From positions 2,542,001-2,606,000 of the forward strand of contig NZ_CP100763.1 in the NCBI RefSeq assembly GCF_024296685.1: a stretch of DNA of 64,000 nt. The letters run 5' to 3'. Positions 1 through 64,000 of this stretch are shown piece by piece. The stretch is from Natrinema marinum. Lineage in GTDB: Archaea > Halobacteriota > Halobacteria > Halobacteriales > Natrialbaceae. The position numbers and the translations under genes were made by a program. The notes under the pieces are model-generated. The model ran no database searches, was not told the DNA's origin, and saw nothing but the letters and a program-made list of their open reading frames with translations. Every line of letters begins with the position of its first letter. Position 1 is the stretch's first letter.

Positions 1-131
1 TCGGCGTGACGGGGAGTTCCGCCGCGGCGGCGTGCGCCCTCGTGACGATCGGAACGCGACTGGCCGCGGTCACGTACGGCTGGCGGCTGCCGACGGCGCA
101 ACTGCGCGGACCGGCGCACGACGGGACCTAA
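1..131 (+). CDS. TRIC/UPF0126-like membrane protein, C-terminal fragment
   Basis: Only the last 43 codons are in the window; the frame begins at base 3 and ends at TAA 129-131. The visible part is a hydrophobic segment (VTGSSAAAACALVTIGTR-like composition) followed by a short basic tail ending in the WRLPTAQL pattern. That resembles the C-terminus of trimeric intracellular cation channel (UPF0126) proteins, which have seven membrane helices. The family call rests on a short tail and is tentative. The missing N-terminus lies upstream of the window. Confidence 0.5.
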   Translation, partial: GVTGSSAAAACALVTIGTRLAAVTYGWRLPTAQLRGPAHDGT

Positions 132-197
132 GGTCGCTCGAGCGGGAGTCGAACGGCCGCCACGAACGTTTATTATAGCTGTCAAACAGGTCGGACT

Positions 198-650
198 ATG
201 GGCATCCGAAGCGCCATCGTCGGCGAACCGCGACCGCGATGGACCGTCGCGGTACTCGCGGTCGGGATCTCGCTTTCGGCGACCGTACTCTTTCTAATGG
301 AGTACGACTGAGTCCTCGGCGCATCGGTGTTGCTTCCAGCGGTGTCGATCGCGTTCTACGCGGGGTGGACGCGCGCCGGCGCGCTCGCCGGGCTGGGGGC
401 CGTCTTTCTCACCGTGCTCTGGCGGTTCGTCGTTCCGCCGTTCGTGGGTTACCTCCGGTGGTCGGCAGACACGCGATACACGCCGCCCCGAATCCTCGGC
501 TACAAGCGTTCTCCGGGCGGCGAACTGCTCGAGGGGATCACCCACGGCCCCGTCTACGCCCTCCTGATCGCGGTCGTCCTCGGTGGCCTCGCCTACCTCG
601 GGGGAGCGACGATTCGACGGGTCGCTCGCCAGCGGAGAGCGAAGCGCTAA
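198..650 (+). pseudogene. Small membrane protein interrupted by an in-frame TGA
   Basis: An ATG at 198 opens a 37-codon frame with one membrane helix (around TVAVLAVGISLSATVLF) that stops at TGA 309-311. The same frame continues at once with VLGASVLLP and runs to TAA 648-650. That second part holds two or three further hydrophobic helices, a conserved-looking GYKRSPGGELLEG loop and a basic tail. Joined through the stop, the product is about 150 residues with four membrane segments and no frame change, so a single nonsense change (for example TGG to TGA) is the simplest explanation. Alternatively the two halves could be separate ORFs, the second starting at GTG 327. I do not recognise the family. 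Confidence 0.65.
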
Positions 651-767
651 CGCGTGTCCCACGTTCCGTCGGTCCCACAACGGAACGGCGAACCGAACGG
701 GCGGCGCGCTGACCGACGCCGACGCCACAAGAACATATTTGGCAGTGAGCGCGCAATCCACCGGCGT

Positions 768-1919
768 ATGTCCAACGGAGAGTTCGAAGGGTACGGTGGG
801 CGACACGTTCCGGAACCGCTTCGGGAACCGCTCGAGCAACTGGCGGCCGCGTACGACGAGGTCGCGAACACCGAGGAGTTCCAGTCGGAGTTACGCGGTC
901 TGCTCGAGGAGTTCGCGGGCCGGCCGAGTCCGCTGTACTACGCGCGCAATCTGAGTGAGCGCTACGGCGCGGAGATCTACCTCAAACGCGAGGACCTGCT
1001 CCACGGCGGCGCACACAAGATCAACAACTGTCTCGGGCAGGCCCTGCTGGCGAAGCAGGCCGGCCGCGACCGGCTCATCGCCGAGACCGGAGCGGGCCAA
1101 CACGGTACGGCGACCGCGATGGTCGGTGCCTTACTCGGCCTCGACACGGAGATCTACATGGGGAAAAAAGACGTCGAGCGCCAGGAGATGAACGTCTTCC
1201 GCATGCGGCTGATGGGCGCGGAGGTCAACGAGGTCACCCGCGGCGACGAGGGCCTGGCCGACGCCGTCGACGCGGCGCTCGAGGACTTCGCCCAGAACGT
1301 CGAGCACACCCACTACCTGGTGGGCAGCGTCGTCGGCCCCGACCCGTTCCCGCGGATGGTCAGGGACTTCCAGAGCGTCATCGGCCGCGAAGCCCGCGAA
1401 CAAATCCAGGAGCGGACGGGCGATCTGCCCGACGCCGCGGTCGCCTGCGTCGGCGGCGGCTCGAACGCGATCGGGCTCTTCCACGCCTTCCGCGACGACG
1501 ATGTCGACTTCTTCGGCGCCGAGGGCGGCGGCGAGGGCTCGGACTCGAGTCGCCACGCCGCCCCGCTCGCGAAGGGGACCGACGACGTGATCCACGGGAT
1601 GAAAACGCGAGTCATCGACGAGGACGTGGAGGTACACTCCGTCTCCGCGGGCCTGGACTACCCCGGCGTCGGCCCCGAACACGCCATGTACCGGGCCGTC
1701 GGTCGCTGCGAGTACACCGGCGTCACCGACGACGAGGCGCTCGCGGCCTTCCGCGAACTCAGCGAGACGGAGGGGATCATTCCGGCGCTCGAGTCCAGCC
1801 ACGCGATCGCCCGCGCGATCGAACTCGCGGAGGCGGGCGAGCACGATACCATCCTCGTGAACCTCTCGGGCCGGGGCGACAAGGACATGGAGACTGCCGC
1901 CGCGAAGTTCGACCTCTGA
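768..1919 (+). CDS. trpB: Tryptophan synthase beta chain
   Basis: A 383-residue PLP enzyme of the TrpB1 length class that condenses indole with serine to give tryptophan. Visible signatures are the PLP lysine in GGAHKINN (K84), the ETGAGQHG motif, the phosphate-binding [10 protein letters not shown] loop, GAEGGG, and the C-terminal [13 protein letters not shown] 768 is chosen over further upstream in-frame codons because the [16 protein letters not shown] start matches the family and an AT-rich catattt box lies about 30 bases before it, as expected for a leaderless transcript. No trpA, trpC or other trp gene is nearby, so this copy stands alone. It could be the only trpB or a second paralogue; the window cannot tell. 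Confidence 0.93.
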
Positions 1920-1960
1920 GCGGGGCCTCCGGCATCGAGCGCGGGTCGGCGCGTCCCGGT

Positions 1961-2377
1961 CTAGCCCTCGAGGTGCGCCCGGACGCGCTCTGCCACCGCC
2001 GCGGCTTCACCGTCGGCGAGGTCCGTCCGCGCTAGCGACAGCGACACGTCGTCGTCCGCGAACCGGGGCACGACGTGAAGGTGGGCGTGCTCGATACGCC
2101 CGACCAGCGGCCCGCTAGTGTGAAACGCGCTGAAGCCGTCGGGCTCAAGCGCCGCCTCGAGTCCGCTCGCGACGGTTCGAGCGGTCTCGAAGACGGCGGC
2201 CGAGGTCGCCTCGTCGATCGTCAGGAGGTCTTCCTCGTGGGCGCGTGGAACGACGAGCGCGTGGCCCGTCACAGCCGGGTTGGCGTCTAGAAACGCGAGC
2301 GTTCGCTCGTCTTCGTACAGAACGTGCGCCGGCCGATCGCCAGCGATGATGTCACAGAACTCACAGTCGTCGTGCAT
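1961..2377 (-). CDS. HIT family nucleotide hydrolase
   Basis: A 138-residue histidine-triad protein. The catalytic triad HAHLHVV is at residues 97-103, and an N-terminal CEFC pair (C5, C8) fits the zinc-binding variant of the HIT fold. HIT proteins hydrolyse nucleoside phosphoramidates, AMP-lysine or dinucleoside polyphosphates; the substrate here cannot be read from sequence. The start at ATG 2377 gives the typical MHDDCEFCDI N-terminus and removes an unlikely Arg-rich extension. It converges on trpB and lies downstream of the glycosyltransferase gene on the same strand. Confidence 0.9.
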   Translation of the reverse strand: MHDDCEFCDIIAGDRPAHVLYEDERTLAFLDANPAVTGHALVVPRAHEEDLLTIDEATSAAVFETARTVASGLEAALEPDGFSAFHTSGPLVGRIEHAHLHVVPRFADDDVSLSLARTDLADGEAAAVAERVRAHLEG

Positions 2378-2442
2378 AGGCAGACGTTCGTCCGAACCGA
2401 CAAATAGGTGCGTCCGAACGGCGCTCGCGACGCGCCGCGGAC

Positions 2443-3504
2443 TTACAGCAGTCCCCGTTCTTCCTGGACCGTCCGGTAAACGTCCAAATAGCGATCGGCC
2501 ACCGCCGAGCGGTCGTAGTCGGCGAACCGATCGTCGTACTCGCGGTGTTCTAAGTCGCCCGCCGCGAGGATGGCCTCGGCCAGTTCGTCCTCGCTGGTGG
2601 TCCGGAATCCGCGGTCCCACCCTTCGACGAGTTCGTGGGCACTCGAGTTGACGTGATACTCGGCGATACCGACGCAGCCAGCGGCCAGCGCCCACAGCAT
2701 CTCCGTCGGGAAGACGCAGTGCTCAGCGGTCTGCGCGAAGACGTGCGCGCCGCGGTAGGCCGCGATCCGCTCCTCGAGTGGGAGGCTCCCGGCGAAGGTC
2801 ACCCGGCCGTCGATCCGGAGGTCCCGCGCCAGTCGCTCATAGGTCTCTCGCTCGGGGCCGTCGCCGACGACTGTCGCCGACCAGTCGCGATCGCGGAGTT
2901 CGGCCAGCGCGAGCAGCAGGCTCTCGAGGTTCGCGCCTTCGTCGAGTCGCCGGGCGTAGATCACGTCGACCTCCTCACCAGGTTCGACATCCCGAAGCCG
3001 CTCGCAGTCGATCGGATTCGGAACGGTCTCGACGATGTCGCCGTCGGCACCGAGTTCGCGGACCCAGGTGCCAACCAGTTCCGAGGGCGTGACGATTCGG
3101 TCCGGCCGGCCCGTCGCGAGCCGTGCCCACCGCGTGTCGTCGACGCCGCCGTCGCCGTACCACTCGGCGACCAGCGGCGCGCGGGCCAGCGTCGCACCCA
3201 CGCGAGCGGGCAGCACCTGCCCCGGCGGCCGCGCGTTGACGTGGATCACGTCCGGGTTCGCGGCCGCGAGGACGAACGGCAACCGCAGCGAGAACGCACT
3301 CTTGGCTTCCGGGCCGCTCGAGACCGCGTGGTACGTGATTCCGTCCTGCTCGAACGTCGACTCCTCGCCGGCCCAAAAGCCGGCACAGTAACAGTGCACG
3401 TCGTGTCCGCGCTCGACGAGCAACTCGAGGACGGTCCGAAACCGCTGGTTCGTCTCGGTGTCGCGGTGGTGTGCCGTTTCGAACGAGACGAACGCGACCT
3501 GCAT
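2443..3504 (-). CDS. GT4-type glycosyltransferase
   Basis: A 353-residue protein with the two-Rossmann GT-B layout. The N-terminal half opens with MQVAFVSFETA and a histidine-rich turn, and the middle carries the PNPIDCERL linker typical of family 4 glycosyltransferases. The C-terminal nucleotide-sugar half has VVGDGPERETYERLA and an EMLWALAAGC segment in place of the usual E-x7-E patch. It probably transfers a sugar from an NDP-sugar to a lipid or surface glycan in the cytoplasm or at the inner membrane face. There is no surrounding polysaccharide or S-layer glycosylation cluster, so donor and acceptor are unknown. Confidence 0.85.
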   Translation of the reverse strand: MQVAFVSFETAHHRDTETNQRFRTVLELLVERGHDVHCYCAGFWAGEESTFEQDGITYHAVSSGPEAKSAFSLRLPFVLAAANPDVIHVNARPPGQVLPARVGATLARAPLVAEWYGDGGVDDTRWARLATGRPDRIVTPSELVGTWVRELGADGDIVETVPNPIDCERLRDVEPGEEVDVIYARRLDEGANLESLLLALAELRDRDWSATVVGDGPERETYERLARDLRIDGRVTFAGSLPLEERIAAYRGAHVFAQTAEHCVFPTEMLWALAAGCVGIAEYHVNSSAHELVEGWDRGFRTTSEDELAEAILAAGDLEHREYDDRFADYDRSAVADRYLDVYRTVQEERGLL

Positions 3505-3613
3505 CTGCTCGTGGAATGCGAGCGAATGGGTAAAAACCCTACCTGTTTCCGCCGGAGCCCCGGCCTGCCATCACCGACGGACGGCGTTCGCGGCCGCCCT
3601 TCTCGCGTTGGCG

Positions 3614-4159
3614 TTACCCGCCGCCGTCGGTGTCGGTATCGCCGTCCGACGTGTCCGTTCCGTCGTCGTCGGTCGTCCGCGCTTCGGCGTCGGCGCCGTC
3701 GCTCGTCGCCATCTCTCCGTCGGTTGTCTCCCCCTCGTCGCTTTCGCCGTCGGTCGTTTCGTTCCCATCGGAGAGCGTCTCGTTTCCGCCGTCGCTCTCG
3801 TTGACCGTCGTTTCGTTCCCACCCTCGCTCTCGTTGACCGTCGTTTCGTTCCCACCCTCGGTTCCGTTGGCGACGTGGTCGGTCCCGCCGTTACTTTCGT
3901 TGCCGGCGCGCTCGCTCTCGTTCCCACCGCTCTCGTTTCCGCTGTCGTCGTCAGGCGCAGCGCCACCGGCCCGCTCGCCCCCGTGGTCGCTCTCGCCCGC
4001 GAACGAGTCCGTCTCGCCGTCGGTTCCGAGCGGCCCGCTCGAGTCGGCCTCGAACGCGCCCGGGCCGACGGCGGCGACGGTCAGCCCGAACACCGCGAGC
4101 AAGAGCACGGTCGTCACGAGAACGTTGCCGGACGGCGACGAGTCGGTCGTGCGTTCCAT
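3614..4159 (-). CDS. Exported low-complexity protein dense in N-glycosylation sequons
   Basis: 181 residues. A short polar start precedes a hydrophobic helix (VLVTTVLLLAVFGLTVAAVG, about residues 13-32) that acts as signal or anchor. Almost everything after it is Asp/Glu/Gly/Ser/Thr/Asn and disordered. About ten N-X-S/T sequons lie between roughly residues 74 and 134, mostly as GGNES or GGNET units, including a duplicated GGNETTVNES block. No catalytic motif is visible. It is probably a membrane-tethered or secreted spacer or mucin-like protein outside the cell. The function is unknown. Confidence 0.75.
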   Translation of the reverse strand: MERTTDSSPSGNVLVTTVLLLAVFGLTVAAVGPGAFEADSSGPLGTDGETDSFAGESDHGGERAGGAAPDDDSGNESGGNESERAGNESNGGTDHVANGTEGGNETTVNESEGGNETTVNESDGGNETLSDGNETTDGESDEGETTDGEMATSDGADAEARTTDDDGTDTSDGDTDTDGGG

Positions 4160-4363
4160 CGACCGAACGGGCCACCGCCGTCGGCTTTGTTACGCACGGC
4201 CATCCCGACCGCCCCTCGAGACCCGGCGATTTCGGGCGCGTCGTTCGCGCGCTCGAGACAGTCGCGGAACCTGGTAAGTGGTGGCTACCCGCCGCTGTCG
4301 GCCTCGGTCGGGTCCTCTGGGGCGACCGAAACGCCTACCCCCTCGAGCCCGTACGGCTGAGCC

Positions 4364-6214
4364 ATGAGCAGCTACGACATCGAGCGCTATCTCAACGTCC
4401 GCAGCGCCTACGGCGCGTCGTTCGGGCCCGACGGCGACCGCCTTTCGTTCCTGATGGACACGACCGGCACCTCGCAGGTCTGGACCCTCGAGTCGGCGCG
4501 GGGCTGGCCCGAACAGCGGACCTTCTACGAGGAACGGGTGACCTTTGCCTCGTGGTCGCCCGAGCGTCCGGAGCTGATCTTCGGCATGGACGAGGGCGGC
4601 AACGAGCGCGCCCAGCTGTTCCGGCTCGACGCCGAGACCGGCGTGATCGAAAACCTGACCGCGATGCCCGACGCGAAACACCGCTGGGGCGGCTGGAGCG
4701 ACGACGGCGAGCGCTTTGCCTTCACGTCGAACCGTCGCGACGAGTCCGTCTTCGACGTGTACGTGCAGGACCGGGACGAACGGGGAGACGACGCCGAACT
4801 CGTCTACGAGGGCGACGGCTGGCTCTCGCTGTCCGGCTGGAGCCCCGACGACTCCCGACTACTGGTTTCGCAGGCCTACTCCAACTTCGATCAGGACCTG
4901 TACGTACTCGATCTCGAGGCCGACGAACCCGACCTCGAGCACCTCACGCCCCACGATGGCGACGTGCGATATCAGAGCGCGAGCTGGGCGCCGGACGGCG
5001 AGGGGATCTACCTCGTCACCGACGAGGGCGACGCCGACACCCTCTATCTGGCGTATTTAGACCGCTCGAGCGGAAATCTGGAGACCGTCATCGACGGCGA
5101 TGGGTGGAACGTCGACGGCATCGCGCTGGACGACGACACCGGCCGGTTCGTCTGCTCGCGGAACGTCGAGGGCTACACCGAGTTGACCGTCGGCGAGTTC
5201 GACGCCGACGAGCCGACGGCCTACGAGACGTTCCCCGAGCCCGACCTGCCGGGCGGGATCTCCGGCGGCGTGAGCTTCGATCCCGACGCCGAGCGGTTCG
5301 CCATCTCGACCAGCGGCGACACGGTCAACACGAACGTCTTCGTCGTCGACGCGGAGACGGGCGACGCCGAGCGCTGGACCAGCGCGCCGACAGCCGGCAT
5401 TCCCCCGGAGACGTTCGACGGCTCCGACCTCGTGAGCGTCGAGAGCTTCGACGGACTCGAGGTGCCCGGCTTCCTTACCCTCCCCGACGAGGACGAGGCC
5501 GGCGATAGCGGAGCCGACGCGGACGACGGTGACGGCGTCCCGGTCATCGTCGACATCCACGGCGGCCCCGAGAGCCAGCGCCGCCCCTCCTTCTCGAGCG
5601 TCAAGCAGTACTTCCTCGATCGAGGGTACGCCTACTTCGAGCCGAACGTCCGGGGTTCGTCGGGGTACGGTGCCGACTACGCGGCCCTCGACGACGTGGA
5701 ACAGCGGATGGACTCGGTCGCGGACATCGACGCCTGCGTCGAGTGGCTGCGAGACCATCCCGCGATCGACCCCGACCGGATCGCTGCCAAGGGCGGCTCC
5801 TACGGCGGCTTCATGGTGCTCGCCGCGCTGACGGAGTACCCCGACCTCTGGGCCGCCGGCGTCGACGTCGTCGGCATCGCCAACTTCGTCACCTTCCTCG
5901 AGAACACCGGCGACTGGCGGCGCGAACTCCGCGAGGCCGAGTACGGGAGCCTTGCCGACGACCGGGCGTTCTTAGAGGAGATTTCGCCGATCAACAACGT
6001 CGAGCACATCGAGGCCCCGCTGTTCGTCCTCCACGGCGAGAACGATCCCCGCGTCCCGGTCGGCGAGGCCGAACAGATCGCCGAGAAAGCGGCCGGGCAG
6101 GGCGTGCCAGTTCGAAAACTGATCTTCGAGGACGAGGGCCACGGCTTCTCGAAGCTCGAGAACCGCATCGAAGCGTACTCCGCGATCGCCGATTTCCTCG
6201 ACGAACACGTCTGA
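4364..6214 (+). CDS. S9 family serine peptidase (acylaminoacyl-peptidase/POP type)
   Basis: 616 residues with an N-terminal beta-propeller (about 1-340; repeated WSPD/WAPDG blades) and a C-terminal alpha/beta hydrolase. The catalytic triad is visible: Ser479 in GGSYGGFM, Asp561 in HGENDPRV and His593 in DEGHGFS. The HGGP oxyanion motif lies near residue 398. The enzyme cleaves short peptides, or removes acylated or dipeptide N-terminal residues, inside the cell; no signal peptide is present. ATG 4364 gives a standard MSSYDIERYL start. It stands alone, transcribed away from the sequon-rich protein gene. Confidence 0.9.
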   Translation: MSSYDIERYLNVRSAYGASFGPDGDRLSFLMDTTGTSQVWTLESARGWPEQRTFYEERVTFASWSPERPELIFGMDEGGNERAQLFRLDAETGVIENLTAMPDAKHRWGGWSDDGERFAFTSNRRDESVFDVYVQDRDERGDDAELVYEGDGWLSLSGWSPDDSRLLVSQAYSNFDQDLYVLDLEADEPDLEHLTPHDGDVRYQSASWAPDGEGIYLVTDEGDADTLYLAYLDRSSGNLETVIDGDGWNVDGIALDDDTGRFVCSRNVEGYTELTVGEFDADEPTAYETFPEPDLPGGISGGVSFDPDAERFAISTSGDTVNTNVFVVDAETGDAERWTSAPTAGIPPETFDGSDLVSVESFDGLEVPGFLTLPDEDEAGDSGADADDGDGVPVIVDIHGGPESQRRPSFSSVKQYFLDRGYAYFEPNVRGSSGYGADYAALDDVEQRMDSVADIDACVEWLRDHPAIDPDRIAAKGGSYGGFMVLAALTEYPDLWAAGVDVVGIANFVTFLENTGDWRRELREAEYGSLADDRAFLEEISPINNVEHIEAPLFVLHGENDPRVPVGEAEQIAEKAAGQGVPVRKLIFEDEGHGFSKLENRIEAYSAIADFLDEHV

Positions 6215-6254
6215 ACGGGCGCGTTCCCCGTCGTTCCGTTCGAAATATAGTTAC

Positions 6255-6270
6255 AAAAGTTATACATGAC
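6255..6270 (+). promoter_or_regulatory. TATA-type promoter for the ABC operon
   Basis: An AT-rich stretch (acaaaagttatacatg) stands out in the GC-rich background about 25-30 bases before ATG 6291, the spacing expected of a leaderless or short-leader archaeal promoter. A second AT-rich patch (aaatatag) lies just upstream. This is inferred from spacing and composition only. Confidence 0.5.
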
Positions 6271-6290
6271 TGGGCCGGAGACGGTCGAAC

Positions 6291-7232
6291 ATGTCCGCCA
6301 TCCAAACGTCCTCCCTCACCAAGCGATACGGTGAGACCGTCCTCGCCGTCGACGACCTCGACCTCACCGTCGAGGACGGCGAAGTGTTCGGCTTTCTCGG
6401 TCCCAACGGGGCGGGGAAGTCGACCACGATCAACATGTTGCTCGATTTCGTCCGCCCGACGGACGGCACCGCCACGGTCCTCGGTCTCGACGCGCAGGCC
6501 GACACCGACGAAATCCGCCATCGGATCGGCGTCCTCCCCGAAGGCGCCAGCGTCTACGACCGGCTTACCGCGCGCGAACACCTCGAGTGGGTCATCGGTA
6601 CGAAAGGGGCCGACGACGATCCCGACGCCATCTTAGAGCGGGTCGGCCTCGCCGGCGACGGTGACCGCCCCGCCGGCGGCTACTCGAAGGGGATGGCCCA
6701 GCGGTTGGGCTTCGGCATGGCCTTGATCGGCGATCCGGATCTGCTCATCCTCGACGAACCCTCCTCTGGACTCGACCCCGCGGGGATGCAAGAGATGCGT
6801 GAGATCATCCGCGAGGAAGCGGCGAACGGGACGACCGTCTTCTTCTCGAGTCACATCTTAGGCGAGGTCGAAGCGGTCTGTGACCGTATCGGCATCATGA
6901 ACGAGGGCCGCCTCGTCGCAACTGGCACGCTCGACGACCTGCAGGGCAACCTCGACCTCGGCGCGCCGATCACACTCGAGGTCGAGAGCGTCCCCGACTC
7001 GCTCGGGTTGGAGCGTCTCGACGGCGTCCGCTCGGTCACTGTCGAGGGAGCGGAGATCACTGCCACCTGCGCCGACCCCTCGGTCAAGGTCGATGTGGTT
7101 CGCCACGTGGCCGACTCGACTGCCGTCCGCGATATCGTCTCGGAAGACGTCTCGCTCGAGCAGCTGTTCAACACCTATACGAACGGCGGGCGGGCAGACG
7201 AGGAGGCTGAACCGACGGAGGTGTCGGCATGA
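6291..7232 (+). CDS. ABC transporter ATP-binding protein
   Basis: 313 residues. Walker A is GPNGAGKST, the signature is degenerate (GGYSKGMAQR), Walker B is LLILDEPSSGLDP, and the switch histidine is in SSHILGEVE. A C-terminal extension of about 90 residues is typical of DrrA/CcmA/NatA-type exporters. It powers the permease encoded next; the genes overlap by four bases (ATGA at 7229), which suggests coupled translation. The substrate is unknown; such two-gene systems export drugs, ions or lipids, or process surface material. Confidence 0.93.
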   Translation: MSAIQTSSLTKRYGETVLAVDDLDLTVEDGEVFGFLGPNGAGKSTTINMLLDFVRPTDGTATVLGLDAQADTDEIRHRIGVLPEGASVYDRLTAREHLEWVIGTKGADDDPDAILERVGLAGDGDRPAGGYSKGMAQRLGFGMALIGDPDLLILDEPSSGLDPAGMQEMREIIREEAANGTTVFFSSHILGEVEAVCDRIGIMNEGRLVATGTLDDLQGNLDLGAPITLEVESVPDSLGLERLDGVRSVTVEGAEITATCADPSVKVDVVRHVADSTAVRDIVSEDVSLEQLFNTYTNGGRADEEAEPTEVSA

Positions 7233-8050
7233 GCACGCTCGCCGTTGCGAAGAAAGACTTCCTCGACGTTCGCCGGACGAAGATCGTCTGGTTCGTCGGT
7301 GCGCTGTACGTCGCCTTCATGGCGATGTTGGTGTATTTCGGACAGAACGGGCGTCCGGATCCGACTATTCTGAACGCACTCTGGAACCTGACGGCCGTCG
7401 GTGCGATGTTCATTCCCCTGATCGCGCTCGTGACCGCCTACCTCGCGGTCGCCGGCGAACGCGAGTCCGGCGGTATCAAGTACATGCTGTCGATCCCGAA
7501 CAGCCGTCGAGACGTCGTGCTCGGGAAGTTCGTGACTCGAACGGCGATCGTCAGCGCGTCGATCCTCGTCGCGTTCCTGATCGGCGGCGCGCTCACGCTG
7601 GCGTGGTATCCCTCGCCCGAAATGGATACCTTCGCCGTCATGACGGCGCTGACGGTCCTGTACGCGCTGACCTACGTGGCCGTCGCGATCGGCATCTCCG
7701 CCGCGACCGCCTCTCGGTCGCGGGCGATGGGCGGCTCCATCGCCTTCTTCTTCGTCACGAGCGTGTTGAACGTGTTCGGACCGCTCCAACTCGCCATCGA
7801 CTACGTACTCAACGATCTTGCGGGACTCGACGTCTCTATGTATCAGATCACGTTCGTCCAGACGCTCGTCAGTCCGACGTCGGCGTACGTCAACTCCACC
7901 GGGCTGGCGTTCCCCGAGGGCTTCAGGGGCATTCCGGGGGACCTGCCGTGGTTCCTGCAAGGCGAGGTGATGGTCGTCGTCATGCTCGGCTGGCTCGTGG
8001 TCCCGCTCGCGCTGGGAATCTGGCAGTTCGAACGGGCCGACCTCGGCTGA
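7229..8050 (+). CDS. ABC-2 type transporter permease
   Basis: 273 residues with about six hydrophobic segments. The N-terminal amphipathic stretch (MSTLAVAKKDFLDVRRTK) precedes the first helix, and the GERESGGIKYMLSIPNSRRDVVLGK motif after helix 2 is typical of ABC-2/NosY-like permeases. A periplasmic-side loop of about 60 residues precedes the last helix. It starts inside the ATPase gene, so the two form one transporter. No substrate-binding protein gene is nearby, which fits export rather than import. Confidence 0.9.
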   Translation: MSTLAVAKKDFLDVRRTKIVWFVGALYVAFMAMLVYFGQNGRPDPTILNALWNLTAVGAMFIPLIALVTAYLAVAGERESGGIKYMLSIPNSRRDVVLGKFVTRTAIVSASILVAFLIGGALTLAWYPSPEMDTFAVMTALTVLYALTYVAVAIGISAATASRSRAMGGSIAFFFVTSVLNVFGPLQLAIDYVLNDLAGLDVSMYQITFVQTLVSPTSAYVNSTGLAFPEGFRGIPGDLPWFLQGEVMVVVMLGWLVVPLALGIWQFERADLG

Positions 8051-8064
8051 CGACCCCTCGAGAA

Positions 8065-9126
8065 TCAGTCGATAACGCCCGTTTTTCGCGCCACGTCTCG
8101 AGCGGCCCGCTCGTTCATGCCGTCGCCGAGAATCGTGTAGCGATCCCGGATCTCGTGGCAGGTCGTTAACGCCTCGATGACGGTCTCGTCGTCGATGCCG
8201 AGCTCGTCGGCAGTCGTCGGCGCATCGATGCTCGCCAGTGCGTTACGGATGTCCCGCCAGATGCCGTCCTCGCCCTGATGGAGGTAGGCGGTCATGATCG
8301 AGCCGACGCCGACCTGATGGCCGTGGAGGGCCACGCCGGGCGCCAGCCGGTCTAACTGGTGCGAGAACAGGTGTTCGGCCCCGCTCGCGGGCCGCGAGGA
8401 GCCGGCGATGCTCATCGCGACGCCCGAGGACATCAGCGCCTTGGTGACGACCCAGGCCGACTCCTCGAGCCCCGGCCGGATGAGATCCGCGTTGCCCACG
8501 AGGATTTCGGCGGTCATCTCGGAGAGCGCGGCGGCGTACTCCGAGTACTCGACGTCTTTGAGCCGCTTGGCGAGCCGCCAGTCCATGACGGCGGTGTAGT
8601 TCGAGATGATGTCGGCACAGCCGGCGGTCGTCAGCTCCCACGGTGCCTCGGCGAGGACGCCCGTATCGGCGACGACCGCCAGCGGCGGTTCGGCGGCCAC
8701 GCTGTGGCGCGAATCCCCGTCCGGGACCGATCCCCGATTGCTGACGATGCCGTCGTGGCTGGCCGCCGTGGGAACCGAGAGGAATCCCATCTCGAGGTGG
8801 TAGCTGGCCAATTTCGCGATGTCGATGGCTTTCCCGCCGCCGATGCCGACGAGGTAGGCGGCGTCTTCGGTCTCGGCGATCTCGATGACGCGCTCGACGG
8901 CGTCGAACGTCGCCTTCTCGACCGTTACCATCGCGGGCTCGATCCCGGCGGCCTCGAAGTCGGCCGCGATCGGATCCGCGGCCACCTCGCGGGGCGTTGG
9001 GCTCGTGACGAACAGCGGCCGCCCCTGCAGGTGGAGGTCGTCGACCACGTCGAGGACCTCGCTGCGGACGCCGTGGCCGACGACGACGTTCCGCGGGAGG
9101 CGGATCCACGTCGACTTCTCGAACAT
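8065..9126 (-). CDS. egsA: NAD(P)-dependent sn-glycerol-1-phosphate dehydrogenase
   Basis: 353 residues. It reduces dihydroxyacetone phosphate to sn-glycerol-1-phosphate, the backbone of archaeal ether lipids. The family pattern is clear: VGIGGGKAIDIAKL dinucleotide-binding loop, PTAASHDGIVSNR, and zinc ligands in the AGCADIISN, GAEHLFSHQLD and LHGHQVGVG segments. ATG 9126 gives the usual MFEKSTWIRLPRNVVVGHGV start; nine extra in-frame codons upstream are not needed. It diverges from the M48-like membrane gene. Confidence 0.95.
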   Translation of the reverse strand: MFEKSTWIRLPRNVVVGHGVRSEVLDVVDDLHLQGRPLFVTSPTPREVAADPIAADFEAAGIEPAMVTVEKATFDAVERVIEIAETEDAAYLVGIGGGKAIDIAKLASYHLEMGFLSVPTAASHDGIVSNRGSVPDGDSRHSVAAEPPLAVVADTGVLAEAPWELTTAGCADIISNYTAVMDWRLAKRLKDVEYSEYAAALSEMTAEILVGNADLIRPGLEESAWVVTKALMSSGVAMSIAGSSRPASGAEHLFSHQLDRLAPGVALHGHQVGVGSIMTAYLHQGEDGIWRDIRNALASIDAPTTADELGIDDETVIEALTTCHEIRDRYTILGDGMNERAARDVARKTGVID

Positions 9127-9212
9127 ACCAGCCCTGACACACCCCCGGGACATGTGTTTTTCCTCGTCGGCGCGCCGGTCTCGAGCGATCGACGAATCCG
9201 ACTCAATCGGCG

Positions 9213-9226
9213 ATCTTATAATATTT
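9213..9226 (+). promoter_or_regulatory. TATA-type promoter before the M48-like gene
   Basis: The box cttataatattt ends about 20 bases before ATG 9246, fitting leaderless transcription. It lies in the 119-bp divergent region shared with egsA. Confidence 0.5.
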
Positions 9227-9245
9227 CCAACCGCACGAGACAGAT

Positions 9246-10325
9246 ATGATAGCGGCGACCGTGCTGTGGTTCGGACTGCTCGGTATGGGCTACGTCGGCG
9301 GCCGGCTGTACGGGCGATATACGCTCCGACGCGCGGGTGACGGCGACGGCCGCTCGCGCGGCACGTATCGCCTCCTCACCGTCGTCGGCCTCGTGGCCGT
9401 CGCCGTTCTCACGTTCACCGGACTCACCGACGCGACCGAGCGCGCGCTCTCGTCCGTCCACCCGGCGCTCGAAGGAGGGCTCGCCACGCCGCTCGTCTGG
9501 TTGCCGACGGCGCTCGGCACGATCGTCGCCGTTCTCGTCGCGTACCTCGGCGTCTTTCCGTACGCCCGGAAACGCCGCGGTCTCGAGATCTCCGCCAGGA
9601 CGGCGGTCGCCCGGCTCGCCAGGTACCTCACCGCGGTGGCGATCCTCGTGGTCGGTGCGCTCGCCATGTTCACGGCGCTCGTCACCGCGTCGGATCCCAG
9701 CCCGCTGCTGATCCCGCTCCTGTTCGTCGTCCTCACCGGCGGGGTGTACGCCTGGATACAGTACGGCGTCCGACTCTCGCAATCGGTCACCGAGCCGACG
9801 AGGGAACAGCGCCGGCGACTCGAGGACGCGGCCGAGCGGACTGGGCTGACAGCGACGATCGGCGGCGTGATTCCGGGCCGCGAGACTGAGGTCGCCGACC
9901 TCTACCTCGACGGTCCGTTCTGGAACCGGCGGGTGTACGCTACCGATTACGCACTCGACGCGCTCGACGACGAGGAGGTGACGGCACTGTGTGCCCGCTC
10001 GAACGCCGCTGACGGGCTCTGGTTGCTCGAGCGCCGAGCGCTCGTCGCTGGCGTCGTCTTCGGACTCTTGCTTAGCCTGACCGTCTGGACATCGATAACG
10101 GTCGCGGTCGCCGGCCTGGCGGTCGCCGGACCGCTGCTCGCTCGATTCCTCCAGCGGTCCGAGTTCGCCGCCGATCGGCGCGCGACTCGAGCCGTCGACG
10201 CAGATACACTCGCGAGCGCCCTCGAGGCCGGCTCCGACCTGTCCGACGACCGGGGCCGGCTTCACGAGTTGCTCGCGGCTCGGCCGTCGCGAGCGCGTCG
10301 GCTCGAGCGACTCCGAAACCCCTGA
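9246..10325 (+). CDS. M48-like membrane protein lacking the HExxH zinc motif
   Basis: 359 residues with about five N-terminal and two C-terminal membrane segments, laid out like HtpX/M48 peptidases. Residues after the third block read LDDEEVTALCARSNAADG, where active M48 enzymes have L-x-x-E-E-hydrophobic-x-x-V-hydrophobic-x-H-E-hydrophobic-x-H. Both zinc histidines and the catalytic glutamate are therefore missing. The third-ligand region survives as EFAADRRATRA near residue 298. It is probably a pseudopeptidase in the membrane, perhaps with a regulatory or scaffold role. The assignment rests on order of features and needs a profile search. Its stop abuts the stop of the convergent epimerase gene. 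Confidence 0.7.
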   Translation: MIAATVLWFGLLGMGYVGGRLYGRYTLRRAGDGDGRSRGTYRLLTVVGLVAVAVLTFTGLTDATERALSSVHPALEGGLATPLVWLPTALGTIVAVLVAYLGVFPYARKRRGLEISARTAVARLARYLTAVAILVVGALAMFTALVTASDPSPLLIPLLFVVLTGGVYAWIQYGVRLSQSVTEPTREQRRRLEDAAERTGLTATIGGVIPGRETEVADLYLDGPFWNRRVYATDYALDALDDEEVTALCARSNAADGLWLLERRALVAGVVFGLLLSLTVWTSITVAVAGLAVAGPLLARFLQRSEFAADRRATRAVDADTLASALEAGSDLSDDRGRLHELLAARPSRARRLERLRNP

Positions 10326-11315
10326 TCAGAGCGTGTCCAGAATATCCAAGACGCGCTCTTCGGCCTCGCGGTCCGGCTCCGCCTCGACGCCGCCGCGGTC
10401 GTTCTCTCTGTGATCCGCGACCGTCCGATCCATCGCTTCGGCCAGTGGCGTCGACTCCCAGCCCAGCGCGGCGAGTTTCGCCGTTGAGAGGACGTGGGGG
10501 TAGGTCCGGTACAGTGGGTAGTCCTCGAGCGCGAGGTCGCCGGCCGCGAGTTCTCGCGGGCCGGCGTGGACGATCTCGACGGTCGTCTCGAGCGAGTCGG
10601 CGATCAGGTCGACCAGCTCCTCGAGCGTGACGAGCCGGCGGTCGCCGACGTTGTAGGCCTCGCTGGCCGCGCCACGCTCGGCGACGATCCGCAGCGCGCT
10701 GGCGACATCCTCCACGTAGACGCGGTGGCGGAGGTTCGTCCCGTCGCCGGGGACCACGACGCGGTCGAAGCGGTTGACGCGGTCGATCCACCAGTCCAGT
10801 CGTTCGGTGTAGTCGTGCGGGCCGTAGACGATCGGCGGGCGGACGGTCATCGCGCGGACGCCCTCTGCGGCCGCCGCGACGACCGCGCGGTCGCCCTCGG
10901 CCTTTCGATTGCCGTAGGTCTCGAAGCTGTCGTCGGTCGCCTGCTCGGGCGTACAGGACTCGAGGGGCGTCTCTCCTTCCCGTTTGGGGATTTCCTCACG
11001 GCCGTAGGCCGCGCCGCTCGAGACGTAGACGTAGGCCTCGCAGTCCGCGAAGATGCGGGTCGCGGCGCGGACGTCCTTCGGATAGTAGGCGACGCAGTCG
11101 AAGACGGCGTCGGGATCGACGGTCATCGCGGCCGATTCGATCGCCGTGTCGTTCGTCCGGTCACCCTCGACGTGGTCGACGCGATCATCGTCCGCGAAGG
11201 GATTCTCGCGGTTGCCGCGAGTGAAGAGGGTCACGTCGTAGTCGTGTGCGAGCAACTCGTCGACGAGATGCCGGCCGATGAAGCGCGTGCCGCCGATAAC
11301 GAGTGCGTTGTCCAT
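10326..11315 (-). CDS. NAD-dependent epimerase/dehydratase (extended SDR)
   Basis: 329 residues. The Rossmann dinucleotide loop is ALVIGGTRFIGRHL near the N-terminus, and the catalytic YxxxK pair is YGNRK. Late residues VRPPIVYGPHDYTERLDWW and AYNVGDRRLVTLEELV match the NAD-dependent sugar epimerase / reductase group often annotated in haloarchaea. The substrate may be a nucleotide sugar, but no sugar-nucleotide genes are near. It faces the membrane gene tail to tail without any gap. Confidence 0.88.
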   Translation of the reverse strand: MDNALVIGGTRFIGRHLVDELLAHDYDVTLFTRGNRENPFADDDRVDHVEGDRTNDTAIESAAMTVDPDAVFDCVAYYPKDVRAATRIFADCEAYVYVSSGAAYGREEIPKREGETPLESCTPEQATDDSFETYGNRKAEGDRAVVAAAAEGVRAMTVRPPIVYGPHDYTERLDWWIDRVNRFDRVVVPGDGTNLRHRVYVEDVASALRIVAERGAASEAYNVGDRRLVTLEELVDLIADSLETTVEIVHAGPRELAAGDLALEDYPLYRTYPHVLSTAKLAALGWESTPLAEAMDRTVADHRENDRGGVEAEPDREAEERVLDILDTL

Positions 11316-11465
11316 GCGTGGTCGTCGCCGCTCGCGGAGAAAACTGTGGCGGACGCGAGAATCGACCGGCGGCGGACCTGCCGCGCCGACGCCATTCGGG
11401 ACAGGTAAGCCCGGTGACGGTCAGGGGAGGGTTCTATTTACACGTTCGTCGAAGCGCGTCTCAGC

Positions 11466-12470
11466 ATGACGGAACAACTCAACGCAGACTACACAACCGA
11501 GTATCCCCTCGAGTGCGACCACTGCCACTATCCGATCCCCGACGAACCGGAGGAGAACGGCGAGGGAAGATACTGTTCGACCGCCTGTCTGGAGGCCGCC
11601 GAAGACGGCTCGACGATGGCCGAACCCAGTGCCTACAAGCGGGTCGTAACGGGCGTCGAACCGCTCGACTCGCTCATCCCGAACGGCGTCCCGGCGGATT
11701 CGCTGTTGTTGCTCTCGGGCGACGAAGGGACCCGCCGCACCGAACTCGGCGTCGAGCTCGCCTGGCGCGCCCTCGAGCGCGGCGAGCCAGCGGTCGTCGT
11801 CTCCTTTGCCGATCCGCCGACGACGGCGCTCGAGCGCTTCTACCAGAACGGCTGGAACGTCTTGCCGGCGCTGGAAAACGACCGGCTACGGATCGTCGAC
11901 TGTTTTACCCACCGGCTCGACGACCGCGACGAGTTCATCGACCAACGCAACGAGTGGGCCGAGTTCGTCGGCGAGGCCGCCGAAGACGCGATCGTCGAGG
12001 TTCGCGACCCCAGCGACCGGCGCGAGGTGACACACGGCATTCAGAGGGCGCTCGAGGACCTCGAGATGACCGAGACCGGGCTGGTCACGATCGATTCGTT
12101 GGACGAACTCGAGAGCCTGCTACAACGGGAGGGAGTCCACGATTTCCTCAGGGGCCTTCGGGCGAGGGTCTGTAAGGCGCGATTCGTTCCGATCGTCGCC
12201 AGCGCGGCGGCGACGGGTGAGGACGATTTCTCCGCCGCCGAGTACGTCTTCGACGGGATTATCGATCTGCGGCTGACGGATCGGCTCGCCCCGGATGCGC
12301 GGCTCAAACAGCTCGCCGTTCGCAAGTTAGTCGGTGCGCAGTTCCTCCCGCAGTGGGTGACCTACGAGTACGAACCCGCTCGCGGCCTGTTCGCGTTCGG
12401 GCCGAACACGGACGCACAACAGCATTACGAGTTCGGAAACGGGACGATGCAGTCGAATCAGCATCGGTAA
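11466..12470 (+). CDS. RAD55/KaiC-like (HTR-like) protein with zinc knuckle and degraded P-loop
   Basis: 334 residues. Residues 17-41 hold four cysteines (CDHC ... CSTAC), an N-terminal zinc knuckle. From about residue 58 the protein follows the RecA/KaiC single-domain layout: VVTGVEPLDSLIPNG, a strand and loop at the Walker A place (LLLLSGDEGTRRTE), VVSFADPPTTALERF, and a GLVTIDSLDELESLL Walker-B-like strand. The Walker A lysine is absent, so ATP binding is doubtful. Haloarchaeal relatives are called HTR-like or RAD55 family and may take part in signalling; no function is established here. The Gln-rich gene follows 245 bases later on the same strand. Confidence 0.75.
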   Translation: MTEQLNADYTTEYPLECDHCHYPIPDEPEENGEGRYCSTACLEAAEDGSTMAEPSAYKRVVTGVEPLDSLIPNGVPADSLLLLSGDEGTRRTELGVELAWRALERGEPAVVVSFADPPTTALERFYQNGWNVLPALENDRLRIVDCFTHRLDDRDEFIDQRNEWAEFVGEAAEDAIVEVRDPSDRREVTHGIQRALEDLEMTETGLVTIDSLDELESLLQREGVHDFLRGLRARVCKARFVPIVASAAATGEDDFSAAEYVFDGIIDLRLTDRLAPDARLKQLAVRKLVGAQFLPQWVTYEYEPARGLFAFGPNTDAQQHYEFGNGTMQSNQHR

Positions 12471-12715
12471 CGAAAGCCGGTGGTGGTGCCGGGTCTGCTC
12501 GACCCCCATCAACGGCGTCCGCCATTCCGTCGCACCGATCGAACGGTGTAGTCCCGCAACCACCGCTCGAGTATGCACGCGCACTCACGCTCGGGTTTTA
12601 TTCCCTTGTCGGGGATAGCAGTCGCCGCAGTACCACGACCGCCAGCGGCGAGCGCATCGATCGGGGCGAGTTATCGATCGACAACTGACCGGCCGCGACC
12701 TATACAATCATCTCT

Positions 12716-14095
12716 ATGAACGACCGATACGACAGCGATCGACGGCGAACGGACGAACGGCACACCGACCGCTCGAGCGGCACCGAACACCAAGGCTGGG
12801 ATCGGAACGACCGAAATCGAGAGGGCAGCGACCGCGGCTGGCTCCGCGGGATGTTCAGCCGCGGCGACAGCGGGGACGCCGGTCCGCAGAGCCCCGAACG
12901 GCAGGGCCGAGATCGAACGGGAGGACAGCAGGGAAGATACACCGGCGACATCGGCTGGGGACGCACCACCGATTCGACCGACCGGAATCAACAGCGCGAC
13001 CAGTTCGGCCAGGGCCGAGAAGAGTACTCGCAGCGCGGACGATCCGATCGCAGCAGCGAGCACCAGCAGGGCCAGCAGTTCAGCCAGCAAGGCGAGCACA
13101 CGCAACAGCAAGGTACGCAGCAACACCAGCAGAGCGGCCAGCAGCAACGTCAGCAGGGCACAGGGCAACAACACGGTGGTCAACAGCAACACAGCGGCCG
13201 CCAGCGACACCAGCCGGGCGAACCCGGACAGCGCTTCAGCCAGCACGGCGGGCACTCCCAGCAACAGGACGCGCACCGCCACCAGCAGCATCAGCAGGGG
13301 AGCCAGCAACGCCGGCAGGGCGGCCAGCAACACAGCGGCTTCGAAACGAACGCCAGAGAGCAGAGCAACCTCGAGTACGGTGGCGAGGCTCGACGCGGGG
13401 GACACTACGGCGGCCAAGGCAGCCACCGGGAACAATTCGGCTGGCAAGAGCAGTTCAACCAGCAGGGTCAACAGGGGAACCAGCAGTATCAACAGGGCCA
13501 CCAGCGAGACCGGCAGCGCCAGCAGACCGGTCAGCGAGGGACACAGCAAAGCGAGTCCCAGCGCAGCACCCAGCAGCGCTGGCAGGAGAACCGAGACAAC
13601 CAGCCCGACGCGATGCGCCGGAACCCCGCCGAGCAGTATCAGGGCGACAGCGAGCGTGGACAGCAGACCTGGCATCAGAGCGGCAGCGAGCAACACGGCA
13701 GCCAGTACCAGCAAGGGCAGTCCGAATCCGGTCGCCACCAGCGAAGCGAGGGCACCCAGTCCAGCACGCAGCGCGACCGGAGCGATCAGTACGGCCAGCA
13801 GACGGACCGCGAGTACGGCGACAGCCAACAGTTCGACCGCGAGCGAAGCGAGGCCGACCGCTCCGGCGGCCGCATGAATCGAGAGCAGTCGAACAGCGGT
13901 CCCCAGCAGGGCCAGCAATCCGAGCAGAACGACTGGTCGGACTCCCGCGAATCGAACCGCGATAACCGCTCGAGCCGGGAGAACGACCCGAACCAGCAGT
14001 CGGACGACGAAGAGATGGACAACCGCCGGCACGTCCACGAGCGAGATCCGACCAACGACGAGGACCGTGCTCGCGACGAGGACTGGTCCAGCTAA
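12716..14095 (+). CDS. Gln/Gly/Ser/Arg-rich, intrinsically disordered protein
   Basis: 459 residues of extreme composition: Gln dominates, with Gly, Ser, Arg, Asp, Glu and His, and very few aliphatic residues. There is a short ordered-looking motif near the start (RGWLRGMFSRGDSG, about residue 41), then QQG/HQQ/QRQ runs to residue 330, and a more charged tail ending in RDEDWSS. There is no signal peptide or membrane helix. It lacks the acidic character of haloarchaeal globular proteins and resembles prion-like or RGG-type sequences that can self-associate. The reading frame is kept over 1.38 kb despite repetitive CAGCAG tracts, which supports expression. Function unknown. Confidence 0.7.
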   Translation: MNDRYDSDRRRTDERHTDRSSGTEHQGWDRNDRNREGSDRGWLRGMFSRGDSGDAGPQSPERQGRDRTGGQQGRYTGDIGWGRTTDSTDRNQQRDQFGQGREEYSQRGRSDRSSEHQQGQQFSQQGEHTQQQGTQQHQQSGQQQRQQGTGQQHGGQQQHSGRQRHQPGEPGQRFSQHGGHSQQQDAHRHQQHQQGSQQRRQGGQQHSGFETNAREQSNLEYGGEARRGGHYGGQGSHREQFGWQEQFNQQGQQGNQQYQQGHQRDRQRQQTGQRGTQQSESQRSTQQRWQENRDNQPDAMRRNPAEQYQGDSERGQQTWHQSGSEQHGSQYQQGQSESGRHQRSEGTQSSTQRDRSDQYGQQTDREYGDSQQFDRERSEADRSGGRMNREQSNSGPQQGQQSEQNDWSDSRESNRDNRSSRENDPNQQSDDEEMDNRRHVHERDPTNDEDRARDEDWSS

Positions 14096-14170
14096 CGCCG
14101 CCGGTCGCTCCCGTCTTGCACCGCGGTCGAGATCACGCTCGTTTTTGTCTCGCGCGCTCGAGAAACGGCC

Positions 14171-14561
14171 ATGAGCGGGACCTACGTCCCTCTCGTCGAC
14201 GTGGCGCGGCCCACCACTATCGAGGTGGGCGCGCTGAGCGAGCGCGAGTTCGCCGCCGGCGAGCGCGAGACGCCCATTGTCGGAGCAAGCTCCGACAAGC
14301 TCTCACTCGCTTCGCTCGCGAGAACGCCACTGGCACATCGATTACCTGCTCGGCGATCCGCCGGTGAGCCTCGAGGCCGCAATCACCTTCCCGGACGCCG
14401 ACCGCGAGTGCGAACTCGCCGGACTGCTGCCAGGCGAACCGGTCTCCGACTTCGGCGCGTCGGACTGCGACTGCGAGGCCCACCTGCTCGAGGCACCCAG
14501 CGGCGAGGCCGTCCGCGAAGCTGCGGCCGGCGCTGGCGGGGTCCTCCGGCGAACGGAGTGA
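14171..14561 (+). pseudogene. DUF123 family gene broken by internal rearrangement
   Basis: The ATG 14171 frame starts like DUF123 proteins (GTYVPLVDVARPTTIEVGAL ... EFAAG). The family's C-terminal half, HWHIDYLLGDPPVSLEAAI and FGASDCDCEAHLLEAP, appears in a different frame ending at TGA 14559-14561. The central part, where relatives have a WYAYVGSAFGPGG-type segment and a basic helix, is missing. In its place is a short sequence with a perfect 9-bp palindrome (tgtcggagc/gctccgaca) and a gcttcgctcgcga motif like other haloarchaeal palindromic repeats. I infer deletion plus insertion, or an imperfect excision. The DUF123 name is from memory of the family pattern. Confidence 0.7.
14278..14326. 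repeat. Palindromic insert inside the broken DUF123 gene
   Basis: A perfect inverted repeat of 9 bp with a 2-base spacer (14278-14286 and 14289-14297) is followed by a tcactcgcttcgctcgcgaga stretch typical of palindromic intergenic repeats in haloarchaea. It sits exactly where the DUF123 reading frame and core motif are lost. Confidence 0.55.
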
Positions 14562-14606
14562 CAGGCAGCCCCTCGAGTTATGCCGATCGGTTGTGAATCG
14601 GTACCT

Positions 14607-15215
14607 ATGGGCGATACCAACTCCGACAGCGAAGACGCCGCGCCACAGCTCCGCGACGACGCCATGGGACAGTTTCCGGTGCCGGCGTTCGACGACCTCC
14701 CCGAGGACCTGCGAGATCGAATCGCAGAGGAGACCGAGCAGGCGGGCTTCACGCCGAACGTGTTCTCCGCGTTCGCGTACAAACCCTCCCACTTCCGGGC
14801 CTTTTTCGACTACCACGACGCGCTCGTCGAAGACACCGCCCTAGAGCGCGAGGAGATCGAGATGATCGTCGTCGCCGTCTCCGGCGTCAACCACTGCTAC
14901 TACTGCAACGTCGCCCACGGCGCGCTCGTCCGAATCTACGCGAAAGATCCGACGCTGGCCGACCAACTGATCGCCAACTACCGGACCGCGGATATCAACG
15001 AGACCCACCGGACGATGCTCGACGTGGCCGTCAAGCTCACCGAGCGGCCGGACGCGATCGAACCCGCCGATCTCGAGAAACTGCGCGAGGCGGGCTTCAG
15101 CGAGGAAGCGATCTGGGATATCGGTGCCGTCACCGCCTACTACAACATGAGCAACCGGATGGCGGCGTTCGCCGAAATGCGGCCCAACGACGAGTTCCAC
15201 ACGCTCGGGCGGTAG
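14607..15215 (+). CDS. AhpD-like (carboxymuconolactone decarboxylase fold) peroxidase-related protein
   Basis: 202 residues. The all-helical AhpD core carries the redox pair HCYYC (C97, C100) followed by HGA (H104), the arrangement of alkylhydroperoxidase-like proteins. The C-terminal AVTAYYNMSNRMA helix is also typical of the uncharacterized peroxidase-related subgroup. It is likely a cytosolic thiol-dependent peroxidase or disulfide reductase. ATG 14607 is preferred over an in-frame ATG at 14580 because the upstream nine residues look non-coding. It converges on gltB. Confidence 0.88.
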   Translation: MGDTNSDSEDAAPQLRDDAMGQFPVPAFDDLPEDLRDRIAEETEQAGFTPNVFSAFAYKPSHFRAFFDYHDALVEDTALEREEIEMIVVAVSGVNHCYYCNVAHGALVRIYAKDPTLADQLIANYRTADINETHRTMLDVAVKLTERPDAIEPADLEKLREAGFSEEAIWDIGAVTAYYNMSNRMAAFAEMRPNDEFHTLGR

Positions 15216-15266
15216 CGGTCCGAACAACGAGAAAAGAGCTCGACGGTGACGACCGCGGCGTCGCGA

Positions 15267-18200
15267 TCAGTCGTCGCTCGCTGCGAAACTGGCCGACTCC
15301 GCCTCGAGGTCGGCCTCGGGCGCGCCGGGCAGTTCGTTGCGCACGTCGTCGCTGCCCTGCTCGGTGATCGCCTCGTAGTAGGCCTCGGGCATGACCTTCA
15401 CGAAGGACTCGAGGGCACGTTCCCAGTTCTCGAGCAGCGATCGGCCGCGCTCGGAGCCGGTGTAGGCGACGTGGTTCTCGACGAGGCGACGAAGCATCCG
15501 CTCGTCTTTCTCCTCTAAGTCGTCGTGTAGCGAGACCATACCGGTGTTGGCCTTGGCCTTGAACTCCTCGTCCGGGTCGTAGACGTAGGCAACACCGCCG
15601 GACATCCCGGCGGCGAAGTTCTTGCCCGTCTCGCCCAGCACGGCGACGACGCCGCCGGTCATGTACTCACAGCCGTGGTCGCCGACGCCTTCGACGACGG
15701 CCTTGGCACCGGAGTTGCGCACCGCGAAGCGCTCGCCGGCGACGCCGTTGACGTAGAGCTGGCCGTCGGTCGCACCGTAGAGCGCGACGTTGCCGATCGC
15801 GACGTTCTCGGTCGGATCGTAGGAAGCGGTCTCGGGCGTCCGAACCGTCAGTTTGCCGCCCGAGAGCCCCTTGCCGACGTAGTCGTTGGCGCTGCCGTCG
15901 AGGTGCATCGAGACGCCGCTTGCCAGGAACGCACCGAAGCTCTGGCCGGCGGTCCCCTCGAGGTCCACGGTGAGCGTGTCCTCGGGGAGGCCGGGCTCGC
16001 CGTAGCGGCTCGTGATCTGATTCGAGAGCATCGCGCCGACGGTGCGGTCGACGTTCGTGACCTCGGTCTCGAGGGAGACGGGCTCTTGGTTCTCGATCGC
16101 GTCGGCCGCGGCCTCGATGAGGTCCCGGTCGAGCTGGTCCTCGAGTTCGTGGTCCTGTTCGCGGATCTTCCGGCGGACCTCGCTGCCGGGGTCGGCCAGC
16201 ACTTCCGAGAGGTCGACGTTGCGGGCCTTCGGATGGTCGACGTCGTCGCGCTGCTCGAGCACGTCGACCTGGCCGATCATCTCGTCGATGGTGCGGAAGC
16301 CGAGTTCGGCCATGATCTCGCGCAGTTCCTGAGCGATGAACGTCATGTAGTTGATGACGTGTTCGGGCTCGCCGGGGAAGCGCTTGCGCAGGTCCTCGCG
16401 CTGGGTGGCGACGCCGACCGGGCAGGTGTTCTTGTGACACTGCCGGGCCATCACGCAGCCGCCGGTGACCAGCGACGCGGTGCCGAAGATGTACTCCTCG
16501 GCGCCGAGCAAGGCGGCGACGGCCACGTCGCGGCCGGTCTTCATGCCGCCGTCGGTCGAGACGCGGATGCGGTCGCGCAGGCCGGTCGCACAGAGCATCT
16601 GGTTGGCCTCGGCGAGGCCGAGCTCCCAAGGGAGGCCGGCGCTCTTGATCGAGGTGCGCGGCGAAGCGCCCGTGCCGCCGGAGTGACCCGAGATGTGGAC
16701 CACGTCGGCGTTGGCCTTCGCGACGCCGGCGGCGACCGTGCCGATGCCGGCTTCGGAGACGAGCTTGACGTTGATGTCGGCCGCCTCGTTCGCGGCTTTG
16801 AGATCGAAGATCAGCTGTTTGAGGTCCTCGATCGAGTAGATGTCGTGCAGCGGCGGCGGCGAGATGAGGCCGACGCCGGGCGTGGACTTCCGGACGTGGG
16901 CGATCATCTCGTTGACCTTGGAGCCGGGGAGGTGGCCGCCTTCGCCGGGCTTGGAACCCTGGGCCATCTTGATCTGGAGCTCGTCGGCGTTCGAGAGGTA
17001 CGTCGAGGTGACGCCGAAGCGGCCACTGGCGACCTGCTTGACGTTACACTCGCGTTCGGTGTTGAACCGCTCCGGCGGCTCGCCGCCTTCGCCGGAGTTG
17101 GACTTGCCGCCCAGCCGGTTCATCGCGATCGAGTTGTTCTCGTGGGCCTCCGGCGAGAGCGAGCCGAGGCTCATCGCCGCCGTCGAGAACCGCTGGACGA
17201 CGTCCTTGATCGGCTCGACGTCCTCGAGCGGCACCGGATCGCGGTCCGACTCGAACTCGAGCAGTCCCCGAAGCGTCTGGAGGTTCTGCTGTTGGTCGTT
17301 GATCAGTTCGGCGAAGTCCTGATAGCGCTCGTAGTCGTTCGAGCGGACGGCCTGCTGGAGCGCGCCAACGGTCTTGGGGTTCCACTGGTGGTAGATCCCG
17401 TCCGAGCGGTGCTCGTACTCGCCGTGGCGGTCGAGGTCGGGTTCTTCCTCGCCGCTGCCGAAGCCGGTCTCGTGGCGCTCGCGGACGTCTTCTTCGATCT
17501 CTGCGAGGCCGATCCCCTCGGTGCGGTTCTCGGTGCCCTCGAAGTACTCTTCGACGAGGTCCGACTCGAGGCCGACCGCCTCGAAGATCTGGGCTCCCTG
17601 GTAGCTCTCGACCGTCGAGATCCCCATCTTGGCCATGATCTTCAGGAGGCCATCCTCGACCGCGCCGACGTAGGCGTCGATCGCGACCTCGGTGTCCGCG
17701 CCGTCGGGGCCGGCAGTGATGTCCTCGATCGTCTGGTAGGCCAGGTACGGGTTGACAGCGCCCGCGCCGTAGCCGACCAGCGTCGCGAAGTGATGAACCG
17801 TACGCGGGTCGGCGGACTCGACGACGAGCCCGACGTGGTTGCGCAGCCCGTTTCGCACGAGGTGGTGGTGGACGGCACCCGTCGCCAGCAGGCTCGGGAT
17901 CGCGACCCGGTCCTCGTCGACGCTGCGGTCCGAGAGAACGATCACGTCGTGGTCGCCGTCTTCGATCGCTTCGACGACATCCTCGCGGACGCGTTCGATC
18001 GCCGCCTCGAGGTCGGAGCCGAGTTCGTCGCTTTCGGGTTCGTAGGTGATGTCGATCGTCGCCGCGGTGATATCGTTGGCCGAGCAGTCGCGGATCGACT
18101 CGAGTTCGGCGTCGGTCAGGATCGGCGAGTCGAGCACGAGCTGGCGGGCGTGCTCGGCCGACTCGTCGAGCAGGTTACGCTGGAAGCCGAGCCGCGACTC

Positions 18201-19826
18201 CATCGAGGTGACGAGTTCCTCGCGGATATAGTCAAGCGGCGGGTTGGTGACCTGCGCGAACAGCTGCTTGAAGTAGGAGAACAGCGGCCGGTTGAACTCG
18301 GTCAGCACCGACAGCGGCGTGTCGTCGCCCATCGAGCCGACGGGGTCTTTCCCCTTCTGGGTCATCGGCTCGATCATGTTCTCGAGTTCGTCGTGCGTGT
18401 AGCCGAAGGCGGCCTGATAGTCGCGCAGACCGTCGACGGCTTCCTGTGGCGCACGGTCGTTCGTGGTTCGGATATCGTCTAAGTGAACCTGCTCCTGAGC
18501 GACCCACTCGCCGTAGCGGTCGTCGGTGAGGTCCTCGAAGACCTCCTCGTCGGGAATGACGCGCCCCTCGTTGGGGTCGGCGAGGAACAGCTGGCCGGGC
18601 TGGAGGCGTCCCCGTTCCTCGATCTTTTCGGGCTCGGTCTCGAGCGCGCCGGCCTCGCTGGCCATGATCAGCTGGTTGTCGGTCGTCACGTCGTACCGGC
18701 AGGGTCGGAGCCCGTTGCGGTCGAGGACGGCACCGACGCGTTCGCCGTCGGTCGCCGCCACGAGCGCGGGACCGTCCCACGGCTCGACGAGCGAAGCGTG
18801 GAAATCGTACCAGTCTTTCCGATCGGGATCCATCGCGTCGTCGCCGCGCCAGGCCTCGGGGACGAGCATTCGAAGCGCGTGCTCTAGGTCCCGGCCGTCC
18901 TGCATCAGCAGTTCGAGCGCGTTGTCGACGCTCGCGGTGTCGGACTGGTCGGGGTCGTCGATGATCGGCTTGACCGCCTCGAGGTCCTCTAAAACCTTGC
19001 TCTCGATGTCGGTCTCGCGGGCGCGCATCCAGTTGATGTTGCCCTGAATGGTGTTGAACTCGCCGTTGTGGATGATGTTCCGGTAGGGGTGAGCGAGGTG
19101 CCAGGCGCCGAGCGTGTTCGTCGAGAACCGCTCGTGGACCATGGCGAACGTCGACTCCATCCGCTCGTCGGTGAGATCGGGGTAGTAAGAGGGGACCTGC
19201 ACGCCTTTCAGCAGGCCCTTGTAGACGACCGTTTTCGAGTCGAGCGAGACGACGTAGAAGCGATCGGCGCCGTCGGGATCCGTGTCTTCGACGGCGTTCT
19301 CGAGAGCGCGTCGGGCGACGTAGAGTCTGCGGTCGAAGTCGTCGCCGGAGATGTCGTCTTCGGGCGCGACGACGACCTGCCAGACGTCGGGTTCGGAGTC
19401 GACGGCCGTCTTCCCGAGGTCCTCGTTGTTCGTCGGTACGTCGCGCCACTCGAGCACGTCGAGATCGTAGGTGTCGAAAGTCTCCTCGACGAGCGAAATG
19501 AGTTCGTCACGAGCGGCGCTGTCCTGCGGGAAGAAGATCGAGCCGACGGCGTAGGTGTCCGGCAGCTCAGCGTCGAGAACGTCCTGGAAGAACGAATCGG
19601 GCGTCTGGAGCATGATGCCGGCCCCGTCGCCGGTGTCCTTTTCGGCCCCGGTGGTCCCGCGGTGCTCGAGGTTGACGAGTAGTTCGAGTCCGTCGGCGAC
19701 GATGTCGTGGCCCCCATCCCCATCGAGGTCCATCACGACGCCGACGCCGCAGTTCGACCGCGCGTCCTCGGGGTCGGCGAGCCCCGTGGAACGCTCGGTG
19801 GATGACGCTATATGTGGCTGTGGCAT
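15267..19826 (-). CDS. gltB: Glutamate synthase large subunit
   Basis: About 1519 residues with the full GltB layout: N-terminal class II glutaminase, central domain, FMN-binding synthase domain and C-terminal beta-helix. The Ntn nucleophile is Cys26 in SNCGVGVV, implying removal of a 25-residue propeptide. The 3Fe-4S cluster motif is C-x5-C-x4-C (CVMARQCHKNTC). ISGHSGGTGASP marks the FMN/2-oxoglutarate site. It makes glutamate from glutamine and 2-oxoglutarate. No gltD small subunit gene is nearby, so the electron donor may be ferredoxin or a distant subunit. ATG 19826 is favoured over GTG 19832 by the promoter distance. Confidence 0.95.
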   Translation of the reverse strand: MPQPHIASSTERSTGLADPEDARSNCGVGVVMDLDGDGGHDIVADGLELLVNLEHRGTTGAEKDTGDGAGIMLQTPDSFFQDVLDAELPDTYAVGSIFFPQDSAARDELISLVEETFDTYDLDVLEWRDVPTNNEDLGKTAVDSEPDVWQVVVAPEDDISGDDFDRRLYVARRALENAVEDTDPDGADRFYVVSLDSKTVVYKGLLKGVQVPSYYPDLTDERMESTFAMVHERFSTNTLGAWHLAHPYRNIIHNGEFNTIQGNINWMRARETDIESKVLEDLEAVKPIIDDPDQSDTASVDNALELLMQDGRDLEHALRMLVPEAWRGDDAMDPDRKDWYDFHASLVEPWDGPALVAATDGERVGAVLDRNGLRPCRYDVTTDNQLIMASEAGALETEPEKIEERGRLQPGQLFLADPNEGRVIPDEEVFEDLTDDRYGEWVAQEQVHLDDIRTTNDRAPQEAVDGLRDYQAAFGYTHDELENMIEPMTQKGKDPVGSMGDDTPLSVLTEFNRPLFSYFKQLFAQVTNPPLDYIREELVTSMESRLGFQRNLLDESAEHARQLVLDSPILTDAELESIRDCSANDITAATIDITYEPESDELGSDLEAAIERVREDVVEAIEDGDHDVIVLSDRSVDEDRVAIPSLLATGAVHHHLVRNGLRNHVGLVVESADPRTVHHFATLVGYGAGAVNPYLAYQTIEDITAGPDGADTEVAIDAYVGAVEDGLLKIMAKMGISTVESYQGAQIFEAVGLESDLVEEYFEGTENRTEGIGLAEIEEDVRERHETGFGSGEEEPDLDRHGEYEHRSDGIYHQWNPKTVGALQQAVRSNDYERYQDFAELINDQQQNLQTLRGLLEFESDRDPVPLEDVEPIKDVVQRFSTAAMSLGSLSPEAHENNSIAMNRLGGKSNSGEGGEPPERFNTERECNVKQVASGRFGVTSTYLSNADELQIKMAQGSKPGEGGHLPGSKVNEMIAHVRKSTPGVGLISPPPLHDIYSIEDLKQLIFDLKAANEAADINVKLVSEAGIGTVAAGVAKANADVVHISGHSGGTGASPRTSIKSAGLPWELGLAEANQMLCATGLRDRIRVSTDGGMKTGRDVAVAALLGAEEYIFGTASLVTGGCVMARQCHKNTCPVGVATQREDLRKRFPGEPEHVINYMTFIAQELREIMAELGFRTIDEMIGQVDVLEQRDDVDHPKARNVDLSEVLADPGSEVRRKIREQDHELEDQLDRDLIEAAADAIENQEPVSLETEVTNVDRTVGAMLSNQITSRYGEPGLPEDTLTVDLEGTAGQSFGAFLASGVSMHLDGSANDYVGKGLSGGKLTVRTPETASYDPTENVAIGNVALYGATDGQLYVNGVAGERFAVRNSGAKAVVEGVGDHGCEYMTGGVVAVLGETGKNFAAGMSGGVAYVYDPDEEFKAKANTGMVSLHDDLEEKDERMLRRLVENHVAYTGSERGRSLLENWERALESFVKVMPEAYYEAITEQGSDDVRNELPGAPEADLEAESASFAASDD

Positions 19827-19847
19827 ACACACCCGTAGCGGAAACGA

Positions 19848-19857
19848 CTATAAGAGG
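19848..19857 (-). promoter_or_regulatory. TATA box of gltB
   Basis: On the minus strand the box reads cttatagtcg, 22-31 bases before ATG 19826, as for a leaderless transcript. The next 60 bases upstream (to 19916) are strikingly AT-rich with several tataat/tataaa-like repeats, unusual in this genome, and may hold further promoters or activator sites. Confidence 0.55.
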
Positions 19858-20233
19858 CTAACCCATTATGACTAAGCGTATTATAAACACATATAGTCTA
19901 ATATAAGGTATAATGTAAAGCCTTAGTCGCCGTAACCGCATCGCCACTGCTCAACTCGACAGTCGGCTCGAGGATGCGCATCGGCCGATCCCCTGTTCGA
20001 CCGAACCCCCCTCCGGAAACGGGCTTTCCGGCAGCGGGGAATGTCAGAGGCACGTAGTGTCCACCCACCAGAGTGAACACCACAGGCAATTAGTTTTTGC
20101 CACCGGATAAGCAACCTCGGGTTAAAGAGTTAGGTTTGGTTGAGGCCGTCACGCATGGTCTCGGTATCGTTCACTCCACTCCTCGGCCGGTGGGTGGCCC
20201 CGAACGAAACCCCGCATCCTCCATTTCTGGGTC
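19858..20233. other. Divergent intergenic region between gltB and the signal-peptidase-like gene
   Basis: No gene seen. It holds the AT-rich gltB upstream zone and an imperfect palindrome near 20058-20081 (gtgtccac, 8 bases, gtgaacac; one mismatch between arms) that could be an operator. Confidence 0.45.
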
Positions 20234-20256
20234 GTATAAAAATATATTTAATATGT
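20234..20256 (+). promoter_or_regulatory. TATA-type promoter of the signal-peptidase-like gene
   Basis: The AT-rich block tataaaaatatatttaata ends about 20-25 bases before ATG 20275. It is the most AT-rich run on this strand and fits a strong leaderless promoter. Confidence 0.55.
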
Positions 20257-20274
20257 TCATTCGATTTGCAGGTG

Positions 20275-20859
20275 ATGGCAGTCTGGTGTCGTCTCACGAG
20301 TCGATCCGTCCGCGCGACCGCACTCGTGTTGCTCGTCCTCGGCGTCACGAATCTCGCGCTTCCGTACGGCGGGTACGTACTCGTGGGCGGGACGAGCATG
20401 GCCCCGGCGATCCCGTCGGGCTGTAGCATCGCGTCCGCTCACGACTGGGACGGCGAATCTTCGCTCGAGGGACGAGTGGTCGCGTACGATCCCCAGGCGG
20501 TCGACGTGACAGGGCCACAGATGAGCCTCGGGCGATCCGATGTCGGCGGCTGGTTCGCCCATCGAGTCATCGCGGAGTACGAGTCGTACGACAGCAGCGA
20601 GGCCGACCACTACCTGTACCAGGACGGGCTCCTCGCGCGGGAGGACCTGCCACAGCGTACCTTCGTCGCGACGGACATGACGATGACGGAGGCGAAGGTG
20701 CTCGAGGGGAGACACGTCCTCGTCGTCAAAGGCGACAATCGGCGCCAGATCGACAGCGAACTCGTCCCCGCGGAGAACGTTCACGGCGTGATCAGCACAG
20801 AGCGACACGTGAAACTACTGGAGATGGATACGTGGCCGTGCAGCGCCGTCGCGTCGTAG
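20275..20859 (+). CDS. Signal peptidase I-like protein (S26B, Ser-His type)
   Basis: 194 residues. One N-terminal membrane helix (ATALVLLVLGVTNLALPYGG) is followed by the catalytic serine in GTSMAPAIPSG (S41). The archaeal/ER-type histidine is in AHRVI (H96), and the KGDNRRQID box is at about 152-160. It therefore has the Ser-His-Asp set of archaeal signal peptidases, which cleave secretory preproteins at the outer membrane face. There is no second C-terminal helix. ATG 20275 is chosen because the TATA block lies just before it. A housekeeping Sec peptidase or a specialised paralogue are both possible. Confidence 0.85.
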   Translation: MAVWCRLTSRSVRATALVLLVLGVTNLALPYGGYVLVGGTSMAPAIPSGCSIASAHDWDGESSLEGRVVAYDPQAVDVTGPQMSLGRSDVGGWFAHRVIAEYESYDSSEADHYLYQDGLLAREDLPQRTFVATDMTMTEAKVLEGRHVLVVKGDNRRQIDSELVPAENVHGVISTERHVKLLEMDTWPCSAVAS

Positions 20860-20887
20860 CCGGACGCGAACCGAGACGACTCGGTAG

Positions 20888-22369
20888 TTAGTACGACTTC
20901 GCGAAGTACGCGATCTCGTCGGCGGGCTCGCCGCAGACGGTACACTCGTCGGCCTCGGGTTCGGGCACCGCAGCCGCGGTCTGTCCGCCCTCGTCGTTCA
21001 GGGGTTGCATGACGATCTCCGCGGCGACCTTCTCCTTGATGGCTTCCTCGCAGGCCTCGTCGCCACACCACGCCGTCTTCACGTAGCCGCCGTGCCGACC
21101 GATCGTCCCCATGATCTCCTCGGGACTGTCGGCCTCGCGAATGTTCTCCTCCAGGTTCTCCTCGGCCGCCTCGTACAGTTTGTCGTAGATCGTCTCGAGA
21201 TGCTCGTCGACGGCATCGACGATCTCGTCGCGGTCCTCGACGGCCTCCTCGTTGTCCGGGCGGTGGACCAGCGTGACTTCCTCGTCCTCGACCTCGTAGG
21301 GCCCGATCTCGAGGCGGAGGGGGATGCCGTTGAGTTCGTGTTCGTTGAACTTGAAGCCGGGATTGCGCTCGTCGCGGTCGTCGAGTTCGACGCGGAACCC
21401 GGCCGTCTCGAGGTCCGCGGCGATCGCCTGTGAGTACTCGAGGACGTCGTCTTTCGTGTCCTCCTGCCAGATGGGGACGATGACGACCTGCGTGGGCGCG
21501 ATCGTCGGCGGGAGCACGAGCCCCTGATCGTCGGAGTGGGTCATAATGAGCGCCCCGAGAGCGCGCCAGGAGAGCCCCCACGAGGTGGTGTAGGCCGTCT
21601 GTTCGTCCTCGTTCTCGTCGGCGAAGGTGATGTCGAACGCCTCCGCGAAGCTCTGCCCGAGGTTGTGGCTGGTCGCCCCCTGAACGGACTTGCCGTCGGG
21701 CATCAGCGCCTCGACGGTCGTCGTCGTGTCAGCGCCGGGGAACTTGTCGTGTTCGGGCTTCTTACCCCGCAGCACCGGGATCGCCAGCACGTCTTCGTAG
21801 ACGCGCTCGTACTGATCGAGCCGGGTCCAGACCTCCTCCCACGCGCCCTCGTCGCTCGCGTGGGCGGTGTGACCCTCCTGCCACATGAACTCCTTCGTCC
21901 GGAAGAACGGCTTCGTCTCCGTGGCCTCCCAGCGGACGACCGAACACCACTGATTCAGCCGCAGCGGCAGGTCGCGGTGGCTGCGCGTCCAGTCGGCCAT
22001 GAAGGGCGCGATGATCGACTCGCTCGTGGGCCGCACCGCGAGGCGCTCCTCGAGTTCCTCGTGGCCGCCCTGGGTCACCCACGCGACCTCGGGGTCGAAG
22101 CCTTCGACGATGTCCTTCTCCCGCTCGAGGAAGCTCTCAGGGATGAACATCGGGAAGTAGACGTTGTCGACGCCGGTCTCTTTGAACCAGCCGTCGAGCG
22201 CGTCCTGGATGCCCTCCCAGAGCGCGTAGCCGCGGGGCTTCGTGACGATGAATCCGCCCATCGGCGCGTAGTCGGCGAGGCCGGCCTTCTGGACGACCTC
22301 GGCGTACCACTCGCCGGGCTTGTGCGATTTCGACTCGGTGATCCCGAGTTCCTGGCTCTCGTCGCTCAT
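20888..22369 (-). CDS. proS: Prolyl-tRNA synthetase
   Basis: 493 residues, the archaeal/eukaryotic-type ProRS. The class II core is clear: motif 2 region WEATETKPFFRTKEFMWQEG, RPTSE, and motif 3 GLSWRALGALIMTHSDDQG. An anticodon-binding domain follows (QVVIVPIWQ start) and the C-terminus has a zinc-type tail with cysteines in AWCGDEACE and CTVCGEPA. It charges tRNA-Pro in the cytoplasm. It converges on the signal-peptidase-like gene with about 28 bases between stops. Confidence 0.96.
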   Translation of the reverse strand: MSDESQELGITESKSHKPGEWYAEVVQKAGLADYAPMGGFIVTKPRGYALWEGIQDALDGWFKETGVDNVYFPMFIPESFLEREKDIVEGFDPEVAWVTQGGHEELEERLAVRPTSESIIAPFMADWTRSHRDLPLRLNQWCSVVRWEATETKPFFRTKEFMWQEGHTAHASDEGAWEEVWTRLDQYERVYEDVLAIPVLRGKKPEHDKFPGADTTTTVEALMPDGKSVQGATSHNLGQSFAEAFDITFADENEDEQTAYTTSWGLSWRALGALIMTHSDDQGLVLPPTIAPTQVVIVPIWQEDTKDDVLEYSQAIAADLETAGFRVELDDRDERNPGFKFNEHELNGIPLRLEIGPYEVEDEEVTLVHRPDNEEAVEDRDEIVDAVDEHLETIYDKLYEAAEENLEENIREADSPEEIMGTIGRHGGYVKTAWCGDEACEEAIKEKVAAEIVMQPLNDEGGQTAAAVPEPEADECTVCGEPADEIAYFAKSY

Positions 22370-22462
22370 TAATTCGACTCTCAGGCAGCGCAGGCTTAAA
22401 CCATGCGAAGGCCGGACGCCCGAGCCCGGGAGGCGACTCCCTCGCCGGGCGTCACCGCTCGA

Positions 22463-22855
22463 TCAACCGCCTGTGCGGTCGAGTCGCTCGCCGCGGGTGT
22501 ACTTCCCGTGGAACGCGAGCATGTCGACGCCCATCGCCGCTAGCGAGAGACCGCCGACGCCGATCAGGAGGAGGAACAAGAGACCACCACTCTCGGCGAA
22601 TCCAAGCGGGAGCGATAGCCCGAGCAGGACGTTGCCGGCGCCGCTCCACCGGTACCACGCCCAGCGGTCGGTCAACCCCGTTTCGGTCGCTGCCACGACG
22701 TCGAACACGCCGGCCAGCCCCATCAACGCCAGCTGGCCGAGCAACAGCGGCGCGTCGAAGGCATTGCTTCCGAGCAGAACGAGTGCGCCACCGGCGACGA
22801 GGAGAAGAAATACGCCGCCGACGGCGCTGAGTCGACGATTCCGGCGTTCGTTCAT
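22463..22855 (-). CDS. Four-helix membrane protein, unknown function
   Basis: 130 residues with four hydrophobic helices. The first (AVGGVFLLLVAGGALVLLG) and last (LLFLLLIGVGGLSLAAMG) are the most hydrophobic; conserved-looking polar bits are RWAWYRWSGAG and FHGKYTRGERLDR. No catalytic motif is visible. Upstream of it lies the oxidoreductase gene in divergent orientation, downstream proS. I do not recognise the family. Confidence 0.75.
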   Translation of the reverse strand: MNERRNRRLSAVGGVFLLLVAGGALVLLGSNAFDAPLLLGQLALMGLAGVFDVVAATETGLTDRWAWYRWSGAGNVLLGLSLPLGFAESGGLLFLLLIGVGGLSLAAMGVDMLAFHGKYTRGERLDRTGG

Positions 22856-23042
22856 GGGTCTGTGGGACTCGAGCGGTGGGGTCGGTTTCGGGTGCGGAGA
22901 GACACGGCGTTCGATTCGGATTCTCTACACTTAATCGTTGGTCCGAGGGATTCGCGCCCCTCACTTTGAAACTCCAAACTTTTGTATAGTTTCGTCCGGT
23001 TCTCACGGTTTTATGCGACTGAGTGGCCTACGTGGAATCGAC

Positions 23043-24017
23043 ATGAGGGCAATCGAAGTCGAGGCGTACGGCGACAGCAGTGAACTCTCCGTCGTCGACG
23101 GAGAGACGCCGGAACCGGATGCGGGCGAGGTGCGAATCGACATCGAGGCCGCGGGGATCAACTTCGCAGACGTGATGCAGCGACGCGGCCACTATCCGGG
23201 CGGCCCCGAGCCGCCGTACACCCCCGGCATGGAGGCCGCGGGCACCGTCGACGCGGTCGGCGAGGGCGTCGACGACCTGAGCGAGGGCGACCGCGTCGTC
23301 GGCATGATCAACACCGGCGGCTACGCGGAGTACGTCACCGCCGACGCGCAGTCGCTCTTCCCGGTTCCCGAGGCGATGAGTTTCGCGGAGGCCGCCGGCT
23401 TTCCCGTCCAGTTTCTCACCGCCCACGCCTGTCTCTTCGAGTGGGGCGGACTCGAGGAAGGCGAATCAGTCCTGATTCAGGCCGCCGCGGGCGGGGTCGG
23501 GACGGCCGCCGTCCAGCTGGCGTCGAACGCCGGCGCGGAGGTGTTCGGCACCGCGAGCACACGCGAGAAGCTCGAGCTCGCGAACTCGCTGGGCTGCGAT
23601 CACGCGATCAACTACACGAACACGGACTTCCGCGAGATCGTCGACGAGGAGACCGACGGCGAGGGCGTCGACCTCGTCTTAGAGAGCGTCGGCGACGACG
23701 TCTTCGAGCGCAGCCTCGATGCGATGACCCACTTCGGGCGCATGGTCACCTACGGCGTCGCCAGCGGCGTCCCCGCCGAGGTCAGCAATCAGCGCCTGCT
23801 CTTCGAGAACAAGACGGTCAAGGGCTTCCACCTCGGGCAGGCCGCCATGCACGACCCGAGCCGGGTCATGAAAGCGGTCCCCGAACTCACCGAGGGTCTC
23901 GCGAGCGGCGACCTCGAGATCATCCTCGGCGAATCCTTCGCGCTCGAGGACGCGGCCGAGGCCCACCAGTACCTCGAGGACCGGAAGAGTTCCGGGAAGC
24001 TCGTGCTCGAGCCGTGA
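23043..24017 (+). CDS. Quinone oxidoreductase-type zinc-independent MDR dehydrogenase
   Basis: 324 residues of the medium-chain reductase superfamily. The N-terminal GroES-like domain has AGINFADVMQRRGHYPGG and PYTPGMEAAG, and the NADPH-binding Rossmann loop is AAAGGVGTAAVQLA. No zinc cysteines are present, which fits the QOR/zeta-crystallin group that reduces quinones or enones with NADPH. ATG 23043 gives the standard MRAIEVEAYGD start; an ATG at 23013 is in frame but adds atypical residues. Confidence 0.9.
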   Translation: MRAIEVEAYGDSSELSVVDGETPEPDAGEVRIDIEAAGINFADVMQRRGHYPGGPEPPYTPGMEAAGTVDAVGEGVDDLSEGDRVVGMINTGGYAEYVTADAQSLFPVPEAMSFAEAAGFPVQFLTAHACLFEWGGLEEGESVLIQAAAGGVGTAAVQLASNAGAEVFGTASTREKLELANSLGCDHAINYTNTDFREIVDEETDGEGVDLVLESVGDDVFERSLDAMTHFGRMVTYGVASGVPAEVSNQRLLFENKTVKGFHLGQAAMHDPSRVMKAVPELTEGLASGDLEIILGESFALEDAAEAHQYLEDRKSSGKLVLEP

Positions 24018-24091
24018 GTCGGCGGTAACCGTGTCGTCGAGAGACGGAATACGTCCGCAGCGCTTGTATACATCGCATACGATGTTTACAC

Positions 24092-24382
24092 ATGGGCACG
24101 ATCTCGGCGCGCGTTCCGGACGAGCTCGAAGACGAACTCGAGGCGTATCTCGAGTCCGAGCGATTGGACCGGAGCACCGCCGTTCGAAAACTCCTCGCAG
24201 AGGGACTCGACGCATGGCGTCGCGATCGCGCACTCGAGAAACTCGAGGCGGGCGAGATCACGTTTTCCCGTGCGGCCGAAATCGCGGACGTGACCGTTTG
24301 GGAGTTGTCTCAGTTAGCACAGGAGCGTAACATCACGTGGGTCGGTGACGAAGGACTGGAATCGGATTTGCAGGACCTGTAA
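24092..24382 (+). CDS. UPF0175 family antitoxin
   Basis: 96 residues. The N-terminal ribbon-helix-helix-like part (ARVPDELEDELEAYLESE, then DRSTAVRKLLAEGL) is followed by the UPF0175 helix-turn-helix stretch ISRAAEIADVTVWEL-type (here TFSRAAEIADVTVWELSQLA). It sits directly before a PIN nuclease gene, sharing one base (TAATG), the usual antitoxin-toxin order. It probably neutralises the PIN protein and represses the pair. Confidence 0.9.
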   Translation: MGTISARVPDELEDELEAYLESERLDRSTAVRKLLAEGLDAWRRDRALEKLEAGEITFSRAAEIADVTVWELSQLAQERNITWVGDEGLESDLQDL

Positions 24383-24897
24383 TGTGGGTGTTCGACGCGA
24401 CGCTGCTGATCTACCTCGCGAAGGCCGAACGGCTTTCGCACCTCGAGCGAATCGGGGGACCGCGGTTGGTCCCAAAGCGCGTCTACGATGAGGTCGTCAC
24501 CGACGGTCTCGAGGGAGACTATCCCGACGCGCGACGGATTCAACGATGCGTCGAGGCGGCGACGTTTACTGTTCGAAATGTAGCGTCGAACGCCGTTTTC
24601 GAACGCCTCGAGGCGAACCAAGCCCTGAGCGATGCCGACCGAGCGGTGCTCGCACTTGCTGCGAAGCACGACGCGATCGCCGTGATGGACGAGCAACACG
24701 GTCGGGCTGTCGCTCGCAGTGAGGGGATTTCGACCCGCGGGACGGCGTATCTCGTCCTCTCGCTAGTCAAAGACGGCCACATCGATGTACGAGAAGCGCG
24801 AACGACGTTCGAAACGATGCTGGACGAGGGATGGTACTGCTCGCCGAATCAGTACGCGAAGATCCGAGAAAAACTGGATTCGCTCGGCGATGCGTAG
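24382..24897 (+). CDS. PIN-domain ribonuclease toxin (DUF3368-like)
   Basis: 171 residues starting MWVFDATLLIYLAKAERL, with the first PIN aspartate at D5. Further acidic residues follow in VYDEVVTDGLE, LSDADRAVLALA and DAIAVMDEQHGR, completing the usual metal-binding quartet. PIN toxins cleave RNA, often tRNA or mRNA. The start overlaps the antitoxin stop by one base, so translation is coupled. The C-terminal part (VDGHIDVREARTTFETML-like) matches DUF3368 proteins. The spectrum of targets cannot be read from sequence. Confidence 0.9.
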   Translation: MWVFDATLLIYLAKAERLSHLERIGGPRLVPKRVYDEVVTDGLEGDYPDARRIQRCVEAATFTVRNVASNAVFERLEANQALSDADRAVLALAAKHDAIAVMDEQHGRAVARSEGISTRGTAYLVLSLVKDGHIDVREARTTFETMLDEGWYCSPNQYAKIREKLDSLGDA

Positions 24898-24914
24898 CGG
24901 ACGAGTCCGACGGG

Positions 24915-25445
24915 TTACGGCTTCCTCGCTCCGGTAAATGAAACGCCCCACTCGAGGTCGTGATCGACGAACTCGGCTTCGTCCAGCGGTTCGCCGCCCT
25001 CGAAGCGAAACTCGGCGCTGACCGTCCGGCCCTCGAGTACGCCGGGCAGCCACAGGTGATCGTCGTCCCACATTCGGTCGTAGGGCACGTCGTCGACGGG
25101 GAACCACTCCGGGTGTGCCTCCGCCGAGGACGCGGGTTCGCCCTCGAACGAGCGCGTGCGGTAGACGTGACAGAAGGTGTGGCCCTCGCCGTCGAGCAGG
25201 AAGGTGAGTTCGCCGGCTTTCTCGAGTGCTGCCACCTCGAGGCCGACCTCCTCGCGAGTCTCGCGGACCGCACACTCCCGCGGGGTCTCGCCGGGTTCGC
25301 ACTTGCCGCCGGGACCGTTGTACCAGCCCTCGCCGAGGCCGCGGCGTTTCTCGATGAGGAGGACCTCCCGGTCGGCGTCGTCGGTAGTGCGGTCGCCGTC
25401 GTCCCCGGCGTCTCGGAGCGGAAAACACAGCGTCGTCTCGAGCAT
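24915..25445 (-). CDS. NUDIX hydrolase (8-oxo-dGTP diphosphatase-like)
   Basis: 176 residues with a complete Nudix box at about 47-69 (GKCEPGE x7 RETREEVGL). The N-terminus MLETTLCFPLRD and the GEGWYNGPGGKCEPGE layout match MutT/MTH1-type proteins that clean oxidised nucleotides. The C-terminal third (EWFPVDDVPYDRMWDDDHLWLP) is also characteristic of MTH1-like enzymes. It converges on the PIN toxin gene with a 17-base gap. Confidence 0.9.
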   Translation of the reverse strand: MLETTLCFPLRDAGDDGDRTTDDADREVLLIEKRRGLGEGWYNGPGGKCEPGETPRECAVRETREEVGLEVAALEKAGELTFLLDGEGHTFCHVYRTRSFEGEPASSAEAHPEWFPVDDVPYDRMWDDDHLWLPGVLEGRTVSAEFRFEGGEPLDEAEFVDHDLEWGVSFTGARKP

Positions 25446-25567
25446 ACGCGGGAGTTCGTTCGGGGTCGGAAAAGGGTGTGTCGGCTCGCCCCGTGCGAAT
25501 CTCGAGTTGTTCGTACGGCTACGGTGATCCGGAAGAGCGCGCTGCTATCGTGGACGCGTTGGATCGT

Positions 25568-25650
25568 CACGCCCCCTCCGACCGAGTCACTCGCTCCCAC
25601 CGGTCGCTCGCTCATCCCCCGCGAAGCGGTATACAGCACGCGCCACCGCC
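25568..25650. repeat. Dispersed haloarchaeal palindromic-type element, copy A
   Basis: Begins cacgccccctcc, has an actcgctc/gctcgctc-rich centre and ends acagcacgcgccaccgcc. Copy B at 34875-34979 shares both ends and the centre but carries an extra 11-bp hairpin. It lies between the agmatinase stop and the NUDIX start and carries no gene. Confidence 0.7.
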
Positions 25651-25678
25651 CGATACCGACGAAGGCCGACGAGCGGCG

Positions 25679-26563
25679 TCAGCCGTCGGCGTGCGAAAAG
25701 ACGAACTCTCGGACGAGTTTCGCAGCCAGCCCAGCGGCCTGCCCGTCGTCGCGGTCGTTGACTTCGACCACGTCGAAGCCGCCCGCGGAGGGGGCGACCG
25801 CGCGGACCACGTCGCGGAGTTCGCAGGGCTCGAGGCCGAACGGCTCCATCGTGCCGGTACCGGGCGCGTAGCCGGGGTCGGCGGCGTCGATATCGACGCT
25901 CAGGTAGACCTCGCGGTCTGCGAGGCGGTCGCCGGGGCTCCAGTCCGCCACGTCCTCGGGCGGGACGACGGTCACGTCGTCGTGGGCCGCGCGTTCCCAC
26001 TCGGCCTCGCTGCCGGTGCGAGCGCCGAGCAAGACGACCTCTTCGACGGAATCGACATCCTCGAGGATCCGCCGGGTGACGGCGGCGTGCGAGAGGGGAT
26101 TCCCGTCGTAAGCGTCGTACAGGTCGAGGTGAGCGTCGAGACAGACGAAGACTTCGGGTTCCACCGCGCGGACGCCCGCGAGGGAGACGGTGTGTTCACC
26201 CCCGAGCAGGAGGGGGACGCTATCGTCCCAGACGGCCTCGCGGAGCGCGCTCGTCAGGTACTCGAGGTACTCTGCGATATCGTCCCACGCGCGAACGTCA
26301 CCGCGGTCGACGACGCCGAGGTCGGAAAAGCACTGGTCCGTCCGGTGGTCGTAATCGTCGAACGGTTCGGCAAAAGATCGGATCCGCCGCGGGCCGAATC
26401 GGGTCCCCGGCTGAAAGGTCGTCGTGGCGTCCAGGGGCGCACCGACGACCACGAAGTTCGCGCCGCCACGGTCGGGCTCGCGCCCTCGCGTGTCGGTGTC
26501 GCCGCCGCGGCCGGTATCCGCCGCGTCGGTCCCCTCGCGTTCGTCGGCCGCCCCGGGAAACAT
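25679..26563 (-). CDS. speB: Agmatinase/arginase-family ureohydrolase
   Basis: 294 residues. The binuclear manganese motifs are in order: GGEHTVS, CLDAHLDLYDAYDGN and VYLSVDIDAADPGYAPGTG. The ATG overlaps the aIF5A stop by one base (TAATG at 26563), so the two are co-translated. In halophilic archaea an agmatinase-like protein beside aIF5A has been linked genetically to deoxyhypusine formation, which suggests the substrate is an agmatinylated or aminobutylated intermediate or agmatine itself. The N-terminal 30 residues are polar and low-complexity. The gene name is by family; true substrate unproven. Confidence 0.9.
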   Translation of the reverse strand: MFPGAADEREGTDAADTGRGGDTDTRGREPDRGGANFVVVGAPLDATTTFQPGTRFGPRRIRSFAEPFDDYDHRTDQCFSDLGVVDRGDVRAWDDIAEYLEYLTSALREAVWDDSVPLLLGGEHTVSLAGVRAVEPEVFVCLDAHLDLYDAYDGNPLSHAAVTRRILEDVDSVEEVVLLGARTGSEAEWERAAHDDVTVVPPEDVADWSPGDRLADREVYLSVDIDAADPGYAPGTGTMEPFGLEPCELRDVVRAVAPSAGGFDVVEVNDRDDGQAAGLAAKLVREFVFSHADG

Positions 26564-26937
26564 TAGACGATCTTTCGCTGGTCTTCCATCTCGAGGTACT
26601 CGATGTTCTCGTCGGGGGAGACGTCGGCGTCGTCGGGGATACGCATCGTGATGGTCTCGTAGGTCTCGAGGTCCATAACCTGCATGTCGTCGCCGTCGAC
26701 GGAGACGACCTGTCCGTTTTTGCGCTCGATGATCGGGACCCAGATCTTCGCGTCGACGGGCTGGGAGAGCGATCGCTTCTTGCCGTCGAAGACGCCCTCG
26801 GCTTCGACGCGGGCCTTCGCGCTGCCGTGTTTGCCCGGCTTCGCCGTCGAGTAGGCGTTGATCTTGCACGCCGCGTCGTCGATCATAACGTAGCTGCCTT
26901 CCTGGAGGTCGCGAACTTCGGTCTGCTGTTTCGCCAT
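26563..26937 (-). CDS. Translation factor aIF5A
   Basis: 124 residues of the eIF5A family: an SH3-like domain with the modification loop [11 protein letters not shown], where K36 is the hypusine/deoxyhypusine site, and a C-terminal OB fold. It helps ribosomes through difficult peptide bonds. It is first in a two-gene operon with the agmatinase. On the minus strand a ggtttatgca box lies about 25-30 bases before the ATG, a likely TATA element. Confidence 0.97.
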
Positions 26938-27125
26938 ATCCCGGCGTAATCAACCGACGTGCATAAACCGTTTGGAATGGCCGCTACGGCGAGTTCAGGC
27001 CGACTGCGGGTTCGCTCCAACGTGCAGTGGAGGTTTCTTCGTCGCGCCCTCGATGGCGGTCCAGTCGTGACGGAGCGGCCGATCGTCGGCGATCGAGAGG
27101 CGACGCCGAACGTGGTGCCACCGTG

Positions 27126-29117
27126 TTATCGATGCCGACCGAGACTGTCGGGGACGAGCTCCGGTGTCAGCTCACCGGAACGACCCCCGTCCCAACCCTC
27201 GAGGGTCGCCTCGACCGCGTCAGCCTCGGCGACGAGTCGGTCGGTCGTGATCTGTGCCTCCTGACGGACGGCCTCGCGACCGACCCGACCGGCGAGATGC
27301 CGGACGTCGCGGATGCTGAACCCGGCCGTCGCGTCGGCCACGACGTCGATATCGACATCGTCGGCGACGATCCCACCAGGGAGCATCTCGTCTAAAATCG
27401 CAGCGCGGGTCGTGCCGTCCGGCGGTGGAACCTCGATCCGTTCGTCGAACGTGCCCGCGTGGAGCACGTCGATGTCCACCCGATCAACTGCCCGTGCGGT
27501 CCCGATGACGAGCACGTCGTCCTCGAGCGTCGGCAAGAGCGTCGCCAGCCGGGTCTTGATCCGGCGGGTCGTCCTCGACCCGCCCGAGACGGGCGCGAGT
27601 TCGTCGAGATCGTCGAGAAGGAGGACGCTCGGTGCGATCGAGCGCGCGTCCTCGACGATCTCTGCCACGCGGTCGGCCGGCTCGTCGACGCCCTCCCGAC
27701 GGAAGCGATCCGAACTGATCTCGACGATCGGGCGATCGAGTTCCGCGGCGATCGAGCGGGCGAGCGTCGTCTTCCCCGCGTCGGGCGGGCCATACAGCAA
27801 TGCGCCGTCGACGGGCGCGACACCGTGGCGTTCGTACCCGTCTGCGTTGCGAATCGGATCGAGAACCCGTCGTTCGACCGCAGCGGTGAGGTCGTTCATC
27901 CCCGGCAGGTCCGCGAACGAGACCTGTTCCTCGGTCGCCGACCGGCCGAGATCCTCGCCGAAGCGGCCCTCGTAGCGGTCGAGCCAGCCCGGAATGCTGG
28001 TATCGATCTCGTCGACGGCCCGAAGCAGGTGCGACTGCTCGACCGGCGACTCGTCGGCGATCGCGTGGCGGATAGCCACGTCGGCGAGGACCGTCACGTC
28101 GCTCGAGGCGTAGCCGGCGGTCGCGTCCGCGATCGCCTCGAGGGTCACGTCGTCGGCGACCGGCGCGTCCGCCAGCTCGAGGCGGAGGATTTCCAGGCGG
28201 GCTTGTCGGTCCGGCGGGGGCACCTCGACCCGTTCGTCGAACCGGCCCGAGCGCAGGATCGCGTCGTCGACATCGTCGAGGTAGTTCGTCGCCGCGAACA
28301 CGACGATCTCCGAGTCGTCCTGAGTCTCGAGTTCGGTCAGTAGCTGGTTGACCATCTGCTGTTCGCTCGTCGACATCCGTCCCGAGCGGTCGCTGGCGAT
28401 CGCGTCGATCTCGTCGATGAACACCAGACAGGGCTCGGTCTCGCGAGCGGCGTCGAACACCGTTGCGACGTTGTCGGCGGCCTCGCCGATGTACTTGCTC
28501 GTCACGTCGGAGGGCGTGACCTCGATGTAGTTGTAGTCGGTCTCGGCCGCGACCGCGCTCGCGACGAAGGTCTTTCCACAGCCGGGCGGGCCGTGGAACA
28601 GGACGCCGTTGACGGCACCGATCCCGTAGTGGTCGTACACGTCTCGCCGCGTCAGCGGGTCGATCACCCGATCGTGTAACGTGTCCGTGAGCGCGTCCAT
28701 CCCGCCCACGTCCGAGAAGTCGTGGCCCGGCGGATCCGTATCGAGTTCGTTCGCGTCGAGTGCGGTGTCGTCGCTCGCTCCCTCACTGCCGCCCGACCCG
28801 TTCCCCAGCCCATCGTCGGAGGGGGAGCCGCGAACGGCCGCGGCGTCGCTCCGACGCGCGACGAACAGCCACGCCAGGGTCGCCGTCGGTGGTGCGAAGA
28901 CGAGCGCCGGCTCGCGCGTCAGGGCAAAGCCCGCGAGACCGGCGACGTACGCCAACCCGAGAAGCAACCGGTCGATCTGCGCGGACGCAACCCAGGCCAC
29001 CGTCCGGAGAACGACCGCGAGCGTCCCGAACGTAAGCACGGCAGCCAAAAGCGCGTTCGGCCCCGGAACGAGCCCACCCCACGTGTTACTCTGTGCGAGA
29101 CTCAGCAGTACAAACAT
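27126..29117 (-). CDS. Membrane-anchored tandem AAA ATPase (Cdc48-like)
   Basis: 663 residues. Two or three hydrophobic helices (about 20-90) replace the usual Cdc48 N-domain and are followed by an acidic linker. Domain D1 is complete: Walker A GPPGCGKT (176-183), Walker B LVFIDEID (231-238), arginine finger RSGRFDER. Domain D2 keeps Walker A GPPDAGKT (443-450), but Walker B is LLLDDLDE and the finger position reads HAGTFDER, so Arg is lost. D2 may bind but hydrolyse ATP poorly or lack inter-subunit sensing. It probably unfolds or extracts membrane proteins. No partner protease is adjacent. Confidence 0.88.
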   Translation of the reverse strand: MFVLLSLAQSNTWGGLVPGPNALLAAVLTFGTLAVVLRTVAWVASAQIDRLLLGLAYVAGLAGFALTREPALVFAPPTATLAWLFVARRSDAAAVRGSPSDDGLGNGSGGSEGASDDTALDANELDTDPPGHDFSDVGGMDALTDTLHDRVIDPLTRRDVYDHYGIGAVNGVLFHGPPGCGKTFVASAVAAETDYNYIEVTPSDVTSKYIGEAADNVATVFDAARETEPCLVFIDEIDAIASDRSGRMSTSEQQMVNQLLTELETQDDSEIVVFAATNYLDDVDDAILRSGRFDERVEVPPPDRQARLEILRLELADAPVADDVTLEAIADATAGYASSDVTVLADVAIRHAIADESPVEQSHLLRAVDEIDTSIPGWLDRYEGRFGEDLGRSATEEQVSFADLPGMNDLTAAVERRVLDPIRNADGYERHGVAPVDGALLYGPPDAGKTTLARSIAAELDRPIVEISSDRFRREGVDEPADRVAEIVEDARSIAPSVLLLDDLDELAPVSGGSRTTRRIKTRLATLLPTLEDDVLVIGTARAVDRVDIDVLHAGTFDERIEVPPPDGTTRAAILDEMLPGGIVADDVDIDVVADATAGFSIRDVRHLAGRVGREAVRQEAQITTDRLVAEADAVEATLEGWDGGRSGELTPELVPDSLGRHR

Positions 29118-29512
29118 TACGCGGTAATTGATGCGAAGTTAACATAACGATTCTGGTCTCGAGCGCGGACGGCATAGTCCGCCGGGGGTACGATGGCGCG
29201 AGCGGTCGAGTCCGACCAAAATCCGACGACGGCGATCCGGGGCTCGAGCACTGGTCACGGCCCCGACTCGGAAATCGGGGACGGCGGACGCTCCCGACCG
29301 ATCGAGTCGATAGCCGAATCCCATATATTTTCATGGGTGTGTCCGAAACCCGGAACCGTCCGGGTAAAAAACTCACATCCAGGCTGGACCGAGCTCCTCA
29401 AAGGCGTCCAGTCCAACCCGGACTTCTTCGGTTTGCGATACCGTCTCAAAGAGTTACTGGCTAGCGACAGGAGTGGGGCCGGATCGACGACACGAATCCA
29501 ACCGCCCCCGCC
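29118..29512. other. 395-bp intergenic stretch with a TATA-like box and hairpins
   Basis: No secure gene. An atatatttt box lies at 29323-29331. Downstream are two short stems: acccgg/ccgggt (about 29348-29365) followed by six A, and ctggac/gtccag (about 29384-29411). In one frame from GTG 29337 the codons read a protein-like segment (TELLKGVQSNPDFFGLRYRL), but it runs on into the antisense of the next gene. A small RNA or a small or decayed protein gene is possible. Confidence 0.35.
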
Positions 29513-30598
29513 TCACACGCTCGAGTCCCACCGAAATCCCACAGCGTCGGCCGGCGGCTCGAGCGGACTCGCCGGGAGTCCGTCCCCGACGGTGGGGTCG
29601 TTGTACGCACGCGGGGCGACATCGTTTGGCCCGCCAGGATAGCAAAGCGAGGCGAGCGTCTGGATCTGCCCGCGCCCGACGCCGAGTTCGAACTGGCCGC
29701 CACCGTACATCCTGATCCCGCGCTCCTCGCAGTGGGCGATCGTCTCGGCGAGCGACTCGAGCGAGCCGAACCGCGACGGTTTGATGTTCAGCCACTCGGG
29801 TTCCCACGGCAGTGCCTCGACGTCGTCGAGGCCGTGGATCGGCGCATCCCACGAGACCCGTGCGCGAACGTCGGGATCCTCGAACGGCGGCCGCGTCTCG
29901 TCGGTCAACGCCGGGTCCTCGACGACGGCGTCCGGGAACGACTCGAGGACGAGGTCGTACAGCTCCGGGTCGGCGGGAACGTCGACATCGGTCCCCTCGT
30001 ACTGCCCTTTCAGGTCGAGGATGCGGACCGCGTCCGTCCCGACCGTGTCGTCGATGGCGGCGACGAGGTCCGCGTCCCACTCGGGGGTCGGATCGAGTTT
30101 GAACGCGAGCGCCGGCACTTGCTCGCGAATCGCCTCGAGACGGCCGGTCGTGGGGGGATCGCCCAGCCGGGTGCTGGCAACGAAGCGGGCCGGCTCGAGC
30201 GATCGGTCGAGCGCCGTCGCGATATCGGTCTCGGCCTGTCGGAGCGCGAGGTCCAGCGCGGCGCTCTCGACGCCCCAGCGCCGGTAGTTCCGGAAGACCT
30301 CGCGGTCGGGCGCGCCGCCCGGAAAGAGGTCGAGATCGGCGAGCCGGTCGGAAAACGAGTCGACGGTGTACTCGCCGGTCAGGTCCGGCAATCCCGTCTC
30401 CGCCAGCCGGTCGTGATCCGCTGTCTCGTACGTAACGTCCTCGCCGCGCCCGGTGACCGTCCCGTCGCCCGCAGCCGGCCCCGCGAGGGCGATTTCGGTC
30501 GTCACGCGGGTGAACTCGCTCGAGGTCTCGCGCTCGAGTCGGTCGAGCGAGACGGACTCGATCGTCACTGGAAGATCGGCGATGAGATCGTACTCCAT
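29513..30598 (-). CDS. Enolase-superfamily enzyme of unknown reaction
   Basis: 361 residues with an N-terminal capping domain and a barrel. Residues that fit enolase-superfamily catalysis are K168 (AFKLDP), D195 (ILDLKGQY), E227 (VVEDPAL), D251 (SWDAPIHG) and K273 (LNIKPSRFGSL), plus E304 in GGGQFELGVG. These enzymes abstract a proton alpha to a carboxylate using Mg2+. The active-site spacing is like muconate-lactonizing or dipeptide-epimerase relatives, but no subgroup can be named. It starts 50 bases after the asparagine-synthetase-like gene on the same strand, likely one operon. Confidence 0.8.
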   Translation of the reverse strand: MEYDLIADLPVTIESVSLDRLERETSSEFTRVTTEIALAGPAAGDGTVTGRGEDVTYETADHDRLAETGLPDLTGEYTVDSFSDRLADLDLFPGGAPDREVFRNYRRWGVESAALDLALRQAETDIATALDRSLEPARFVASTRLGDPPTTGRLEAIREQVPALAFKLDPTPEWDADLVAAIDDTVGTDAVRILDLKGQYEGTDVDVPADPELYDLVLESFPDAVVEDPALTDETRPPFEDPDVRARVSWDAPIHGLDDVEALPWEPEWLNIKPSRFGSLESLAETIAHCEERGIRMYGGGQFELGVGRGQIQTLASLCYPGGPNDVAPRAYNDPTVGDGLPASPLEPPADAVGFRWDSSV

Positions 30599-30648
30599 AC
30601 CCTGTCTTTGCTCCCGGGACGGAAAGAGGTACGTCGTCGGTCCAGCGC

Positions 30649-32325
30649 TCAGACCGTCTCGGCGTCGGATCGCGGTGTACGCGTACTCGAGGGGATCGAC
30701 ACGGTCCGACTGTGCGGTGCCGGCTCGAGGTCGTCGGATCGCAGGACGCGGTCGCGCCAAATCGCGTAGCCGGCGAGGTTCCAGGCGAGGCCGGGTGAGC
30801 GGTCGACGAGGTCGCCATCGACGGCCGGCGCGAACTCGGGGACCGGGTAGCGGTCGAAAACGGCCTCGAGCGGGCCCGAAGAGAGGAACCGCTCGGCCGG
30901 GAAGTTGCCGTTGCCCTTCGGCTTGCTTCGGTCGTACTCGGGGTACCACTCGCCGAGGAGGTTTTTGGGAACGTGTTTGGGCTCGCCGTCGCGGACGTAC
31001 CGCTCGGGCGAATCGAGGCCGAGGGCGAGTTCGGCGACCGCCTTGCCGGCGAAGGGCGTGTACATCTCGCGGCCGCGGGCGAGTCCCGCCTGCCGCCAGA
31101 CGGTGACGGCGTCCTCGCAGAAGAAGTCGACCCACTGGCCGACGTGGACGTGCTGGGCGTAGCGGTCGCCCACCGCGTCGGGAACGCGGGCCATCGCGTA
31201 CTCGTAGCGCGCTCGCTGTCGCCGCTCGAACGCCCGTCGTCCGATCGCATCGACGGCCGACGGCACGTCGGTGTAGAGGGCGAACAGCAGCGCCTGGCCG
31301 TCGGGATCCGACGGATGGCACTCGAGTTTGGCGAGCGCGTCGCGGTGGCGCCGGAGCTTCTCGGCGACGGGCGGCACGTACCGGAGGTGGCGCGTGCGCC
31401 ACACCGTACGGGCGAGCTCGAGCTGGCCGCCGAGCCCGAAGACGGCGTCGGCGACCTGACCGCTGACGACCGTATCGGCGTCGAACTCGCGGTAGATCCC
31501 GTCGAACGTCGGCGTCTGGAGCTGGTGGGGCGGCATCCCCAGCGCGTCGACGGTCGCCTCGAGGCGCTCGAGATAGTCGGACTCGGCCATCTCGACGACC
31601 TCGCGGTCGGTCTCGACGAGGTCGTTCGCGCGGTCGGCGTACTCGCGTTCGAACGCCAGTTCGGGCGTGTCGAACGAACCGGTGACGCTCTCGGTCGGGT
31701 TCGTCAGGTAGGGCTCGAGCACCGTCGAGTCGACGCCGCCGGAAAGCATGAGCGACGCCTCGTCCGCGATGGGGGCACAGACGGCCGACAGCACCTCGTC
31801 GAGCCGCTCGTGTGCGCTCGCGGCCGAGCGTCCCGATTCGGGCTCGAGCGTCTCCGTCAGGTCGGTCCGCGGGGTCGTCTCGCCGGGCGACCAGGTGAGC
31901 GTCTCGCCGTGGCCGAGCCGGTGGATCCGGTCGACGTAGGAGTCGATCGGCGTCGTCCGGTAGAGCAGGTGATCGGCTTTCGCGCGGGCCGAGACCGTCC
32001 GGTCGGCCGGCTCGAGGCGGGCGAGCGCGTTCCGAAAGAGGTCGGTCAGGACGGGCTCGCCGCTCGAGTCCAGGCAGTAGAACACCTCGTAGGCCGACGT
32101 AATCCCGCGGTGGGCGCGGACCGTCGGCTCGTCCGACCGCTCCGAGAGGCAGACGATGGTTCCCTCGCCGGGCAGCGAGCCGTGGAGGTCTCGGGCCGTC
32201 TCGAAGTCCGCGCCGTCCTCGATCGCAGTTCGAAGGTCGCGCGTGTGCGTTCCCCAGACGATCCAGCGCCGACCGTCTCGCGAGACGACGGCGGCGTTCG
32301 GATTCGCGAGCAGTACCGTGGCCAT
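30649..32325 (-). CDS. Asparagine-synthetase-like ATP pyrophosphatase without glutaminase cysteine
   Basis: 558 residues. The C-terminal synthetase domain has the PP-loop SGGVDS (195-200) and later SGQVADAVFG, HVGQWVDFF and YTPFAGKAVAELAL segments of class B asparagine synthetases. The N-terminal domain starts MATVLLANPN, so the Ntn Cys2 nucleophile is absent and glutamine-derived ammonia is not expected. The family uses ATP to activate a carboxylate as acyl-adenylate; beta-lactam synthetase is a known example without the cysteine. With the enolase-superfamily gene it may form a small biosynthetic pathway. The substrate is unknown. Confidence 0.82.
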   Translation of the reverse strand: MATVLLANPNAAVVSRDGRRWIVWGTHTRDLRTAIEDGADFETARDLHGSLPGEGTIVCLSERSDEPTVRAHRGITSAYEVFYCLDSSGEPVLTDLFRNALARLEPADRTVSARAKADHLLYRTTPIDSYVDRIHRLGHGETLTWSPGETTPRTDLTETLEPESGRSAASAHERLDEVLSAVCAPIADEASLMLSGGVDSTVLEPYLTNPTESVTGSFDTPELAFEREYADRANDLVETDREVVEMAESDYLERLEATVDALGMPPHQLQTPTFDGIYREFDADTVVSGQVADAVFGLGGQLELARTVWRTRHLRYVPPVAEKLRRHRDALAKLECHPSDPDGQALLFALYTDVPSAVDAIGRRAFERRQRARYEYAMARVPDAVGDRYAQHVHVGQWVDFFCEDAVTVWRQAGLARGREMYTPFAGKAVAELALGLDSPERYVRDGEPKHVPKNLLGEWYPEYDRSKPKGNGNFPAERFLSSGPLEAVFDRYPVPEFAPAVDGDLVDRSPGLAWNLAGYAIWRDRVLRSDDLEPAPHSRTVSIPSSTRTPRSDAETV

Positions 32326-32410
32326 TACCGCCCCGGACCGGTCGCGGCGACATTGTTATGCGACGGATACTTCACTCGTGACAACAGTCAGGCTGCGGTG
32401 AACGGAGCGC

Positions 32411-34088
32411 TCACTCCTCGCCGCGGCGCTGGCGCAGGTTCTGGCGGGTAAACTGCGGCCGCGCGCCGATCGATTTGGGGGTGCGAAACGACCGGTACAA
32501 CTGAATCACGACGACCACCGAGAAGACCGCCGCGACGATCGACGCGCGGGGCGCCTCGAGCGCGTACAACACGCCGGTCGAGAACAGCGACATCGTCAGC
32601 AGCATGCCGTAGACCAGCCGCTTCGCGAGCGTATCGAAGACTCGCTCTTCGTCCTCGAGGCCGATACGGACGTAGAGGTCGTCCCGGTCGAGCCGGTCGA
32701 GCGTGCGTTCGGCCTTGGGCGCGAGTCGGGTCAGCGATTCGCCCGACCGGCGAAGCTGCCGGCCGGTCTCGTCGACGTACTGCCGGATCGATTCCTCGCG
32801 ATAGCCCTCCTCGGTGAGGTAGTCGGTCGCCGTCGAGATGAAGTCGAAGTCCTCGTCCAAGGTGACACAGACTCCCTCGACGACGGTCGCGACTCGCAAC
32901 ACGAGTGCGAGGTTCTTGGGCAGCCGGAAGGGGAAGGCGTAGATCGAGTCCTCGATCTGGCCGACGATCTGGTTGACCCGGTACTGCTCGACGTCCTCGC
33001 CGCGGGCGTCTTGGATGGCGATCTCCATCACCTCGGCCATCACGCCGCGGTCGGCGTCGGGACTCAGGGTGCCGATCTCGACTAAGGCGTCCAAGATGCC
33101 GTCGATATCCTGGTTCGCGACGGCGACGTAGAAGTCGACGATCTTCTCCTGGACGAACGGGTCGACCCGCCCCGACATGCCGAAGTCGTAGAAGACGATT
33201 CGGCCGTCGTCGGTCACCGCGAGATTTCCGGGATGGGGATCGGCGTGGAAGACCCCGTCGTCGATGATCATCTGTAGATACGACCGCTCTAAATTCTCCG
33301 CAACCGTCGTCCGGTCGATCCCCTTGCGCTCGAGTGCCTCGAGGTCGTTGATCTTCGTCCCCGCGACGTACTCCATCGTCAGCACGCGCGGCCCGGAGTG
33401 GCTCTCGATCACGTCGGGGATGACGAAGCGGTCGTCGCCGGCGAAGTTCTCCCGGATCTCGACTAACATCTCCGCCTCGCGCTCGTAGTCCATCTCCTCG
33501 CGGATCGTCTTCGAGAACTCCTCGGCGAGGTTCTCGAGTGAGAACGCGCGGGCGTCGTCGACGAAGTACAGCAGGATCGGCAGCGACCACTTGACGACCC
33601 GCAGATCGGCTCGGACGAGGGCCTCGATGTTCGGGCGGCGGACCTTCACCGCGACCTCGCGGCCGCCCTCGAGCCGAGCGCGATAGACCTGCCCGAGGCT
33701 CGCGCCGCTGATCGGGTCGCTATCGAACGACGCGAAGCGCTCGTCGACGGGGCCGAGTTCGTCCTCGAGAACGGCACGCGCCTCGGGCCACGGTGCCGGC
33801 GGTACGTTGTCTTGCAGCGCCGAGAGCACGTCGATGTACGCCGGCGGGAGCACGTCCGGCCGGGTCGACAACAACTGGCCGAGCTTGATGAACGTCGGCC
33901 CGAGCGTCAGCAGCGACTCGAGCAACACCTCGGCGCGGTGGCGATGGGTCTCGGCGTCGACCTGCCGGCGGCGACCGAACAGCAGGAAGCGCCGCCGGTC
34001 GCGGGCGTAGGCGAGCAACAGCGGCAGGAACTGCCACGCGACGAGAACGAACCGCTTGTAGGCGCGGAGTGAGGCCAGCCTCGGTCAC
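32411..34088 (-). pseudogene. ABC1/UbiB/AarF-family kinase with an apparent 5' frameshift
   Basis: From TTG 34018 the frame reads 535 residues with the full ABC1 atypical kinase: LGPTFIKLGQLLSTRPDVLP (KxGQ), ASLGQVYRARLEGG, VAVKVRRP, HADPHPGNL, YDFGMSG, and two C-terminal membrane helices. Upstream codons in this frame continue to read family-like RLASLRAYKRFVLVAWQFLP but have no usual start codon. GTG 34086-34088, six bases after the hsp20 stop, would start MTRLASLRAYKRF if one base near 34082 were removed. So there is either a 1-base insertion, a sequencing error or a start at TTG. The catalytic core is intact. Confidence 0.75.
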
Positions 34089-34094
34089 CCCGTG

Positions 34095-34457
34095 TTACTC
34101 GTCCTCGTCGACGATGTCGATCGTCGTCTCGCCGCTGGCTCCGCGTTTCGGGAGGGTGAGCTCTAAGACGCCCCGGTCGATCGTCGCCTCGGCGTTGGCG
34201 TCGGAGGCGTCGTCGGGCAGCGGCAGGTCGACGTCGAGAAAGAGCGAGCGGTTCTCCTCGAGGTATCGATAGTCGCCGGCGGGGGATTTCTCCCGGCGAG
34301 CGTCGATGAAGATCCGGCCGTCCTCGATCGCGATATCGAGCGACTCGGCGGCGACCCCCGGCACGTCGAGGACGAGCAGGTAGGCGTCCTCGCTCTCGAG
34401 TAGATCGAAGAAGACATCCTCCGAGAGGTCCCGCAACGCGTCGCGGAGCGCTGACAT
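34095..34457 (-). CDS. Hsp20/alpha-crystallin small heat shock protein
   Basis: 120 residues. The alpha-crystallin domain is recognisable by AYLLVLDVPGV, the IDARREKSPAGDY turn and the C-terminal VLELTLPKRG (G-V-L-x-hydrophobic pattern). Strongly acidic, as expected for a halophile. ATP-independent chaperone that binds unfolding proteins. It starts at ATG 34457 (MSALRDALRDLSED) and precedes the ABC1 kinase gene by six bases, so both are probably one transcript. Confidence 0.88.
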   Translation of the reverse strand: MSALRDALRDLSEDVFFDLLESEDAYLLVLDVPGVAAESLDIAIEDGRIFIDARREKSPAGDYRYLEENRSLFLDVDLPLPDDASDANAEATIDRGVLELTLPKRGASGETTIDIVDEDE

Positions 34458-34607
34458 GGATACAGGTTCGAACGCCGATACGAAAAACCCCGCGGTCGCG
34501 GCGATTCGTCGTGCGGTCATCCCGGCCCTCGAGGCGGCAGATCACACTGAGCGTTCCTACAATTACGTTCTGTGTATATTTATGGGTGAGCGACAGCACC
34601 ACACCAT

Positions 34608-34784
34608 ATGGATCGTGGGGTTCGTCGCCGGCTCGATGTTCTCATCGCGCTCGTGTCTGGCCTGCTTGGGATCGTCCTCACAGTCATCTACTTCAGCGAA
34701 CGAATAGGGGCGTTCGTCCTCGTCCTCTCGTTTTTCGTCGCGATGGGGATCGGCGTCTCGGCGCTGTGGTACGTAGAGGGGTGA
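34608..34784 (+). CDS. 58-residue two-helix membrane protein
   Basis: An ATG at 34608 opens a small frame: a basic start (MDRGVRRRLD), two hydrophobic helices (VLIALVSGLLGIVLTVIYF and a second ending FFVAMGIGVSALWY) joined by SERIGA, and a short EG tail. The positive N-terminus and helix spacing look like a real small membrane protein of haloarchaea. A tgtgtatattta TATA-like box lies about 30 bases before the start. Function unknown. Confidence 0.65.
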   Translation: MDRGVRRRLDVLIALVSGLLGIVLTVIYFSERIGAFVLVLSFFVAMGIGVSALWYVEG

Positions 34785-34874
34785 GCTGCTCGGGTTCTCG
34801 AGTGAATAGCAGAGTCGGATCGAACGCGATCGTGTGAAACGAAGCGTCCTGCGATCACGGCAACAGGGCTTGGC

Positions 34875-34979
34875 CACGCCCTCCCCAGCCGACTCGCTCA
34901 CTCCGTTCGCTCGTCCCTCGCGTGCCGTTGGGCGGACGGTTCGCCGTCGGCGAACCGTCGCACAGCACGCGCCACCGTC
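34875..34979. repeat. Dispersed palindromic-type element, copy B
   Basis: Shares the cacgccct start, actcgctcactc centre and cacagcacgcgccaccg end with copy A at 25568-25650. It carries an extra perfect 11-bp hairpin (34935-34945 and 34949-34959, 3-base loop). It lies 84 bases upstream of moeA. Confidence 0.7.
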
Positions 34980-35062
34980 TCCAGCAGATCGGATCGGCCC
35001 GAACCCCGACTGCTCGAGCCGGGTCCCCCACGCTTTTGGCGTCTCACGACTCGAGTCAGGGT

Positions 35063-36358
35063 ATGGAAGGAGCCGACCGCGAGCGCACGGAGTCCGGGTT
35101 CAAGGTGCGGACGCCGGTCGACGAGGCGCGCCGGATCTTGCGGGACGCAGTCGAAGGGAGCGGGGACGGCGACTCGGCCGTGCCCTGCGGGACGGAGACG
35201 GTCGATGTCGACCGAGCGGACGGCCGCGTGTTGGCCGCGCCCGTCGACTCGGCCCGCGACGTGCCCCACTACCGGCGGGCGGCGATGGACGGCTACGCCG
35301 TCCGGGCCGCGGACACGTTCGGAGCCAGCGGCCGGTCGCCCGAGGTGCTTCGGATCGCCGAAGGAACCGGCGCGGACGCCAGCGTCGGCCCAGAAACGGC
35401 TGCGCGGGTCCACACCGGCAGCGCGCTCCCCGAGGGGGCCGACGCCGTCGTCATGATTGAGCGGGTCACCGAACTCGAGGCGGCCGGCGAACTCGAGGTC
35501 GAAGACGCGGTCGCGGAGGGGGAAAACGTCGCGCCCGTGGGCGAGGACATCGAGGAGGGCCAGCACCTCTACGACGGGGGCCACCGACTCCGGCCGTCCG
35601 ATCTCGGCCTGCTTCGCTCGGCGGGCTACGGCCGCGTCGCGGTCGCCAGACAGCCCACCGTCGGCGTCGTGCCGACGGGGGAGGAACTCGTCGCGGGCGA
35701 TCCCGGCCCCGGCGAGGTGATCGAGACGAACGGGCTCACGGTCTCGCGGCTGGCAAAGCGCTGGGGCGCTCGCGCCACCTACCGCAACGTGGTCACGGAC
35801 GACCGCGAATCGCTGCGCGTGGCTATCCAGCGTGACCTGACGAAGGACGTGATCGTCACGACCGGCGGCTCGAGCGTCGGCGAGCGCGACCTGCTGCCGG
35901 AGGTGATCGACGATCTGGGCGACGTGTTGGTCCACGGCGTCGGCCTCAAACCCGGCCACCCCGTCTGCCTCGGGGTCGTCGAGGACACCCCTGTCCTCGC
36001 GCTGCCTGGCTACCCGGTCGCCTGCATCGTCAACGCCGTCCAGTTCCTCCGGCCGACCCTGCGCTGGCTCGAGGGAACGACGCCCGACCCCCACTCGACC
36101 ACGCGAGCCACGCTCGAGCGCAAGATCCCGAGCGAGCCCGGGACGCGGACGTTCGCGCGGGTCCGACTCGAGGAACGCGACGCGGAGGAATCGGATCGCG
36201 ACGACCCGCGATACACGGCGATCCCGACGCGGGCGAGCGGCTCTGGCGTCCTCTCGAGCGTCGCCTTAGCGGACGGCTGGGTCGTCGTCGACGACGACCG
36301 CGAGGGGATTCCGGCTGGCGAGATCGTTAGCGTGGAGAATTGGGAGCCGACCGTCTGA
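35063..36358 (+). CDS. moeA1: Molybdopterin molybdenumtransferase MoeA (first copy)
   Basis: 431 residues with the MoeA domain order: N-terminal domain with VPHYRRAAMDGYAVRA, the MoCF/MogA-like fold with GVVPTGEELV and TTGGSSVGERD, and a C-terminal beta domain. MoeA inserts molybdate (or tungstate) into adenylylated molybdopterin. The start ATG 35063 gives MEGADRERTESGFKVRT. A second, longer MoeA lies 1.3 kb downstream. Haloarchaea often have two, possibly for Mo and W, but this is not decided by the sequence. Confidence 0.93.
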   Translation: MEGADRERTESGFKVRTPVDEARRILRDAVEGSGDGDSAVPCGTETVDVDRADGRVLAAPVDSARDVPHYRRAAMDGYAVRAADTFGASGRSPEVLRIAEGTGADASVGPETAARVHTGSALPEGADAVVMIERVTELEAAGELEVEDAVAEGENVAPVGEDIEEGQHLYDGGHRLRPSDLGLLRSAGYGRVAVARQPTVGVVPTGEELVAGDPGPGEVIETNGLTVSRLAKRWGARATYRNVVTDDRESLRVAIQRDLTKDVIVTTGGSSVGERDLLPEVIDDLGDVLVHGVGLKPGHPVCLGVVEDTPVLALPGYPVACIVNAVQFLRPTLRWLEGTTPDPHSTTRATLERKIPSEPGTRTFARVRLEERDAEESDRDDPRYTAIPTRASGSGVLSSVALADGWVVVDDDREGIPAGEIVSVENWEPTV

Positions 36359-36436
36359 GTTCTAGCAGCCCTCTCACCGTTCGGCCGGAACGAGTCGGCG
36401 CTCGAGCCTTCTGAATCGGCAGCGCACTCGAGCAGG

Positions 36437-37570
36437 CTACTGGTTTCGAAGCGCTTGCCGGACCGCGTCCGCCAGCGCGTTCACGCGGGCGACGTGCTCG
36501 TAAGAGCCGTCTCGGACGCCGTTGGTCACGTAGGAGAAGGCGACGTTCTCTTCTGGATCGGCCCAGCCGACGCTGCTGCCCAGCCCGGCGTGCCCGAAGA
36601 CGTGTTTCGGCGAGAGCGAGCCGTAGGGCGCGACCGTGGTGCCGCCCTTCCAGAAGCCGAGCGCGAACCGCCCCTCGCGGCCGATCGTCCCGTCGGCGTC
36701 GGTCTCGGCCTGCACCTCCGCCATCCGTTCGACGGTCTCGGGCTCGAGGATACGCGTCCCCTCGAGTTCGCCACCGTTCGCCAGACAGGCGTAAAAGCGG
36801 GCCATGTCGCCGGCCGTGCCGATGCCGTTGGCGGCGGGAATCACAGCGCGGTGGACCTCCTCGGCGTTGAACGGCGCCGCGACCTCGGCGTTTTTCCCGA
36901 GCCCTTCGCCGGGGTCGCGACAGCGATCGAACGGCTCGAAGCCGACCAGCGTCGCCACGTCGTCGTCTTCGTCCTCCCGGAGACCGATTCCCGTGTCGTC
37001 CATCCCGAGCGGGTCGAAGATTCGTTCTTCCGCGGCCGCCTCGATCGGCGTTCCCGACACCCGCCGGACGAGTTCCCCGACGAGCCAGCCGAACGTCAGC
37101 GCGTGATAGGCGGGCGTCTCCCCCGGCGTGAAGTTCGGCTCCATCTCCTCTAGCTTCTCGACGACGGCGTCCCAGTCCCCCCAGAGGTCGGGCCGGTCGT
37201 CGATCTCGCCGCGGTTCAGTCCCGACGTGTGACTGAGCACCTGTCGAACCGTGATCTCGGCCTTCTCGGTTCCCTCGTCGGCGAACTCGGGCCAGTGGTC
37301 GACCACCCGGTCGTCGTAGTCGAGCTTCCCCTCTTCGACGAGCGAGTGCAGGGTGACGCCGGCGTACGGTTTCGTGCTCGAGAAGAGGACGTGACGCGTC
37401 TCGCGAGTTTCGTCGGGACCGTCCGGCGCTTCGACGCCGCCGGCGAGGTCGAGTACGGGCTCGCCGTCGACGTAGACCGCTAGCTGCGCCCCGTGGTGGA
37501 GCCCCGCCTCGAGGTGTCGGTCGAAGAGGTCCGCGATGCGCTCCCGGTCGGTCTCGGAGATCCGTGACAT
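36437..37570 (-). CDS. Class C beta-lactamase-fold serine hydrolase
   Basis: 377 residues of the EstB/LACTB-like group. The nucleophile motif S-x-x-K is SSTK (64-67), the second motif is Y-x-A (AYHALTFG), and the C-terminal K-T-G equivalent reads GHAGLG. A lipoprotein or signal sequence is absent, so it is cytosolic and more likely an esterase or peptidase than a lactamase. It lies between the two moeA genes in the opposite orientation, sharing the upstream region with moeA2. Confidence 0.88.
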   Translation of the reverse strand: MSRISETDRERIADLFDRHLEAGLHHGAQLAVYVDGEPVLDLAGGVEAPDGPDETRETRHVLFSSTKPYAGVTLHSLVEEGKLDYDDRVVDHWPEFADEGTEKAEITVRQVLSHTSGLNRGEIDDRPDLWGDWDAVVEKLEEMEPNFTPGETPAYHALTFGWLVGELVRRVSGTPIEAAAEERIFDPLGMDDTGIGLREDEDDDVATLVGFEPFDRCRDPGEGLGKNAEVAAPFNAEEVHRAVIPAANGIGTAGDMARFYACLANGGELEGTRILEPETVERMAEVQAETDADGTIGREGRFALGFWKGGTTVAPYGSLSPKHVFGHAGLGSSVGWADPEENVAFSYVTNGVRDGSYEHVARVNALADAVRQALRNQ

Positions 37571-37693
37571 GGATCGGTACTCTTCGGGCTGGTTCTTAGT
37601 CGTTGTCGTACGAGAACATATGACAGGAAGGTGGACGGCCGCGGCGCCGTCCGGGCGACCGACGTTTTTACCCGCGGCGTGCGAAGGGGCGCT

Positions 37694-39559
37694 ATGAACC
37701 GCAAGGAGTTTCGCGACCTCGCGTCCCCCGCGGCGGCCCGCGAGGCGATCGACTCGCTTTCCCTCGAGGGCGGCATCGAGCGCGTCTCGCTCGAAGAGGC
37801 GCGCGGCCGGGTGCTCGTGGCGCGGCTGGACGCCGAACTCGACGTGCCGGGATTCGACCGCGCGAGTCTGGACGGCTACGCGCTACGGGCGCGGGATACG
37901 TTCGGCGCGGACGAGGCCGATCCCGCCCGACTCGACCTGGTCGGTGAGGTCCACGCCGGCGAGGAGCCGGACGTGTCGCTCGAGGAGGGCCAGGCCGTCG
38001 AGATCTCGACCGGCGCGGTGATGCCCGACGGCGCAGACGCGATGGTTCCGGTCGAGCGCACTGACACTGCGTCGGACGGCGAGACGGTCTTGATCCGCAC
38101 CTCCGTTGCGCCGGGCGACAACGTCATGTTCGCCGGCGCGGACGTCGCCGCGGGCGAGCGCGCACTCGGCCCCGGAACACAGATCACGCCCCGCGACATC
38201 GGCCTGCTGTCCGCACTGGGGATCGACGAGGTGCCGGTCCGGGCGAAACCGCGCGTCGGCATCGTCTCGACGGGCGACGAACTCGTACGACCGGGCGACG
38301 AACTCGAGAGCGCACGCGGCGAAATCTACGACGTCAACAGCTACACCATCGCCGCGGGGGTCGAAGACGCCGGCGGCGAGGCCGTACTGTACCCCCACGC
38401 CGGCGACGAAGCCGAGGAGATGGAAGAGATTCTCCGGACCGCGGCCGACGAGTGCGATCTCGTGCTCTCGTCGGGGTCGACCAGCGCGAGCGCGGTCGAC
38501 GTGATCTACCGCGTCATCGAAGAGCAAGGCGAATTGCTGCTCCACGGCGTGAGCGTCAAACCGGGGAAGCCGATGCTGATCGGTCGGCTCGACAGCTCCG
38601 CGTACGTCGGGCTTCCGGGCTACCCCGTCTCCGCGATGATGGTCTTTCGAACCTTCGTCGCACCGGCGATCCGCGAGGCCGCCGGAAAACCCGAGCCCGC
38701 GTCCGCAACCGTTTCGGGGCGGCTAGCCCGCCAGGAGCGCTACGAGGAGGGCCGCCACCGGCTCATGCCCGTCGGCCTCGTAGAGAACGGAGAGGGCGAG
38801 ACGCTCGTCTACCCCGTCGACAAGGGCAGCGGCGCGACGACCAGTCTCGCCGACGCCGACGGCGTCGTGGAGGTCGGCCCCGAGACCGACTACCTCGAGG
38901 AAGGCGAGCCCGTCACGGTCACGCTGTTCTCGCCGGACGTTCGACCACCCACGCTGTTCGGCGTCGGCGAGGACGATCCGACCTTCTCGCGGGTCCTCGA
39001 CGGCCTCGAGCGCCCGCGCTATCTCTCGGTTGGCAGCCGACCCGGCCTGCGGCGGCTCCGCGAGGGGGTCCCCGACGTGGCCGTGGCCGCGGGACCGCTC
39101 GAGTACGATCTCGAGGCGACCGAACTCTGCCGCTGGGAGCGCGAGTGGGGACTGGTCGTCCGCGCGGGCAACCCCGACGAGCTCGAGGGACTCGCCGACC
39201 TGATCGACCGCGACTTGCGCTTCGTCAACCGAACGACCGACTCGGGGCTGCGCTCGAGTCTCGGCGCGGCGATCGCCGACCTCGCCGAGGAGCGAGGAAC
39301 GGAGCGCCACGACCTCGTGGACGCGATCGACGGCTTCGACCTCGGGCTGCGCGCCCACGAGAGCCCCGCGCGGAAGGTCATCGCGGGTGACGCGGATGCG
39401 GGGCTCGGCCTGCGCGAGACCGCCGAGCGGCTCGATCTGGGGTTCATCTCCCTCGGCGAACAGCCGGTTCGGGTGCTGGCGAATCCCGATCGGATCGAGA
39501 AAGAAGGGGTGAAGGAACTCGAGCGGGCAATCTCCGACGTATCGTCTGCACAGCGATAG
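37694..39559 (+). CDS. moeA2: MoeA fused to a LysR/periplasmic-binding-like domain (second copy)
   Basis: 621 residues. Residues 1 to about 400 are MoeA (FDRASLDGYALRA, GIVSTGDELVRPG, SSGSTSASAVD). The final 200 residues form a substrate-binding-like domain with VGSRPGLRRLREGVPDVAVA, WGLVVRAGNP and RFVNRTTDSG patterns, as in PBP-like molybdate-responsive proteins. Such fusions are known in archaeal MoeA and may sense or deliver molybdate or tungstate. Start ATG 37694. It diverges from the serine hydrolase. Confidence 0.92.
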   Translation: MNRKEFRDLASPAAAREAIDSLSLEGGIERVSLEEARGRVLVARLDAELDVPGFDRASLDGYALRARDTFGADEADPARLDLVGEVHAGEEPDVSLEEGQAVEISTGAVMPDGADAMVPVERTDTASDGETVLIRTSVAPGDNVMFAGADVAAGERALGPGTQITPRDIGLLSALGIDEVPVRAKPRVGIVSTGDELVRPGDELESARGEIYDVNSYTIAAGVEDAGGEAVLYPHAGDEAEEMEEILRTAADECDLVLSSGSTSASAVDVIYRVIEEQGELLLHGVSVKPGKPMLIGRLDSSAYVGLPGYPVSAMMVFRTFVAPAIREAAGKPEPASATVSGRLARQERYEEGRHRLMPVGLVENGEGETLVYPVDKGSGATTSLADADGVVEVGPETDYLEEGEPVTVTLFSPDVRPPTLFGVGEDDPTFSRVLDGLERPRYLSVGSRPGLRRLREGVPDVAVAAGPLEYDLEATELCRWEREWGLVVRAGNPDELEGLADLIDRDLRFVNRTTDSGLRSSLGAAIADLAEERGTERHDLVDAIDGFDLGLRAHESPARKVIAGDADAGLGLRETAERLDLGFISLGEQPVRVLANPDRIEKEGVKELERAISDVSSAQR

Positions 39560-39733
39560 CGGCGAGCGACGGCCGTCAGCAGTATCGCTGACGCTACGTT
39601 CGATTGACGGTTGGTATACCCGCTTTGTTCGAACCGGTCCTAGTTCTATTCGTTATACCGCCCTGGAGCAGTTCGTGCCCCAAGTTCGACTGTATACCGA
39701 CGGGCGGGGAGCACAGATCGGACACCGCCAAGA

Positions 39734-40428
39734 TCACGAGGCCTTGGGACCGCTAACGAGCTCACCGCTATCGTTCCACTCGCAGGGTGCTTTCTCCGAC
39801 ACGGCCCCTCGGAGCGTTACCTCACGGGGCGTAATCCTGATGTCGGGTTGATGACTCCAATCGGTCACGCTCCATTCGATCGTTTCGTCTACGCGCTCGT
39901 CCCCGTCGTGGACGACGACCTCGGCGCGATAGCTCCCATACCGGTACTCGGCGTCGTCGCCATCGAGCCACGTCGTTCGGTTCGCGTCGAGGGCCACCGT
40001 CTCTTCGACGAGTAGCTCGTTCTCGTGCTCAAGACGAATATCGACCGTCAAGTCGGTCTCACTCGTGTTTTTCACACTCACGGTGTCGGCCTCCGGGAGG
40101 CGTTCTTCGGCGCGGAGCCACGTCGCGCCTTCGTCAGTCTCGACGGACATGTCGTAATAGGTGCGTTCAGACTCGTGACGCATGAGATACGACTCGTCGA
40201 TCTCGATCACGGAGGGAAGGATCAGTTCGCCGTCAGTCTCGTACGTATCCCCCTCGATGGCAGCCATCGCCTCGTCCGTAGCGGGGTCTGGCAAGCGATC
40301 GAGGGAAACGATGTGGAGCCACATCGTTCGTACTCGACGGCAAGACTTCCGTCATCGCGACCCTGTAAACACCCTGCAAGTCCGGCCGCGCTACACCCGA
40401 CTCCGGCGAGAAGCGCTCGTCGGTTCAT
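39734..40428 (-). pseudogene. Tat lipoprotein gene with a frameshift near the mature N-terminus
   Basis: The frame from ATG 40428 begins MNRRALLAGVGCSAAGLAGC, a twin-arginine lipoprotein signal with an LAGC lipobox, and reads on through GRDDGSLAVEYER. Near 40320-40326 the coding potential shifts to another frame: MWLHIVSLDRLPDPATDEAM and then 180 residues of beta-rich sequence ending SGELVSGPKAS. One missing base at the VEYE-MWLH junction explains both. Intact, it would be a surface lipoprotein of about 230 residues with an Ig-like part (NTSETDLTVDIRLEHENELL). Function unknown. Confidence 0.75.
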
Positions 40429-40505
40429 ACCAGCCATCCGAGAGGACGTAGTAAATGCTTTCTGTCAGAAGCGGACGGGATTTTCGACCGGCAGATCGCC
40501 GATCA

Positions 40506-40685
40506 CTACTCCTCGGAGGCGTCGCTCTCGGTCGCCTCTCGCCACGACGAGGCGTCGAAGAACGTCTGCAGCGCCATCAGAACCCCGATATACGTGCCGC
40601 CGGCGACGACGAGCAACGGGACGACGATCGAGAGCACCAGCCCGCCGAGCGGATTCGCGCCGAACAGTTGGAGCGGAACGACCAT
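40506..40685 (-). CDS. 59-residue single-pass membrane protein
   Basis: A short frame from ATG 40685 to TAG 40506. An amphipathic start (MVVPLQLFGANPLGG) leads into one or two hydrophobic helices (LVLSIVVPLLVVAGG, TYIGVLMALQ), followed by an acidic tail (SSWREATESDASEE). The acidic C-terminus and helix pattern support coding. It diverges from the BtuF-like gene. Function unknown. Confidence 0.6.
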   Translation of the reverse strand: MVVPLQLFGANPLGGLVLSIVVPLLVVAGGTYIGVLMALQTFFDASSWREATESDASEE

Positions 40686-40825
40686 ACGGTCTGCAGAAAC
40701 TGCTGGTGCAAATGCATTTCTGTGAGCCGGCGGGCGAACCCCTCCATAGTGGCGGACCGCCGTTTCGGTCGCCGACCGGCGCCACAGAGCGGTCCTTTTT
40801 GCTCTCCCCGCCCCTACGAGCGCCC

Positions 40826-41827
40826 ATGCGAATCGTCACGACGCTCCCCTCGGCGACCGAGACCGTCGCCGCGCTGGGACTCGAGCCGGTCGGCGTCTCC
40901 CACGAATGCGACTACCCGCCGGGCGCGGCCTCGGCTCCCGCCGTCACCCGATCGCGGATCGAGGCCGACTCGTCGGCCTCGAGCGCCGAGATCGACCGCC
41001 AGGTGCTCGAGAGTAGCGACACCGAAGCCGGCGTCTACGAGATCGACGTCGAGACGCTCGACGAACTCGAGCCGGACGCGATCGTCACGCAGGGGATGTG
41101 TGATGTCTGCGCGGTCGACGAAGCGGTCGTCGAAGCCGTCGTCGACCGGATTTCGGCCGCCCCCGAGATCGTCCCGACCGATCCCCACACCGTCGGCGAC
41201 GTGCTCGACGACCTCGAGCGGATCGGCCGCGTGGTCGGCCGGGAGGATCGGGCTCGGGAGGTCCGTGCCGATCTCGAGTCGCGGATCGACGCCATCCGGA
41301 GTCAGACGGCGGACCTCGCGGCCGCGGACCGCCCGCGCGTGGCGATCTTCGACTGGACCGACCCCGTCATGATCGCGGGCCACTGGACGGCCGACCTGGT
41401 CGAGTGGGCCGGCGGCACGTACGGGCTGGCCGACCCCGGCGAGCGCTCGCGGCCGCGCGAGTGGGAGGAAATTCTGGCGTACGACCCCGAGATCGTCGTC
41501 GTCGCCCCCTGCGGCTTCGGGCTCGAGCAGATCGCGCGAAACAGGGCCGATCTCACCGGGCGCGACGGCTGGGCAGACCTGACGGCAGTCCGGGAGGGCC
41601 GCGTCTGGGCGCTGGACGGCGACCACTACCTCAACCGGCCCGGCCCGCGGCTGGTGGACACGCTCGAGGCGCTCGCACCGATCGTCCGGCCGGAGCTGTT
41701 CGACCGAGAGGAGACGCTCGCCGACGCCGCAGCGTCGTTCGAGGAGATCGCGGTGCCGTTCGACGAACTCGCGGCGCTCGAGGGGCCGGATTCCGAATCG
41801 CAGCCAGAAATCGATTCGCGGCCGTGA
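40826..41827 (+). CDS. Cobalamin/corrinoid-binding BtuF-like protein without signal peptide
   Basis: 333 residues of the helical-backbone binding protein family (PF01497): MRIVTTLPSATETVAALGL, then DYPPGA, DAIVTQGMCDVCAVDE and DPEIVVVAPCGFGLE. The classic members bind cobalamin outside the cell, yet this one begins directly with the first strand and has no signal peptide or lipobox, so it appears cytosolic. The four-base overlap (GTGA) with the JAMM gene implies coupled expression. No btuCD genes are nearby. Confidence 0.85.
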   Translation: MRIVTTLPSATETVAALGLEPVGVSHECDYPPGAASAPAVTRSRIEADSSASSAEIDRQVLESSDTEAGVYEIDVETLDELEPDAIVTQGMCDVCAVDEAVVEAVVDRISAAPEIVPTDPHTVGDVLDDLERIGRVVGREDRAREVRADLESRIDAIRSQTADLAAADRPRVAIFDWTDPVMIAGHWTADLVEWAGGTYGLADPGERSRPREWEEILAYDPEIVVVAPCGFGLEQIARNRADLTGRDGWADLTAVREGRVWALDGDHYLNRPGPRLVDTLEALAPIVRPELFDREETLADAAASFEEIAVPFDELAALEGPDSESQPEIDSRP

Positions 41828-42267
41828 TCGTCCTTCCAGCCCGACTCCGCGAGGCGATCACAGAGCGCGCCCGCGAGGGGAAACCCCGCGAAATCTGCGG
41901 GATCCTCGGCGGCGAGTACGCCCCCGACGGCCGGAGCCGCGTGCGGTCGCAGTACCCCGCGGAAAACGTCGCCGACGCGCCGCGGACGCGCTACGAGATC
42001 GACCCCGAACAGCAGCTTCGGATCTTCGAGCGCCTCGAGGACCGCGGTGAGGTGGTCGTCGGCTTCTACCACTCCCATCCCCGCGGGCCAGCAGGGCCGA
42101 GCGAGACCGACGCCGCGCTGGCAACGTGGCCCGATCGGTCGTACGTGATCGTCTCGCTCGAGCCATGCGAGATCGGATCGTGGCGGTGGCGGACGGCGAC
42201 CGAGAACGAGGGCGAGGGGGACGGTGCTTCAGAAGACCGATTCGAGCGCGAACGCGTCGTCGACTGA
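41824..42267 (+). CDS. JAMM/MPN+ metalloprotease (desampylase-like)
   Basis: 147 residues. The JAMM zinc motif is complete: E23 (REICGIL), then H83-x-H85-x10-D96 in FYHSHPRGPAGPSETDAAL. This family in Haloferax includes HvJAMM1, which removes ubiquitin-like SAMP tags from proteins, so a role in releasing SAMP conjugates or processing the sulfur-carrier is plausible. Translation probably starts at GTG 41824 inside the BtuF-like stop region. The tail is acidic. Confidence 0.87.
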   Translation: MIVLPARLREAITERAREGKPREICGILGGEYAPDGRSRVRSQYPAENVADAPRTRYEIDPEQQLRIFERLEDRGEVVVGFYHSHPRGPAGPSETDAALATWPDRSYVIVSLEPCEIGSWRWRTATENEGEGDGASEDRFERERVVD

Positions 42268-42274
42268 GCCGGAG

Positions 42275-42721
42275 TCAGTCGTCCGATCCGTCCTCGAGTT
42301 CGTCGGCTTTCTGCCGCGCCGACTTCGCTTCCTCGCGGAACTCCTCGATCCGCTGGCGCAGCTTCTTCCCGGCGGTGTATTTGAACTCGTCGGGCATCAT
42401 CCCGTACTCGATATCGAGGGTGATCATCGTATCACAGCTCTCGACGATCTCGGGTGCCCAACTGCCCTGGGCCAGCTTCGACTCGTCGGTGACGACCGCC
42501 TCGCCGTCTTCGACGTCGATGAACGCGCTCACGATGTTCCAGATGTTCGGGTTGCTCGAGCTGACCTCGTCGAACAGTCCCTCGAGCCGGGAGTCCTTGA
42601 TCTCCGCCTCGCGTAGTTCCTCGAGGAGGTCCTCGAGGGCGTCGGCGATTTCCTCGTCTCTCGCGGCCTGCTCGCGGAGTTCGGCTGGATCCTCGAGGTC
42701 GTCGTCCCGTCGGCGTGTCAT
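42275..42721 (-). CDS. Acidic helical protein, unknown function
   Basis: 148 residues. The N-terminal half is a Glu-rich helical stretch (LREQAARDEEIADALEDLLEELREAE), the middle a compact segment (NPNIWNIVSAFIDVEDGEAVV, WAPEIVESCDTMITLDIEYGMM), and the end another charged helix (LRQRIEEFREEAKSARQKADELE). No signal, membrane helix or catalytic motif. Looks like a conserved haloarchaeal protein. The JAMM gene converges on it with a gap of only seven bases between stops. Confidence 0.75.
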   Translation of the reverse strand: MTRRRDDDLEDPAELREQAARDEEIADALEDLLEELREAEIKDSRLEGLFDEVSSSNPNIWNIVSAFIDVEDGEAVVTDESKLAQGSWAPEIVESCDTMITLDIEYGMMPDEFKYTAGKKLRQRIEEFREEAKSARQKADELEDGSDD

Positions 42722-42817
42722 CGCTTCCCCTCCCGTTCGTCGGCGGTGGCGTTCATGTACGGTCGTATCGGCTTCGAGACCGTAAACGTACGCTTCCTTC
42801 TGCGACTTCGGGTAGCG

Positions 42818-44308
42818 TCACGACGCCGCTTCCAGCACGTCGGTCACCCAGATCCGGTTCGGATCGCCCGTCTCGTCCATCCAGTCGGCCAGTCGGGAGC
42901 GCATCTCGCGTCGCGCGTCGGCGTACTCAGGGTGGTCGATCAGGTTCTGCAGTTCCGCCGGATCGGCCTCGAGGTCGTACAGCTCGTCGATGTCCGGCCC
43001 GTTGTAGACGTACTTGTACCGGTCGGTGCGGACCATGCGCTGGCTGTAGAGGCCGAACTCGTCGCCGTGGTACTGGGAGAACGTCGAGTCGCGCCACTCG
43101 AGGTTCGCGGGCGGATCGCCGCCGTTCTCGAGGATGGGGACGAGACTCCGCGAGTCGAAGCTCTGGGGGACGGGCACGTCGGCGATCTCGAGGAACGTCG
43201 CCGCCAGATCGTGTAAGTGGACCGGGGTGTTGCTGGTCGCACCCGAGTCGGCCACGCCGGGCCAGCGGACCTGCAGCGGGATGCGGTAGGTGTCGTCGTA
43301 CATCAGCGGCCCCTTGTTGAACTGGCGGTGGCTCCCGGCGAAATCGCCGTGGTCGGAAGCGTGGACGACGACCGTCTCCTCGGCCAGCCCGCGTTTCTCG
43401 AGCGTATCGAGGATTCGCTCGAGTTGGTGGTCGATCATCGTGACGAAGCCCCAGTACTTCGCGATGGCCTCGGCCCACAGCTCCCAGTCGAAGTCCTCGA
43501 CGCCGCGGTAGGAGAGGTAGTTCTCGTGGACTCGCGGTTTGCCGTCGTAGGTCTCGGCGTAGCTCTCGGGCGGTTCGATCTCGTCCGGGTCGTACATCGA
43601 CGCGTACGGCTCCGGGACCACCCAGGGGTGGTGAGGGCCGTAGAAATCCGCCCGGTGGAAGAAGGGGCCGTCCCGGTCGCCGTCGGTGTGGGCCTCGATC
43701 GCGTCGATCGTCCGCTCGGCGAGGAAGTGCGCTCGGGTCTCCTCGACGTCGACCGGCGTCTTCCCGGCGACGAACGTCCCCTCGCTGTCGTCTCTGGGGT
43801 CATCGCCGGTGTAGATCACCTCCTCGAGATCGACCTCGCCGATCGGCACGTCGCGCTCTTCCCGGTGTTCGCGGAACGCCTCGTCGATATCGTCGTGGTG
43901 CGTGTCGCTTCCCCCGAGGTACGAGAAGCCGAAATCGGCGGGCGTCTGATCGCGGCCGGCGTGCCACTTCCCGGTATAGGTCAGGTCGTAGCCGGCGGCG
44001 TCGAGTTCCGCCGAGAACGTCGACAGACCCGCGGGCAGGTTCGCCCGGATCGCGTCCGGCTCGTGGCAGTTGTTCAGCATTCCGTGGCCGTGGGGGAATC
44101 GTCCCGTCAGCAGCGACGCGCGGGCACTCGAGCAGATGCTGATCGGTGTGACCGCGCGCTCGAAACGCAGCCCCTCGCTCGAGAGCCGGTCGAACGTCGG
44201 CGTCTCGACCGGCGGCCCGTCGGGGGCGCTGGCGTCGTATCGCTCCTGATCGGTGAGAACGAGCAGGACGTTCGGACGGCCGTCGGCGTCGGCATCAGCG
44301 TCTGCCAT
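42818..44308 (-). CDS. Sulfatase (formylglycine-type arylsulfatase family)
   Basis: 496 residues. The formylglycine motif is CSSAR (C59) in the ISICSSARASLLTGR context, with RPNVLLVLTDQERYD supplying the first metal-binding aspartate and ASDHGDF the later ligands. The family hydrolyses sulfate or phosphonate esters after Cys-to-formylglycine conversion. No signal peptide is visible. A maturation enzyme gene is not in the window. The substrate is unknown, and choline sulfatase or similar are options. Confidence 0.87.
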   Translation of the reverse strand: MADADADADGRPNVLLVLTDQERYDASAPDGPPVETPTFDRLSSEGLRFERAVTPISICSSARASLLTGRFPHGHGMLNNCHEPDAIRANLPAGLSTFSAELDAAGYDLTYTGKWHAGRDQTPADFGFSYLGGSDTHHDDIDEAFREHREERDVPIGEVDLEEVIYTGDDPRDDSEGTFVAGKTPVDVEETRAHFLAERTIDAIEAHTDGDRDGPFFHRADFYGPHHPWVVPEPYASMYDPDEIEPPESYAETYDGKPRVHENYLSYRGVEDFDWELWAEAIAKYWGFVTMIDHQLERILDTLEKRGLAEETVVVHASDHGDFAGSHRQFNKGPLMYDDTYRIPLQVRWPGVADSGATSNTPVHLHDLAATFLEIADVPVPQSFDSRSLVPILENGGDPPANLEWRDSTFSQYHGDEFGLYSQRMVRTDRYKYVYNGPDIDELYDLEADPAELQNLIDHPEYADARREMRSRLADWMDETGDPNRIWVTDVLEAAS

Positions 44309-44437
44309 CGGGCGTCGTACATCGAGACCGTAGTTAATGGTGTGACCTGCGTGCGGACGGCTCGTGCTATCGGCGGGTCATAAGCGACCGGGGTGTGAAC
44401 CCGACCATTCAGTATCCCTCCGTTCGAGGCGTGACGC

Positions 44438-44656
44438 GTGCCAAGCGCGTACTGTGGTGAATGTGAGTGGGAGTACCGAGTCGACGGCGACGAGCCGGGA
44501 GCGCTCAGCCGGGCGATGATCGACCACTTCGTCGAGACCGGACACTCGCCGGTCGAACGCGACGACGTAGACGAACGCCTCGAGAAATGCGGCCACGGAG
44601 CAGTGGCAACCTCGAGCGGCGGGGCCGAATCGAAGCCGAGCCCGCGTCGCGAGTGA
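44438..44656 (+). CDS. Small zinc-finger protein
   Basis: 72 residues from GTG 44438. C6-x2-C9 and H30-x5-H36 (AYCGECEWEYRV ... MIDHFVETGHSP) form a C2H2-type zinc site common among small haloarchaeal proteins, several of which influence biofilm or stress behaviour. The rest is acidic and flexible. It stands between the divergent sulfatase gene and hisS. Confidence 0.7.
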   Translation: MPSAYCGECEWEYRVDGDEPGALSRAMIDHFVETGHSPVERDDVDERLEKCGHGAVATSSGGAESKPSPRRE

Positions 44657-44745
44657 TAGATCGCCGGCGGACGAACGCCTAAACCGAATCGGGAAAATCG
44701 GTCGCGGGTCGGAAAGCGGTCGGACCGTGAACCGAGAGCCGCAGT

Positions 44746-46044
44746 TCACTCGAAATCCGCGAGCGTCGGTCGCTCGAGATCGCCCGGGAACTCGTCGACG
44801 GGCACCTGCGTCTGGTCGCCCGATTCCATGTCCTTGATCGTCACTTCGTCGTTCGCCAGATCCTGTTCGCCGGCGATGACGACCGTCTCGGCGTTGATCG
44901 AGTCGGCGTAATCGAGCTGTGCGCCGAAGGAGCGGCCGGCGACATCGGTCTCCACGACGTGGCCGCGCTCGCGCAGGTCGCGGGAGATCCGTGCCGCCTC
45001 CGTCCGCGTATCCCCGATCTGCAGGACGTAGTAGTCCGTCGTGACTTCTTCTTCGGGCCAGACGCCCGCGCGCTGCAACAGCAGCGGCAGCGTCGCGTGG
45101 CCCGGCGCGACGCCGACCGCGGGCGTGGGCTGGCCGCCGAAGCCCTCGATGAGATCGTCGTAGCGGCCGCCGCCGAAGATCGACCGGGAGACCTCGCCGG
45201 CCGAATCGAAGCACTCGAAGACGACGCCCGTGTAGTAGTCCAGCCCGCGGGCCGTCTCGAGCGAGATCGTACAGTACTCGCGAGCGCCGAAGTCCGCGGC
45301 CGCGGCCAGCACGTTCTGGAGGTTCTCGACGGCCGCGTCCACGCGCTCGGTGTCGGCGAACGATTTGACCGCCTCGAGGTCGCCGCCCGCGATGAGGTCG
45401 TCGAACTCGGCGGCCTGGTCGGCCGAGAGGCCGGCTTCGATCAGCAGGTCGTGGTACTCCGCTCGCGAGAGCTTGTCGGACTTATCGACCGCGCGGATCG
45501 CCGCCTCGGTGTCGATCTCAGCGTCGTAGCTCTCGAGGACGCCCCCGAGGATGTCGCGGTGGGAGATTCGGAATTCGAAGTGGTCGCCGGTCAGTCCGAG
45601 GCCGGTCAGCGCGTCGGCGGCCCACGCGAGGATCTCGGCGTCGGCCTCGGGCTCCGAGGAGCCGAAGATGTCGACGTTGGTCTGGTAGAACTCGCGCTGG
45701 CGGCCCTGCTGGACCTGCTCGTAGCGCCAGAACGGCCGCGTCGAGAACCACTTGATGGGTTTCGACAGCTCCTGTTGTTTCGCGACGACCATCCGGGCGA
45801 CCGTCGGCGTCAGTTCCGGAGTAAGCGTCACGTGGCGGCCGCCCTGATCCTCGAACGAGTAGAGTTCGTCGACGATATCGTCGCCGCTCTTGTCGGTCCA
45901 CATCTCGGCCCGTTCCAGCGCTGGCGTCCCGATCTCGCGGAAGCCATACTGGCGGGCGGTGTCCTCCAAGACGTCGATGGTTGCCCGCCTGGCGGCCATC
46001 TCGCCGGGATAGAAGTCTCGAAAGCCCTTGATCCGGTCGTACAT
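44746..46044 (-). CDS. hisS: Histidyl-tRNA synthetase
   Basis: 432 residues from ATG 46044 (MYDRIKGFRDFYPGEM); a GTG six codons earlier is possible. Class II motifs: LTPELTPTVARMVV, the motif 2 region WRYEQVQQGRQREFYQ, and the HisRS boxes ARGLDYYTGVVFE and FGGGRYDDLIEGFGG. The C-terminal anticodon-binding domain follows. It charges tRNA-His. Confidence 0.96.
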   Translation of the reverse strand: MYDRIKGFRDFYPGEMAARRATIDVLEDTARQYGFREIGTPALERAEMWTDKSGDDIVDELYSFEDQGGRHVTLTPELTPTVARMVVAKQQELSKPIKWFSTRPFWRYEQVQQGRQREFYQTNVDIFGSSEPEADAEILAWAADALTGLGLTGDHFEFRISHRDILGGVLESYDAEIDTEAAIRAVDKSDKLSRAEYHDLLIEAGLSADQAAEFDDLIAGGDLEAVKSFADTERVDAAVENLQNVLAAAADFGAREYCTISLETARGLDYYTGVVFECFDSAGEVSRSIFGGGRYDDLIEGFGGQPTPAVGVAPGHATLPLLLQRAGVWPEEEVTTDYYVLQIGDTRTEAARISRDLRERGHVVETDVAGRSFGAQLDYADSINAETVVIAGEQDLANDEVTIKDMESGDQTQVPVDEFPGDLERPTLADFE

Positions 46045-46217
46045 GGAAACGGGTTCGGCCACGGCGAACTTCTATCCTTCCGTTCGGTGACGGCGGTCCA
46101 TCGCGCTCGTGGCTGGCCCGTCTACCGTTTGGTTCAACGCTGATTACCGTTAGTTCGAGCGTCTCGGTCTCGAGATAGTCCCGTAGGTTGATAGCGACTT
46201 GCTTCGAGAGTGCGACC

Positions 46218-47264
46218 GTGCAACGCGTGGCTGACGACGACTGGGTCGCGGAGGTCGGCGAGCAACTGCCGGTCTCGCCGCTGTCGGTGCTCGGGCTCTT
46301 TCTCGCCGCGGTCATCGGGACGCGGCTCGCGCTCGAGCACTTGACAACCCGGGCACTGCTCGAGAGCGTCTTTCCGCTGGCGGCCGCGACCGCGGTCGTC
46401 TTCGCCGACCGCTGGCTGGTCACCAGAGACATCGCGATGCGGGATCGGCTCACCGTCTTCGGCTACGGGCTCGGCGGCTTCCTCGCGGCGGTCGTCGTGA
46501 CATCGCTGCATCTCTTCGTGCTGTATCTCGAGGGGACCGGCGCGCTGGCACCGCTGTATCTGCTCTTGGTGGGCGGCACCGTCGGTGTCGGCGCGGGCAC
46601 GGTCGCCGGCATCTACGAGATCCGACAGCGGGCCGCGGTCCGCGAAGCCGAGCGCCAGAGCGAGCGACTCGAGCAGTTCGCAAGCGTCGTCAGCCACGAT
46701 CTGCGGAACCCGCTGAGCGTCGCTCAGGGACGGCTCCGGGCGGCGTTTACGACGGGGGAGGCCGAACACCTCCAAGAGGTCGACGCGGCGCTGACGCGAA
46801 TGGACGAACTCATCGAGGAGACGCTGTCGGTCGCCCGCAGCGGGACGCAGGTCGAGGACCCCTACGAAGTGTCGCTGGTCGAACTCGCGAGCGAGGCGTG
46901 GACGGCCGTCGACACGGGCGAGGCGACCTTCGAGACCGTCGGCGATCGGACCCTGCAGGTCGACCCGACGCGAGCGAAACAGCTCTTCGAGAACCTCTAC
47001 CGGAACGCTATCGAGCACGGCTGCGAGGACGCCACTATCCGCGTCGGCCCCTGTGACGGCGGCTTCTTCGTCGCCGACGATGGCCCCGGGATCCCGACAG
47101 ACGAGCGTGACGAGGTCTTAGAGCAGGGGTACTCGACCTCGGACGACGGCTCGGGGCTGGGACTGGCGATCGTTCGGGCCATCGCGGACGCCCACGGCTG
47201 GCAGGTCGCGGTCACCGAGAGCGAAGCCGGGGGCGCGCGGTTCGAGTTCACCCGCGGCGGCTAG
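46218..47264 (+). CDS. Membrane sensor histidine kinase
   Basis: About 348 residues with four N-terminal membrane helices, then a coiled linker (VREAERQSERLEQFASVV). The DHp phospho-acceptor is in VVSHDLRNPLS, and the ATPase domain carries NAIEHG (N box), DDGPGIP (G1) and GSGLGLAIV (G2). No extracellular sensor domain, so it senses through the membrane helices. GTG 46218 is chosen; a TTG at 46188 would add ten residues. No response regulator is adjacent. Confidence 0.9.
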   Translation: MQRVADDDWVAEVGEQLPVSPLSVLGLFLAAVIGTRLALEHLTTRALLESVFPLAAATAVVFADRWLVTRDIAMRDRLTVFGYGLGGFLAAVVVTSLHLFVLYLEGTGALAPLYLLLVGGTVGVGAGTVAGIYEIRQRAAVREAERQSERLEQFASVVSHDLRNPLSVAQGRLRAAFTTGEAEHLQEVDAALTRMDELIEETLSVARSGTQVEDPYEVSLVELASEAWTAVDTGEATFETVGDRTLQVDPTRAKQLFENLYRNAIEHGCEDATIRVGPCDGGFFVADDGPGIPTDERDEVLEQGYSTSDDGSGLGLAIVRAIADAHGWQVAVTESEAGGARFEFTRGG

Positions 47265-47276
47265 AAACGAGCGCGC

Positions 47277-47867
47277 TCAGCGGACGTTCGTCACGTACGT
47301 CTGGTCGTGATCCGGGAAGTACTCCGCGACGGCTCGCTGCCCCTCTTCGTCCGCGATCGTCGCGCGAAGCTCCGCCTCGTAGTCGGCCCGATCGATCTCC
47401 TCGCTCGGTCCGACGATCACCTCGAGGCGGTCCTCGACGAGTCGGTCGACGGCCGACCGGCCGAAGCCCGACAGCGGGGCGATGTAGTCGATATCGTGAC
47501 GATCCTCTAAGCTCTGGGCCTGCGCCCGCGAGACCGTCGGGACGCGGTCGTCACGGCGGGTGCCGTCGGCGACGGCGTCGAACTCGCGGGCCGCCAGCCG
47601 TTCGAGGGCGTGCTGGTGGACGCGCTGGATCCCGTTGCGGGGGAAGCCGTCCTCGCGGATCCGGTCGACGGCCTCACGGGCGACGTCGGGATCGCACTCG
47701 AGGCGCTCGAAGGCGAAGCCAGCTCGATCGGCCGTCTCGCGGGCGTGTTTCCAGTCGTCGCTGATCCCGAAGTGGGCCGTCAGCAACGTGACATCGTAAA
47801 ACTCCTCGAGCAAGAGCGCGGCCAGCGTCGAGTCCTTGCCGCCGCTGTAGAGTAGTCCGAGCTCCAT
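47277..47867 (-). CDS. PP-loop ATP-pyrophosphatase (tRNA-modification/amidation type)
   Basis: 196 residues starting [19 protein letters not shown], with the PP-loop SGGKDS at 9-14. Related proteins adenylate a substrate for amidation or thiolation; C-terminal thiolation cysteines are not obvious. The start overlaps the PDCD5 stop by one base (TGATG at 47867), making it third in an S19e-PDCD5-PP-loop cluster. The link suggests a role around translation. Substrate unknown. Confidence 0.8.
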   Translation of the reverse strand: MELGLLYSGGKDSTLAALLLEEFYDVTLLTAHFGISDDWKHARETADRAGFAFERLECDPDVAREAVDRIREDGFPRNGIQRVHQHALERLAAREFDAVADGTRRDDRVPTVSRAQAQSLEDRHDIDYIAPLSGFGRSAVDRLVEDRLEVIVGPSEEIDRADYEAELRATIADEEGQRAVAEYFPDHDQTYVTNVR

Positions 47868-48217
47868 CAGCGCCGCTGGATGTCGAAGCTCTGCGAGTCG
47901 GGCTTGAGCTCCTTTAAGAGCTGTTTCATCTTCTCGTCGTCGATCTTGCCCTGAATGCGACCGCTCCGGGCGAGGCTGACCACCTGTCGCTCGACCTGTT
48001 CGCCGAACTGGGGTTTACTCATCTTGACCGTGTTGAGCCGCTTGCGAGCGTCGTCGGTCAGGTGTTGACGGAGCACGGCCTGTTTCTGTGCCTCGGCCTG
48101 CTGCTGGGCCGCCTCCTGACTCGCCTCGTCCCCCTGGGACTCGGCGCGGTCCTGAAGCTGCTCCATTTTCTTCTGTCGGAGCTCCTCGAGTCGTTCGTCG
48201 TCTGGTGAGCCGCTCAT
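47867..48217 (-). CDS. PDCD5-family DNA-binding protein
   Basis: 116 residues: a Glu/Gln-rich first helix ([20 protein letters not shown]), a [14 protein letters not shown] helix, then the conserved three-helix bundle with [17 protein letters not shown] and [17 protein letters not shown]. Archaeal homologues of PDCD5 bind nucleic acid and contact ribosome or chaperonin partners. It is flanked by S19e and the PP-loop gene on the same strand. Confidence 0.92.
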
Positions 48218-48323
48218 AGCTATCTCTACTCGCTAATTCTCTCGCTGGCGGGAAAATGATTACGGACACAGACGCGTAGCGACGCCTCTCCGCGGCGAAA
48301 CCGACACGAAAACGATCTCGGGA

Positions 48324-48779
48324 TCAGGCGTAGCGCTCGAGTTCCGGGCGGTCGAGGTCTTCGAGGACGGAGCCGGCCGTGTCGTCGAGCAGGCTACGGC
48401 CCTCGGCGGTGATGCGGCGGCCCTCACCTTCGGCGGTCTCGACGAGGTCTTCCTCTTCGAGCTGCTGGAGGATGGTTCGGATGAGGTTCTTCGAGCCGTC
48501 GGTGCGGTGGTCGGGCGCGACCTGGTAGCGGTTGGAACCGCCTTTCGAGCCGCCGTACTCCGTCGAGAGTCGCTCGACGCCGACGGGGCCGCGGTCGGCG
48601 ACCTTGCGCAGGAGACTCGCCGCGCGAGTCGCCCAGAAGTCATCCTGCTCGGGTGGGAGTTCCCGGTCGACGCCGCTTTTGGTGAACGCGCCCCACTCCG
48701 GTTCCTCGAGTCGCTCCGCCAGATCGTCGGCGAGCGCCTCGATGAGGTCGTCCGCCGGAACGTCGTACATCGTAGCCAT
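48324..48779 (-). CDS. rps19e: Ribosomal protein S19e
   Basis: 151 residues with MATMYDVPADDLIEALADDL at the start. The conserved DFWATRAASLLRKV, GVERLSTEYGGSKGG and NLIRTILQQLEEEDLVE segments form the winged-helix S19e fold. Acts in the small ribosomal subunit head. ATG 48779 gives the family start. The region before it is shared with divergent thiL. Confidence 0.96.
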   Translation of the reverse strand: MATMYDVPADDLIEALADDLAERLEEPEWGAFTKSGVDRELPPEQDDFWATRAASLLRKVADRGPVGVERLSTEYGGSKGGSNRYQVAPDHRTDGSKNLIRTILQQLEEEDLVETAEGEGRRITAEGRSLLDDTAGSVLEDLDRPELERYA

Positions 48780-48872
48780 TGGCGTGTGGTTTCCGTCGGC
48801 GGCATTTAAGAGCATCGTATCGCCGCGAGCGCGGCCCGGACCGCTTTTCGCCCTCGAGTCGAAACGGGGGGT

Positions 48873-49751
48873 ATGGACGAACGCGCCGCCCTGCGACTGC
48901 TGTCGGGCGAACTCGCGGCGGCCGGCGACGACGCGGCCGTCGTCGACGGACTGGTCGTGACGACGGACATGCTCCACGAGCGGACGGATTTTCCACCGGG
49001 GACGACCCGCTACACGGCCGGCTGGCGCGCCGTCGGCGCGTCGCTGTCGGACGTGGCCGCGATGGGGGCCGAGGCCACGGCTGCCGTCGCCGCCTACGCT
49101 TCCCCCGAATTCGACCGCGACGAACTGCTCGCCTTCGTCCGCGGCGCGAGCGACGTCTGCGAGCGCGTCGGGACCGAGTACGTCGGCGGCGACCTCGACG
49201 GCCACGACGAGTTCACCGTGGCAACGACCGCGATCGGCCGCACCGACGACCCTGTCCGTCGGCGCGGCGCTCGAGCCGGTGACCTCGTCTGCGTGACCGG
49301 CACGCTCGGCAGAAGTGCGGCCGCCCTCGAGCTGTTCGATCGGGGCTGCACGGATCGGGCGAACGACCTGTTCCGATTCGAGCCTCGGATCGCGGCCGGC
49401 CGGGCGCTGGCCCCGCACGCGACCGCGATGATGGACTCGAGCGACGGGCTCGCCCGCTCGCTCCACCAGCTCGCCGAGGCGGGCGACTGCGGTTTCGCGA
49501 TCGAATCCGAGCGGCTCCCGATCGACGACGCCGTCCGTGACGTGGCCGACGGCGAGGACGAGGCGCTCGAGCTCGCGACGACGTTCGGCGAGGACTTCGA
49601 ACTCGTCGCGACGCTCCCCGAGGACGCGGTCTCGGCCGTCCGAAGTGAGCTCGACGTGTCGCTCTCGGTACTCGGGTCGGTGCTCGAGGCGGGCAGCCAG
49701 ATCGCGATGGACGGCGAACCGCTCGCCGATCGCGGCTACACGCACGGCTGA
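48873..49751 (+). CDS. thiL: Thiamine-monophosphate kinase
   Basis: 292 residues, a compact ThiL. It has the GDDAAVVDG and VVTTDMLHE metal-binding start and the GWRAVGASLSDVAAMGA helix of the PurM/ThiL superfamily; MMDSSDGLARSLHQLA and FGEDFELVATL carry the C-terminal acidic residues. It phosphorylates thiamine monophosphate to the cofactor thiamine diphosphate. Other thi genes are not in the window. Confidence 0.93.
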   Translation: MDERAALRLLSGELAAAGDDAAVVDGLVVTTDMLHERTDFPPGTTRYTAGWRAVGASLSDVAAMGAEATAAVAAYASPEFDRDELLAFVRGASDVCERVGTEYVGGDLDGHDEFTVATTAIGRTDDPVRRRGARAGDLVCVTGTLGRSAAALELFDRGCTDRANDLFRFEPRIAAGRALAPHATAMMDSSDGLARSLHQLAEAGDCGFAIESERLPIDDAVRDVADGEDEALELATTFGEDFELVATLPEDAVSAVRSELDVSLSVLGSVLEAGSQIAMDGEPLADRGYTHG

Positions 49752-49790
49752 GGCGTGGACGAGCGTCGATACGCGCGGGAAGGAAATAGA

Positions 49791-50948
49791 TCAGGTGACG
49801 ATCTCCACTGGCACCGGCATGAAACAGAGCAAGCCGATCCCGAACGTGACGATTCCGAGGACGAACCGGCCGCGTCCCAGCGATTCGTCGCGGATCGGCG
49901 TCGCCGGCCCCATCGACGCGAACAGCGTCGTCAACAGCCCCCAAAGGATCCAGACGAAGACCGTGTTCAGGCCATAATCTTGCACGTAGTAGAGAAAGCC
50001 CGCGAGGGCGAACAGGACGCCCGGAACGATCGCGGCGACCGTCTCCTGCAGGTCGCCGGTCATCGCCCGGAGGATGTGACCGCCGTCGAGCTGGCCGACC
50101 GGGATCAGGTTGAGGAAGGTGACGAACATCCCGACCCACGCGCCGATGACGACCGGGTTCACGCCCCTCGTGGGGTCGTCGCGGTACAGCGGTTGGTCGA
50201 AGCCGGCTGCGAGCAACTCGAGCAGCGGGGGATAGCCCAGTCGGATCGTGATCGCGTTGGGATCCTGCAACACCGTTTCGGGAACGGTCACGGGCGGTAA
50301 GTGCAGTCCGATCACGGTCACGACGACCGTCGCGACGAAGCCCGCCAGCGGACCGGCCACGCCGATGTCGAACAGCGCCTTGCGGTCCGGCATCCGGCCT
50401 TTCATCTTGATGACCGCCCCCATCGTCCCGATGAGCGTCGGCAGCGGAATGAAGTACGGCAGCGAAGCGTCGACCTGATGGTAGCGGCTCATCACGTAGT
50501 GGCCCATCTCGTGGACGCCGAGCACGCCGAGGATAGCGGCCGTGAACGGCCAGGCGTGCCAGATCGCGGTCGGATCGGCGAACGGGTCGATCTGGTACCA
50601 CATCGCACCGGCGAACAGCGTCGAGCCGATCGTCAACAGGAGGAGGACGATGTTCGTCCACGGGATGCCATCGATGCCGACATCGGTCGGCTCGGCGACG
50701 AGGGCGTACTCGCCGCGGCGCAACTCGAGATCGGCGTCGTAGCCACGTTCGCGAAACGCCGGCCAGAGCTCGTTCATCACCCGCTCCGGGTGCGCGAGCG
50801 GGTCGCCGTAGTACACGAGCCGATCGTCCTCTCGCTGGATTTCGTAGACCGCAAACACCGATTCGATCCGATCGATCGGCGGCCCGTCCTCGAGGGACCG
50901 ACCGCCGCGTCCCGCGGTGTCGAATCCGGACCGATCGACATCTTCCAT
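49791..50948 (-). CDS. Site-2 protease (M50), PDZ-free
   Basis: 385 residues. After a soluble N-terminal part (about 95 residues) come several membrane helices. The zinc motif HEMGH is at 146-150, and the second ligand motif is LIPVGQLDGGHIL. No PDZ domain is visible between the core helices. Such enzymes cleave membrane-bound regulators. ATG 50948 (MEDVDRSGFD) is chosen over an in-frame GTG that would add 35 odd residues. It converges on thiL. Confidence 0.9.
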   Translation of the reverse strand: MEDVDRSGFDTAGRGGRSLEDGPPIDRIESVFAVYEIQREDDRLVYYGDPLAHPERVMNELWPAFRERGYDADLELRRGEYALVAEPTDVGIDGIPWTNIVLLLLTIGSTLFAGAMWYQIDPFADPTAIWHAWPFTAAILGVLGVHEMGHYVMSRYHQVDASLPYFIPLPTLIGTMGAVIKMKGRMPDRKALFDIGVAGPLAGFVATVVVTVIGLHLPPVTVPETVLQDPNAITIRLGYPPLLELLAAGFDQPLYRDDPTRGVNPVVIGAWVGMFVTFLNLIPVGQLDGGHILRAMTGDLQETVAAIVPGVLFALAGFLYYVQDYGLNTVFVWILWGLLTTLFASMGPATPIRDESLGRGRFVLGIVTFGIGLLCFMPVPVEIVT

Positions 50949-51290
50949 CACCAGTGATTCACGATCTGACGGTATAAATCGACTGCCGTCGGCAGGTCCT
51001 GACCGTTTCTCCAGGCCAGACTGATCGGCGTCAGCAGGGACGTGAGGAACCACGGTGATCGTGCCGGAGGCGTCGGTGGCGCGCCGGCACGGTGCGTGAG
51101 GGGGTGCGACACGGATGTGCCGCGGTGCGTGAGGGGGTGCGACACGGATGTGCCGCGGTGCGTGAGGGGGTGCGACACGGATGTGCCGCGGTGCGTGAGG
51201 GGGTGCGACACGGATGTGCCGCGGTGCGTGAGGGAGTTTTGCGGGGATGTTCGTCGGGCGGTTCGGGGCTGTCGAGAGCCGAACGGACAG
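50949..51290. other. Intergenic region with a 33-bp minisatellite
   Basis: No gene seen. The S2P promoter probably lies at the low end. The rest holds the tandem repeat at 51090-51235. Confidence 0.5.
51090..51235. repeat. 33-bp tandem repeat, four full units plus a partial
   Basis: Units at 51090-51122, 51123-51155, 51156-51188 and 51189-51221 are identical. They start cggtgcgtgagggggtgcga and end cacggatgtgccg; a partial fifth unit stops about base 51235. There is no spacer, so it is not a CRISPR array. The 33-bp size would encode 11-residue repeats in either strand, but no start or conserved context supports translation. Confidence 0.92.
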
Positions 51291-51536
51291 TCAGGCGGGA
51301 GCGACACGCCAGGTCGTCGCGCTCGTGTAGGACCACTTCTCGATCTCGAGGTCGCTGACCGAGTCCGAGAGCTTGACCATCAGTGCGCCGATCTCTTTGG
51401 GGGACATGCCGACATCGTCTGCAATGAACTTGCCTTTGAAGTACAGCTCGCCGTCTTCGGCGCGTTCGCGCAGGTAGCGTTTGAGCCGGCGTTCCTTGCT
51501 GTCCGTGGAGGGTTGGGCTGTCGTGCTCATCGACAT
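51291..51536 (-). CDS. Small winged-helix-like conserved haloarchaeal protein
   Basis: 81 residues. After a polar start (MSMSTTAQPSTDSKE), a helical part (RRLKRYLRERAEDGELYFKG) and KFIADDVGMSPKEIGALMVK read like a DNA-binding winged helix, ending in WSYTSATTWRVAPA. I think it is the DUF7123 type of Halobacteria, but this is from memory. A TATA box lies 24-30 bases before the start. Likely a small regulator; targets unknown. Confidence 0.75.
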   Translation of the reverse strand: MSMSTTAQPSTDSKERRLKRYLRERAEDGELYFKGKFIADDVGMSPKEIGALMVKLSDSVSDLEIEKWSYTSATTWRVAPA

Positions 51537-51558
51537 CCGTCCCTTCCGACGGCAATCT

Positions 51559-51567
51559 GTTATAAAG
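51559..51567 (-). promoter_or_regulatory. TATA box of the small winged-helix gene
   Basis: On the minus strand ctttataaca stands 24-30 bases before ATG 51536, a good leaderless promoter. Further upstream, two copies of agacgttttaca (51618-51629 and 51670-51681) could be regulator sites. Confidence 0.55.
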
Positions 51568-51612
51568 GAAGGATGGTTAGCCGCGTTTCGATTGTGTTCA
51601 GCGATCTGGGGG

Positions 51613-51681
51613 GTAAAAGACGTTTTACAGGTGGTTATTACACTCTTAATTATTGGCTCAAATCAGCCGAGACGTTTTACA
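51613..51681. promoter_or_regulatory. Direct-repeat pair, possible operator
   Basis: The 12-mer agacgttttaca occurs twice, 52 bases apart. The first copy is part of an inverted repeat (gtaaaa gacg ttttac, 51613-51628). AT-rich context upstream of the small winged-helix gene. No known regulator is recognised. Confidence 0.4.
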
Positions 51682-51786
51682 ACCGCAGCTAACTCATTAT
51701 CGCGACCAAAATAGTCACGATCGATTTACTCTCGTGTTCCGCGACCGATCCACTATTTTAGCTCGTGTGGTGAACGCACGTAACGG

Positions 51787-52623
51787 TCAGGATCGGTCGT
51801 GGACCCAGAACTCGTCTTCCACCGTCACTTCCTTCTTGAACAGCGGCACCTCGTCTTTCAGACGGTTGATTCCGTCTTCGACGGTCCGAAACGCTTCCGC
51901 GCGGTGGCCCGCGAGGACGACGACGAAGACGATGTCCTCGCCGTCCGCGACGACGCCCGTCCGATGGTAGAGTTCGACCTCGAGGACGCCGTCGCGCGCC
52001 TCGAGATCCGTCTCGAGGGCTGCCATTCGCTCGTCGGCGACACCCTCGTACTTCTCGAACTCGAGGTGCTCGGTCCGCGCGTCGTCCGCGCTGTCTTTCG
52101 CGCGGACGCGGCCGGTAAACGTCGCGATCGCGCCCGCGCGGTCGGCCTTGGGCGAGCGCTTGACGCGGGCGACCAGCGATTCGAGGCTCTCGTGTGGTTC
52201 GGCGGACTCGAGTCGCGCGACGAGTTCATCGAGTTCGAGGTCGGCGGGGCCACCGACGGTCGCGAGAATCGGCCCCTCGATCTCGCGGTCGTCTATGGCG
52301 TCTCCGACGACGATCGACGGATGGCGGAGCGAGCGGACGCCGACGACGACCGCGTACTCGCAGTCGGTCGACAGGCTGTCGAGCGCGTCGCCGACCGACA
52401 TTCCCGTCCCCGAGGCCGCCCAGTCCCCGTCGACGCCGAGATCGTAGGTGACGTCGCCGCCGAAGGTGATCGCCTCGCCCGCGTGCGTGCCGTCGGCGAT
52501 CGTCGCGTCGTACCTGACGACACCGACGCGCCCCCGCTCGGAGAGCCGATCGATGACCCGGTCGACGACGCGCTCGAGCGCGTCGCCGCCGGCACCCCCG
52601 TTGCGAACACCGAGTACGTGCAT
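51787..52623 (-). CDS. moaE: MobB-like/MoaE fusion (molybdopterin synthase large subunit)
   Basis: 278 residues. The C-terminal 130 residues are MoaE: AGAIATFTGRVRAKD, LEFEKYEGVADERMAAL, VEDGINRLKDEVPLFKKEVT with the catalytic lysine pair, and WVHDRS. The N-terminal part starts MHVLGVRNGGAGGDAL, a MobB-like domain whose GxxGxGKT loop has been lost, then VVRYDATIADGTHAGE and VVGVRSLRHPSIVVGD. MoaE with MoaD converts precursor Z into molybdopterin. Fits the two moeA genes in the window. Confidence 0.88.
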   Translation of the reverse strand: MHVLGVRNGGAGGDALERVVDRVIDRLSERGRVGVVRYDATIADGTHAGEAITFGGDVTYDLGVDGDWAASGTGMSVGDALDSLSTDCEYAVVVGVRSLRHPSIVVGDAIDDREIEGPILATVGGPADLELDELVARLESAEPHESLESLVARVKRSPKADRAGAIATFTGRVRAKDSADDARTEHLEFEKYEGVADERMAALETDLEARDGVLEVELYHRTGVVADGEDIVFVVVLAGHRAEAFRTVEDGINRLKDEVPLFKKEVTVEDEFWVHDRS

Positions 52624-52802
52624 GTTCGAACGATGGACTGGTTCGGCTTTGTAGCTGTCGGCAAGAACGCCCGCGCCGGCCGGGGCTGCTCAGCGTCTCT
52701 TTCAGTCTCGCCCCGCGCCTCCGTCGCTGCCGGCCGTCACACGACGGCGAACCGGTTCCGTAGCGGAGGCGGGATTTTGCACCTGCGGAGCGAACGTCCG
52801 AT

Positions 52803-53840
52803 ATGTCCCTTCGAATCGGCTTCACGGGCGACGTGATGCTCGGTCGGCTCGTGGACGACCGCCAGCGCGGTCGGGCCGTCGACGCCGTCTGGGGAGATAC
52901 CCTCGAGCGCCTGCGCGGACTCGACGGGCTGGTGCTCAACCTCGAGTGCGCGCTCTCGACGCGCGGTCGGAAGTGGACGCGAACCCGTCGGCCGTTTCAC
53001 TTCCGAGCCGATCCCGACTGGGCCGTCCCCGCGCTCGAGCGCGCTGGCGTCGACGCCTGCGCGCTGGCGAACAACCACGTGCTCGACTACGAGGAAGCGG
53101 CGCTACGGGACACTCTCGCGGCGCTGGACGAGGCCGGTATCGCCCGCGCGGGCGCCGGCGAGACGATCGACGAGGCCCTCGAGCCGGCGACGTTCGCGGC
53201 CGACGGCGACGGTGCGAACGAGGGGATCGACGTGGCGATGGTCTCGCTGACCGACAACACGCCGGAGTACGCCGCCGACGAGGAGTCGCCGGGAACGGCC
53301 AGAGTCGAATTCGCCGTCGACGACGCGGAAACACGCCGGCGCGTCGGAGTGGCTCTCGAGCGCGCACGCGAGACTGATCCCGACCTGCTGATCGCGTCGC
53401 TGCACTGGGGGCCGAACATGGTGACGGAGCCGCCGGAGTCGTTTCGCGAGTTCGGTCGCTGGCTCGTCGAGAACGGCGTCGACATCGTTCACGGCCACAG
53501 CGCTCACGTCTTTCAGGGGATCGAGATCCACGACGGGAGCCCGATCCTCTACGACGCGGGCGATTTCGTCGACGACTACGCGGTCGACGACGACCTGCGG
53601 AACGACCGGAGCTTCCTGTTCGTCCTCGCGGTGGCACCCGACGGGCGGCCGACCGAACTGCGATTGTACCCGACCGAGATCGACGGGTGTGCGGTCCACG
53701 AGGCGGGGCCGGACGCGGCCGGGTGGTCCCGCGACCGAATGCGCGAGCTGTCGGCACCGTTGGGCACCGCGTTCAAGCGCGACGGCGAGGCGCTCGTGCT
53801 CTCGCTCGACGGGAGCGAGTCGGACGACGAGGACGAATGA
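52803..53840 (+). CDS. CapA-family metallophosphatase-like protein
   Basis: 345 residues with the CapA/PgsA fold signature: MSLRIGFTGDVMLGR, LNLECALST, LANNHVLDY, ASLHWGPNMV and HGHSAHVFQGIEI, ligands of a metallophosphatase-like site. CapA proteins take part in poly-gamma-glutamate synthesis or other capsule work, but this copy has no signal peptide and no capB/capC neighbours. Its exact role is open. The acidic tail is typical of haloarchaea. Confidence 0.88.
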   Translation: MSLRIGFTGDVMLGRLVDDRQRGRAVDAVWGDTLERLRGLDGLVLNLECALSTRGRKWTRTRRPFHFRADPDWAVPALERAGVDACALANNHVLDYEEAALRDTLAALDEAGIARAGAGETIDEALEPATFAADGDGANEGIDVAMVSLTDNTPEYAADEESPGTARVEFAVDDAETRRRVGVALERARETDPDLLIASLHWGPNMVTEPPESFREFGRWLVENGVDIVHGHSAHVFQGIEIHDGSPILYDAGDFVDDYAVDDDLRNDRSFLFVLAVAPDGRPTELRLYPTEIDGCAVHEAGPDAAGWSRDRMRELSAPLGTAFKRDGEALVLSLDGSESDDEDE

Positions 53841-53932
53841 GCGATCCGCCGAACGGGCTCGAGCGGTGTGTCACCACGTCATCCGGGCAGTTGACAACCC
53901 TTAAGATAGCAACTCCGCTACACCGGGGTAGT

Positions 53933-54658
53933 ATGAAAGTGGTCGTCTCTATCGGCGGGAGCGTCCTCGTGCCCGAGCCCGGCGGGGATCGGGTCGCCGA
54001 GCACGCTGCCGTCATCGAAGACCTCGCGGCGGACGGCTGTCGGATCGGTGCCGTCGTCGGGGGCGGCGGCGTCGCTCGCGAGTACATCTCGGCCGCCCGG
54101 GACCTCGGCGCGAACGAAATCGAACTCGATCAGCTCGGCATCGACGTGACGCGGCTGAACGCCCGGTTGCTCATCGCCGCGCTTGGCGAAGGGTCCGTGA
54201 CGTCGCCCGCGAAAGATTACGAGGAGGCCAGCGAGGCGCTCCGTCGCGACGACATCTGCGTCATGGGTGGGGTCGCACCGGCCCAGACGACCGACGCCGT
54301 CGGGGCCGCCCTCGCGGAGTATATCGACGCCGACCTGCTGGTCTACGCCACGAGCGTTCCCGGCGTCTACAGCGACGACCCCAACGAGGACGACGACGCG
54401 ATCAAGTACGACGACCTCTCCGCGGGGGAGCTGGTCGACGCTATCGCCGGCCTCGAGATGAACGCCGGCGCGTCGGCTCCGGTCGACCTGCTGGCGGCGA
54501 AGATCATCGAGCGCTCCGGGATGCGCACGATCGTCCTCGACGGCACCGACCCCGACCGGATCGCGCGGGCGGTCCGCCACGGCGACCACGAGGGGACGGA
54601 TATCGTCCCCGAAGGCGTCGGCGCGGAACCGACCTACTGGGCGAGCGACGAGCGATGA
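53933..54658 (+). CDS. pyrH: UMP kinase (archaeal)
   Basis: 241 residues of the amino-acid-kinase fold. Starts MKVVVSIGGSVLVPEPGG; GAVVGGGGVAREYISAA, MGGVAPAQTTDAVGAALAEY and LLVYATSVPGVYSDDP are the nucleotide sites. It phosphorylates UMP to UDP. Its stop overlaps the lysS start by four bases (ATGA at 54655), so both are one operon. ATG 53933 is preferred over upstream in-frame codons because of the family start. Confidence 0.94.
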   Translation: MKVVVSIGGSVLVPEPGGDRVAEHAAVIEDLAADGCRIGAVVGGGGVAREYISAARDLGANEIELDQLGIDVTRLNARLLIAALGEGSVTSPAKDYEEASEALRRDDICVMGGVAPAQTTDAVGAALAEYIDADLLVYATSVPGVYSDDPNEDDDAIKYDDLSAGELVDAIAGLEMNAGASAPVDLLAAKIIERSGMRTIVLDGTDPDRIARAVRHGDHEGTDIVPEGVGAEPTYWASDER

Positions 54659-56322
54659 GCGACGACAGTCCCTATACCCTGCAACGCGAGGACGGCGCGG
54701 ACGCGCGCCACGCGTTCTGGGCCGATACGGTCGCCGACCGCATCGAAGAGCGGAATCCGGAGGAGCCGATCGTCGTCAAAGGCGGCATCTCGCCGTCGGG
54801 CGTTCCCCACCTGGGCAACGTCAACGAGATCATGCGCGGCTACTACGTCGCCGAAGTGCTTCGCGACCGTGGCCACGAGGTCCGGCAGGTCTTCACCGCC
54901 GACGACCGCGACCCCCTCCGCAAACTGCCGCGAACCCTCTGTGACCTCGAGGGGAACCTCGTCGATTTAGGCGAGGTCGACGCCGGCGCGCTCGGCCGGA
55001 ACCTCGGCGCGCCCTACACCGACATCCCGGACCCCTTCGGCTGCTGTGACTCCTACGGCGACCACTTCGCGACCATCATCGGAGACAGCGCCGACGCCGT
55101 CGACGTGCCGATCGAACTGGTCTCGAACACGGAACTCTACGAATCCGGCGAGTTCGATTCCGTGACGCGATTCGTCCTCGAGCACCGTGACCGGGCGCGG
55201 GAGGTTCTCTCGAAGTATCAGGACAAAGTCGACGCTGACGGCGACTATGTGCCGTTTAACCCGATCTGCGAGGAGTGCGGCAAGATCACCGAGACGGTGA
55301 CGAGCGTCGATCTGAACGCCGGCGATGCGGGGACCGTCGACTACCGCTGTACCGATATGGACGCCGGCGACCGGACCATCGACGGCTGTGGCCACGAGGG
55401 AACGGCGACGCTCCGCGAGGGAAAACTCCCCTGGCGCTTCGAGTGGCCCGCACAGTGGCAGCTACTCGGCGTCGACTTCGAGCCATTCGGCAAGGACCAC
55501 GCCGAGGGCTCCTGGCCCAGCGGTCAGGACGTCGCCCGCAACGTCCTCGAGATCGAGCCGCCGGTCCCGATGGTCTACGAGTGGTTCACCCTCGAGGGCG
55601 AGCCCTTCTCCTCCTCCGAGGGGAACGTGATCCTCGTCTCGGACGTACTCGAGTTGCTCGAGCCCGAGGTGCTTCGCTACTTCTTCGCGAAGGACCCCTC
55701 GAAGGCGCGGGACTTCAGCATCGAGCGCCTCGACCAGCTGGTTGACGAGTTCGACCGGCTCGAGGCGATCTACTTCGGCGAACTCGAGGGCAGCGAAGAC
55801 GAGCGCGCGTTCGCCGAGCGGGTCTATCCGTTCATCGTCGATGAACCTCGAGAAGAACGCATTCGGCTCCCTTACACCTTCGCCGCGGTACTAGGGATGA
55901 CCGACGATCCCGAATTGCGCGAGGAGATCGCCCGCCGTGAGGGGCACGTTCCGGACGACGCACCTGACTGGGCCGTCGAGGGGGCGCTCGAGCGCGTCGA
56001 ACAGGCTCGCAACTGGGCGCGCCGCACCGGAAACGAGTTCGATTACGAACTCAAGCGGACGGAGATTCCAGACCACGAGTTCGACGCCGACACCGAAGCG
56101 GCGCTCGCGGAACTGGCCGACTTCATCGAGGCGGGCCACGAGCCCGACGAGATTCAAGGCGAGATCTACGAGACCGCGAAGCGCCACGACGTCGACGTCG
56201 GCGACTTCTTCGGCGCGGGCTACCGGCTGTTCTTCGACGAAGAGCAGGGGCCGAAGCTCGGCCCGTTCCTCGCGAAGGTCGATCGAGAGTTCGTCGTCGG
56301 CCGACTCCGACGGGAGCGCTAA
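54655..56322 (+). CDS. lysS: Class I lysyl-tRNA synthetase
   Basis: 555 residues. The HIGH-like box is SPSGVPHLGN and the KMSKS-like box is SSSEGN. Zinc-type cysteines lie in CEECG and CGHEG. It is the class I LysRS found in most archaea, unrelated to class II LysRS, and charges tRNA-Lys. It is translationally coupled to pyrH. C-terminal alpha-helical domain present. Confidence 0.96.
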   Translation: MSDDSPYTLQREDGADARHAFWADTVADRIEERNPEEPIVVKGGISPSGVPHLGNVNEIMRGYYVAEVLRDRGHEVRQVFTADDRDPLRKLPRTLCDLEGNLVDLGEVDAGALGRNLGAPYTDIPDPFGCCDSYGDHFATIIGDSADAVDVPIELVSNTELYESGEFDSVTRFVLEHRDRAREVLSKYQDKVDADGDYVPFNPICEECGKITETVTSVDLNAGDAGTVDYRCTDMDAGDRTIDGCGHEGTATLREGKLPWRFEWPAQWQLLGVDFEPFGKDHAEGSWPSGQDVARNVLEIEPPVPMVYEWFTLEGEPFSSSEGNVILVSDVLELLEPEVLRYFFAKDPSKARDFSIERLDQLVDEFDRLEAIYFGELEGSEDERAFAERVYPFIVDEPREERIRLPYTFAAVLGMTDDPELREEIARREGHVPDDAPDWAVEGALERVEQARNWARRTGNEFDYELKRTEIPDHEFDADTEAALAELADFIEAGHEPDEIQGEIYETAKRHDVDVGDFFGAGYRLFFDEEQGPKLGPFLAKVDREFVVGRLRRER

Positions 56323-56387
56323 CCCGACCCCCGAGGCGAGTTCCGTAGACAAAAGCCCTTTGAGAGCGCCCCACGGAGGTAATATAG

Positions 56388-58229
56388 ATGGACTACGGTT
56401 CCTTCGCCCTCGTCTCACCCCCCGCGATCTACGGTTCGGAGGTCCTCACCTGGGTGTTGCTCGGCCTCGCGCTCTACTGGGGCGCCGTCGTCGCGCTCCA
56501 GAACGCGGACCTGCTGCCCGACTACGTCGGCACGCAGGGCCCGATTCTCACGTTCCACACGAAACGCGGCCGGAAGCTGCTCGACAGGCTCGCTCGCCCG
56601 AAGCGGTTCTGGCGGGCGTGGTCAAACCTCGGCGTCGGCATCGCGCTGGTCGTGATGGTCGGCATGTTCGTGTTCCTCCTCCAGGCGTCGATGAACGCGC
56701 TCTCGTCTCCCCAGCCGGCGACCTCGGCGGTCCGCCAGCCGCGCAACATCCTCGTTATTCCCGGTGTCAACGACTTCCTGCCGCTGTCGGCCACACCGGG
56801 AATCGTCTTCGGACTGCTCGTCGGGCTCGTCGTCCACGAGGGCGGCCACGGGCTGCTCTGTCGTGTCGAGGACATCGAGATCGACTCGATGGGGATCGCG
56901 ATGCTGGCGATCCTCCCCGTCGGCGCGTTCGTCGAGCCCGACCAGGAGAGCAGCAAGACGGCTTCCCGAGGCGGCCAGACGCGGATGTTCGCCGCCGGCG
57001 TCACCAACAACTTCGCGGTGACACTCCTCGCGTTCGCCCTGCTGTTCGGGCCGATCGTCGGCGCGATCGCCGTCGCACCCGGGGCCGCCGTCGGCGGGGT
57101 CGCACCCGATTCGCCCGCCGCAGAGGCCGGCATTCAGCCCAACGATCGCATCACGGCGATCAACGGCACCGCCGTCGAAGGCAACGAGGAGTTCCCGGAA
57201 CGAGTCGAAACCGTCGACGGCGAGCGGATGGCCGTCGAACTCAACGGCGAGGAGACGGTAACCGTCGACCGGGCACTGTCCGTGACCGCGGCAATGGACG
57301 ACGGACCGACGGGGCTCTCGGCCGGTGACAAGATCCTCGCAGTTGGCGGCCAGTCGATCGCGACGGAACAGGGCTTCTTCGACGCCGTCGGCGACGAAGG
57401 GCGGGTTACGCTAACGATCGAACCCACCGACGGCGGCGAGCGCGTCGAGCGTACGGTCCCGATCGGCGCCGCGGTCTCGGTCGTCGAAGACGAGCCACTC
57501 GAGGCCGAAACCGGTCCGACCGACGAGACGTTCGTCATCACCCGGTTCGAGGGCGAGCGGGTCTACAGCTACGAGCGGCTCAGCTCGCTGCTCGAGGAGA
57601 CCGAGCCCGGTCAGGAGGCCACCGTGGCGGGCTACTTCGGCGAGGAACGGCGGACGTACACCGTGACGCTCGACGAAAACCCACGGACCGGCAGCGGCTT
57701 CCTCGGGATTCGAGCGCATCCGGGAACCTCGGGGGTCGCGGTCAGCGACATCGGTGTCCAGCTCTATCCGGCGGGCGACTATCTGGCGCTGCTGGGCGGG
57801 AGCGGCGACTCGCCCTTTGGCCCCGTCACCGACACGTTCCTCGGTCAGATCGGTGTCGCGCTGTTCCTGCCGATCCTCGGCGTGATCGACCTGCTGCCGT
57901 TTAATTTCGCCGGCTTCACCGGCGGGGTGCAGAACTTCTACGCGGTGCAAGGCCCCCTCGGCGTCTTCGGCGACGGGGTCGTCTTCTTCGCCGCGAACCT
58001 GCTGTTCTGGACCGGCTGGATCAACGTTCAGCTCGGCTTCTTCAACTGCATTCCGGCGTTTCCCCTCGACGGCGGGCACATCCTCCGGACCAGCACCGAG
58101 GCGATCGTCTCCCGGCTCCCGATCGACGCGACGCGCGGGATGGTCCGCGTGGTGACGACGACGGTCGGGGTGACGATGCTCGTGAGCTTCCTCCTCATGC
58201 TGTTCGGCCCGCAACTGTTTGGCGGCTGA
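56388..58229 (+). CDS. Site-2 protease (M50) with PDZ domains
   Basis: 613 residues. Zinc motif HEGGH at 150-154 within a helix, a helix pair, then a large loop with two PDZ-like units (GGVAPDSPAAEAGIQPNDRI; TGLSAGDKILAVGGQSIA), and the third-ligand motif FPLDGGHIL before the last helix. This is the RseP/MBTPS2-like group that trims membrane anchors. There are about seven membrane helices. It shares no operon with the M50 gene at 49791. Overlap with PadR is absent. Confidence 0.9.
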   Translation: MDYGSFALVSPPAIYGSEVLTWVLLGLALYWGAVVALQNADLLPDYVGTQGPILTFHTKRGRKLLDRLARPKRFWRAWSNLGVGIALVVMVGMFVFLLQASMNALSSPQPATSAVRQPRNILVIPGVNDFLPLSATPGIVFGLLVGLVVHEGGHGLLCRVEDIEIDSMGIAMLAILPVGAFVEPDQESSKTASRGGQTRMFAAGVTNNFAVTLLAFALLFGPIVGAIAVAPGAAVGGVAPDSPAAEAGIQPNDRITAINGTAVEGNEEFPERVETVDGERMAVELNGEETVTVDRALSVTAAMDDGPTGLSAGDKILAVGGQSIATEQGFFDAVGDEGRVTLTIEPTDGGERVERTVPIGAAVSVVEDEPLEAETGPTDETFVITRFEGERVYSYERLSSLLEETEPGQEATVAGYFGEERRTYTVTLDENPRTGSGFLGIRAHPGTSGVAVSDIGVQLYPAGDYLALLGGSGDSPFGPVTDTFLGQIGVALFLPILGVIDLLPFNFAGFTGGVQNFYAVQGPLGVFGDGVVFFAANLLFWTGWINVQLGFFNCIPAFPLDGGHILRTSTEAIVSRLPIDATRGMVRVVTTTVGVTMLVSFLLMLFGPQLFGG

Positions 58230-58256
58230 GCGGGCCGCCGCGAGCCGTCGGGCCGG

Positions 58257-58784
58257 CTACGACTCGTCGGGATCGATGCCGTGGCGCTCGTAGAACTCCG
58301 CCGGGGTCTCCTCGAGCCGTTCGAACTCGGTGTCGAAGTAGTGTTCGTGGTGGCGTACGACCTGTTCGACGACCCAGCGGCTGAACTCCTCGTCGAAGCG
58401 CCACTCGCCTTCCGTCTCGGGGATTTCGAAGCGATCGTCCGTCGAGAACGCCGCGTAGACGTGGAAGAACCCGAGGATGACGTCAGCGAAGTCGCTGGCC
58501 TTCTCACAGCCGCTCTCGCGGCGCTCGGCGAGTTCGGCGTGGCCCTCGTCGGTAAGTTCGAAGTACTTCCGATCGGGCTCGTCCGCGCGCTCGATGCGCT
58601 CGGCCCACCCCTTCTCCTCGAACTTGTAGAGGATCGGATAGACCGAGCCGTACGACGGCTCCCAGTGGCCGCCGCTGATCTCACGGATCTCCTTCAAGAT
58701 CTCGTAGCCGTATCGCGGCTTCTCCTCGAGCAACTCGAGGACGAAGTAGGCGATGAGTCCTTTCGGCGGCCCACTTTTCCGCAT
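58257..58784 (-). CDS. PadR family transcriptional regulator
   Basis: 175 residues. The PadR winged helix is clear: PKGLIAYFVLELLEEKPRYG, YEILKEIREISGGHWEPSYG and SVYPILYKFEEKGWAE, then a C-terminal helical dimerisation part. PadR proteins repress detoxification or transport genes. It converges on the M50 gene and diverges from pitA, so it may control pitA or itself. A FYERHG C-terminal motif is present. Confidence 0.92.
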   Translation of the reverse strand: MRKSGPPKGLIAYFVLELLEEKPRYGYEILKEIREISGGHWEPSYGSVYPILYKFEEKGWAERIERADEPDRKYFELTDEGHAELAERRESGCEKASDFADVILGFFHVYAAFSTDDRFEIPETEGEWRFDEEFSRWVVEQVVRHHEHYFDTEFERLEETPAEFYERHGIDPDES

Positions 58785-58953
58785 GTACGTCGTGGATTAA
58801 ACGGACGGACGTAAAGGGTTTCGGTCAGATCCGGCACGGTCGGCCGACGACGGGGACGGCGCCCCGCCGCGACGGGTCAAATGAGGGGGCGATGGTGGGG
58901 AACGACGGGGCGAAACCCGGCCCTTCTTAGCCTCGCCGCCCCAACCGCCGCGC

Positions 58954-60456
58954 ATGGAACGACGGCAGCCGCCACAGACCGAGGAAGGCTGGTACGTCCT
59001 GCACGATTTCCGGTCGATCGACTGGGACGCCTGGCGAGACGCCCCCGAGCGTCGGCGCTCGCAGGCGATCGAAGAGGGCATCGACTATCTCGCGTCTTGC
59101 GAGGCCGTCGACGACGCCGACGCGGGCGAGTCCGCGACGTTCGCGGTGCTCGGACACAAAGCGGACCTGCTCGTCCTCCACCTGCGGCCGACGCTCGGCG
59201 ACATCGACACGCTCGAGCGGCGGTTCGAACACACCGCGCTCGCGGAGTTCACCGAGCGGGCAGACTCCTACCTCTCGGTGACCGAGGTCTCGGGCTACAT
59301 GTCCCAGGACTACTTCGAGGACGGCGAGACCGCCGATACCGGGATTGCACAGTACATCGAGTCCCGACTCAAACCCGAACTGCCCGACAGCGAGTTCCTG
59401 AGCTTCTACCCGATGAGCAAGCGGCGGGGTCCCGACCACAACTGGTACGAACTGCCCTTCGACGAGCGCGCGGACTACCTCTCGAACCACGGCGAGATCG
59501 GCAAGGACTACGCCGGCCGCGTCACGCAGATCATCTCCGGCAGCGTCGGCCTCGACGACTTCGAGTGGGGGATCACCCTGTTCGGCGACGACCCCACCGA
59601 CGTGAAGGAACTGCTCTACGAGATGCGCTTCGACCCCTCGAGTTCCCGCTTCGCCGAGTTCGGGCGGTTCCTCTCGGCGCGTCGGTTCCCGCCCGAAGAC
59701 CTCGGCGCGTTCCTCGCGGGCGAGCGCGTCCCGCAGGACGGCGACGGCAGCGACCATCCCCACGCCCACGGCGGCGAGTCCGCGGGCCATCATCACGGTT
59801 CCGGGGACCACCACGGCGACTCGAGTTCGGGCGGCCACCCCCACGACGACGAGGACGACGACGACGAAGACGTCCGCAGCGAACTCGAGGAGATGGGCGT
59901 CTACGCGGGCCAACCCCACGGCGAGGACGTCCACGCGGTCGTCCTCTACTCCGCGGCCGACCCCGACGAGCTGTTCGAGGAGGTCGACGGGCTGCGAGGG
60001 AACTTCGACCACTACGATACGCACGTGAAGACCGCGGTCTACGAGTCTCGAGCGGAGGATGCCGAGACGGCCATCGTCAGCCTCTGGGACACCGACCGCG
60101 CCGCGAACACGGCCGCCGGCTTCCTCGCGGATCTCCCCGAGATCGTCCGGCAAGCGGGAGATAACGATGACGACTCGTGGGGGACGATGGGGATGTTCTA
60201 CACGGTCAAGCCAGAGCACCGCAGCGACTTCACCGGCACCTTCGAGGACGCCGCCGGCCTGCTGGCGGAGATGGACGGCCACCGCAAGACCGACCTGCTG
60301 GTCAACCGCGAGGACGAAAACGACATGTTCATCGCCAGCCGCTGGGACTCCCGCGAGGACGCGATGCAGTTCTTCCGCAGTGACGCCTTCTCGGAGGCCG
60401 TCGAGTTCGGCCGCGACGTGCTCGCCGACCGGCCGCGACACGTCTTCCTCGCCTGA
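58954..60456 (+). CDS. pitA: PitA-type fusion: chlorite-dismutase-like heme protein with ABM domain
   Basis: 500 residues. Residues 1 to about 250 are the Cld/HemQ domain, with FYPMSKRRG (about 151-159) and a histidine in SNHGEIG (H179) that fits the heme ligand. A linker with ten histidines (about 268-297) and a run of acids follows. Residues about 315-500 are two ABM-like halves (DVHAVVLYSAADPDELFEEV; DRPRHVFLA at the end). The same fusion is described in Haloferax as PitA. The Cld part may act as coproheme decarboxylase in heme synthesis. Confidence 0.9.
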   Translation: MERRQPPQTEEGWYVLHDFRSIDWDAWRDAPERRRSQAIEEGIDYLASCEAVDDADAGESATFAVLGHKADLLVLHLRPTLGDIDTLERRFEHTALAEFTERADSYLSVTEVSGYMSQDYFEDGETADTGIAQYIESRLKPELPDSEFLSFYPMSKRRGPDHNWYELPFDERADYLSNHGEIGKDYAGRVTQIISGSVGLDDFEWGITLFGDDPTDVKELLYEMRFDPSSSRFAEFGRFLSARRFPPEDLGAFLAGERVPQDGDGSDHPHAHGGESAGHHHGSGDHHGDSSSGGHPHDDEDDDDEDVRSELEEMGVYAGQPHGEDVHAVVLYSAADPDELFEEVDGLRGNFDHYDTHVKTAVYESRAEDAETAIVSLWDTDRAANTAAGFLADLPEIVRQAGDNDDDSWGTMGMFYTVKPEHRSDFTGTFEDAAGLLAEMDGHRKTDLLVNREDENDMFIASRWDSREDAMQFFRSDAFSEAVEFGRDVLADRPRHVFLA

Positions 60457-60498
60457 GCGCGACGCGGATATTTTGCCCCACTCGAGGACGGGCCCCGA

Positions 60499-60687
60499 TC
60501 AGCGCTCACCGGCTCCCGGCGAGTCGTCGTAGAAAAAGTACGCCGCGATGCCGGCTAGTCCGAACGCGAGCGCCACGAACGGCCACTTCCCGGGTTCTCG
60601 GTCGTTCGCGAACGCGTGAACGGTCACGACGATCGCGAAACTGACGTGTGCGACGAGCGTCGCGGCGAGAAACGACTGCGGTTCCAT
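60499..60687 (-). CDS. 62-residue two-helix membrane protein
   Basis: From ATG 60687: MEPQSFLAATLVAHVSFAIV begins helix 1, and KWPFVALAFGLAGIAAYFFY is helix 2, joined by HAFANDREPG. Acidic end (DDSPGAGER). Upstream in-frame codons add an unlikely extension. Looks like a conserved small haloarchaeal membrane protein of unknown role. It converges on pitA. Confidence 0.7.
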   Translation of the reverse strand: MEPQSFLAATLVAHVSFAIVVTVHAFANDREPGKWPFVALAFGLAGIAAYFFYDDSPGAGER

Positions 60688-60969
60688 TGCTCGAGGGTTC
60701 GACGCGGTGAGCAAAGCCGTTACGAAGCCGGTCGTCGGGGACGGGTCTGAATCGCCGTGGTCGTGGCCGGGAGGGCAGCTCACCGCGCCCGCGGTGAGCC
60801 GGCCGACTCGGGGGAGGGCAGGTTGTCACCCGATTCCGACCGCGAGCGATCCCAGAGGGTGAGCGAGCGGGCCGACGACCGATGTGAGCGAGAGCGCGGC
60901 ACTACGTGCCGCGAAAGCGAGCGGCTTCGCCGCGAGCAACGAGCGAACGGAGAGAGGAGTGCTTTTGAT
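60688..60969. repeat. Palindrome-rich intergenic region
   Basis: No gene. It contains gagcgagcg-type repeats and two hairpins: cgcggcac/gtgccgcg (60895-60913) and gcggc/gccgc (60921-60933). Its composition is like the dispersed elements at 25568 and 34875. Confidence 0.6.
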
Positions 60970-61044
60970 CGACCTTTTACCGAGGGACATCGCGAGCGGG
61001 GCGCTACGCGCCTCGCTCGCGATAGACCGCAGAGTAAAAGGTCG
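60970..61044. terminator. Nested inverted repeat at the end of the DUF5611-like gene
   Basis: Outer arms are an 11-bp perfect inverted repeat (cgaccttttac 60970-60980; gtaaaaggtcg 61034-61044). Inside is a 16-bp hairpin with one G-T pair and a 3-base loop (60989-61023). It abuts the stop codon at 61045, so it may end transcripts or protect the 3' end; it could also be a mobile palindromic repeat. Confidence 0.7.
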
Positions 61045-61431
61045 CTAGTCGAAGTCGTGGTCCGGGTCGTCCTCGACTTTCCGCTTCATCGAGTCGCGGC
61101 GGGACTTGGCGTCTCGGCCGGTCGCCTCGAGCAGAAAGTCGTTTTTCGCGTCGACGGCCTCGCCGGCGGCCTCGAGTTCGTCGGGGCCGAGTTCGGTGGG
61201 GTCACGTTCGTGGAACTCGACGGCGAGTTTGTCCTTCTTGCCGGAGTACTCGACGGCTCCGACGACGATCTTCTCGAAGACGGGATTGTCGGGCTCCTCG
61301 ATGAGGTAGAGGTCGCTTCCCTTGAACTCCTGTGTTCCCGTGATGGAACCGAAGTAGTCCTCGACGGTCGCCTCCATGTCGGGGATTCGTTCCTCGAGAT
61401 ATTCACCGCGACGCATCTTGTACTCCTTCAT
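61045..61431 (-). CDS. DUF5611-like haloarchaeal protein
   Basis: About 128 residues from ATG 61431 (MKEYKMRRGEYLEERIPDME); an ATG 13 codons upstream is in frame. One alpha/beta domain: TVEDYFGSITGT, SDLYLIEEPDNPVFEKIVVG, KLAVEFHERDPTELG, ending in a basic-acidic helix (LLEATGRDAKSRRDSMKRKV). Strongly conserved-looking. The DUF number is from memory. Function unknown. It ends in the nested hairpin. Confidence 0.75.
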   Translation of the reverse strand: MKEYKMRRGEYLEERIPDMEATVEDYFGSITGTQEFKGSDLYLIEEPDNPVFEKIVVGAVEYSGKKDKLAVEFHERDPTELGPDELEAAGEAVDAKNDFLLEATGRDAKSRRDSMKRKVEDDPDHDFD

Positions 61432-61631
61432 GGCTCGAAGAAGCACGGGGGAGTGTTTACCTCTTTTCATAGCCGATGTTTCGGGTGTCTGATGGGTACA
61501 CGGGGCCGAAAACCGGCGGCTACAGGGGTGCTGAGGACGACCGGAGCCCCAGCGAGGAGCGACACAGCTGCTGGGAAAAGCGGCGATAGACGACAGCACA
61601 GACGGAGAGAATCGAGGACCCGCGTAGGGGA

Positions 61632-62579
61632 CTACTGCCGTTCGCGCTCGCTGAGATAGCCCTTCCGGCAGTCGGGACAGATATCGCCGGCGCGCAGCGA
61701 GCCGCCGTCGCCGCCGGCAGCGTAGTCACACCGCGGGCAGTAGAATTCGGTCGGGACGTCGTCGGATTGGCCGCTGCTCTCGGCCGGGGTCGGTGCCGAC
61801 TGGGCGCGTTCGATGCCGATTCCGGAGTCGGACGCCCCGTTTCCGTCGGCGTCGGCAGCACTGGCGGCAGGGGCCTCCGCGGTCACCGATCGAGCGTCGG
61901 TGCCGGCCGCGCCGTCGGTGGCGCTTGCGCCACCGAGACCGTCCGCGGGCGCGTCGTTCTCGAGGAGGACGGCGTCGTCGTCGATCTCGTCCGGATCGAT
62001 CTCGTCGCCGTCGTCCGCGATGGCGGTGTCAGTGTCGGTGTCGGACTCGTCGTCGGGCCAGGCGGCCGGTTCGGACTCCGCGCCGACCGGCGGTCCGACA
62101 TCGTCCGAGTCGGGCCACTCGCCGTGGTCACGGTCTCGGTTGGGTTCGGGCCCGTCGTCCTCGAGGATCTCGCCGTCGTCGGTGACGGGGTCGCCGTTTT
62201 CGTCGGTCGGGAGTTCGATATCGTCGGCAGCGTCGGCCGTCGAGTCCGCGGACGCGTCCGCCTCGAGGGCGTCGGCAGCGGGGGCTGCGTCGGCGTCGAT
62301 GAACTCGGCGTCCGTGCCCGATTCGGCGGCGTCGGCGTCTGACTCGGATGGCTGTTCTGTCGGTTCACCAGCAGGCTCGTCGGAGAGCGCGTCGGCGTCC
62401 GTCTCGGCGGAGAGGCTCGTGACTTCGGTGTTCTCGCTGATGACGTTGCGCTCGCCACAGCGGGAACACTCCTCGTACTCTTGGACGGTAACGACGACTT
62501 CACTGCCCCGTTCTTCGCGCTCGCGTTCGACTTCGGACTCGCCGAAATCGTGCCCGAGCAGCGAACATCGCAGGACCAT
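61632..62579 (-). CDS. Haloarchaeal two-zinc-ribbon protein with long acidic linker
   Basis: 315 residues. The N-terminus MVLRCSLLGHDFGESEVE and CSRCGE pair form one zinc site. The middle 200 residues are acidic, Ala/Asp-rich and disordered. The C-terminus (FYCPRCDYAAGGDGGSLRAG, then CPDCRKGYL) is a second zinc ribbon. This pattern fits the DUF7093-type family of Halobacteria (from memory). Perhaps links nucleic acids or proteins; function unproven. It diverges from the next gene. Confidence 0.8.
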   Translation of the reverse strand: MVLRCSLLGHDFGESEVEREREERGSEVVVTVQEYEECSRCGERNVISENTEVTSLSAETDADALSDEPAGEPTEQPSESDADAAESGTDAEFIDADAAPAADALEADASADSTADAADDIELPTDENGDPVTDDGEILEDDGPEPNRDRDHGEWPDSDDVGPPVGAESEPAAWPDDESDTDTDTAIADDGDEIDPDEIDDDAVLLENDAPADGLGGASATDGAAGTDARSVTAEAPAASAADADGNGASDSGIGIERAQSAPTPAESSGQSDDVPTEFYCPRCDYAAGGDGGSLRAGDICPDCRKGYLSERERQ

Positions 62580-62789
62580 TGTCCCACCGTACCGAGCCAT
62601 CCCATAAAAAACGTGCTGCCTGTTTGTCCCAGTTCCGTGACAGTCTTTCGCGACGATCGGTCGGAGCGGGTCGACCGCGAGACCGACCTCGAGTTCGGGT
62701 ATCGCGTGCCACCGGTCACTCGGAAGGGCGGCAGCCGACACCGTCGGAACGACAAACGTCAAATCCCAGGTTGTCGAATGACTATACGG

Positions 62790-63086
62790 ATGAGAGCAAA
62801 GCGGGAGTACCGAAACCGGGAGGGGACCGAGGTGGCGGTGCTCGACGAACTGGTCGACCGCGCCGACGACGGGATGAGCGTTTTCGAGCTCCGCGCGGCC
62901 GTCGAAGTCGACATCGACGAACTCGAGGACGCCCTGGCGACGCTCAAAGAGGACGATCTGATCGTCGTCGAATCGGGAGGTGAGACGGTCATCAAGCCCG
63001 CCGAGCGCGTCGTGCCCGACGAACCGGCCGACGAGGACGACGAACAGTCGCTGGGAGAGTGGCTGCGCGAGCGGATTCCCTTTTGA
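62790..63086 (+). CDS. Small winged-helix protein (DUF6432-like)
   Basis: 98 residues from ATG 62790 (MRAKREYRNREGTEVAVLDE); an ATG at 62778 is in frame. A winged-helix layout: VLDELVDRADDGMSVFELRA, VDIDELEDALATLKEDDLIV, ESGGETVIKPAERVV. The acidic tail ends GEWLRERIPF. A probable DNA-binding regulator typical of haloarchaea. It precedes the YgfZ/GcvT-like gene by 39 bases and may share its transcript. Confidence 0.75.
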   Translation: MRAKREYRNREGTEVAVLDELVDRADDGMSVFELRAAVEVDIDELEDALATLKEDDLIVVESGGETVIKPAERVVPDEPADEDDEQSLGEWLRERIPF

Positions 63087-63125
63087 ATCGAAACGCCTGA
63101 GGGCTTCAGGCCCCAGAAGGTACGC

Positions 63126-64000
63126 ATGACCGTCATCGAGTCCATCCACGAGGATCACGGGGCCACGTTCGGTGAGCGCGGCGGCCGGACGATCGTCGAC
63201 CACTTCGGGCGACCCGAGCGGACCCACCGCGCGGTCCGCAACGGCGTCGGCCTGCTCGAGCCGGCCTACGGCGTGATCGTCGTCGAAGGCGAGGACCGCC
63301 TCGAGTACGTCGATAACGTCGTCTCGAATCGGGTCCCCACCGAGGACGGACAGGGCTGTTACGCGCTCGTCCTCGACCCACAGGGCGGGATCGAGGTGGA
63401 GCTCTACGTCTACAACGCGGGCGAGCGCCTGCTGCTCTTTACCCAACCCGAAACGGCCGAGCCGCTGGCCGAAGAGTGGTCCGAGAAGGTGTTCATTCAG
63501 GACGTCGAGATCCGCGTCGCGACCGACGACTACGCCGTCTTCGGCATCCACGGCCCGCAAGCGACCGAAAAGATCGCGAGCGTCCTCAACGGGGCAGCCT
63601 CACCCGACGAGCGCTACTCGTTCGTCCGCGGCACGATGGGTGACGAGGGCGTCACCGTCATCCGCACCGACGCCCTCACTGGCGAGGAGAGCTACGAGGT
63701 CGTCTGCGCGGCCGACGACGCCGAAGCCGTCTACGACACGCTGCTCAATCAGGGGCTCAACGCCGCTCCGTTCGGCTATCGAACGTTCGAGAGCCTCGCA
63801 CTCGAGGCCGGCTCGCCGCTCTTTCAGACCGAACTCGAGGGGACGCTGCCGAACGTGCTGGGCCTGCGAAACGCGCTCGACTTCGAGAAGGGCTGTTACG
63901 TCGGTCAGGAGGTCGTCTCCCGGGTCGAGAACCGCGGCCAGCCGAGCCGACAGCTCGTCGGGCTGGCGCTCGAGGGCGAGAACGTTCCCGATTCGGGCGC
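63126..64000 (+). CDS. YgfZ/GcvT-like folate-binding protein, 3' end cut by the window
   Basis: At least 291 residues are visible; the gene continues past the window. Starts MTVIESIHEDHGATFGERGG. The diagnostic YgfZ motif is GCYVGQEVVSR in the FEKGCYVGQEV context, with LLEPAYGVIVVEGEDRLEYV and FGIHGPQATEKI earlier. It belongs to the aminomethyltransferase family; the KGCYxGQE motif favours a YgfZ/CAF17-like role in iron-sulfur enzyme maturation over a true glycine-cleavage T protein. Haloarchaeal annotation often calls it aminomethyltransferase. Confidence 0.88.
   Translation, partial: MTVIESIHEDHGATFGERGGRTIVDHFGRPERTHRAVRNGVGLLEPAYGVIVVEGEDRLEYVDNVVSNRVPTEDGQGCYALVLDPQGGIEVELYVYNAGERLLLFTQPETAEPLAEEWSEKVFIQDVEIRVATDDYAVFGIHGPQATEKIASVLNGAASPDERYSFVRGTMGDEGVTVIRTDALTGEESYEVVCAADDAEAVYDTLLNQGLNAAPFGYRTFESLALEAGSPLFQTELEGTLPNVLGLRNALDFEKGCYVGQEVVSRVENRGQPSRQLVGLALEGENVPDSG

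Follow-up and report, generated by a model that had tools for sequence, protein, structure and literature searches.

The best-studied membrane pseudoproteases are those of eukaryotes. The iRhoms and the plant FtsHi proteins are described as membrane relatives of active proteases, called pseudoproteases, for which functions have been reported (PMC3149277, PMC8197885). BepA is reported to have a chaperone-like activity that is weaker in the protease-dead E137Q mutant (PMC8423444). The H335A form of ZMPSTE24 is reported to restrict arenavirus-glycoprotein particles about as well as the wild type does (PMC8915953), and the antiviral activity of ZMPSTE24 is described as independent of its protease activity (PMC10456885). 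Two reviews of haloarchaeal membrane proteases cite HtpX homologues, and the word "inactive" is absent from both main texts (PMC9263693, PMC4343526). In a literature search with most subscription journals outside its scope, the matches listed included none that dealt with inactive homologues of M48 or HtpX in archaea.

Here, we describe an HExxH-less relative of M48 peptidases from Natrinema marinum, encoded in a window (the whole stretch of DNA that was analysed) of 64,000 nucleotides (G000:C1:2542001-2606000) from a genome that consists of a single contig with 3,766,003 bases. An earlier note on this DNA had called it an M48/HtpX-like membrane protein whose HExxH site was erased, a pseudopeptidase kept for a non-catalytic role beside egsA. 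The iRhoms and FtsHi proteins differ from it in being eukaryotic, in belonging to other protease families, and in having functions known by experiment (PMC3149277, PMC8197885).

RESULTS

The gene and its predicted features

The open reading frame runs from 9246 to 10325 on the forward strand, as the earlier note had it, from ATG to TGA with the stop included, and encodes 359 amino acids. A TATA-type element, TTATAATA, lies at 9216 to 9223 on the same strand, with its TATA 26 to 29 bp 5' of the ATG. Among 23 close orthologues (window protein included), 17 carry an exact TATA at -37 to -20 from the ATG, and in control windows of 17 bases it was found in 0 to 1 of 23 for starts from -60 to -44 and in 2 to 6 for starts from -28 to -20. 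The position would fit a leaderless haloarchaeal transcript of this gene.

Hydropathy averaged over the 23 orthologues predicts about five transmembrane segments in the N-terminal region (residues 1 to 177; 9246 to 9776, forward strand, as for all features of the protein). The polar stretch that follows (residues 178 to 260; 9777 to 10025) contains the conserved YATDYA.D.LDDEELTALCAR and is probably a cytoplasmic domain, judging from the alignments and the charge pattern. Within it, RSNAA (residues 251 to 255; 9996 to 10010) occupies, by alignment, the position of the former HExxH zinc site. By hydropathy, the two motif helices are separated by a hydrophobic stretch (residues 260 to 303; 10023 to 10154) whose length would accommodate a hairpin, which it probably forms, and EFAAD, the relic of the third-ligand motif, comes at residues 306 to 310 (10161 to 10175). 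The order of a hydrophobic N-terminal half of about five segments, a polar stretch, a hydrophobic stretch, and a polar C terminus is similar in alignments of the close orthologues (A1), of 24 wider relatives without HExxH (A2), and of 18 relatives that bear HExxH (A3). An AlphaFold2 model built from the window protein and three named orthologues only (mean pLDDT 45.1, pTM 0.27) was unusable.

Relationship to M48 peptidases

Against the Pfam M48 model (PF01435), the window protein scored a subthreshold 12.9 bits over residues 284 to 358 (cut-off 20.3, E 0.097), and 9 of the 23 orthologues matched it at E 0.1 or better, the best at 1.1e-5. Profile-profile comparison with hhalign gave E 2.3e-21 over 354 columns between A1 and A3, 1.5e-40 between A1 and A2, and 9.8e-35 between A2 and A3. 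Membrane composition can inflate such scores, but their registers match the BLASTP alignment of the window protein with an HEFGH-bearing paralogue of its own genome (residues 173 to 358, E 3e-6). In this alignment, R251-S252-N253 fall on the H-E-F of HEFGH and EFAAD falls on EFRAD, while the second His of HEFGH faces a gap; its pairing with A255 comes from the multiple alignments. Judged by hhalign, BLASTP, and the Pfam matches of nine orthologues, the protein is of common descent with M48 proteins. These results agree with the earlier note, which had proposed M48 kinship and had placed DDEEVTALCARSNAADG (residues 241 to 257) at the HExxH position.

The HEFGH paralogue (G000:C1:149549; 395 aa) scores 69.6 bits with Pfam M48, above the cut-off. 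It resembles the window protein in membrane layout, at 27% identity, and its family can be aligned with the orthologues over nearly the full length; unlike the window protein, it retains HEFGH and EFRAD. As for described peptidases, the HExxH-bearing relatives matched the Ste24p structure 4il3 at E 4.7e-17, and the wider HExxH-less set matched it at E 4e-4, with AEAGR of the set on HEIGH. Ste24p/ZMPSTE24 (M48; structures 4il3 and 4aw6) is an active zinc protease, whereas the orthologue profile matched no M48 chain, Ste24 included, at E 10, and the window protein alone had no match in the PDB at that threshold. HtpX models gave weak matches in the wider relatives (PRK05457 in 7 of 24, PRK02391 in 1 of 24, best 2.4e-4). 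NCBIfam HtpX models gave none for the window protein at E 10 and none for any of the 23 orthologues, in which the HExxH site is gone, at E 0.01. The M48 part of the "M48/HtpX-like" label stands, and "HtpX-like" is no better a name for the window protein than "Ste24-like."

Other families were considered. PADLOC defence models matched none of the 23 orthologues at E 0.01, and the PADLOC "4TM" effector model gave weak matches in two of the 24 wider relatives (best 8.3e-4). Matches of the window protein to Pfam MASE1, DUF4231, and RskA_N and to NCBIfam MamG were rejected because they lay below their cut-offs, and many matches of the wider-set profile to opioid and nociceptin receptors were judged to be chance products of membrane composition.

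Genomic neighbourhood

The gene is flanked by egsA (glycerol-1-phosphate dehydrogenase; NCBIfam PRK00843, 531 bits, cut-off 413) at 8065 to 9153 on the reverse strand, divergent and 92 bp off, and by a convergent gene for an NAD-dependent epimerase (Pfam PF01370) at 10326 to 11315, also on the reverse strand. egsA adjoins the gene in all 22 orthologous loci, and the epimerase gene does so in 19 and is missing in three. This constancy could point to a membrane protein whose role has no connection with proteolysis, such as one in lipid metabolism alongside egsA, and whose M48 scaffold would be ancestry only. However, the surrounding order is itself largely conserved (prolyl oligopeptidase, an ABC pair, egsA, epimerase, a KaiC-like gene, gltB), and the adjacency to egsA follows from this synteny. 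Moreover, the 17 wider-relative loci examined (14 to 16 kb each) gave no egsA match, and all eight same-genus genomes that lack an intact copy of the gene still carry egsA. We therefore rejected a functional link and consider a role of this kind unlikely; the earlier statement that the gene lies beside egsA is correct as to place, and the association is best read as positional.

Two observations concern the surroundings alone. In the window, an ORF of 459 aa at 12716 to 14095 (forward strand) encodes a long, glutamine-rich, strongly hydrophilic product of low complexity. One same-genus locus (L090, G017:C1:1874000-1890000) has two tandem copies of the ABC ATPase-permease pair next to egsA, and the same locus holds the gene copy with a stop at codon 8 that is described below.

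No general shared neighbourhood was found among the 17 wider loci. Four loci from two haloarchaeal families (L095 to L098) have in common a region that encodes an amidohydrolase and an AdoHcyase (Pfam in L095), and smaller overlaps comprise one cluster in five loci and one in L103, L104, and L111. The amidohydrolase-type gene (Pfam tested in L095 only) lies directly after the HExxH-less homologue in all four (L095, 6285-8806, reverse strand; also L096, L097, and L098), and the two are possibly cotranscribed. As a functional link, the shared region was set aside, being judged, though not proven, to be housekeeping synteny.

The genome that carries the window encodes seven M48 proteins above the Pfam cut-off, all with HExxH, so that possible partners for the window protein exist. 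Across 29 same-genus genomes, the presence of the gene was not associated with that of the HEFGH paralogue (11 with both, 10 with the gene only, 3 with the paralogue only, 5 with neither; Fisher p 0.68). Neither this result nor the differing surroundings of the wider relatives points to a particular partner.

Maintenance and loss of the gene

In all 253 pairwise comparisons, dN/dS of the pseudopeptidase gene lay between 0.27 and 0.60, with a median of 0.42. The value for the HEFGH paralogue was 0.37 (12 paralogues from ten same-genus and two same-family genomes, 66 pairs, with sequences cut back to their last 395 codons), and that for egsA was 0.10 (253 pairs, the largest value being 2.44). 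In the 29 same-genus genomes, which include that of the window, the gene is complete and open in 20 and interrupted by a TGA in frame at codon 8 in one (G017), and eight genomes are without an intact copy. In G010 and G023, egsA adjoins the epimerase gene; in G009 it does so as well, with 25 residues of C-terminal sequence left as a weak remnant (E 0.015), and G022 has a truncated copy with an N-terminal stretch of 75 residues and perhaps a C-terminal one (E 0.08). A KaiC-like gene follows egsA in G024, the epimerase gene is absent from the flank examined in G003 and G021, and in G002 an ORF of 201 aa with a lipobox-like N terminus stands between egsA and the epimerase gene in place of the pseudopeptidase gene (L113, 2693-3298).

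These losses can be read as decay, in which the protease of this lineage would have lost its function and its reading frame would be disappearing; the eight genomes without an intact copy, the remnants in G022 and G009, the egsA-epimerase junction in G010 and G023, and the roughly fourfold stronger constraint on egsA all lean that way, and the early stop of G017 slightly lowers our confidence in a maintained pseudopeptidase and raises that in decay. Yet, with G017 as the only exception, the orthologous frames (22 of 23) are open over the full length, no pair departs from the range given above and the median is near that of the HEFGH paralogue, the TATA element is kept in 17 of 23 orthologues, and HExxH is already missing in relatives that belong to several of the order's families. 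Decay is thus an unlikely account. By these sequence measures, the gene is under constraint where it is present and yet can be lost; since eight of the 29 genomes do without an intact copy and G017 has its stop, the role is not essential. Because the 22 further orthologues also lack HExxH, selection is purifying, and the TATA element recurs, the missing motif is more than chance, and the proposal of a pseudopeptidase kept for a non-catalytic role fits a dN/dS near that of the active paralogue, the role itself being what we infer.

State of the active site

None of the 23 orthologues keeps HExxH, as the earlier note required of its reading. The first-His position is Arg in all 23, the position of the catalytic Glu is Glu in 2, and the second-His position is Ala in 20, with Gly, Ser, and Val once each. 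The earlier note also held that the EFAADRRATRA segment (residues 306 to 316) remains, which is true of the window protein; among the orthologues, the third-ligand Glu of this motif is retained in 19 of 23 and replaced by Ala in 4. In the 50 wider relatives without HExxH, the second His and the third Glu are missing throughout and the first His in 49, the exception being L185. Glu stands at the catalytic position in 12 of these 50, Arg, Gln, or Lys takes the second-His position in 45, and the full motif occurs in none.

In thermolysin-like enzymes, the Asp of ExxxD contacts the first zinc His. This Asp is retained in all 110 rows of the family alignment, including the window protein, where ExxxD reads EFAAD and the Asp is residue 310. 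It is a reasonable, tentative idea that Arg251 and Asp310 may pair where the metal used to be bound.

No relocated metal or zinc site is apparent from the residues conserved across the 23 orthologues. The only histidines conserved in at least 18 of them are His72 (22), in a predicted outer loop, and His340 (20), in the C-terminal part, and the only cysteine is Cys249 (21). That the metal or catalytic residues have moved and the protein still cleaves, with Glu306 and Asp310 in a new site, is very unlikely: the retained Glu and Cys249 would allow it, and USP53/USP54 are reported as a precedent that annotated pseudoenzymes can prove active (PMC12037411), but only two histidines reach that level of conservation, and 4 of 23 orthologues and all 50 wider relatives lack the Glu of EFAAD.

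Distribution and evolution

A first search of 149 genomes gave a match in 56 at E 0.001 or better, and a second search of the same genomes with A2 gave a match in 101 at E 1e-5 or better. From these and further loci, we collected 114 distinct family ORFs, 37 with HExxH, 73 without it (23 orthologues and 50 wider relatives), and 4 fragments dropped for coverage; the collection is not a full census, as weaker listed A2 matches were mostly left out. The 22 further orthologues have 61 to 71% identity to the window protein, and the named ones come from Natrinema versiforme, N. mahii, and N. salsiterrestre (63 to 72% identity); two orthologues belong to other genera of the same family. In one locus (L182, G093:C1:912600-916800), two HExxH-less homologues stand in tandem on the same strand. 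One scan of viral contigs found no relative.

Matches at E 1e-10 were found in 27 of 196 genomes sampled across the phylum, and both of those outside the order retain HEIGH, which places the losses, as far as sampled, within the haloarchaeal order. In a quick tree of 110 rows with the motif columns excluded, the orthologues group together (support 100), a second clade (98) holds 41 wider relatives that span several families, and the tree requires two changes of motif state. When all HExxH-less rows were held together, the likelihood was better by 24.8 log units (p-AU 0.859). Because the alternative grouping of the orthologues with the HEFGH paralogues was not rejected (p-AU 0.404), a single loss of HExxH in the family is favoured, not shown.

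Annotation of relatives

A tblastn search with a wider relative returned six plasmid records, five annotated "peptidase" and one "hypothetical protein." Five of the six plasmid relatives were inspected (four RefSeq "peptidase," one hypothetical), and HExxH was found in none of them. Since such relatives carry the label "peptidase," haloarchaeal protease counts include proteins without the site. On plasmid pAArc1-02 (L196, NZ_CP024046.1 100471-106770; also L149/L190), an HExxH-less "peptidase" homologue is preceded by two further ORFs of the family, 263 and 167 aa from stop to stop and annotated hypothetical, which look like a second copy split in two.

DISCUSSION

The window protein combines homology to a peptidase family with the absence of the catalytic residues, and its gene is maintained. 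It is highly likely that it represents an M48-derived pseudopeptidase kept by selection. Judged from the residues left at the site, the protein is very unlikely to catalyse by the M48 mechanism, and we infer that it is unable to hydrolyse peptides in this way and works by binding. The whole of this reading, a maintained dead M48 protein that acts by binding, seems to us probable, and the precedents of BepA and ZMPSTE24 favour a role in holding substrates or binding partners.

In our reading, the window protein is a multipass membrane protein that descends from an M48 zinc metallopeptidase of the Ste24/HtpX type, with the layout kept but both zinc histidines and the catalytic glutamate lost. 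Arg251 would pair with the invariant Asp310 and so close the former metal site. The mechanism we favour is that the retained membrane scaffold and cytoplasmic domain would act as a noncatalytic partner, either holding misfolded or mis-inserted membrane proteins or attaching to an active M48 protease in the same cell. A role in membrane-protein quality control, drawn by analogy, is a tentative proposal that we hold with less than even confidence.

A broader scenario, again by analogy, is a long shot. A single loss of the zinc site, early in haloarchaeal evolution and in a membrane protease of the Ste24 type, would have been followed by radiation into a family that spans the order. Its members would be membrane proteins without proteolytic activity, with an Arg, Lys, or Gln close to the invariant Asp standing in for the metal. 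Like ZMPSTE24 with a dead catalytic site, which is reported still to restrict virus entry in human cells, such proteins might guard the membrane by binding, either clearing mis-inserted proteins or blocking membrane-fusing haloarchaeal viruses.

Pseudopeptidases are already known, and what appears to be new is a widespread M48-derived set of them in haloarchaea. If true, a diversified set of pseudoproteases within one archaeal order, standing in this genome beside seven HExxH-bearing M48 proteins, would be a prokaryotic case of the reuse of a protease scaffold.
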